A DNA stretch of 40,176 nt, taken from the NCBI GenBank assembly GCA_003649235.1, contig QMRG01000004.1, positions 1-40,176 on the forward strand, given 5' to 3'. This DNA comes from Thermoprotei archaeon (GTDB lineage Archaea; Thermoproteota; Thermoprotei; Thermofilales; B69-G16). Below are positions 1 to 40,176 of this stretch, one piece after another (the stretch's first letter is position 1; the number at the start of each line of letters is the position of its first letter). The notes below the pieces were generated by a model. That model made no database searches and was not told the origin of the DNA. It saw only the letters and a list, made by a program, of their open reading frames with translations. The translations under genes were made by a program, and so were the position numbers.

Positions 1-120
1 CAAGAAATCAGCGAAAATAAACTTATGCTAGTAGCAGTAGGTTTTATGTTAACAATAGCGATTATGCTTTCGCTGCTTGTAAATACTCTATTATCGTTTC
101 TGTGGGTTGGATTGAGATGA
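1..120 (+). CDS. C-terminal fragment of a membrane protein, probably ferrous iron transporter FeoB (5' truncated by window)
   Basis: Frame 1 reads QEISENKLMLVAVGFMLTIAIMLSLLVNTLLSFLWVGLR*; hydrophobic C-terminal helix; ATGA overlap with a FeoC-like wHTH gene. Confidence 0.5.
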   Translation, partial: QEISENKLMLVAVGFMLTIAIMLSLLVNTLLSFLWVGLR

Positions 121-394
121 CTTTTGAAACAATTTTAGCTGTTCTTAAAGTATTAGATGAATTTAAAATGATAGACCTGTACATACTGTCGAAAAAGTTG
201 AAAATATCTGTAGAAGAAGCTGAAAGCATCCTTGGATTATTATTGTCACATGGCTATATAAGGCGTAAAGAGGTTAGCATATCCTGTAGTAATTGTCCTT
301 TGAAATCTTCTTGTCTTGTATTTGGGAGAGGTATGGTGAGCGTTTATATCATCACAAAGAAGGGCAGATCTCTCTTAGAAAAGCTTTCTAAAAG

Positions 395-398
<4 letters not shown>
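117..398 (+). CDS. FeoC-like winged-helix protein with CxxCPxxxxC cluster
   Basis: MTFETILAVLKVLDEFKMIDLYILSKKLKISVEEAESILGLLLSHGYIRR...CSNCPLKSSC; the ATG at 117 overlaps the upstream stop (ATGA), so this start is preferred over 102. Confidence 0.6.
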
Positions 399-1610
<1,212 letters not shown>

Positions 1611-1652
1611 AGGCTCAATCGCTTTGAAAATTTCGAAGAGATAAGTTTTTCG

Positions 1653-2573
1653 CTAAAAACTAGCCTCTAGCTTCTCTAATTTTGAGATCAGAAAATTGAC
1701 TACACTGGCGTATTTCCGTATGGCATATGACTCCGGGATTTCAGCACTATGAACCGGACCTACTTTGAAGCTTCCTACAGGTTTTAAAAGCCCAATAATA
1801 TCGCTTAGTTTAACATTAGTATATAATCCTCGAAGAGGTTTCTTAAGCTCCACGGCCATTTTAAACTTGCTAGCTTCGTATATTAGAACTCTTCCAGGAG
1901 ATACCGCCAAAACAAAAGCTACTTGAATTTGAGGCGGTAGCGGCCAAGCTACATTGCTATAGCTCTCAACAATTATCACATGGTGTTTATCTTCGATCGC
2001 TTTTAAGCATGTATGAGTAGAATTGAGGAAATTTTTATTCATTAAGTACACAAAATTTTTGATGGCATTTACTCGCAGTACTTCATCAGCATTTCTTGTA
2101 ATTCTATCCAGTATTTCCTCGTCAATAAGGAGTATGTTTCGCTGAAGAGCCCATTCGTTGAACAAGTATATATTGTAAAGTCTCTCTTCTTCATATCTGC
2201 TAAACCTAGCTATTATTGTCGTCTTTAGCAGGTCGTACGAGAACGAATAATACATATCAGGTACTCTTGCATTGATGAATACGCAAGGATCTAAAGGAGC
2301 CGTGAGAAAATGTATCGGATTTAATAATTCATATGGAATTCGTATTCTGGCTATTTGAGATAACATTGCTACATCTTTACAGTAAAGAGATTTGGAACGC
2401 AGATTATCCAATGTAGTATCGTAATCCGTAAACCAGTTATGGATGCTTATCGGTTTGAAAAATCCAGGTTTAAATCCCAGTTTTCTAAGTGCATATAATA
2501 TGGCCGCGGCTAAGTACGTCTTACCTGAGTTTTTCTCTAACAAACCTGTAATGAGCACTTTTACGCCAGACAT
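1653..2573 (-). CDS. P-loop NTPase, dethiobiotin synthetase/CobB-like fold
   Basis: N-terminal VLITGLLEKNSGKTYLAAAILYALRKLGFKPGFFKPI resembles the BioD-type P-loop. Confidence 0.6.
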   Translation of the reverse strand: MSGVKVLITGLLEKNSGKTYLAAAILYALRKLGFKPGFFKPISIHNWFTDYDTTLDNLRSKSLYCKDVAMLSQIARIRIPYELLNPIHFLTAPLDPCVFINARVPDMYYSFSYDLLKTTIIARFSRYEEERLYNIYLFNEWALQRNILLIDEEILDRITRNADEVLRVNAIKNFVYLMNKNFLNSTHTCLKAIEDKHHVIIVESYSNVAWPLPPQIQVAFVLAVSPGRVLIYEASKFKMAVELKKPLRGLYTNVKLSDIIGLLKPVGSFKVGPVHSAEIPESYAIRKYASVVNFLISKLEKLEASF

Positions 2574-2688
2574 TCTAATATTATTCTGACCTTATAGGCA
2601 TGAAAAAGCTTTACTGTGATTTATCCAAAACTAGCCGACTGAATATATAAAAAGGACAGATAACCAATTCTGGACGTAGGATGAGATC

Positions 2689-3057
2689 GTGTATGGCGTT
2701 AGTGTAAACATGGAAGTTACGTATACTAGAGTCGTATCTATAGACGGTAAAGACGCGGTCATAGATAAAATATTATCTGGAACTATGACTAAAATTGTTG
2801 AAGGTTTAAACTTAGCTTTGCAAATGATCCAAACGATAAAGGAATTGCTTAAAATTAACAACATCAAAAACGAAGATTTGATAGATATAGAAATTGAAAG
2901 TATAGACGCGCTAGATAAGCGAGGAGCTGTAGTAAATCCACCTAAAAAAGTCTTCCTTTCCGGGTTGTTGAAGAAAGTTTTTAACGACGGTAGAGCACCA
3001 GTAATCGGGCTAATTTTATATAGAGCTATAATATTACCGCTAGATTTGCCACCTTAA
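2689..3057 (+). CDS. hypothetical protein
   Basis: 122-aa ORF with TATA-like element (atatataaaaagg) upstream; alternative ATG at 2710. Confidence 0.6.
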   Translation: MYGVSVNMEVTYTRVVSIDGKDAVIDKILSGTMTKIVEGLNLALQMIQTIKELLKINNIKNEDLIDIEIESIDALDKRGAVVNPPKKVFLSGLLKKVFNDGRAPVIGLILYRAIILPLDLPP

Positions 3058-3070
3058 CTTTGGTGAAAAA

Positions 3071-3925
3071 ATGGAGTTTATAATTCCTCGCGAGCTGTCG
3101 CATACCTTTAAAAGACTCTACAAAAGTAATAGAGAATTCAAAAGAAGTGTAGATATAATAAGAAAAGAAATATTTGATCCCGGTAAAGAACCTAATTCTG
3201 ACGCTGTACTTGAAAACTTTAATAGGCTAGCTACCTTTTTAGGAATTCCATCTTTCAAAGAAAGAGAAATATCAATACCTAAAACAGTGTTTGAGCTAGA
3301 CTTAGAAAAACCGAGGTTTCTAGAAGAAAATAGTTCTGCTATAGCCGAGCATTTGCCCATTATAGCACAACCTAAAATAGATATTGAAGGCGGAAATAGG
3401 TTACATAGAATATATATTAAGTTATTTAAAAAAGCCTATGATTTTTTCGGAGAGGGTCTTTTAGCTGAGATAACGCTGGTGTTTGAAGGAGAGCACGATC
3501 CTAAAATGGGAATATATAACGATTTATGGCGTTTAATAGCATGGGGTAGAGTAGAGGATATCGAAACTTTCTTCCTAATATACGATAATTCTCTAACACC
3601 AAAGGAGATCATCTTTCCACCACTTTACCTTAAGTTTCCTTACAGGAAACATTATAGGTATATTCCTCCATCTTTCAGCAGCGGATTAAGCTATAAGCTT
3701 ACAGCTCATTCTATAGCTAGATTGAAAGTCGAAGAAACCCCGATAATTTACGTTAACACATGGAACCATGCTTTATCCATTTTCGACACTAATCCTAAGT
3801 TAGAGAAAAAATTCTTTAAACCAATAGAGCTTAAATTGATGAATGGGCGTAGGCTAGATGCTGAAAAGGATTTTTCTATGTTAAAATATGAGGAGGAAAT
3901 TGTGCTGCTTAAAGAGGGTGAGTAG
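3071..3925 (+). CDS. hypothetical protein
   Basis: 284-aa ORF in tight tandem with neighbours; its end overlaps the radical SAM gene. Confidence 0.65.
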   Translation: MEFIIPRELSHTFKRLYKSNREFKRSVDIIRKEIFDPGKEPNSDAVLENFNRLATFLGIPSFKEREISIPKTVFELDLEKPRFLEENSSAIAEHLPIIAQPKIDIEGGNRLHRIYIKLFKKAYDFFGEGLLAEITLVFEGEHDPKMGIYNDLWRLIAWGRVEDIETFFLIYDNSLTPKEIIFPPLYLKFPYRKHYRYIPPSFSSGLSYKLTAHSIARLKVEETPIIYVNTWNHALSIFDTNPKLEKKFFKPIELKLMNGRRLDAEKDFSMLKYEEEIVLLKEGE

Positions 3926-5441
3926 AATCTCCTTTAACGAACTCAACATAGTCAGGAAAAAGGGGCGGCCTGGAGACTTAAAAATAGCTCTTTTCTACCC
4001 ATCTCTTTATCACGTAGCTCTCGACACTCTCTCTTTTCATATGCTCTACTTCTACGTGAACAGCAGGATAGGATTTATAGCGGAAAGGTTTAATATAGTC
4101 AAAAAGACAGGGCAAGAGCCGATTCCCCGCAGTATTGAAAGCGGAGCTTCGTTGAAGCTTTTCGATGTAATACTAATCTCTGTACATTATGAGCCAGATT
4201 ACGTCAATATTCTAAGGTTTTTATATGCCAGCGGAATTCCGATACTTTCTTCAAAAAGAGATAGACCTTACGTTATAGTAGGAGGACCTGCGGTTATAAG
4301 TAATCCAGAGCCTTTAGCCGAAGTTGTAGATGTATTTGCACTAGGCGATATAGAGCCCATATTACCCTATTTACTTGATTGTCTTTTAGAGTTTTATGAT
4401 CGGAAACGGGAATTATTGGAATCTCTACCGCCTGAAAGAGGATTTTATGTTCCGCAGAGAGGAGATGAAGAAGTGATAATTAATAAGGCTAACGAGCTAC
4501 CTCTAAAGTTCCATCCTATAGCGCAAATACAACCTAGTGGAAAAAATTCGAGAAGAAGGAAAACCATGATTGAAGCTATGAGAGGTTGTTTTAGAGAGTG
4601 TAGTTTTTGTCTAGAAGGGGCTATATTCAAACCTAAACGTGAGAGAAGTTATGAACAAGTTAAGGTTATAGCCGATCAAGGTGTGTATTTTAATAAAAGT
4701 AAAAAAGTCGTATTGCTGGCGTTGTCTTATTTTGACCATAGTGAAGCCGATAAAATACTAGAGTACTTAGTAAACAATAAATTTGAGGTCTCAGTTCCTT
4801 CAATAAGAGTGGAAACTCTTAACGAGAGAAGACTTGAATTAATAGCGACAGGTGGGCAGAAAACGCTTACGATAGCTCCTGAAACAGCAGATCGCGATTT
4901 GAGTCTTAAAATAGGAAAACCTTTTTTGCCAACACTGATAGAGGATACGGCAATTTACGCGAGAAAAATAGGGATAAAATCACTTAAACTCTATTTCATG
5001 ATAGGACTGCCTGGCGAAACAAGAGAACATTTGAGAAAAATAGTAAACTTCATAGAAACTTTAAGCGAAAAGTCGGGATATAAAGGGGTAAGAGAACTCA
5101 AAATAACAGTAAGCCCATTTGTTCCTAAACCTCATACTCCGATGCAACTAGCCTGGGTTGAAGATGTACAAGTACTAAAAAGAAAGATAGATTTCTTAAA
5201 ATCGAAATTAGGCGGTATAGCCGAAGTGAGATCGCATGATCCAAGGTGGTCTCATATTCAAACGATCTTATCAAGAGGTGACCGTGAAATAGGCAAAATT
5301 TTAATGCTCTGGGCAAAATATGGTGGTGGTCTAGGAGGATGGAGGAAAGCCGTTAGAAATTTGAATATAGATATCCGCAAGTATCTCGTTCCTTCTTCTA
5401 CTACTTCAATGCCATGGAAAAAGATAAAGTTGGCCTCTTGA
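3918..5441 (+). CDS. radical SAM protein with N-terminal B12-binding-like domain
   Basis: RGCFRECSFCLEG (CX3CX2C), VIVGGPAVISNPEPLAEVVDVFALGD, LYFMIGLPGE; ORF opens at 3888, GTG at 3918 is a plausible start. Confidence 0.8.
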   Translation: MSRISFNELNIVRKKGRPGDLKIALFYPSLYHVALDTLSFHMLYFYVNSRIGFIAERFNIVKKTGQEPIPRSIESGASLKLFDVILISVHYEPDYVNILRFLYASGIPILSSKRDRPYVIVGGPAVISNPEPLAEVVDVFALGDIEPILPYLLDCLLEFYDRKRELLESLPPERGFYVPQRGDEEVIINKANELPLKFHPIAQIQPSGKNSRRRKTMIEAMRGCFRECSFCLEGAIFKPKRERSYEQVKVIADQGVYFNKSKKVVLLALSYFDHSEADKILEYLVNNKFEVSVPSIRVETLNERRLELIATGGQKTLTIAPETADRDLSLKIGKPFLPTLIEDTAIYARKIGIKSLKLYFMIGLPGETREHLRKIVNFIETLSEKSGYKGVRELKITVSPFVPKPHTPMQLAWVEDVQVLKRKIDFLKSKLGGIAEVRSHDPRWSHIQTILSRGDREIGKILMLWAKYGGGLGGWRKAVRNLNIDIRKYLVPSSTTSMPWKKIKLAS

Positions 5442-5507
5442 TTTAGGATATTTCGCTAGTCTTCTCTTCCGAGTATAACAAAGTTGGATATTGATTCATC
5501 AAAATTA

Positions 5508-5567
5508 AGTCGGTCCGGGTCCGTTTCTTCATCTTAACTTCAGTCCTCATAGCCAGCTCGTCATCCA
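5508..5567 (-). ncRNA. candidate C/D box sRNA
   Basis: Minus strand: box C ATGACGA (5564-5558), 14-nt guide, D' CTGA (5543-5540), 7-nt spacer, C' ATGAAGA (5532-5526), 12-nt guide AACGGACCCGGA, D-like CCGA (5513-5510); TATA ~25 nt upstream. D box is non-canonical and no clear terminal stem. Confidence 0.5.
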
Positions 5568-5586
5568 TGATATAAAAGCCAGAGAT

Positions 5587-5595
5587 CTTATATAG
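5587..5595. promoter_or_regulatory. Shared, near-palindromic TATA element between divergent C/D sRNA candidates
   Basis: CTTATATAG (reverse complement CTATATAAG) is centred ~25-27 nt from the predicted 5' end of each candidate RNA. Confidence 0.45.
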
Positions 5596-5616
5596 CTTTA
5601 ACTAAATGAATATTTT

Positions 5617-5674
5617 GGGGATGAAGAAGGAAAATACTGAAAATTGAATGATGTGAAGGAGGTGACCTGACCCG
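5617..5674 (+). ncRNA. candidate C/D box sRNA
   Basis: GGGG-ATGAAGA(C, 5621-5627)-9 nt-CTGA(D', 5637-5640)-7 nt-ATGATGT(C', 5648-5654)-12 nt GAAGGAGGTGAC-CTGA(D, 5667-5670)-CCC; GGG/CCC terminal stem; TATA upstream; no ORF. Confidence 0.68.
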
Positions 5675-5715
5675 GGCGTTAAAAATATAAAACCAGCGGC
5701 TCTATAACATCTTCA

Positions 5716-5811
5716 GGGGCCGTAGCCTAGCAAGGTAGGGCGTCCGGCTCCAGTACATAGCCGGAATGTGGAGAAACCGGAAGGTCGGGGGTTCAAGTCC
5801 CCCCGGCCCCA
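5716..5811 (+). tRNA. tRNA-Trp (CCA) with ~22-nt anticodon-loop intron
   Basis: GGGGCCG/CGGCCCC acceptor, TCCGG/CCGGA anticodon stem, loop CTCCAG[intron]A, T arm GGGGGTTCAAGTCCCCC. Confidence 0.92.
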
Positions 5812-5859
5812 TATTCATGAGTTATTGTCCTTTAATACTATTTTTCACAGAATACTTGG

Positions 5860-6174
5860 ATGTTTATGGAAGCAAGGAAAACTATATTTTTGGCGATTTT
5901 TCTAATCACCTTCTTCGCGGCAATAGTTAGAGGTCAACCGACAGGATCAGATTTCCTAGATACTATAATTTCTGAAGTCGAAACGGTAATCGTTAACGGT
6001 TTAAAACGAATGCTTGTGGCCATAATAAAGATAGCTAGAATAGCTTACCTACTAATGGGGATAGCAGGAGTTTTAATGTGGGCATCCGGCTATGCTGTAG
6101 GTCGAGGCAAGCAATTAATAGTTGGAGCAATAGTAATAGCCGTGCTCTTAGAAGCCCTTTCAGGCTCAATTTAA
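5860..6174 (+). CDS. small secreted/membrane protein with N-terminal signal-like helix and two further hydrophobic helices; possible Ced/Ted-type (VirB2/TrbC-like) pilin
   Basis: MFMEARKTIFLAIFLITFFAAIVRGQPTG... then LVAIIKIARIAYLLMGIAGVLMWASGYAVGRGKQLIVGAIVIAVLLEALSG. Confidence 0.6.
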   Translation: MFMEARKTIFLAIFLITFFAAIVRGQPTGSDFLDTIISEVETVIVNGLKRMLVAIIKIARIAYLLMGIAGVLMWASGYAVGRGKQLIVGAIVIAVLLEALSGSI

Positions 6175-6209
6175 ATTGTTCACTTAGCATTAACTAAAAT
6201 TTATTAAAG

Positions 6210-6328
6210 CGGGCCCGCCGGGATTCGAACCCGGGACCCTCGGGTCTCTTCCCTTAAAGGTTAAAAGCCCGATGCTTTCGGAGGCACCTAACGAGGCTAG
6301 GTCCCCTACCGTGCTGAGCTACGGGCCC
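6210..6328 (-). tRNA. tRNA-Lys (TTT) with two apparent introns (D arm ~29 nt, anticodon loop ~16 nt)
   Basis: Minus strand GGGCCCG TA GCTC AGCACGGTAG[...]AGC A TCGGG CTTTTA[...]A CCCGA ... CCGGGTTCGAATCCCGG CGGGCCC G; 119 nt, reducing to 74 nt after removal of both insertions. Confidence 0.85.
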
Positions 6329-6827
6329 GCTGATATTCTGTTATCTTGAGGCTTTTTATAAAGTTTTTGATATTTTCTTCTGTTATCACTAAGTATGCTG
6401 TTAGCTTTTCTCCTCGAGTTAAATCCTTTACAATAGTTCTATCTATATCTCTTGCTGCTTTATCCGCATTTACAGCGACAGTTCTGTCATCTATGTAATC
6501 GCTTTTTCTAATAACTATGGAATTGCGGTCAGCTAATATAAGTCTTGGATCCGATCGGGCTTCTGCAATATCTATTCTTCCTTTAACTATTATCAGCAAA
6601 TAAACTTTATATCCGCTGGTTCTTAAGAGTTGTTTAGTCTTAGAAGATAAATCACTAGCAGCTTTATCTGCTCGGATCCCTATAATACAAGTGCCCCTAG
6701 GAGTTAGATACCCTTCTTTTGTTATCTCTAGCGTTGTGCTATGAGTAGCCTTTATATTTTCATGACCTTCGGCAACTATTTTTTCATAGTATACTTTCAA
6801 ACTAGACAGTATCCTCTCTATGCCCAT
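6306..6827 (-). CDS. DUF371-like archaeal protein
   Basis: EGHENIKATHSTTLEITKEGYLTPRGTCIIGIRADKAASDL motif; ORF opens at 6848; stop codon falls inside the tRNA-Lys D region. Confidence 0.7.
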   Translation of the reverse strand: MGIERILSSLKVYYEKIVAEGHENIKATHSTTLEITKEGYLTPRGTCIIGIRADKAASDLSSKTKQLLRTSGYKVYLLIIVKGRIDIAEARSDPRLILADRNSIVIRKSDYIDDRTVAVNADKAARDIDRTIVKDLTRGEKLTAYLVITEENIKNFIKSLKITEYQRARSSAR

Positions 6828-7491
6828 ACTTACCCAACAAGGGTACAAATATGCAACCGCCCATTTTTATTTCTCTCACATCTCCCTTTTCATCCTTTTC
6901 CACTAAAGTCAAAACTTGATAAAAAGTAGACCCTACTGGTATAACAAGTCTTCCCGGACTATTCAATAATTTCAAAAGGTAGGATGGTATACTGGGAGCT
7001 GCAGCTGTAACTAAAATTCTATCAAATTTCTTAGATGTAGGAACACCGCTGCTACCATCACAAACTAGCACATATACTCTATCATCATAACCTGTTTTTG
7101 CAAGATTGTTTTTAGCAAATTCAGCTAATTCGGGGAAATATTCGACAGAGACTACATAGCCTAATGTCGGAGAATCGGATGGAGACGTTATCTCCGCACA
7201 AAGTGCAGCGTGATATCCGCTACCCGTGCCTATTTCAAGAATATTACATCCCCTTTTTATCGCTAGTAATTCACACATCATGGCACACATATGAGGTGCT
7301 GAAATAGTCTGGCCTTTAAGGATTGGCAGAGGATAATCTTCATAGGCCGAGTTACGGTACTCGGGAAGTACGAATTCTTCGCGTGGAACCTTGAGAAATG
7401 CTCTTATAACATCTTTGCTTTTTAAAACTCCTTCTCTGATTAAATAATCGACAAGTAGTTGTCTTTTTTTATATGTATTCAACCGAACCAC
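6802..7491 (-). CDS. pcm: protein-L-isoaspartate O-methyltransferase
   Basis: [45 protein letters not shown]. Confidence 0.93.
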
Positions 7492-8519
7492 GATTCAAGA
7501 GTAGCCTGTGTAAAATACATACGCACGGCTTTCTCTGCTCTTTCCACGGCTTTTTCTACTCTTTCTTTAGAAAAGTCGTATTCGTAGCATAGAAATCTTA
7601 TAATAGCCTCTTTATCAGGCATAGACCACGTTAACTCGTAATTGTCTGTAACTTCTGGCTCTAAGAATATTTTCTTAATTTCTAAAGGATCGATGGGAAA
7701 TGCCTCTTTACCTAAGATATCTTTTATCTTCTCTATATTACCATATGTCTTTACTAATCTTAGAGCACGTTTAGGACCTATCCCTTTTACTCCTTCAGGA
7801 TTATAGTCAGTGCCTATTAGTATAGCTATATCGATTAGCTGCTCTCTAGTTATTCCATGAGCCTTAAGCAAATCATCTAAAATTATTAACTCAGGAGTAA
7901 TCTCGATATACACCCTTTTTCTAGGAAGTTTTCTCCTGCCAGTTATAGCCAGGTTTCTTACTAATCGTTTAGAACCGAAAAGAAGGGAGTCATAATCTTG
8001 ACTAGCAGAAGCCCATACATCGCCTTTTAAAGTCATGTATGCGCTTTGAGCTTCTCCCTCAGAAGGAGCTTGAACCCAAGGTATACCCATATAATCTAAT
8101 AGTGTTTTAGCAGCATTGACCATCTCTTTTGTAAGTTTTGAAGTTTGTTGAGCATAAATTCTGGCTTCTTCTAAATCCCCTCTTGCTAATGCTTCTTTAT
8201 ATTTTTCCTCGGCTATAGCTTTATGTTGTAACCTTTTCTCTAATTCGATCATCTTCAATTCTGGAGGTTTACCATCAAAAACGTATACAGGTTTTAATCC
8301 GTTTTCTAATAGATTTACAGTTCTGTAAAACAAACCGCTTAAATGGCTCGTAATTTCTCCTCGTCTATTCATGAGTGGAGTTCCATCCGGTTGTCTAATG
8401 ATCGCCAAAAATTGGTAAAGAGAATTATAAGCATCTATTGCTATAGCTTTTTTACTTAAATCTTTCAAACTTATCTGCTTTTTAACTTCTTCCACTAATT
8501 CCCTGAGGTTAACTCCCAT
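7479..8519 (-). CDS. fen: flap endonuclease 1
   Basis: [79 protein letters not shown]-terminal PIP box TQATLESWF. Confidence 0.97.
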
Positions 8520-8567
8520 TAATATAACCTCCTTAACTATAATTAGAGAAAAGAGATAATTATTAAT

Positions 8568-8780
8568 TTAGCTTGCAAGTCTCACTATTTTTAAATCCTT
8601 CTTTAAAGGTTCTACTATTATCATGCCACGAACTTCAAGCACCATGAGCATCTTATTGAATTGAGAACGCGAAATATCTTCACCCAAGATTTTTTTAACA
8701 GCTCTAAACAGCTCTTTATCAGTCGCTGTCCCGTTACTCCTCTTAAGGATTCTTAATATAACAATATGTAAGGGTAGCAT
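8568..8780 (-). CDS. small winged-helix-like protein
   Basis: 70-aa ORF, HTH-like composition, adjacent to cdc48. Confidence 0.55.
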   Translation of the reverse strand: MLPLHIVILRILKRSNGTATDKELFRAVKKILGEDISRSQFNKMLMVLEVRGMIIVEPLKKDLKIVRLAS

Positions 8781-8784
8781 ATTC

Positions 8785-11034
<2,250 letters not shown>

Positions 11035-11070
11035 TTAATATTTAACTTTTGTGGACAAAATAACTCTGAT

Positions 11071-11346
11071 TTATGTAAACATTCGGCTAACCATTAATAC
11101 TTCAACCTGACTCACACCTTCAATGCCGGAGATTATCTCTTCTAACTTACTCGTGCCTCCTGCCGTCTCCTCGGGAATGGATACATATAGTTTTAATGCA
11201 TATAATCCAAATGCTATAGGTTCTTTAACTGATTTCAATATTTCATAATTCTCTGGCAGATTTTCTTTTATTCGTTTTTCTAACTCATCGAGCGAGGTAT
11301 CTATATCCTCAGGAAGTATTTTAAGAGAAACTACAACTTTAGCCAT
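11071..11346 (-). CDS. translation elongation factor aEF-1 beta
   Basis: MAKVVVSLKILPEDIDTSLDELEKRIKE...IAFGLYALKLYVSIPEE...EEIISGIEGVSQVEV. Confidence 0.93.
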   Translation of the reverse strand: MAKVVVSLKILPEDIDTSLDELEKRIKENLPENYEILKSVKEPIAFGLYALKLYVSIPEETAGGTSKLEEIISGIEGVSQVEVLMVSRMFT

Positions 11347-11355
11347 TCCAACACC

Positions 11356-11553
11356 TCATGGGCCTTCAAATCCGCATTTAGGACATTTATAAGAATTCAT
11401 CAACTGCCTGCATTTATAGCATCTCCATATAATAAACTCTCCGCAATTAGGGCATCTAAACTTTACTCCTCTATCATGCGGCGGTATAGGCTTACTACAC
11501 GAAGTACAGACAGGCATTTTAAGTGCTAATTTCCTGGTTGTGGACATTGCCAT
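11356..11553 (-). CDS. small zinc-ribbon RNA-binding-type protein (DUF1610/HVO_2753-like)
   Basis: [50 protein letters not shown], four zinc knuckles. Confidence 0.88.
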
Positions 11554-11667
11554 CTAAACCCCGCACAAACTTTCAAAAAGGAGTATATAAATCCACCGCA
11601 ATATCCAAGGTATCAAATTCCATATTTCACGAAAGTTATTTAAGAACACATATTCCTTATAACTTAG

Positions 11668-11755
11668 GCCGGGGTGCCTGAGTCAGGTCTAAAGGGTCGG
11701 ACTCGAGATCCGATGCCCCATTCGGGGCGCCCGGGTTCAAATCCCGGCCCCGGCG
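11668..11755 (+). tRNA. tRNA-Ser (CGA)
   Basis: GCCGGGG/CCCCGGC acceptor, TCGGA-CTCGAGA-TCCGA anticodon arm, long variable arm GCCCCATTCGGGGC, G73. Confidence 0.95.
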
Positions 11756-11933
11756 TCTCTACGTATGTGATTATAGTTTTCTATTTACTCGAAAATGTAT
11801 CGCTCGCCATAAACTCTTTTAACTACATGCATAGAAATTATCTTCTTCATAGTTACAGTAATAACTTAGTGCAAACCTGATGAAATTAAAATGATTTATA
11901 TTGCGTTATCAAATGAGAATGATAGGTGGATCT

Positions 11934-12476
11934 ATGAAAGTTTTCATGTACAAGAATATTGTAGTTAAGGTTAAAAAAGGCGATATAACGGAGGAAGATT
12001 GTGAAGCTATAGTTAATCCAGCTAATTCTATGATGATAATGGGAGGAGGTGTAGCAGGCGCTATAAAGAGAAAAGGTGGAAAGATTATAGAGGAGGAAGC
12101 TAGAAGATACGCTCCCGTGCCGGTAGGAGAGGCCATAGTTACAGGAGCAGGAGTATTAAAGGCTAAATACGTAATACATGCCCCAACCATGGAGAAACCC
12201 GCTATGCCTATAACTGTTAAACATGTGATAAAAGCGGCACAGGCAGTTTTTAAAGTCGCCTGTTCCCGCGGGTTCTCATGTATAGCCTTTCCGGCTTTAG
12301 GTGCTGGTGTAGGCGGAGTACCTGTTAAAGAATCTGTAAAGGCTATACTAAGAGTATTAAAGGAGATGGATCTCTCTAGATGTTCTATAAGAGAGATCAG
12401 ACTGATTGCATGGAGAGAAAAAGATTATGTAGAGATGGTTAATGCTTGTAAAGAACAACTAGAAGTCTATTCTTAA
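11934..12476 (+). CDS. macro domain (ADP-ribose-binding) protein
   Basis: GDITEEDCEAIVNPANSMMIMGGGVAGAIKRKGG ... AFPALGAGVGGVPVKES; ORF opens at 11901, internal ATG preferred. Confidence 0.92.
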   Translation: MKVFMYKNIVVKVKKGDITEEDCEAIVNPANSMMIMGGGVAGAIKRKGGKIIEEEARRYAPVPVGEAIVTGAGVLKAKYVIHAPTMEKPAMPITVKHVIKAAQAVFKVACSRGFSCIAFPALGAGVGGVPVKESVKAILRVLKEMDLSRCSIREIRLIAWREKDYVEMVNACKEQLEVYS

Positions 12477-12579
12477 TCATATAACTTGAAGTATTAGTAA
12501 TATATAGATGCAACTATATACCTTAGACGTTAAGCCTTGTTAATATAAAACCTCTACTTCTTATGCATCTTGTGGAACT

Positions 12580-13797
12580 ATGTCGAAGGCAACGGTTGAC
12601 TTAAGCTCATTATTCGATAAATTCAAGGTATCTAAAATATTTAAGAGAAGAGAACTATTGCTACCGGATTATGTCCCTAGCTATTTACCCCATAGAGATC
12701 AACAGATTTATAGGTTAGGGCTTGTTCTAGCCCCTATTCTCTCAGGTTCTAGGCCGTCTAATGTCTTTATATATGGATTAACGGGAACTGGTAAAACCGC
12801 TGTCACTAAATACGTTCTACGAGAGTTAAAGAAAAAAGCCGGGAACCGAGTTACTTATGCATACGTAAATTGCAGGCATACAGATACTAGCTATAGAGTT
12901 ATAGCGGAACTGGCTCAAGCAGTAGGGCAAAGAGTGCCTTTCACCGGTCTCTCTACAAGTGAAGTTTTTAGAAGATTTATAAGAGGTTTAGAGCGTAGGC
13001 AGCGTTTCATGCTCGTAGTGCTCGATGAAATTGACTATCTGGTAAAGAAGAAGGGCGATGATGTGCTATATTTTCTTACCAGGATAAATGATCAACTTTC
13101 GATTTCCAAGGTTTCCATTATAGGGATAACCAACGATCTACGTTTTATGGATTTCCTCGACGCCAGAGTTAGAAGTAGTTTGGGAGAAGAAGAACTCGTA
13201 TTTCCACCTTATACAAGCCGAGAACTAGAAGATATCCTCAGAATGCGTGCAGAACAAGCTTTTCATTCAGGAGTTTTAGAAGAAGAAGTTATACCGCTTT
13301 GTGCTGCAATTGCAGCTAGGCAGAATGGGGATTGTAGACTAGCACTTGATTTACTATTAAAAGCTGCTGATATAGCGGAGAGACTTGGAGAATTAAAAGT
13401 GAAGACGGAACATGTAAGAATGGCTCAAAAGGAAATAGAGAAAAATCTTGCCATAGACCTGATAAAATCGATGCCTCTTCACGTTAAACTCGTTTTAGCG
13501 GCTATATTAATACTGCATAAGAAAAAGATCAAGGTAATAACCACGGGGAGTATATATAACCGATATGTAGAACTGGCTCAGCGTATAGGAGTGGAACCGG
13601 TAACTCAGAGGAGGGTAAGTGATATCATAAACGAATTAGACATGTTAGGAGTGATAAACGCGCAAGTTGTAAGCTTAGGCAGATATGGGAGAACTAAGAG
13701 GATAAAATTAAGTGTGTCAGAGTCGAGTATAAAAGAAGGACTTAAGGAAGATTTTACATTAGGAGACTTGTGGATCGAATTAACGGATGTAAACTAG
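12580..13797 (+). CDS. Orc1/Cdc6 replication initiation protein
   Basis: FIYGLTGTGKTAVTKYVLREL, VVLDEIDYLV, GITNDLRFMDFLDARVRSSL, C-terminal winged helix. Confidence 0.96.
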   Translation: MSKATVDLSSLFDKFKVSKIFKRRELLLPDYVPSYLPHRDQQIYRLGLVLAPILSGSRPSNVFIYGLTGTGKTAVTKYVLRELKKKAGNRVTYAYVNCRHTDTSYRVIAELAQAVGQRVPFTGLSTSEVFRRFIRGLERRQRFMLVVLDEIDYLVKKKGDDVLYFLTRINDQLSISKVSIIGITNDLRFMDFLDARVRSSLGEEELVFPPYTSRELEDILRMRAEQAFHSGVLEEEVIPLCAAIAARQNGDCRLALDLLLKAADIAERLGELKVKTEHVRMAQKEIEKNLAIDLIKSMPLHVKLVLAAILILHKKKIKVITTGSIYNRYVELAQRIGVEPVTQRRVSDIINELDMLGVINAQVVSLGRYGRTKRIKLSVSESSIKEGLKEDFTLGDLWIELTDVN

Positions 13798-14573
13798 GTT
13801 AAATCTCCGCAGACACAAAATATCTCGTGAAGGATATCGTATAATTCTTCAAATCCGATTTCTTTTAACGCAGATATCTTAACTAATCTACTTGCTGGCG
13901 CATACTCTCCTATAATATCAATGAGTGAGAGCGCTATATCGCTGATTAGCCCTTCTGAAGCAGAAACTAACGCGCGTTCTAGTTTTTTACGGTTTTCTAC
14001 CAAGTTAAGTAATGTTTTATTTTTTATAGCGTCTATCTTATTCAAAACTATCACGTTATCCACTTCTAGCCTAAGTTGAACAACTAGCGATAATAATATC
14101 ATAGCCACTAGACTGGAGGGAGAATCGGTCATAAGAGGATCAATTATTAATACACATATGACATGTCCTAATTTTCTAAGTTCAGATATGAGCTCTGGAC
14201 CAGCTTTCCTAAAAACGAAAAGCTCCATTTGTCCAGGAGTATCGATTAGCACATATTCTCCATTCATTTCACTTATCGAATCTAGTATTATTTTCTTCTT
14301 TTTGAGTATAAGATCCATGCACCTAATAAATGCGCCATTAGGCCCCAGTCTTTCTTTATTCATTATTTCTCTAACAGTAAAAAGCTTTCTAACGTCAAAG
14401 TCGGCATTATAGCACAACATTTCCGCTCCGGGATCTAGATTTACAAAATTCACTTTAACTTTCATTCTTTTTTCTAACCAATTGCCATAAGATCCTGCTA
14501 ATGTAGTCTTTCCACTACCCGCAGGACCTAAAAATACCAGTAATTGCTTGTTGTTAGCAGCATTTTTATCCAT
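13794..14573 (-). CDS. GPN-loop GTPase (XAB1/Gpn family)
   Basis: FLGPAGSGKTTLAGSYG, LGPNGAFIRCMD (GPN loop), LIDTPGQMELF, NKID. Confidence 0.95.
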   Translation of the reverse strand: MDKNAANNKQLLVFLGPAGSGKTTLAGSYGNWLEKRMKVKVNFVNLDPGAEMLCYNADFDVRKLFTVREIMNKERLGPNGAFIRCMDLILKKKKIILDSISEMNGEYVLIDTPGQMELFVFRKAGPELISELRKLGHVICVLIIDPLMTDSPSSLVAMILLSLVVQLRLEVDNVIVLNKIDAIKNKTLLNLVENRKKLERALVSASEGLISDIALSLIDIIGEYAPASRLVKISALKEIGFEELYDILHEIFCVCGDLT

Positions 14574-14627
14574 TTATTGATAACCCCTGAAACAAATATA
14601 TACACCTAGACTTTATATTTAACCTCG

Positions 14628-14699
14628 GGGCCCGTCGTCTAGCGGTAGGATACTCCCCTGACGCGGGAGTGGTCCCGGGTTCAAATCCCGGCGGGCCCA
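14628..14699 (+). tRNA. tRNA-Val (GAC)
   Basis: GGGCCCG/CGGGCCC acceptor, CTCCC-CTGACGC-GGGAG anticodon arm, CCGGGTTCAAATCCCGG T arm. Confidence 0.95.
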
Positions 14700-14816
14700 T
14701 TTCCTTTACATAGCATTCTCCTTTTATCGCTCAAACTGTTAAGGAATGTGTTCACAGAAATAGAAATAAATAAAATAAGTTCCACTAATATAAGTGTAGC
14801 ATTAGGGTGTTATCCA

Positions 14817-15152
14817 ATGCCAGAAGTGCTATCCGAGAAAATGATTACAATAGCCGAAGTGAAAAAGATTCTAGAAGACAGTATGAAGAAGGAGGAGCTA
14901 AATAGCATACAGCTTATAACATTAGAATATGCTCGGTCTTTTACCAAAGTTAAAGAAGATGAAGTAGAAGAAGCTAGAAGATTTTTAGTGGAAGAGAAGG
15001 GATTACCAGAAGAAGTAGCAATACAGATACTAAACATTATGCCTAAGAGTATAGAGGAGTTGAGAACCATACTTGCTATAGTTCCCAAGACTTTTACTAC
15101 AGAGGAATTATCCGAGATAATCGCTGAATTGAATAAGCATAGAAAAGAGTAG
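14817..15152 (+). CDS. rpoF: RNA polymerase subunit F (Rpb4 homologue)
   Basis: ITIAEVKKILEDS...LNSIQLITLEYARSFTKV...MPKSIEELRTILA; ORF opens at 14748. Confidence 0.88.
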   Translation: MPEVLSEKMITIAEVKKILEDSMKKEELNSIQLITLEYARSFTKVKEDEVEEARRFLVEEKGLPEEVAIQILNIMPKSIEELRTILAIVPKTFTTEELSEIIAELNKHRKE

Positions 15153-15166
15153 CTGGAGGAATTAAA

Positions 15167-15772
15167 ATGAGACGATTCTATGATCGCAAACAGTTTATGG
15201 AGGAATACGTGTATGTAATCGATTACTTGCCTTTTGGATATGGTCCTGGTTACATGTCAAGTCATGACATAAGGTATAGAGGTCCTGTAGCACAAACGAT
15301 AGGAGAATCGTATTTTACTCTTCTCGAGATTTCTCCTCTTCCCGGGCTTCAGCTAAACGTAAGAGATAGAGTTTATTTAGGGAAAGTCTATGATGAAAGA
15401 CTAGTTAAAGTTAATAGAAGGCTCTCATATGACGATTTAACAGCTACTGCAAAAGCTGAATTGCCAGCAGTCATTGCTATAATAGTTAAAAAGAGAGAAA
15501 AAGAATATGTAGAGTTCTTCAATACAGCGCCTCCTTTGACGAAGAAAATGCATAGTTTAGAACTTTTAAGGGGTATTGGAAAGAGAACTCTATGGAAGAT
15601 TTTAGAAGAGAGGAGACGTAAGTCTTTCGAATCATTTGATGACATTAGAGAGAGAACTAAGATCGACCCGGTGAAACTAATCGTTGAGAGAATAATTAGA
15701 GAATTGAGCGAAGAACAAAAACATTATTTGTTTGTTCCGCCTCAAGTAATTAAACGATCTTACCGCTTTTAA
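15167..15772 (+). CDS. DUF655 family protein
   Basis: EEYVYVIDYLPFGYGPGYMSSHDIRYRGPVAQTIGESYFTLLEISP ... HSLELLRGIGKRTLWKILEERRRKSFESFDDI. Confidence 0.92.
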   Translation: MRRFYDRKQFMEEYVYVIDYLPFGYGPGYMSSHDIRYRGPVAQTIGESYFTLLEISPLPGLQLNVRDRVYLGKVYDERLVKVNRRLSYDDLTATAKAELPAVIAIIVKKREKEYVEFFNTAPPLTKKMHSLELLRGIGKRTLWKILEERRRKSFESFDDIRERTKIDPVKLIVERIIRELSEEQKHYLFVPPQVIKRSYRF

Positions 15773-16164
15773 AGGACTCTCATAATCTTATATCTATTCA
15801 TGATTTTCCAAATCTCTACTTCTCTTCCCTCTTCTATTTTATTCTTCAATTCTTCTTCTTCCGGATAAGTTACTTCTATTGTTTCATAGGTCGTGAGAAG
15901 CATCAATTGTACAGTATCGGGTAAACGGGCTATAACTTGAGCTGGTATTTTCTCAACTATCGGAACATCTACTCGAGTATCTGCTGGCGTAACTAGATTT
16001 CTCTTTACGCCATCAAATAATCCTATGGCCACAATCCTGACTTTGGCAGAACCATGTTTGCCAGGTTTTGATTTCTCTACGCTAACTATTCTGCACGGCT
16101 CTCCATCTATTACAACGAAAGATCCGACCTTAAGACTTCCTGCTTCTTGAGGTCTAGTAGACAT
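15769..16164 (-). CDS. translation initiation factor aIF5A
   Basis: MSTRPQEAGSLKVGSFVVIDGEPCRIVSVEKSKPGKHGSAKVRIVAIGLFDG (hypusination loop SKPGKHGSAK); the 16365 start is spurious. Confidence 0.97.
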   Translation of the reverse strand: MSTRPQEAGSLKVGSFVVIDGEPCRIVSVEKSKPGKHGSAKVRIVAIGLFDGVKRNLVTPADTRVDVPIVEKIPAQVIARLPDTVQLMLLTTYETIEVTYPEEEELKNKIEEGREVEIWKIMNRYKIMRVL

Positions 16165-16234
16165 GACAATATCCCTCCAGAAACTGTATAGAATCGATTT
16201 ATTTATATCTTTAGAACATTTTTTATGTTGAGAC

Positions 16235-17092
16235 ATGAAGATCAAAAAACTAGGCTTAATATTTAAAACGGAGAATATAGATGCTAAGAACTTTGCTGTA
16301 GAGCTACTTGAATTTTTAACGAAAATGAAATATACAGTTCTTCTCCCACGCGAACTGGCATCCATACTAGGTAGAGATGAAATAGGTGTAGAATCAATAG
16401 AAGCCGAAGACCTGGATGCGCTAGTAGTTATAGGAGGCGACGGAACTCTACTTAAAACTTTTCATATGATAAAAAGAGAACTCCCCATCATACCAGTTAA
16501 TAGCGATACACTAGGCTTTTTCTACGATATCAATAGAGATAACTACCGCAAAGCTTTTGACCTAATAGCCCGAGGAAGATACGAAATTAAGACTTGGAGG
16601 ACGGGACTTATAAAATTCGGGAATGAAAACCATTTGAATTTTCTAAACGAAGCTGTCCTATACTGTAAAAAAAGAGGAAAAATGCTCATTTTCGAGTTAA
16701 GGAAAGGTGATATAATAGTTATAAAAGGTAGATGTGACGGGATAATTATGGCTACAACACTAGGCTCTACCGCCTACTCTCTTTCTCAAGGAGGTCCTAT
16801 AGTAGACTGGGAACTTGAAGCGCTAATATTTACTCCCATATCCCCCTTTTCTCCTATAGTAAAACCAATAGTTTTTAGCTCAAGCACTAAGCTAGACCTA
16901 GAACTCTACACCGAATCAACACTAGTAATTGATGGCGAATATTTAACCAATATAGAGAAGAAGGCAATTTTTGAAGTATCTCTAGAAGGAAAACCTTTCA
17001 GACTGGTTAAAGTTCGTGAAATTGAAGCTGATTTTTTTGACAAGATAAGACGGCGGCTTTTCGATGAAGTTTTCTATTCAAAGTTTTTCTAA
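16235..17092 (+). CDS. nadK: NAD kinase
   Basis: LVVIGGDGTLLKTFH, NSDTLGFFYD, GSTAYSLSQGGPIVDW. Confidence 0.95.
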   Translation: MKIKKLGLIFKTENIDAKNFAVELLEFLTKMKYTVLLPRELASILGRDEIGVESIEAEDLDALVVIGGDGTLLKTFHMIKRELPIIPVNSDTLGFFYDINRDNYRKAFDLIARGRYEIKTWRTGLIKFGNENHLNFLNEAVLYCKKRGKMLIFELRKGDIIVIKGRCDGIIMATTLGSTAYSLSQGGPIVDWELEALIFTPISPFSPIVKPIVFSSSTKLDLELYTESTLVIDGEYLTNIEKKAIFEVSLEGKPFRLVKVREIEADFFDKIRRRLFDEVFYSKFF

Positions 17093-18271
17093 AACGGCTA
17101 TGAAAAACCCTGGTGTATCATGTACATGCGGGAGAAAACGCTGAACCTTATTTCCCTCGAAAATAAAGCCTATAGTTCCAGCAAAATATTTCTGATCTAT
17201 TAGTTTAAGATTTAGCTTTTTTAAGGCTTTCAATATAACCAATTCATTTTCTTGGAGAGTTAAAGTGCAAGTACTGTATAATATCCTTCCTCTTCTTCTT
17301 ACAAGCTTAGATGCTACTTTTAAAAATTGAAATTGATACCGTGAAAGGTTCAATACATTTCTCATCGAGATCTGACTACTTAATTTAGGCCTTACACCTA
17401 GACTTGAACAGGGAGGATCTACTATCGCCGCGTCGAAGTCTCTTTCTTCTACTATGAGATCTAGATAACGAGCGTCAGCTTCTAAAATTTTAACGATTTT
17501 AACACCTAGTCTTTGGAGGTTTTCTCTTAGTTTTCGCACTTTGGGTTTCGATCGATCCACTGCTAGTATTTCACCGGCGTTCTCCATAAGCTGAGCAGCG
17601 TGAGAAGTTTTCCCACCCGGCGCGGCACATAGGTCTATAACTTTAAATCCAGGCTTTAGACTTAAATTTCTAACAGAAATAATTGCTGGCAAGCTCTGAT
17701 CGTAAACCCATCCTCGCTTGTATAAATCTAATTCTCTTATACTGGGTACATCAAAAACCGATCTAACAGTTTTTACGGCTAGTCCTCTTCTTTTTGAAAA
17801 TATTCTATCCGGATCCATAGCCAATACTCCTTCGCCAACAGGAAAACCAGTTGGATCTGTTATGGTAACCCTATCTCCTTCGTGGGCTTTTCCTATAATC
17901 TTTAAAACGCCTACAGCGTAAAGGTTAGCCCCTAAATATACACTTTCCGCCGCCTTTTTATCCGCTATTACCTTTTTAGGATAGATCTTTACTCGATAAG
18001 GACCACGAATAGGCAAGTATATGGCTTCTTCTAGAAGGGAGTATGGCTTAGCCTCGAAGCCTGAATCTTTCATCTCAGCGAGAACTTCCTCCCTAGAAGC
18101 TTTAAGCGTATTTACGCGTATAAAATACCTTTTGCCGGGAGATTTGAGGGCTTTTAAAATATATTCTGTTTCTCTTATACCATAGAGGCCTGCAATAGAA
18201 ATTACGCTATCTACATGTAAATTATATTTTTTCGCAAGATTGATAGCAGCGGTTAGGAATGGCGGTGTCAT
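17078..18271 (-). CDS. NOL1/NOP2/Sun (Nsun)-type RNA m5C methyltransferase with PUA domain
   Basis: VIDLCAAPGGKTSHAAQLM, IVDPPCSSLGVRPK, LYSTCTLTLQENE; PUA-like VIADKKAAESVYLGANLYAVGV. Confidence 0.95.
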   Translation of the reverse strand: MTPPFLTAAINLAKKYNLHVDSVISIAGLYGIRETEYILKALKSPGKRYFIRVNTLKASREEVLAEMKDSGFEAKPYSLLEEAIYLPIRGPYRVKIYPKKVIADKKAAESVYLGANLYAVGVLKIIGKAHEGDRVTITDPTGFPVGEGVLAMDPDRIFSKRRGLAVKTVRSVFDVPSIRELDLYKRGWVYDQSLPAIISVRNLSLKPGFKVIDLCAAPGGKTSHAAQLMENAGEILAVDRSKPKVRKLRENLQRLGVKIVKILEADARYLDLIVEERDFDAAIVDPPCSSLGVRPKLSSQISMRNVLNLSRYQFQFLKVASKLVRRRGRILYSTCTLTLQENELVILKALKKLNLKLIDQKYFAGTIGFIFEGNKVQRFLPHVHDTPGFFIAVLEKL

Positions 18272-18356
18272 CCTAATGCCTTCAATTCACGTTTCATAGT
18301 AACTCTGATTAATCATCCACCGCCATATAAAACATTAGAGATGCTTATATTAGATT

Positions 18357-19337
18357 TTATCCACTTTTGGAAGGTAGGGATAGAAGAGGTGTAACTCCTC
18401 CTTCTCCGATCACTATTACTGCACCGCTTTTAGCCATTTCGGCTAGGTAAAGATATTTGAAATATTCGACGGCATACTTAGGATCTCCGAAAGCCTCGGT
18501 TATCAACTGTATCTGTATCTTCGTAGCGTTCGCTATAATTAGCTTTGACTTTGCTTCTGCTTCTGCTTTTAATATTTGAGCCTCTGCTTCTCCTTTAGCT
18601 TTTAATATCTGTTCCATGGCAGTCGCGTTGGCCAGTGTTATTATCCGTTCTCTCTCATATTCAGCTTGTATCTTCTGCTGTTCAGCTGTCAACTTCGCCT
18701 CTAAGGCTTTCTTAAATTGCTCTGGGAGATCTATATTTCTTAAATTTATATTATCTATAACGATGCCGTTAAGTCCTATTTCTTGGAGCTTTTCGATAAA
18801 TCGTTCAGCTATTTTCTGGGCTATTTCATCTCTTTTCGGTATAGTATCGGTTCCCTTATAATCTGCTATAATATCGCGCACTATTTGTCTTAAAACAGGA
18901 GCCAGAGTTCTGTCCTCCCAATCCATTCTAGGATATCTTTTGAAAATATCGACCGCATAAGCCGAGTCTACGTGGTATTGTATCGTAATATCGACTCTAG
19001 CCTCTAAACCATCACTGGTAAAGGCATTAATGGCCGGGTATTCTCCCGTTTTTCCACCGCTAGACCACATATCGAGAGTTTCTTGTCCTACATATATCTG
19101 CTCTAATATCTGCCAGGGAAGCTTCAAAACATATTTCGGCCCTTCTCCAACACTCCATATACTGCCAGTAACCGGGTCAAGTATTATACCTACATAGCCA
19201 AAGTCTACAGTAGCGATCATTGTAAGAGCAGCGACGGCTAACACTACGAGTATTATAAATCCGCCTACAATGCTTAAAGCAGTTTTTCTTGATATACCTA
19301 CTGATACGGGAACTTCATACTCCATAGTCCCCCTCAC
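18357..19337 (-). CDS. SPFH/band 7 (prohibitin-like) membrane protein
   Basis: N-terminal TM helix, VDITIQYHVD, LKAKGEAEAQILKAEAEAKSKLIIANA coiled coil. Confidence 0.9.
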   Translation of the reverse strand: MRGTMEYEVPVSVGISRKTALSIVGGFIILVVLAVAALTMIATVDFGYVGIILDPVTGSIWSVGEGPKYVLKLPWQILEQIYVGQETLDMWSSGGKTGEYPAINAFTSDGLEARVDITIQYHVDSAYAVDIFKRYPRMDWEDRTLAPVLRQIVRDIIADYKGTDTIPKRDEIAQKIAERFIEKLQEIGLNGIVIDNINLRNIDLPEQFKKALEAKLTAEQQKIQAEYERERIITLANATAMEQILKAKGEAEAQILKAEAEAKSKLIIANATKIQIQLITEAFGDPKYAVEYFKYLYLAEMAKSGAVIVIGEGGVTPLLSLPSKSG

Positions 19338-19402
19338 AGAATCGGTAATTTAGGATTATTTAAAGCATTCTCATCAGTATGAATCTAGAATGGAAAAAAT
19401 AT

Positions 19403-20146
19403 TTAAACTCGTAATTTCCGAGGTATACTTGAATGATGAATGAACTCCCCGCGTGACGTGTGATCGAGTTTCTGGTCGCTGACACCTATCCTCGGACAAA
19501 TTTTCCTTAGCGGGCAGGAATTACATGAGGGTTTTCTAGCACGACATATGTTTCGACCGAATTCTATCAAAGCAATATGAGCAAATGCTAGATCTTCTGG
19601 AGGAAATATTTCTTCTAACTTTTTCCTGATTTCCCTATAGCTAGATTTTTCGCCTACCAATCCTAGTCTGCGAGTAATTCTCCTTATATGAGTATCAACT
19701 GGCATAACTCTTCTATTAAAAGAAAACAATAGTAAAACATCTGCTGTTTTCTCGCCTACGCCTGGAAGCGCGAGAAGTAATTCTCGCGCTCTTTCGGAGT
19801 CTAGATTTTTGAGAAAGGATAAATCTCCCCCATAATTATTAACTATCATCTGTGCGAGTGTTTTTATTTTTTGAGCTCTTTGCTTATAGAGGCCGGCAGG
19901 CTTTATCGCTTTTTCGATATCCTCAAGTGAGGCTTTGGCCAGTTTTTCAGGAGATATCCCGATCGTTTTATCTAAGTTTTCGACGGCACGCATTAAGTTT
20001 TTATACGATGTAACTTGGGAGAGAACTGTAATTACGAGTAGTCTAAAGGGATCTTTTACGTTCTTTGACCAAACCTTATCTTTTAAATGTGGATAGAGAT
20101 CGTATAAGGCTCTCAACAAGTATTTTCCGAGATTATTTGAAAACAT
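19403..20146 (-). CDS. nth: endonuclease III
   Basis: VLSQVTSYKNLMRAVENL, LPGVGEKTADVLL, PVDTHIRRITRRLGLV, C-x6-C-x2-C-x5-C Fe-S motif; ORF opens at 20212 but internal ATG avoids overlap with dcd. Confidence 0.93.
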   Translation of the reverse strand: MFSNNLGKYLLRALYDLYPHLKDKVWSKNVKDPFRLLVITVLSQVTSYKNLMRAVENLDKTIGISPEKLAKASLEDIEKAIKPAGLYKQRAQKIKTLAQMIVNNYGGDLSFLKNLDSERARELLLALPGVGEKTADVLLLFSFNRRVMPVDTHIRRITRRLGLVGEKSSYREIRKKLEEIFPPEDLAFAHIALIEFGRNICRARKPSCNSCPLRKICPRIGVSDQKLDHTSRGEFIHHSSIPRKLRV

Positions 20147-20150
20147 TGCT

Positions 20151-20669
20151 TTACTTAGGTAAAGTAACTCCTTTTTGTCTCTGATACCTGCCTCTGTAAG
20201 GTACAGGTTCACCTTTCACTTCCATAAAGACTACATGGGCAAAGCGCATGCCTTTCTTTAAGACTACTGGAAAGGCGCCTCCATGAACCTCTAATGTTAT
20301 CTGACCTTCAAATCCAGCGTCGATGACGGTTGGAGGTATGGATAATCCCAGTCTCGCAAAAGTGCTACGTAGCTCAACGAGTCCACCGACGTTATCTGGC
20401 ATCTTGATGTACTCTAGCGTAGTTACTAAGACTTTCATATAGGGTTGAAGTATAAAACTATCATCAATCTTTAAAACCTTGAAGTATTCTTTTAAATCCA
20501 ATTCTCCTATCCTATCAGGATCTAACGGGCTTGGATTATTAAGCAGTACTGCTACTTCATCTCCTATTCTCAAATCGACGCCATTTTCTCTTACAATATT
20601 TTCGTCAAAAGGGTCTATTAGTAGTTTTTTTCCCTTTATGAGTTTTAAAATCTCTCTTCCTGATAACAT
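20151..20669 (-). CDS. dcd: dCTP deaminase
   Basis: NGVDLRIGDEVAVL, VELRSTFARLGLSIPPTVIDAGFEGQITLE. Confidence 0.94.
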   Translation of the reverse strand: MLSGREILKLIKGKKLLIDPFDENIVRENGVDLRIGDEVAVLLNNPSPLDPDRIGELDLKEYFKVLKIDDSFILQPYMKVLVTTLEYIKMPDNVGGLVELRSTFARLGLSIPPTVIDAGFEGQITLEVHGGAFPVVLKKGMRFAHVVFMEVKGEPVPYRGRYQRQKGVTLPK

Positions 20670-20683
20670 CTCTAAACTCCTTG

Positions 20684-21139
20684 CTAAATAATATTCACGA
20701 GTTCCTCTAATTTTCTCTTTATATCCTTCAATTTCTCTTCAAGCGCTGCACTTTTCTTTTTCTCCTCTTCAAGAGCTTCACGTAACTTCTCACATTCTGG
20801 AGCCAGAGTTTCTGGGAGTTCTATCCTAACGCCCTCTTTAATGAATTTATTATAAGTCTCCAGGATCAATTTTCCAGCTTCAGTTTTCCCGGTTAAATGT
20901 CTTCTTATAGTGGCTTCGCTCCTACCGATATCGTCTGCTATACTAGCAGCGCTCATTCCTGCTTTCGATCTAGCTAAGGCAGCAGCAGCTACAGCTAGAG
21001 AATCTATCCACGTAATCCTCTCCGTGCTTTCTCTAATTTTCTCTAAAACATCTTTTCTCAAAAGAGTGGCAACTATTAGAGCAGTTTCTAGTTTATGTAT
21101 ATCACTTCTAGATAAAGGCTTCAATGGTATTTCTTCCAT
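20684..21139 (-). CDS. HTH regulator with C-terminal coiled coil, paired with KaiC-like ATPase
   Basis: GMSAASIADDIGRSEATIRRHLTGKTEAGKLI HTH; EALEEEKKKSAALEEKLKDIKRKLEEL coiled coil. Confidence 0.75.
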   Translation of the reverse strand: MEEIPLKPLSRSDIHKLETALIVATLLRKDVLEKIRESTERITWIDSLAVAAAALARSKAGMSAASIADDIGRSEATIRRHLTGKTEAGKLILETYNKFIKEGVRIELPETLAPECEKLREALEEEKKKSAALEEKLKDIKRKLEELVNII

Positions 21140-21141
21140 GT

Positions 21142-21903
21142 CTAAATCACCCTCTCTTCCCTATATATTCCTCTCGAAATCTTAAGTACTTTATCTGGAT
21201 AAACCACGAGGCCTTTATTCGTTATCTCGAATGGGTGCCGTCTCATGCTGTGACTAGTGCCTCTCATTTTCCAGACTATCAGGCTCCTTCTAAGCTCTCC
21301 ATCGACCTCGTCTAAATCAAGTCTTATTATTCCATCTGCAGCATGTTCCACGCCAGGTCCTCCAAATCCTCTCTCACCAACGCTGATCTGGGAAACCAGG
21401 ATTGACGTACAACCTAAGCCGGCTAAAACTCTTTTCAAATTCATCACAACAGCTCTAGCGGTAGCGGGCTTAGTCATGTATAAGGTAGTCACAGAATCTA
21501 TAACTACTCTCTCCGCCGCCAAATCTTTAATAGCTTCTCTTACAACGTCTATAAAGCTAGGTACGTCGTCTATAGATCTTACTACATATCTCTCACGTTT
21601 TGCGGCCTCTCCTATGCCTCCAGTGAAGGCATCTACGATCGCAAATTTTCCCTGATCCTCATACTGTCTTATATCCCACCCGAACTGAGACATGTTTATC
21701 CTAATTTGCACAGGATGCTCCTCTAAAGCTACTAAAACGCCATTTTCGCCCTTTTTTAATCCGTGGTAAAGATATTGTTGTCCGAATATAGTTTTTCCAG
21801 TACCAGGGCCTCCAGATAACAATACCACGTTCCGGTAAGGAATGCCTCCGTGAAGTATCTTATCTAAACCAGGAATGCCCGACTCTACTCTCCTCACAGG
21901 CAT
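21142..21903 (-). CDS. KaiC-like RecA-superfamily ATPase
   Basis: [42 protein letters not shown]. Confidence 0.93.
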
Positions 21904-22059
21904 ATTAAACCCCTTGAATTTTAATTTAATTATAATCTATTTATACGTAGCTCCAATGTAGAGAGATTTTAACAGATCCTGACCAAGTAAGAAATATATA
22001 CCTCCTGCTTCGATAGTTATGCGACATCTATGCTGGAATTGTAATAGCGGGGAGCTCCG

Positions 22060-22377
22060 ATGGCATCTAAATGTACTCCTATTTGTCCTTTTAGAGCTTT
22101 CATTTGCACCAAAAGGGCATTAAGCATACGTAAACACGGTATCGACCTAATAGCCTTTTGCTCATGGACAGGAGACGAATGTATAGGGTATAAATGCCAG
22201 TTCGCATTTTGTTCCAAACATGCATTGCTACCTGATGGAACTTGCAGATTAACTATTAAAACCAAGCGAGCTAGACGTCCATCTATAGAAGAAGAAGCCT
22301 TGAAAATGGAACACGAGCTTAAAACATTGAGAGGTAAGCTGAAAAAATTGGGCGTAGATATTGAAAAATTAGAGTAG
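22060..22377 (+). CDS. cysteine-rich hypothetical protein, possible metal-binding domain
   Basis: MASKCTPICPFRAFICTK...AFCSWTGDECIGYKCQFAFCSKHALLPDGTC, plus C-terminal charged helix. Confidence 0.65.
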   Translation: MASKCTPICPFRAFICTKRALSIRKHGIDLIAFCSWTGDECIGYKCQFAFCSKHALLPDGTCRLTIKTKRARRPSIEEEALKMEHELKTLRGKLKKLGVDIEKLE

Positions 22378-22380
22378 TAA

Positions 22381-23550
22381 CTAAGACAATAATGCTTTAG
22401 CGACTTTCACGCTTAAAATAGGATGTTTTAAAAGCTTAAAAGCAACTCTTTTGATATTTTCCCCATTGGCCAGGTCTAATACATCCCTAGAATCCAGTAC
22501 CTCGGCTAGTAAATTCAGATCCTCATCGCTTAATCCTTCGATAACTTTTAAAGCTTTTAAACTATCTCTTATCCTCTTGCCCCAATATTCATTATACATT
22601 AACGGATATTTTTGTAGGAATTGACGAGAAAAGTCTTCTTTATCAAAGGCTTCAACGACAACTTCACCAGCTATTTTGCCACCAGCGATCGAGGTATGTA
22701 TTCCTCCACCAGTCAGAGGGATAACCTGCCCAGCGGCCTCGCCTATTAATAATAAGTAATTATCGACAATTCTTTTTAATTGACCGCTTATAGTAACCGC
22801 TGCGCCTTTAAATTCGACGATTTGAGATTTGGAGAACATTTCTGGATGGTCTCTAACGAATTTATTCAGATATTCCCTAGCTGCCGCTTTCTGCACTCCT
22901 ATGCCTACATTAGCTATATTCTCGCTCTTAGGAAATACCCATGCATAACCCAGCGGCGCCACTTTTGAACCTAAGTAGAATTCAGTGGCATCAGAGTCAT
23001 GAAGCTTCACATTAACCATTACATATTGAAGCGAAGGAATAACTTTCCTTTCTCCCCTTCTCTCCAAACCTGTTTGCTTAGCGACCAACGACAAGTAACC
23101 ATCAGCACCTACTAATACTCGCGTTTTAATAGATCGTTTATCTGTATAAACCAGGTATCCATCGTATTTTGGCTCTACCTTTCTTACCTTTTCTCCTATC
23201 TGTATCTCGGCTCCTGCTTCTACAGCATAGTTAGCCATGACTTGCAGAAAGGATTTTTTATCTACTATGTAGCCTAGAGTCTTTCCTTCACCTGCTATTT
23301 CTTTTGCTGTGCCGTTGGGAGCATAAATTATGGCTTTTTTAATCTTATGGTATACGAAGAAGGACTCTGTGTATCTGGGCAGTTGAGCCGTCTCTAAAAC
23401 TCTAGAGCTTATTCCTTCTCCGCAAGGTTTAACTGCTAAAGTTTTCTCTTTTTCAAATATAACAACTCGAATACCACGACTAGCTACACTTCTTGCAAAC
23501 ATTAATGCTGCAGGACCAGCTCCTACTACAACAACATCTATATTCTGCAT
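22381..23550 (-). CDS. geranylgeranyl reductase family flavoprotein
   Basis: DVVVVGAGPAALMFARSVASRGIRVVIFEKE, KPCGEGISS, GEAAGQVIPLTGGGIHTSI. Confidence 0.92.
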   Translation of the reverse strand: MQNIDVVVVGAGPAALMFARSVASRGIRVVIFEKEKTLAVKPCGEGISSRVLETAQLPRYTESFFVYHKIKKAIIYAPNGTAKEIAGEGKTLGYIVDKKSFLQVMANYAVEAGAEIQIGEKVRKVEPKYDGYLVYTDKRSIKTRVLVGADGYLSLVAKQTGLERRGERKVIPSLQYVMVNVKLHDSDATEFYLGSKVAPLGYAWVFPKSENIANVGIGVQKAAAREYLNKFVRDHPEMFSKSQIVEFKGAAVTISGQLKRIVDNYLLLIGEAAGQVIPLTGGGIHTSIAGGKIAGEVVVEAFDKEDFSRQFLQKYPLMYNEYWGKRIRDSLKALKVIEGLSDEDLNLLAEVLDSRDVLDLANGENIKRVAFKLLKHPILSVKVAKALLS

Positions 23551-23589
23551 AGCCTACACCTTGTGGGTATTATAAGCCGTATAGGTTTC

Positions 23590-24507
23590 TTATAATATTT
23601 CTTTCACGAGTTCAGATATACGTGTGGTCACTAAGGCCCCTTTATCTGTAACAATTACTGTATCTTCAAACTGAGAAACTAATCCTCTTTTCTTCTCTAC
23701 GAGAACGGGATACATCATTATAATCTTCTTCTTCAGCAAAATGGAGAGCATATTTTTGGCTTTTTCCTCGCCTATAGATTTGGCAATCCAGCGTTCGGAG
23801 AACGGGAGCTTTCTAAAACGTCTCCACATATCTCTTAGGAGAGTATCCAGTTGTTTATCGCCAGTTCTTCTAGTCGAAATTATTCTGTATATATACCCTT
23901 TATTGAGCTCAACTACATATCCGGCTCCATCAGTAGCAAAGGGCTCTATGGCGTAGACCTCATCTTTTTCGATCTTGCTACTAAACATTGTCCGGGCATT
24001 CGGTATAGATTTACCAGCGTGGAGATTAAAGCGGGAAATTTTATGACCGGTAAGGTTTCTAACAGGTTTAAAGCCATAAGAGAGAATTACTTCTTCTATC
24101 ACCGCACCAATGGAACCTGTTTTCACACCAACCATTAATGTTTTCTCGGCTTTTACCAACGCTTCAAAGGAGGCTTTTAAAAGTTCTTCATATTCTGAAG
24201 ATAAAGATATTGAAACCGCTGCATCCGCTATATAGCCATCTTTATGGACGCCAACATCGACCTTAACTATAGACCCGGGCGGTATTACTGTAGAGTCGTT
24301 TATCCCTGGGGAATAGTGAGCCGCTACATAATTTATGGATATGTTGACAGGAAAAGCTGGCGATGCATAATTCCTTATATAATCTTCAAGTTTTTCCGCC
24401 AGCTCTAGTACCGGCATGCCTTCGTGCACTAAATCTACAGCTCTGGCTAAAGTCTTCCTGGCTATCTTGCCGACCCATAACCATTTTCTTCTTTCTTTTT
24501 CGTTCAC
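23590..24507 (-). CDS. map: methionine aminopeptidase (type II)
   Basis: AFPVNISINYVAAHYSPG, VKVDVGVHKDGYIADAAVS, GHKISRFNLHAGKSIPN, YAIEPFATDG. Confidence 0.96.
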   Translation of the reverse strand: MNEKERRKWLWVGKIARKTLARAVDLVHEGMPVLELAEKLEDYIRNYASPAFPVNISINYVAAHYSPGINDSTVIPPGSIVKVDVGVHKDGYIADAAVSISLSSEYEELLKASFEALVKAEKTLMVGVKTGSIGAVIEEVILSYGFKPVRNLTGHKISRFNLHAGKSIPNARTMFSSKIEKDEVYAIEPFATDGAGYVVELNKGYIYRIISTRRTGDKQLDTLLRDMWRRFRKLPFSERWIAKSIGEEKAKNMLSILLKKKIIMMYPVLVEKKRGLVSQFEDTVIVTDKGALVTTRISELVKEIL

Positions 24508-24552
24508 GTTTTCAACCTATACTTAAATACCTGTTTTGAATTACACGGTAAC

Positions 24553-25158
24553 ATGCAAGAAATCATTGATAAAATTATTGAATACCTAAAGGAGAAGGAT
24601 GGAGTACGAGAGGAGCTAATAAAAGCTTCACGTGAGATAATAAGAAAATGCAGAGATATCGTGAACAAGATTCATAGGAGAAAACTAAAAAATCTAGACG
24701 ATGACTTTTCTGAACTCAGATTGCTTGTGGAAGAACTTCGTGTAAAGTGCAAGTCTTTCCCAGACATGTACCATAGCGGCATTGTTCAGGAAGCTCTCAT
24801 GGAATATTACGAGGCTTGGTTACTGTATGAGTACGTTAAAACTGGGACTCTGGAGACTGTAACGGATCTGCCTAGAGAGGACTATGTGGCTTTTTTGCTC
24901 GGCTTAGCTGATGTAGCTGGAGAGTTTAGGAGAGAGCTGGTCCAGTTTCTGCTGGAGGATGATATCGAGAAAGCTGAGAAGTTTTACACTTGTATAGAGG
25001 AGATATATAGCGAGTTGTCTCGTTTCTCCTTCCCAGACGCTTTAACGCCGGGCTTGCGGAGAAAAGTCGATAGGATTAGATATATCTTGGAGTCGTCGCA
25101 GAATGATATACTCTATGCTAAAAAAACACGCGAACTTTTAAAGGTGCTAGACAAGTGA
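24553..25158 (+). CDS. translin-family protein
   Basis: Helical protein with VQEALMEYYEAWLLYEYV ... DYVAFLLGLADVAGEFRRELVQFLLE ... FPDALTPGLRRKVDRIRYILE. Confidence 0.85.
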   Translation: MQEIIDKIIEYLKEKDGVREELIKASREIIRKCRDIVNKIHRRKLKNLDDDFSELRLLVEELRVKCKSFPDMYHSGIVQEALMEYYEAWLLYEYVKTGTLETVTDLPREDYVAFLLGLADVAGEFRRELVQFLLEDDIEKAEKFYTCIEEIYSELSRFSFPDALTPGLRRKVDRIRYILESSQNDILYAKKTRELLKVLDK

Positions 25159-25829
25159 TATACTCGATGAAGGTTGCCAGTAATTTTTCTATAGAAAAAG
25201 CTAGATATGCTCAGAGAAGAATTTCTGAGCATATAATTAAACACGATGTCCTCCCCGAAAGAATAGAAAAAATAGCTGGAGTAGATGTGGCGTATAGAGA
25301 GGAGATCAGTGTAGGCTCGGCAGTAATCGTTAAAATGCCAGAGTTTAAAATCATCGATAGTGCAGCAGTGGTCGTAAATACTCGCTTCCCATATATTCCG
25401 ACGCTGCTAGCTTTTAGAGAAGTTTACCCAGCTTATGCGGCGTTGAAAAAATTAAGAACCAGCTTTGACGTTCTCATGATTGATGGAAATGGGCTTTTAC
25501 ACCCCTACAGAGCCGGTTTCGCCTGTCACTTAGGCTTGGTCATTGATAAACCCTCGATAGGAATTGCTAAGAAGTTGTTATGTGGACGCGTAGGAGAGTG
25601 GAGGGGGAAATGGGCGCCGATATTAGACAACAGCGAGGTTATAGGAGCCGCCGTTAAAACTTGTCAAAGAGCAAAACCAATATACGTTAGCATCGGCCAT
25701 AAAATATCTCTAAGAACGGCAGTACGCATAGTGCTATGGTCGACTAAAAAAGGCGTTAAACTACCAGAACCTATACGTCAAGCACATGTATATGCTACTC
25801 AAAAAATTAAGACATTAAAACAGGTCTAG
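25155..25829 (+). CDS. nfi: endonuclease V
   Basis: IAGVDVAYREE, FREVYPAYAALKKL, LMIDGNGLLHPYRAGFACHLGLVIDKPSIGIAKKLL. Confidence 0.95.
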   Translation: MIYSMKVASNFSIEKARYAQRRISEHIIKHDVLPERIEKIAGVDVAYREEISVGSAVIVKMPEFKIIDSAAVVVNTRFPYIPTLLAFREVYPAYAALKKLRTSFDVLMIDGNGLLHPYRAGFACHLGLVIDKPSIGIAKKLLCGRVGEWRGKWAPILDNSEVIGAAVKTCQRAKPIYVSIGHKISLRTAVRIVLWSTKKGVKLPEPIRQAHVYATQKIKTLKQV

Positions 25830-26501
25830 TATTCTTTCAATTATCTGAGAAGAAGATGTTAGAGGGAAGTTTTTAACTCTACTAGCTATTTTCACTACTT
25901 CAATTCCATACTTATCAGCTTCTTCTTTCACAATACTAGCTATATTTTCCTGGTCTGGCCCGAGAACTATGATATCTGGCCTGTGTTTTTCAATTACTTT
26001 CTTCACGCTAAATTCTTTCTCACCAAGATATGCCTCGTCAACATACCTAATGCTCTTTACCATAGCTAATCTCTGTTTCTCAGGAATTACGGGAGGTCTA
26101 CCTTTCATCTTTTTAACGTTTTCGTCACGCGCGACTATCACTATAAGCCTACCTTTCTCCCTAGCTTTTTTCAAGAGAAATATGTGTCCAGGGTGAAGTA
26201 TATCAAAAACTCCTCCAACTAGCACTCTTTTCTCCTTAGAAGCTTCCCGGGGCCATTCAAAATCCAAAATGTCCAGAAATCGGAGAGCGTCTAGTAATCC
26301 TTCGCTGTATGCTATACACGCTAAACTGGTAAAAACATCGTTGCGTTCTTCTAGATAGTATCGTGCATCTTGACAGTACTTATCGGCTAAATCCACGATA
26401 TAGCCTATCCTCCTATTTTCCTTTTTTATTTTAGAGTATATTTTAGAAAGGACTATTCTTACATTTCGAATATATTTCCTTACTTTATCTTTTTCATCCA
26501 T
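25815..26501 (-). CDS. DUF357-cytidylyltransferase fusion (FAD synthase-like nucleotidyltransferase)
   Basis: N-terminal helical DUF357-like region; VLVGGVFDILHPGHIFLLKKAREKGRLIVIVARDENV. Confidence 0.88.
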   Translation of the reverse strand: MDEKDKVRKYIRNVRIVLSKIYSKIKKENRRIGYIVDLADKYCQDARYYLEERNDVFTSLACIAYSEGLLDALRFLDILDFEWPREASKEKRVLVGGVFDILHPGHIFLLKKAREKGRLIVIVARDENVKKMKGRPPVIPEKQRLAMVKSIRYVDEAYLGEKEFSVKKVIEKHRPDIIVLGPDQENIASIVKEEADKYGIEVVKIASRVKNFPLTSSSQIIERILDLF

Positions 26502-27289
26502 TTTTCAATCATCTCCTTATTCGCATTACATAAAAGTAACAAAGCCTCAGCTTCCATTGGATGTAGAAGACCGGGAATAATTAAACTATGTGGAGGAGGA
26601 CCGAAATCGTGCTTTTTCAAATCTTCTAACGTTCCAGCTTTTAATATTAAGTCGGGACTGCCTATTCTGGCCATCCCGATACCCAGTGTTTCAGAGGAGA
26701 TAATGCCATCGCCTACTTTTTCTTCTAGAAGGAAGAGAACGTCGACAGCGTCCGCTATAGTCATTTTCCGATCCTCTCTTAAATCGAGGAGGAAGAACGT
26801 ATGTAGTTTACGATTAAAATTATCCTTTAAAACTTCGTAAGAGGAAATTGGATAAAATCCTATTTCTGGGTCAGGATAGACAAGGGTTACTATTTTACCA
26901 AATTTATATACTTGAAGTCCAGTAGCGCTTATCGCGCTTGAAATCACCGAGGGGGCATGAACAACCTCTGTCTTAATGCCGTGTTTTTCGGCTTCCAATC
27001 TTATAGATATATGCGTAGTAGCGATAAAAGGATCTCCTGGAACCAAAAGAGCAACATTTTTCTCTCTTGCTTCTTCGAGTATATTGATCAATTTCCTACC
27101 TTCTAAAATACTCCGATCCACAGGCACTACCTTTTTCCCTATTAAGCTTTCTAAAACTTCTATAGAGAAACCGGGAACTATACTCGTATAGGTATCTAGG
27201 TATACTTTATCCGCGTGTCTTAAGACTTCTAGTCCACGTAAAGTTAAATCTGCGCAATTATAAAGCCCTAATCCCACGAAAACGAGCAT
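26480..27289 (-). CDS. dphB: diphthine synthase
   Basis: MLVFVGLGLYNCADLTLRGLEVLRHADKVYLDTYTS, LLVPGDPFIATTH, HAPSVISSAISATGLQVYKFGK. Confidence 0.96.
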   Translation of the reverse strand: MLVFVGLGLYNCADLTLRGLEVLRHADKVYLDTYTSIVPGFSIEVLESLIGKKVVPVDRSILEGRKLINILEEAREKNVALLVPGDPFIATTHISIRLEAEKHGIKTEVVHAPSVISSAISATGLQVYKFGKIVTLVYPDPEIGFYPISSYEVLKDNFNRKLHTFFLLDLREDRKMTIADAVDVLFLLEEKVGDGIISSETLGIGMARIGSPDLILKAGTLEDLKKHDFGPPPHSLIIPGLLHPMEAEALLLLCNANKEMIEKWMKKIK

Positions 27290-27604
27290 AAAATCACCAG
27301 CAAAACTTTGAAGCTAGAAGTACTTCGCCAATGAATTTTGAGAGTTATCCAGGACACATAAAAGTGTTGATATGCTTCGCTAATAAGTTTTATACTAACG
27401 ATCTTTGATAAGGTTTTGATAGAAGAGTGAAAATTTAACTACATAACATTATGAGTAACGGCGTTAATAGCTTGGAATCAATTGGAGAATTTTAATATTT
27501 ATACTCACTCTTATAAATAAAAATAAATAAATCTGAATTTATAGCACAAATTCTATTAAGAAGATGCAGCAGCAAGTTTTTAACTACTAGAAAAAAATAC
27601 TATT

Positions 27605-27739
27605 GTGCCGTATGTAGTTAAAAGAATATACGGCAGGCTTTACGTCTACTGTCAATTCAAGACAGGTAAAAAATATTAGCGTCTACATCGAGCCATTCGA
27701 AAAATTGTAGAATTCTATCTTAATATAAAGATATTTTAA
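27605..27739 (+). pseudogene. frameshifted small ORF
   Basis: Reads VPYVVKRIYGRLYVYCQFKTGK | frame shift at A-run | ISVYIEPFEK | second compensating shift at A-run | IVEFYLNIKIF*; resembles a small ORF type recalled from crenarchaeal genomes (recognition by eye only). Confidence 0.5.
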
Positions 27740-27753
27740 TAACAGAGAATAGA

Positions 27754-27838
27754 TGCGGGGGCCGGGATTCGAACCCGGGCAGGCCTTCGCCAACGGATCT
27801 TGAGTCCGCCCCCTTTGACCAGACTCGGGCACCCCCGC
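27754..27838 (-). tRNA. tRNA-Leu (CAA)
   Basis: GCGGGGG/CCCCCGC acceptor, CGGA-CTCAAGA-TCCG anticodon arm, long variable arm, A73. Confidence 0.95.
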
Positions 27839-27885
27839 TCAATTAGGAGATATAATCCCAGAATTTTATAGTTTTCTCTAAGGTT

Positions 27886-28458
27886 TTAAAACGGGTATTT
27901 CTCCCATAATTCAAGACGTCTACGTTTTAATTCATGCCTCTGTCTTCTAAGGAAATCGTATACAGTTTTATGTTGCCTCCCGCTTATCAGCATTTCAACC
28001 GCCTCTCTGGCGATCCTTACCTGTTCGTAATCTCCTATAATCCCTACATGTTTCTCTCCTATGACCAGTTTCGCCCCGCTTAATTCCTCGATCATCCGTC
28101 TGGCTTTTCCCTCTTCTCCAATGATTCTTCCTTTAATTCTCTTTAAATCTGCTTTATTACGGGCTACTTCTCCCAAGTCTATATATTCGAGAATGACCAT
28201 TTCGTCTAATAGAGAAAATGCAGTTTTAGAATTAAAGCCTAGAGCTATAGCCTGTAGGATATTCTTGGCCTTCATCATATCAGCTATCGTTGTCTTTTCG
28301 TTCCGCGGCATTATTACCACTTCATTATTCGCGGAATCTATCCAAAGCTTCACATTGCATAAGTCTTCTATCTTTCTGCGAGTGGCTCCCGACTTTCCTA
28401 TTATAACGCCGAGTCTCTCTTTAGGTACTGGAACTATAAGTCTTCCTTTGACGCCCAT
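27886..28458 (-). CDS. KH-domain rRNA-processing protein (Dim2/Pno1-like)
   Basis: VPVPKERLGVIIGKSGATRRKIEDLCNVKLWID ... RIKGRIIGEEGKARRMIEELSGAKLVIGEKHVGIIGD; next to rio1 and aIF1A. Confidence 0.94.
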   Translation of the reverse strand: MGVKGRLIVPVPKERLGVIIGKSGATRRKIEDLCNVKLWIDSANNEVVIMPRNEKTTIADMMKAKNILQAIALGFNSKTAFSLLDEMVILEYIDLGEVARNKADLKRIKGRIIGEEGKARRMIEELSGAKLVIGEKHVGIIGDYEQVRIAREAVEMLISGRQHKTVYDFLRRQRHELKRRRLELWEKYPF

Positions 28459-28506
28459 GCTGTCACCACAATTCACTTTATAAGTAATCCCGCCGATATA
28501 TATAAT

Positions 28507-29301
28507 ATGAGGGAGGAGTTCGAAGAGGAAATAGAAAGACTAGAATACGAGAGGATAGTCAAGTCGAAGCTAGTTAAGATAAAAGATAGCGAGCTTTTCG
28601 AAACAGTAGAGGAGGTTTTCGACGCTAAAACACTTATGGCGTTATATAACTTAATGAATAAAGGAGTTATCAAAAAGATGTACGGCGTGGTCGCTGCTGG
28701 GAAAGAAGCACGTGTATACTGGGCCGAATCTCCGGATGGAAAAGACTTAGCCGTGAAGATCTTCCTCGTTTCAACTGCCGAATTTAGAAGAGGAATTATG
28801 AAGTACATAGATGGAGACCCTAGGTTTAGGAATATTAAAAAAGATCGGAGACATATAATAAGGATTTGGTGTTCTAAAGAGTTTAGAAATCTTAGACTAG
28901 CCTATAGCCATGGAGTTAGAGTTCCCAAGCCGATAGATAGAGAGGAAAACGTGCTTGTAATGGAGTTTATTAACATGCCCGGGCATAGAGGAGTGCCAGC
29001 GCCGCTAATTAAGAATTATCCTCCAGAAGATCCAAATGAGGCATTTGAAGTAATAAAAGGTTACATTGTGAAGCTATATAGAGAAGCTAGATTGGTTCAC
29101 GCAGATCTTTCCGAATATAACATTATGCATAGAGATGGAGAATACATAATAATAGATTGGGGTTCAGCTGTTCATGCAGAGCATCCGAATGCTAAGGAAT
29201 TCTTATTTAGAGATATAAAAACCATTTTTGGATATTTCAAAAGGTTAGGAGTAGAAGTTTCCAATCCTAAAGAGTTTTTTGAAAGTCTTGTTGAATATTA
29301 G
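28507..29301 (+). CDS. RIO1 serine protein kinase
   Basis: VVAAGKEARVYWAESPDGKDLAVKIF, LVHADLSEYNIMHRDGEYIIIDWGSAV. Confidence 0.96.
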   Translation: MREEFEEEIERLEYERIVKSKLVKIKDSELFETVEEVFDAKTLMALYNLMNKGVIKKMYGVVAAGKEARVYWAESPDGKDLAVKIFLVSTAEFRRGIMKYIDGDPRFRNIKKDRRHIIRIWCSKEFRNLRLAYSHGVRVPKPIDREENVLVMEFINMPGHRGVPAPLIKNYPPEDPNEAFEVIKGYIVKLYREARLVHADLSEYNIMHRDGEYIIIDWGSAVHAEHPNAKEFLFRDIKTIFGYFKRLGVEVSNPKEFFESLVEY

Positions 29302-29314
29302 TTTAAGAACACAA

Positions 29315-29725
29315 TCATTCAAGCAGTTCTTCTAGCTCTTTTAACTGTCCAGCTCTTGTAAGTCTTTGAATTTCAGTATTTGTATATCTATATACGATAT
29401 CTCCTCTTTTATCTCTCTGAAAATCCCAGGGGGCTACTAGAACAATATCTCCTACTCGCATCCATACTCTCTTACGCATTTTACCAGGTATTCTACACAA
29501 TCGCGTGTATCCATCTGCGCATCTAACTCGTGCTCGATCATATCCAAGTAACTGTTCTATAACGCCTAAGACTATCTCTCCGCCTGGAAGAGGAATTTCC
29601 TTTTCTTCCTCTTCTCTCCGTCTCTTTTTCTTCTTCTTCCTCCTTCTGGGCACATTCTCACGTTTTCTCCTTATTATTATGTCTGCTAATGTCTCGCCCC
29701 TTATATGTTCATCGCTTGCTGACAT
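29315..29725 (-). CDS. translation initiation factor aIF1A
   Basis: GEIVLGVIEQLLGYDRARVRCADGYTRLCRIPGKMRKRVWMRVGDIVLVAPWDFQRDKRGDIVYRYT. Confidence 0.96.
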   Translation of the reverse strand: MSASDEHIRGETLADIIIRRKRENVPRRRKKKKKRRREEEEKEIPLPGGEIVLGVIEQLLGYDRARVRCADGYTRLCRIPGKMRKRVWMRVGDIVLVAPWDFQRDKRGDIVYRYTNTEIQRLTRAGQLKELEELLE

Positions 29726-29809
29726 TGGCTAATAGTATTATTTGTTTCAAAAAATGAAAGCACTAAATTTTTAAGTATGTAGTCTTTCTTGACAGCGAAG
29801 GTGGTGTAA

Positions 29810-32296
29810 GTGTCGGAAGACAAAGCCAAGAAATTAATACTCTGGTTTGAAGAACTAACGAAAGACGATATCCCTCTTGTCGGAGGAAAAAACGCCAACC
29901 TAGGCGAGATGTTAAAAGCTGGAATACCTGTACCTCCCGGCTTCGCTGTCACTGCATACGCCTATAAACGCTTCATAGAAGAAACTGGAATAAAAGACGA
30001 AATTTATAGAATATTAAAAGAGGAGGTACCCTCAACTGCAGCTAAACCGGAAGACTATATGGAGGCCAGTAGGCGTATTAGAGAACTTATAGAAAAAACG
30101 CCGATGCCGAAGGATATAGAAGAGGCTATAAAGAAATCTTATCGAGAGCTCTCCAAACGTGTAGGTAAAACCGAAGAATATGTAGCAGTAAGAAGTAGCG
30201 CGACGGCCGAAGATCTGCCCGGAGCCAGTTTCGCAGGACAACAAGAAACTTATCTTAATGTAAAAGGCGAAGATGATGTTGTAGAAAAAGTTCAAAAATG
30301 CTGGAGTAGCTTATTCACACCCAGAGCCATATTCTACAGGGAACAAAAAGGCTTCGAACATGAAAAAGTGCTGATAAGCGTAGCGGTTCAGAAAATGGTT
30401 AATGCCAAAGCTGCAGGTGTTATGTTCACTATACATCCAGCTACCGGGGAAAAGGATAAGATCTTGATAGAGGCGAACTGGGGTTTAGGCGAGGCAGTAG
30501 TCAGCGGAGCTGTAACACCTGACGAATGGGTGGTTGATAAAAACACTTTCGAAGTCATTGAAGAGAGAACTGTAGAAAAAACTGTAGAATACATACGAGA
30601 CCCTGTTACAGGTAAAACTATTCATGCCGAAGTACCCCCAGAAAGAAGAAAAGTGCCATGCCTAACAAAAGAAGAAGTCAAAAGACTAGCCGAACTAGCC
30701 GTATTAATAGAAAAACATTACGGAATGCCCATGGACATAGAATTCGCAGTAGACAAAGACCTACCATTCCCCCAAAACGTCTACATAGTACAAGCAAGAC
30801 CCGAAACCGTCTGGTCACTCAAAGAAGCCAAACCCGAAGAAGCCAAAGCCGTAAGCATAACCGAAGCCAAAATAGTCACCAAAGGACTAGCCGCAAGCCC
30901 AGGCATAGCCTACGGAACAGCTAAAGTCTGCCTAACACTAGAAGACGCAAAGAAACTAATGAAGGAAGGCGACATCCTCGTAACTAAAATGACGGACCCT
31001 GATTGGGTCCCGTATATGAAGATTGCGTCTGCGATTGTTACTGATGAAGGTGGTATGACTGCGCATGCTGCGATTGTGAGTAGGGAGTTGGGGATTCCAG
31101 CTATTGTTGGTACTAGGGATGCTACTCAGAAGATGGTGACTGGTAAGGATTATACGGTTGATGCTAAGTCTGGTGTAGTGTATGAGGGTAAGGTAGAGGA
31201 GCTTTTGGAGGAGGAGAAGGAAAAGGTTGAGGCTAGAGCTGTTGTTGCTGAGCTTGTGGTGAAGCCGATTACTGGCACTAAGATTTACATGAACTTAGGA
31301 GTTCCCGAGAAGATCAAGGATTATAAGAACTTGCCGTTTGACGGTATAGGATTGATGAGAGTAGAATTTATAATGGCTAGCTATGTTGGAGAGCACCCGC
31401 TGTACTTGCTGGAGACGGGTAGAGGAAATGTATTGGTTGATAAAATGGCCGAAGGTATAGCTATGGTAGCACGTGAAATTTATCCGCGGCCAGTGGTGGT
31501 GAGGTTTAGCGATTTCAAGACTAACGAGTATAGGCAGTTGAAAGGTGGAGAGAAGTATGAGCCTCATGAAGATAATCCAATGCTGGGATGGAGGGGTGTA
31601 TCCAGATATATAAGTCCGCAATACGAGAAGGCCTTTATTCTGGAGATTGAGGCGATAAAGAAGGTTAGAGATGAAATGGGACTGACTAATGTCTGGGTAA
31701 TGGCGCCTTTTGTGAGGACTTTATGGGAAGCTGAAAGTTTTATAAAGTTACTAGAGCAGGAGGGCTTAGAGAGTGGGAGAGATTTCAAAATATGGGCGAT
31801 GGCCGAAGTTCCTAGCGTAGTATTTCTGGCAGAAGAATTCTCTCGGTACTTCGATGGTTTCAGCATAGGAAGCAACGATTTAACTCAGTTAACCTTAGGT
31901 ACTGATAGAGATAGCGCTATACTGCCTAAGATAGATCCGCGCTACTTTGATGAAAGGGATCCTGCGGTGAGAACGGCTATAGCTATGCTAATTGAGAAAG
32001 CTCATAATTCGCCTTATGGCTATCGTACAGTTTCAATCTGCGGTCAGGCTCCCAGTGTATATCCGGAGTTTACAGAGTTCTTGGTTAGGCATGGTATTGA
32101 TAGTATATCAGTGAATCCGGACGTGGTAATGCGTACTAGAGAGCTTGTAGCATCGGTAGAACGCCGCATTTCCATGGAGAAGTTGCTGGGAATTGTGCAC
32201 GAAGACGAGGATCTTGGATGGCCACATAAAATACGGAGTAGAAAACCTAAGCGAGGATCTAGGGTTTTCAAAGATTATTACGAAGAAGAATACTAA
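29810..32296 (+). CDS. ppsA: phosphoenolpyruvate synthase
   Basis: VGGKNANLGEMLKAGIPVPPGFAVTA, RSSATAEDLPGASFAGQQETYLNV, TDEGGMTAHAAIVSRELGIPAIVG, SIGSNDLTQLTLGTDRD. Confidence 0.98.
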   Translation: MSEDKAKKLILWFEELTKDDIPLVGGKNANLGEMLKAGIPVPPGFAVTAYAYKRFIEETGIKDEIYRILKEEVPSTAAKPEDYMEASRRIRELIEKTPMPKDIEEAIKKSYRELSKRVGKTEEYVAVRSSATAEDLPGASFAGQQETYLNVKGEDDVVEKVQKCWSSLFTPRAIFYREQKGFEHEKVLISVAVQKMVNAKAAGVMFTIHPATGEKDKILIEANWGLGEAVVSGAVTPDEWVVDKNTFEVIEERTVEKTVEYIRDPVTGKTIHAEVPPERRKVPCLTKEEVKRLAELAVLIEKHYGMPMDIEFAVDKDLPFPQNVYIVQARPETVWSLKEAKPEEAKAVSITEAKIVTKGLAASPGIAYGTAKVCLTLEDAKKLMKEGDILVTKMTDPDWVPYMKIASAIVTDEGGMTAHAAIVSRELGIPAIVGTRDATQKMVTGKDYTVDAKSGVVYEGKVEELLEEEKEKVEARAVVAELVVKPITGTKIYMNLGVPEKIKDYKNLPFDGIGLMRVEFIMASYVGEHPLYLLETGRGNVLVDKMAEGIAMVAREIYPRPVVVRFSDFKTNEYRQLKGGEKYEPHEDNPMLGWRGVSRYISPQYEKAFILEIEAIKKVRDEMGLTNVWVMAPFVRTLWEAESFIKLLEQEGLESGRDFKIWAMAEVPSVVFLAEEFSRYFDGFSIGSNDLTQLTLGTDRDSAILPKIDPRYFDERDPAVRTAIAMLIEKAHNSPYGYRTVSICGQAPSVYPEFTEFLVRHGIDSISVNPDVVMRTRELVASVERRISMEKLLGIVHEDEDLGWPHKIRSRKPKRGSRVFKDYYEEEY

Positions 32297-32376
32297 AACA
32301 GATTTTTTATATCAACCTCAATCTTTATTTTCTCGCTAAAAATTTAAATAAATAGAGACTTTTATAGTAATCCAGA

Positions 32377-32489
32377 GCGGGGGTGCCCGAGCCAGGTCAA
32401 AGGGGGCGGACTTAAGATCTCGAGCAACAGGGCCGAGATTTGAAATCCGTTGGCGAAGGCCTGCCCGGGTTCGAATCCCGGCCCCCGCA
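32377..32489 (+). tRNA. tRNA-Leu (TAA) with ~28-nt intron
   Basis: GCGGGGG/CCCCCGC acceptor, loop CTTAAG[atctcgagcaacagggccgagatttgaa]A between CGGA and TCCG; long variable arm nearly identical to tRNA-Leu(CAA). Confidence 0.95.
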
Positions 32490-32549
32490 CTATACTTCTA
32501 GCCTCTCTTAATAGGATAGATTTAAGAACGTTGATGTATTAGTTAAATC

Positions 32550-32883
32550 AGGGTTAGCCGGCGGGCGGGCGTCGGGCTACCTCGGCGACGGGTGGCCTGA
32601 GGAAACTCCACCACCTCTATGGACCCGCGGCGCCGTGAGGCGCTGGGGGAAACCCCAGGCAACGGACCAGAAACGAGACCCCCTATACCCAGTGAGGAGG
32701 AGGCGGAGAACCGCTCTAGCAATAGGGCGGGAGTTAACCCGTTGACGAGGGTATAGGAGTGGATGGAACGGCCGCCCCGCGGGTTAGAGCCAAACAGGGT
32801 CAATGAGTTCCATAGGGAGACCCGGGTGGGCTCTTAGATTGATCCCGCCTAAAACAGAAGGTGGGTTACCGCCGGCTAACCCT
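32550..32883 (+). ncRNA. rnpB: RNase P RNA (archaeal type A-like)
   Basis: P1 GGGTTAGCCGGC (32551-32562) / GCCGGCTAACCC (32871-32882); GAGGAAACTCCACC near the 5' end; CAGAAGGTGGGTTAC near the 3' end. Confidence 0.93.
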
Positions 32884-32937
32884 ATTTAGTGCTAAGATTT
32901 ATTTTGATGATAGCAAATATTTACTGTTGGTGGTCAT

Positions 32938-33180
32938 TTGAAACTAGCTTACGTTCTAATAAGCACAGAGATAGGAGCTGAAAAAGAGGTTTTAGAACAT
33001 CTTAAAACGATACCGGAAGTCATAGAGGCTTATATAGTCTATGGAGTTTACGATATAATAGTGAAAATATCGGTCAAGGAGATAGATCAACTGCGTGATA
33101 TCATAACTTCAAAAATTAGAAGATTTGGAAAAGTCAGGTCCACATTAACTATGATCGTAGTAGAGGGATTTTCTAAATAA
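32938..33180 (+). CDS. stand-alone Lrp/AsnC ligand-binding (RAM) domain protein
   Basis: MKLAYVLISTEIGAEKEVLEHLKTIPEVIEAYIVYGVYDIIVKI; TTG start. Confidence 0.85.
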   Translation: MKLAYVLISTEIGAEKEVLEHLKTIPEVIEAYIVYGVYDIIVKISVKEIDQLRDIITSKIRRFGKVRSTLTMIVVEGFSK

Positions 33181-34506
33181 ATGCAATTGCTAATAGGTAT
33201 AGACGACGTAGATTCCCCCTACGGTATGTGTACAACCTATGCTGGGGCTCTTATAGTTGAAGCGCTCAGCAAGATCGAGGATATTACTTTTTTAGATTAT
33301 CCATTTTTAATCAGGCTTAACCCCAATATACCCTTTAAGACTAGAGGAAATGGCGCGGTAGCTTTTCATTTAGAAGTACCGGAATACTACTATGAAAATC
33401 TTAAGGAGATAATAACGGATATCATAAAAAAGGCGCTTATAAAAGGTAAGAGGAAACCTGAGCCAGTCATAGTTTTCTCTAAAAGAGAAAATGCTGAGTT
33501 AAGGCGATTTTATGAGAAAGCTTTAACGAGCATGGTTACCCTAAGTTACGCTGAAAGACTCGTAGATAAATTGGGAATAGAATACTATGCTCTAGAGAGC
33601 GGTAAACGAGGGCTTATAGGGGCGTTAGCGGCTATAGGAGCCGTGCCTTTAGAGGAGTATACGTTCGAACTATTGATGTATAGGAATCCTTCTAAGCGAG
33701 GCAGGAGAATTATTAATGAAAAGTTAGTAATGGATATCGATAGAAGATATAGAGATTATGTCTTTGCGAATTTCGATTTTTCTAGTAAACGAATACTCGC
33801 AATACCTCATGGCCCTGACCCGGTTCTTATAGGCATTAGAAGCGTCAATCCGTTAATTCTAAACGAAATTAGAGTTTTACTAGCTAGAGGATGTAAAGAT
33901 TTAGAGAGGTGGATTATCTATAAAACTAATCAGGGAACAGGAGTTCATCTAAAGAGGGTTTTGAAAATATCCGCTATAAAACCCTATGACTCTTGTACTA
34001 TTTCAGGAGTTATCTCGTCAGATCCTTTAATTTTAAAAGGAGGACATGTAAAAGTCAGAGTTAAGGATGAAACCGGAGAGATAGATTGTCTATTCTACAG
34101 AGAAACAGGTTTTTTAAACAAAGTAGCTAGGCTTTTAAAACCAGGAGATGAAGTTATAATGGGAGGGGGTGTAAGACCTGCAAGTAGTAAACATGGTTTA
34201 ACACTGAATGTTGAAATATTAAATGTAGTAAAAACTGTAAAAGTTGAGAAAATGTATAATCCTATTTGTCCGAATTGTAGGCATCGAATGAAATCTGCTG
34301 GAAGGAAAAAAGGTTATAAATGCCCTAAATGTGGTTTTAAAACTAAAAAAGCAGAAAAAGAAATCGTGATAAAAGGCAGAATCCTAGAGCCAGGGCTCTA
34401 TTTGCCCTCTCCTTTAGCTTATAGACATCTCTCTAAACCACGAAGACTGATAGGTTGGAAGGGAACGGAAATAAAATACCTAGTAGAATTGTGGCATTTT
34501 CCTTAG
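33181..34506 (+). CDS. tiaS: tRNA(Ile2) 2-agmatinylcytidine synthetase
   Basis: LLIGIDDVDSPYGMCTTYAG, NPNIPFKTRGNGAVAF, OB fold, CPNCRHRMKSAGRKKGYKCPKCG zinc ribbon. Confidence 0.93.
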   Translation: MQLLIGIDDVDSPYGMCTTYAGALIVEALSKIEDITFLDYPFLIRLNPNIPFKTRGNGAVAFHLEVPEYYYENLKEIITDIIKKALIKGKRKPEPVIVFSKRENAELRRFYEKALTSMVTLSYAERLVDKLGIEYYALESGKRGLIGALAAIGAVPLEEYTFELLMYRNPSKRGRRIINEKLVMDIDRRYRDYVFANFDFSSKRILAIPHGPDPVLIGIRSVNPLILNEIRVLLARGCKDLERWIIYKTNQGTGVHLKRVLKISAIKPYDSCTISGVISSDPLILKGGHVKVRVKDETGEIDCLFYRETGFLNKVARLLKPGDEVIMGGGVRPASSKHGLTLNVEILNVVKTVKVEKMYNPICPNCRHRMKSAGRKKGYKCPKCGFKTKKAEKEIVIKGRILEPGLYLPSPLAYRHLSKPRRLIGWKGTEIKYLVELWHFP

Positions 34507-34520
34507 AATAGGATGGTGAT

Positions 34521-35813
34521 ATGTTGAGGAGGAAAAAGAAAAAAGAGGTTAAGCTTAAGATATTAGGGTCTGGAAGAGAAGTTGGCAGGTCTGGAATATT
34601 ACTAGAGTATGGGGATACAAAGCTATTGTTAGACTACGGCGTTGCCTTAGGAAGCGAGGAACCCAGTTTTCCTCTCCACGTGGCTCCAAGAGAACTTGAT
34701 GGAATATTATTAACTCATGCACATCTAGATCATTCAGGCGCCGTGCCGCTATTGTATGTAAGCGAGACAAAACCACTGTATACCACGCCGCTTACTCTGG
34801 AACTCTCTCAAATTCTTATCATGGATTTTCTTAAAATCTCCAAGTTCTATGTTCCATATGAGGCTATCGAGTTAAAGAACATGATGCATTACTCGAAATT
34901 CGTGAAATACGGCGAGAAGATAACAGTTGGAGATTGTGAAATAGAAATAATCGAATCTGGACATATACCCGGTAGTTGCATGTTTAAGGTAAGGGTCGAC
35001 GATTTAACGGTGCTCTATACGGGTGACTACAACACCACTGAAACTTGTCTCTTATCCGGTTTTGATAAAAATATAGCAAGAAAAGTCGATATCTTGATAA
35101 CAGAGGCAACCTATGCAGCATTCGATCACCCCTCAAGAGAAAAGGTAGAGAAGGAGTTCATAGGGAAAATAAATGAAGTACTAGAGGGAGGAGGTAATGT
35201 CTTAATACCAGCATTCTCTGTAGGACGGGCTCAAGAAATTATGTGCGTACTGGCTAAACATGATGTAGAGTACCCTGTATACTTAGATGGTATGGCGAGA
35301 GTAGTGGCAGATTTACTACTCTACTACAAAGATCTACTAAGAGACCCTAAACTCTACGAAAAAGCTTACAATAGAGTAAAGATAGTGACTGGATGGCGTA
35401 TGCGTAAAAAAGCGTTAAAAAAGCCGAGTGTGATTATTTCCCCCGCAGGCATGCTTAAAGGAGGAGCATCAGTATTCTATATGGAGAAAATTTTAGATGA
35501 GCCTAAGCATGCTGTTTTCTTTGTAAGCTATTTAATAGAAGGCACTCCGGGCCGTAAGACGATCGAAGAGGGAGTTTTTGCCACTAAAAAAGGTTTGAAC
35601 AAAGTTAAAGCTAGGATTGAATGGTTTGATTTTTCCTCGCATGTGAGCAGAAAAGGTTTACGAGAAGTAGCAAAAGAATTGCCGAGTCATGCCCATGTAG
35701 TTGTAGTTCATAGTGGAGAAGAAGGAGAGAATTTCATTAAATATTGTAGAGAAGAACTGAACTTGCCTGTCTACTTCCCGGAGAATGGTTCAGAACTAAT
35801 CTTCCACTTCTAG
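34521..35813 (+). CDS. beta-CASP metallo-beta-lactamase ribonuclease (CPSF-like)
   Basis: LTHAHLDHSGAVPLL, SGHIPGSCMF, YTGDYN, VLIPAFSVGRAQEIM, IISPAGMLKGG, FSSHVSRKGL. Confidence 0.94.
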   Translation: MLRRKKKKEVKLKILGSGREVGRSGILLEYGDTKLLLDYGVALGSEEPSFPLHVAPRELDGILLTHAHLDHSGAVPLLYVSETKPLYTTPLTLELSQILIMDFLKISKFYVPYEAIELKNMMHYSKFVKYGEKITVGDCEIEIIESGHIPGSCMFKVRVDDLTVLYTGDYNTTETCLLSGFDKNIARKVDILITEATYAAFDHPSREKVEKEFIGKINEVLEGGGNVLIPAFSVGRAQEIMCVLAKHDVEYPVYLDGMARVVADLLLYYKDLLRDPKLYEKAYNRVKIVTGWRMRKKALKKPSVIISPAGMLKGGASVFYMEKILDEPKHAVFFVSYLIEGTPGRKTIEEGVFATKKGLNKVKARIEWFDFSSHVSRKGLREVAKELPSHAHVVVVHSGEEGENFIKYCREELNLPVYFPENGSELIFHF

Positions 35814-35814
35814 A

Positions 35815-36144
35815 GTGGTTATAATGGAAAGAATTGAGAAAGAAGCTCTAAAAGCGGTAGCTGAAAAGCGTGTTATAAAAGTAGTTTTCGAGCCTAGTGG
35901 ACAAATCTTCTGGTTAGTCTATGGACATAAGTTTAAAAATCTCTACCTTGTAATTCCAGGACTCTATTGTTCTTGCAAAGGATTTACAATGAATGTAATA
36001 CTCCGAAGAGTTTCTGAGTATTGTTATCACATCAGAGCTAGAGAGCTTGCAGGGGAAAAAGGCTTGTATATTGAGAAGAGAATGAGCGATAAAGAAAAGT
36101 TAAATTTTCTAAAGAAGATATTTTCAAAAATGTTGACTACTTAA
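35815..36144 (+). CDS. SWIM zinc-finger protein
   Basis: FWLVYGHKFKNLYLVIPGLYCSCKGFTMNVILRRVSEYCYHIRA (CxC...CxH); likely start ATG 35824. Confidence 0.8.
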   Translation: MVIMERIEKEALKAVAEKRVIKVVFEPSGQIFWLVYGHKFKNLYLVIPGLYCSCKGFTMNVILRRVSEYCYHIRARELAGEKGLYIEKRMSDKEKLNFLKKIFSKMLTT

Positions 36145-36180
36145 ATAAGTAAGGGTAATAGTATTAGGTCAGAACTGCCT

Positions 36181-37644
36181 ATGGAGAACGTCAACGATGT
36201 AATTTCACTTATTATAACAAAGAAGCCGTCACTTAAAGTAAGCGATGTGAAGGAAATGATAAAGAAAAAGGCGGAAGAATTAGGGGAACTTGTAGATGAG
36301 TATGTGATAGCTCTGATGGTGGCGAAAGAACTAGGCATATCTCTTCCTAAAGAGGAGAAAAGCCTAAAGGTATCTAAGCTTAAAATCCGCGACTTAATAT
36401 CTGGATTGCGTAATGTCAATTTAGTTGCTAGAGTTATCAAAATAGATAGAGAGATTACTTTTTCAAGAAATGGAAGAATGCGTAGATGTCTTCGAATTGG
36501 GATAGGCGACGCCACTGGTATTATAAACTTAGTGTTGTGGGATGAGCAGGTAGAACAGGTGAAAAATTTAAGAATAGGAGATGTGATCCGGATATCCCGA
36601 GGCTATACTAGAGAGTATAGAGGTAGGATAGAGCTTTACTTGGGAGAGAATGGGAAAATTTCTTTAGTTGAAGGAGAAGCTCCGCCGCTAGAGTATTTTC
36701 TAGAGAATTACGAGTTGGAATGCGCGCTCTTAGAGATTAAAAGTATAGTTCGATTGCCTGATTTTGCATGCATACGAGGGATCGATTTTAAAGGACGCAG
36801 AGTTAGAGTGTTGATTTGGGGAGGGCTAGAAGATGATTTAAGAGAAAAATGTTATTATATCTGTGGTTTAAAAAAGAAGTATGAAACTCAGGATTTTGTA
36901 GAATATTATACTAACCAAACTAGAGCAGTATTTAAACCTTGTCAGGCTAATATCCCTCCTATCAATTATCCAATTTATACTCCTTCATCGACAAATATTG
37001 AAGAAGCACGAGACTTAGTCTTTCAAGGATATTACCTAGCTGTAAATCCTACAAAACTCCCTAAAATGATACTAGGAGATAACAAAAAATTTTTATCAAT
37101 ACTTCTAACTAGCGATAATGTTTTTCACAGTATTACCGATCTAGACTTAGGAGTTAAAGTTCAGCTTGAAGGAGTTGATGTGGTAAAGGGTAGGAGGAGT
37201 AGAATAGTGAAGATAAGTCGTTGTGGTCGTATAAGGATTGTGAATTCGAATGATATCTTATCTAGTATGTCTATGCCTGAGAAATACATAGTGGAAAGTA
37301 TAGGTGCATGTATTTTGAATGGAGCTGTTATCTCGCTAGACTTCAATTTCAGATCGATAAAAACTGCAAAAAAAGAAAAAATAGTACCGTTTTGCTCTAT
37401 GCTGGTAGATGACGGAACTGGACAAGCTAGAATTTACAGCAGTAGCATGGATGTGATTGAAAAACTACTAGGTATGAGCGAGAAAGAAGCGTTAGATTAT
37501 TTAAAATCCGGAGTATTGGACAAGATCGTATCCTATATGAAAAAGGATATTCTAGGGAAAGACTTTAAATTTAAATGCTTTCTATATGAAGGAGAGGGAA
37601 ATAACAGGATAGGTGTAGCCTTTTCTATCTGGGAAGAAGGATAA
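36181..37644 (+). CDS. OB-fold ssDNA-binding protein (RPA-like)
   Basis: LISGLRNVNLVARVIKIDREITFSRNGRMRRCLRIGIGDATGIINLVLWDEQVEQVKNLRIGDVIRIS OB fold. Confidence 0.85.
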   Translation: MENVNDVISLIITKKPSLKVSDVKEMIKKKAEELGELVDEYVIALMVAKELGISLPKEEKSLKVSKLKIRDLISGLRNVNLVARVIKIDREITFSRNGRMRRCLRIGIGDATGIINLVLWDEQVEQVKNLRIGDVIRISRGYTREYRGRIELYLGENGKISLVEGEAPPLEYFLENYELECALLEIKSIVRLPDFACIRGIDFKGRRVRVLIWGGLEDDLREKCYYICGLKKKYETQDFVEYYTNQTRAVFKPCQANIPPINYPIYTPSSTNIEEARDLVFQGYYLAVNPTKLPKMILGDNKKFLSILLTSDNVFHSITDLDLGVKVQLEGVDVVKGRRSRIVKISRCGRIRIVNSNDILSSMSMPEKYIVESIGACILNGAVISLDFNFRSIKTAKKEKIVPFCSMLVDDGTGQARIYSSSMDVIEKLLGMSEKEALDYLKSGVLDKIVSYMKKDILGKDFKFKCFLYEGEGNNRIGVAFSIWEEG

Positions 37645-37701
37645 TAATTATATAGCCAATGGGCGATTTTACAGATATACTCATAGGAGGTATTTACAGA
37701 G

Positions 37702-37953
37702 ATGGGGCGTAGAAAAAGCAGAAGGAAAATTAGGTTAAGACCTAAAAAGAAAATACCATCCGTCTTCCAATGTCCACGTTGCGGAGTTACGGCGGTCTCC
37801 GTAAGCATAGATAGAAAAAACGGCGTGGTCGCCGTAACCTGTGGAGCTTGCAAGCTTAGATACACATTCGAGTATCAAGAGATCTACCAACCAGTTGACT
37901 ACTATGGAAAATTCGTAGACGCGTTTGTCGAGGAAATGGGGATATCGGTATGA
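37702..37953 (+). CDS. Elf1-like transcription elongation factor zinc ribbon
   Basis: MGRRKSRRKIRLRPKKKIPSVFQCPRCG...VTCGACKLRYTFEYQEIYQPVDYYGKFVDAFVEE. Confidence 0.92.
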   Translation: MGRRKSRRKIRLRPKKKIPSVFQCPRCGVTAVSVSIDRKNGVVAVTCGACKLRYTFEYQEIYQPVDYYGKFVDAFVEEMGISV

Positions 37954-38738
37954 AAAAGGACTACAAGGGGAAAGTAGAAAAAATGATTAGAGATGGATTA
38001 GCTGAAGATGGAGCGCTCCACATGGTCCTAATAGACCCAGAAGTAACTTCACCTGAAAGAGCAGCTGAAATAGCGGCAGAAGCAGAAAAAGCGGGAACCT
38101 TCGCAGTAATGGTGGGAGGCAGTATAGGAGTTTCTGAGCAAATGGTTGATAAAACTGTTTTAGGGATAAAGGAGAATGCTGACCTGCCGGTTATACTTTT
38201 CCCCGGCAGCATAGGAGAACTAAGCAGGTACGCTGATGCAGTTTGGTTTCTTTCAGTTTTAAACTCGGTAAACCCATACTTCATAATAGGAGGACAAATG
38301 CAGGCAGCACCTATAGTTAAACGCTATGGATTAGAACCTATTCCACTTGCATATCTAATTCTCGGAAGCGGAGGTGCTGTAGGATATGTCAGCAATACGA
38401 GACCAATACCTTTTGAACAAGCCGAAGTTGCAGCTGCTTTTGCGCTTGCGGCTCAGTATTTGGGTTTTAGATTCGTGTATTTAGAAGGCGGGTCTGGAGG
38501 TAAGCCTGTACCCCCCGAAGTCATCGGCTATGTAAGAAAAATGGTTAAAATACCAATAGTAGTGGGTGGAGGGATAAGAAGCGGAAAACTAGCGGAATTA
38601 GCGGTAAAGGCGGGCGCTGATATTATAGTTACTGGGACTATTATAGAGGAAACAAGTAGAGTCTATAACGTTCTAAAGGAGATAGTTGAAGCTATAAAAA
38701 AAGCTGCTAGAAAGCGAAAAGACCTAAATGCGCCATAA
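37950..38738 (+). CDS. geranylgeranylglyceryl phosphate synthase
   Basis: LHMVLIDPEVTSPERAAEIAAEAEKAGTFAVMVGGSIGVSE, YLEGGSGGKPVPPEVI, VVGGGIRSGKLAELAVKAGADIIVTGTIIE. Confidence 0.95.
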   Translation: MKKDYKGKVEKMIRDGLAEDGALHMVLIDPEVTSPERAAEIAAEAEKAGTFAVMVGGSIGVSEQMVDKTVLGIKENADLPVILFPGSIGELSRYADAVWFLSVLNSVNPYFIIGGQMQAAPIVKRYGLEPIPLAYLILGSGGAVGYVSNTRPIPFEQAEVAAAFALAAQYLGFRFVYLEGGSGGKPVPPEVIGYVRKMVKIPIVVGGGIRSGKLAELAVKAGADIIVTGTIIEETSRVYNVLKEIVEAIKKAARKRKDLNAP

Positions 38739-38886
38739 TAACTATAGTCATTAATGCTATTGCTGAAATTATGACTATTTCCGGCTTAATCTCTATTCCT
38801 TCGATTTCTTCTTCGAAAAAGGACATCAAACCTGCAGCTGACATTGTAGCCGGAGTTCTTTCTTTCTTCTTCTTAGCCTTAGGCAT
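38707..38886 (-). CDS. preprotein translocase Sec61 beta subunit (SecG/SecBeta), 59 aa
   Basis: Minus-strand reading MPKAKKKKERTPATMSAAGLMSFFEEEIEGIEIKPEIVIISAIALMTIVIMAHLGLFAF*; Sec61beta layout (basic N-term, SAAGLMSFFEEE, one TM). Below the ORF-track length cutoff. Confidence 0.93.
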   Translation of the reverse strand: MPKAKKKKERTPATMSAAGLMSFFEEEIEGIEIKPEIVIISAIALMTIVIMAHLGLFAF

Positions 38887-38941
38887 AGATATCCCTCAAC
38901 TAGATACTTGCGCACTCCTTTTTAAACGTTCCTGACAGGCC

Positions 38942-39976
38942 ATGTCTACTATAAAGAATTTGCCTACAGGAAGCATAGTCGTAGGCAAACTACCTAAGGG
39001 ATGTGAGCTATGTCAACGAGGTAGAAAAAGCATAATTTTCGTAACTGGGCTATGTCCTCGTAAATGTTTCTACTGTCCCTTAAGTAAGGAGAGAAGAAGA
39101 GACGTGTTTATTATTAACGAGAAAGAAGTAACTGAGCTTAACGAAAAAATATTGATAAGCGAAATTTTGAAATCCGATTCTCTAGGAGTGGGTATAACTG
39201 GCGGAGATCCACTCGTTAAGCTAGACAGGACGCTTTTTACCATAAGGGTCTTAAAAGACTACTTTCCCGATATGCATATTCACCTATATACAACTGGTAT
39301 CACATTAACTAAGACGATTTTATCTAAACTTGAGAAAAGCGGACTGGATGAACTCAGAATACACCCTAAACCTAGAAACTGGAGGAAAATAGAGTTAGCG
39401 CTGAAAGAATCAAACATGGAAGTAGGAGCTGAAATACCAGCGCTACCGGGTTCTGTAGAAGAAATCAAAATTTTTGCAGAGTACCTTGCTGATATTGGGG
39501 CCCATTTTCTAAATATAAACGAACTTGAATTCAGCGAGACGAACGCGTTAGCTCTTCTACAAAGAGGCTATCGCATGAATGACGACTATATAACGGCTAA
39601 AGGAAGCAGAGAAACAGCGATTAGAGTTCTTGAATGGGCGGCACATCATCTCGATTTAAACATACACTTTTGTCCAGCGGTAGTTAAAGATCGTTATCAA
39701 ACAAGTCTTAGATTATACAGAAAAGCTGTGGCGATAGCCAAAAATTATCAACAAGTAACAGACGAAGGATTATTGAGATATTTGAAAGTTGTCACAAAAA
39801 ATCCAGAAAAACTCCAACAAATAATTCCAAAATCATTATTAGAAGTTAAAGAAAATAAAGTATATACTAGCGTATTTTTCGCTGATCGTTTAATAAAGGC
39901 GGGGTATACTGTATATTTAGTAGAAGAATCTCCTACTCCACAACGTCAAATATTAAACATAGGAAAATATCATTAG
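38942..39976 (+). CDS. radical SAM protein (COG2108-like)
   Basis: GCELCQRGRKSIIFVTGLCPRKCFYCPLSKERR, GITGGDPLVKLDRTLFTIRVLK. Confidence 0.88.
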   Translation: MSTIKNLPTGSIVVGKLPKGCELCQRGRKSIIFVTGLCPRKCFYCPLSKERRRDVFIINEKEVTELNEKILISEILKSDSLGVGITGGDPLVKLDRTLFTIRVLKDYFPDMHIHLYTTGITLTKTILSKLEKSGLDELRIHPKPRNWRKIELALKESNMEVGAEIPALPGSVEEIKIFAEYLADIGAHFLNINELEFSETNALALLQRGYRMNDDYITAKGSRETAIRVLEWAAHHLDLNIHFCPAVVKDRYQTSLRLYRKAVAIAKNYQQVTDEGLLRYLKVVTKNPEKLQQIIPKSLLEVKENKVYTSVFFADRLIKAGYTVYLVEESPTPQRQILNIGKYH

Positions 39977-39993
39977 AGCAGAGTATTGCCTAA

Positions 39994-40098
39994 AGCCCCG
40001 GGCGGGACTCGAACCCGCGACCCCCGCCTCGCTGGGCAAGGTAGACTCAATTGTCCTCGCATACCAAGGCGGTGCTCTACCACCTGAGCTACCGGGGC
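39994..40098 (-). tRNA. tRNA-Thr (GGT) with ~32-nt intron
   Basis: Minus strand GCCCCGG TA GCTCAGGTGGTAGAGC A CCGCC TTGGTA[tgcgaggacaattgagtctaccttgcccagcg]A GGCGG ... GCGGGTTCGAGTCCCGC CCGGGGC T. Confidence 0.92.
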
Positions 40099-40176
40099 TA
40101 ATATCTATTCTTTTCACTATTTTATTAAGTTTACCTAGACCTTTAATACTGGTTTAGATTTGTAAAGCTTTTTGTA

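Follow-up and report, generated by a model that had tools for sequence, protein, structure and literature searches.

Two divergent box C/D modules beside a tRNA gene

The window analysed here is a stretch of 40,176 nucleotides from a Thermoprotei archaeon (its genome is G000 below), in which a sequence-only reading had placed two box C/D modules on opposite strands, between positions 5508 and 5674. Every box was found where that reading had put it, and both modules carry the C, D', C' and D boxes in the order that defines archaeal box C/D sRNAs. The locus contains the following features, where G002 and G001 are two genomes of the same genus that carry the locus:

5507 to 5568, minus strand: putative box C/D sRNA, predicted 5' end near 5566; score 36.40; kept in G002 and G001
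5558 to 5564, minus strand: box C, ATGACGA (box-and-spacing scan, alignment)
5544 to 5557, minus strand: D' guide GCTGGCTATGAGGA; replaced in G001; convincing target not found
5540 to 5543, minus strand: box D', CTGA (alignment)
5526 to 5532, minus strand: box C', ATGAAGA (alignment)
5514 to 5525, minus strand: D guide AACGGACCCGGA; best conserved target the tRNA T-arm CCGGGUUCG, N+5 position G52
5510 to 5513, minus strand: box D, CCGA; CTGA in G002 and G001
5579 to 5595, plus strand: weaker predicted BRE-TATA of the plus sRNA, CCAGAGATCTTATATAG; matrix scores 3.9 (G000), 4.5 (G002), about 2 (G001)
5586 to 5602, minus strand: predicted BRE-TATA of the minus sRNA, GTTAAAGCTATATAAGA; matrix scores 6.5 (G000), 7.1 (G002), 8.7 (G001)
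5587 to 5595, no strand: palindromic, putatively shared TATA element CTTATATAG; identical in G002, TTTTTTATATATG in G001
5617 to 5673, plus strand: putative box C/D sRNA with GGGG/CCC ends; score 36.45; kept in G002 and G001
5621 to 5627, plus strand: box C, ATGAAGA; same in all three congeners
5628 to 5636, plus strand: D' guide AGGAAAATA; 4/9 identity with G002; convincing target not found
5637 to 5640, plus strand: box D', CTGA; CTGC in G001
5648 to 5654, plus strand: box C', ATGATGT; same in all three congeners
5655 to 5666, plus strand: D guide GAAGGAGGTGAC; complementary to the 16S 3' end, N+5 position the first C of CCUCC
5667 to 5670, plus strand: box D, CTGA; CCGA in G002, CAGA in G001
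5678 to 5694, plus strand: separate predicted promoter of the downstream tRNA-Trp gene, GTTAAAAATATAAAACC; score 8.9; conserved in three genomes
5716 to 5811, plus strand: intron-containing tRNA-Trp gene; Rfam 59.1 bits

The plus copy has the terminal pairing ascribed to it, with GGGG at 5617-5620 facing CCC at 5671-5673, as well as its two perfect CTGA boxes (D' at 5637-5640, D at 5667-5670), and the minus copy has the variant D box CCGA at 5513-5510. The modules had also been said to overlap no open reading frame, and the interval 5442-5715 indeed holds none of at least 60 amino acids, its longest stop-free run being 52 codons. An inverted duplication of one sRNA was considered as the origin of the pair and rejected, the two modules being similar by eye in little but their boxes.

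The neighbouring gene was correctly named as tRNA-Trp: ARAGORN called Trp in G002 and Tyr in the window, and the CTCCA loop and the alignment favour Trp. Just 3' of it, positions 5860-6174 encode a membrane-like protein of 104 amino acids without a Pfam match that is also found in G002. Further downstream, the minus strand of 6205-6330 holds a tRNA gene reported by neither ARAGORN nor Rfam, with a TTT anticodon (probably Lys), intron sequence and the standard T-arm TCCCGGGTTCGAATCCCGG. Most tRNA genes of G000 exceed 85 bases, which suggests many tRNA introns.

Scores, Rfam matches and conservation

A box-and-spacing scan scored the plus module at 36.45 and the minus module at 36.40, with 26.2 for the next-best site in the window. 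Counting both strands, 97.6 Mb of dinucleotide-shuffled sequence gave 0.02 scores of at least 36 per Mb, a somewhat generous figure as the scanner weights were set after the modules had been seen. Applied to 1.16 Mb of the genome (64%), the scan returned 11 candidates scoring at least 34, and the window modules were the only divergent pair among them; the only other pairing closer than 250 bp consisted of two overlapping readings of one site. The same scan found no candidate of at least 34 in ~400 kb of another genome, G021, so it is strict and misses sRNAs, and the pair is therefore not exhaustively the only divergent one.

Comparison with Rfam covariance models gave a divided answer: no match at the site exceeded the cut-offs, the best reaching 19.9 bits against a gathering cut-off of 38 (sR12), while under permissive settings sub-threshold matches to several archaeal sR C/D families covered both module intervals, mostly over their full length. 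Rfam archaeal sR families are narrow, and a new member of the sR type would therefore be expected to score below threshold.

Both modules could be aligned in G002 and G001, and the alignment of the three genomes showed that both modules, the TATA element and the tRNA-Trp promoter are conserved. The expectation of conserved boxes with variable guides was borne out for the boxes and for the D' guides and spacers, which drift; the D guides are kept. Both D guides are identical to those of G002 at 12/12 positions, and at 10/12 (plus) and 9/12 (minus) to those of G001, while the D' guides are free to change and have been replaced in G001. The 12-nt D guide was confirmed as a C'-D spacing of 12 nt in 6/6 module copies. 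The 7-nt D'-C' spacing, which had been read as common to the two modules, is present in both window copies and is not kept in the relatives (6 and 4 nt in the plus copy, 7 and 3 nt in the minus copy), so the equality is a coincidence.

Against the consensus boxes RUGAUGA (C) and CUGA (D), variation in the window and across the relatives is confined to position 2 in the D boxes (CTGA, CCGA, CAGA) and to position 5 in the C boxes. In the kink-turn, C box position 5 faces D box position 2, and this is a tolerant pair. CCGA is thus no defect and, judged by the alignment, is ordinary drift.

Fibrillarin and L7Ae-family domains are present in the genome; a search with a simple motif, over the portion of the genome that was read, found no Nop5. 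The identification of both modules as C/D sRNA genes is supported by sequence, conservation and context, and they are almost certainly real genes of a known kind. Two of the conditions named as refuting this reading did not occur: the boxes are kept in close relatives, and at least one guide, that for the 16S 3' end, shows strong complementarity. The archaeal box C/D sRNAs (sR families) of Dennis et al. (2015; PMC4644070) have the same C, D', C' and D boxes with guides of 9-14 nt, a 12-nt C'-D spacing, complementarity to rRNA or tRNA at N+5, and fibrillarin and L7Ae-family proteins, all shared with the window pair. Unlike the sR families, the pair has no Rfam match above threshold, stands head-to-head and carries, on the plus side, a guide to the 16S 3' end.

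One TATA element between two predicted starts

The TATA element had been placed ~25-27 nt from both predicted 5' ends, and its centre indeed lies 25-26 nt from 5566 and from 5617, centred between two ends 51 bp apart. Promoters were scored with a BRE-TATA matrix derived from the sequences upstream of 28 tRNAs in the same genome, with the local tRNA left out. In two of the three genomes (G000 and G002) the element is the top promoter-matrix site on both strands, and the plus-side site lies at a spacing typical of tRNAs; in G001 the best plus-strand site is shifted. The two flanks are unequal, with a conserved BRE GTTAA on the minus side and a weak AGAGAT on the plus side, and the plus-direction scores (3.9, 4.5 and about 2) correspond to per-position p values of 0.005-0.02, and the BRE there is poor.

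The idea of a bidirectional TATA gains from the position of the element, its conservation in three genomes and its scores in both orientations, while symmetry alone is no proof and the plus side is weak. The preferred reading is that of a head-to-head C/D sRNA pair driven by one TATA element, to which I assign a probability of about 0.7, and transcription of both RNAs in opposite directions from this element is probable to the same degree.

An unlikely, though not negligible, alternative is that two real C/D sRNAs have separate promoters or are cut from longer transcripts, with the TATA element serving the minus gene only and the plus RNA arising from another element (e.g. ATATAAAA near 5570-5577) or from read-through followed by trimming. 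The clearly stronger and conserved BRE-TATA on the minus side would fit this, as would the finding that archaeal C/D sRNAs are mostly produced without a promoter of their own, by trimming of longer transcripts, and that a TATA-like motif lies within 50 nt of only ~20% of them (PMC7994747). However, ATATAAAA is degraded in G001, does not rank with the best sites of the promoter matrix and would start transcription ~17 nt too early, whereas a centred TATA with 51 bp between the predicted ends fits one shared element.

The arrangement had been called unusual, which holds for C/D sRNAs and not for archaeal promoters (PMC6640164). Bidirectional BRE-TATA-BRE promoters of Pyrococcus furiosus have starts ~50 bp apart and a BRE on both flanks, one of them weaker, with in vitro proof for one promoter (PMC6640164), so the mechanism itself is already known. 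The window resembles them in its single near-symmetric TATA, in the ~50 bp between predicted divergent starts and in the weaker putative BRE on one side; it differs in that the P. furiosus products are mostly described as non-functional antisense RNA, whereas those of the window look like conserved functional RNAs. A literature search of limited range found no report of a bidirectional TATA for two guide RNAs. Adjacent guide genes near a tRNA gene are also a feature of the C/D sRNA clusters and tRNA-sRNA dicistrons of Tripp (2017), as far as these are summarised in PMC7994747. Those clusters are described as polycistronic, whereas the window genes diverge and the tRNA has a predicted promoter of its own.

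The plus D guide and the 16S 3' end

The 16S gene is absent from the assembly of the window genome, so the 3' end was taken from five relatives of the order, whose complete 16S genes all end in GGATCACCTCCTT. When rRNA complementarity was checked, the plus D guide GAAGGAGGTGAC paired with this end over 10-11 bp in 5/5 relatives, and its Watson-Crick run of 10 bp was reached by 0/200 shuffled guides. The paired region is the anti-Shine-Dalgarno, and by the N+5 rule the nucleotide addressed would be the C that opens CCUCC, equivalent to E. coli C1535.

Pattern searches at the level of the phylum (400 genomes) and of the class (81 genomes) recovered other C/D sRNAs with the same 16S 3'-end target elsewhere in the order and class. 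One in G012 has the same target in the same register with no open reading frame behind it, and the guides of G007 and G352 fit the 16S site with a shift of 2 nt, to C1533. In G352 (L157), a pair of candidate C/D sRNAs lies in tandem at positions 1500-1617; AGGAGGTGATCT, the guide directed at the 16S 3' end, belongs to the first of them.

Complementarity to the anti-Shine-Dalgarno raises the question of whether the plus guide is the Shine-Dalgarno of an unannotated gene, with C/D boxes there by chance. AAGGAGGTGA is a perfect Shine-Dalgarno, and in G015, G021 and G025 a similar motif lies ~20 nt before an open reading frame of ~500 codons. Yet no open reading frame follows the window guide, so that a plain Shine-Dalgarno was rejected, and the complete C/D architecture is kept in three genomes and again in G012 without a frame behind it; I consider this explanation very improbable. 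G015, G021 and G025 (L066, L067, L068; ~1500-1560) belong to another family; in each of them the beginning of the ~500-codon frame is overlapped by a C/D-like module. Its guide, AGGAGGTGATCT, is also a perfect Shine-Dalgarno, with the start codon inside or beside box C'. These modules could be guide, Shine-Dalgarno, L7Ae-binding leader, or several of these.

The plus D guide is likely to be aimed at the 16S anti-Shine-Dalgarno. An apparent target in the tail of the ribosomal RNA that binds mRNA is unusual, and no description of a guide to the 16S 3' end was found in the papers covered, outside their site tables.

The minus D guide: tRNA T-arm or 23S rRNA

In its G001 form, the minus D guide pairs with T-arms (CCGGGUUCGA) over 10 Watson-Crick bp, and in its window form over 9 bp with one G-U. 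The register is unchanged for CGAACCCGGG, the guide of G007, which also fits the T-arm. G007 belongs to a different family; there, the tandem neighbour of the sRNA for the 16S 3' end carries a guide AACGAACCCGGG, again in the same register, so that two tandem sRNAs combine the guide for the 16S 3' end with the guide CGAACCCGG, in surroundings unlike those of the window. These tandem sRNAs are located at 958-1099 of L156.

The window assembly contains 23S in part, and here the minus D guide pairs with the genome's own 23S over 9 Watson-Crick bp in N+5 register. This could mean that it targets 23S rRNA (CCCGGGTCCGAC) in place of the tRNA T-arm. Given the G-U in the T-arm pairing and the 9-bp Watson-Crick fit to 23S, both are candidate targets. 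However, the G001 guide misfits its own 23S at that site, where an A-C mismatch breaks the run, and pairs over 10 bp with T-arms instead; the G007 guide likewise matches the T-arm without a change of register, and the best run of the window guide in the rRNA of relatives was reached by 56/200 shuffled guides. The 23S target is accordingly the less probable one, unlikely though not negligible, while a minus D guide aimed at tRNA T-arms, with G52 as the predicted position, is somewhat favoured. In G001 (C130, 63253-66448; L029), the 23S match spans 2900 bases for ~1550 model positions, which suggests 23S introns.

Two further targets were rejected. For Cm56 of tRNA to be the target of the minus guide, the D box would have to be CGGA and the guide 8 nt long, whereas the C'-D spacing stays at 12 nt throughout; Cm56 is also disfavoured by the presence of the Trm56 enzyme in G001 and G002 (Trm56 was not found in G000, an incomplete genome). 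The D' guide of the minus copy matches the intron of the adjoining tRNA-Trp over 9 bp, and the G002 intron has no matching stretch. Taking all guides together, N+5-paired complementarity is strong for the plus D guide, and for the minus D guide good in G001 and moderate in the window; no good rRNA or tRNA target was found for the D' guides of either module, which look orphan.

Proposed mechanism and significance

In the mechanism that I infer, from transcription and start sites through RNP assembly to methylation and its effect, TBP would bind the near-symmetric TATA and TFB on either flank would set the direction, with both RNAs starting ~25 bp from the TATA, one on each side. Each RNA would fold into C/D and C'/D' kink-turns, be bound by L7Ae, Nop5 and fibrillarin, and be trimmed to its core. 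The D guide of the plus RNA would then pair with the 16S 3' end and direct 2'-O-methylation of the C equivalent to E. coli C1535, which opens the core CCUCC of the anti-Shine-Dalgarno, while that of the minus RNA would act on the T-arm CCGGGUUCG common to many tRNAs (predicted G52).

The two guides are linked in tandem in one family and divergently in another; with both present in the G007 tandem, the same two guides are linked in two families that differ in surroundings and orientation. More tentatively, one symmetric TATA may co-express two guides of translation, one for the anti-Shine-Dalgarno core of 16S and one for the T-arm of many tRNAs. The linkage would then be old in the order, and because of this age ribose methylation of the anti-Shine-Dalgarno may be a trait of the lineage.

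If both RNAs do start at one TATA, a bidirectional archaeal promoter would yield two conserved functional RNAs and not noise, and the locus would offer a clean natural test of TFB setting direction. If the plus guide works as predicted, it would place a ribose methyl inside the sequence that pairs with mRNA leaders, which would be relevant to the choice of start sites at high temperature and to maturation of the 16S 3' end.
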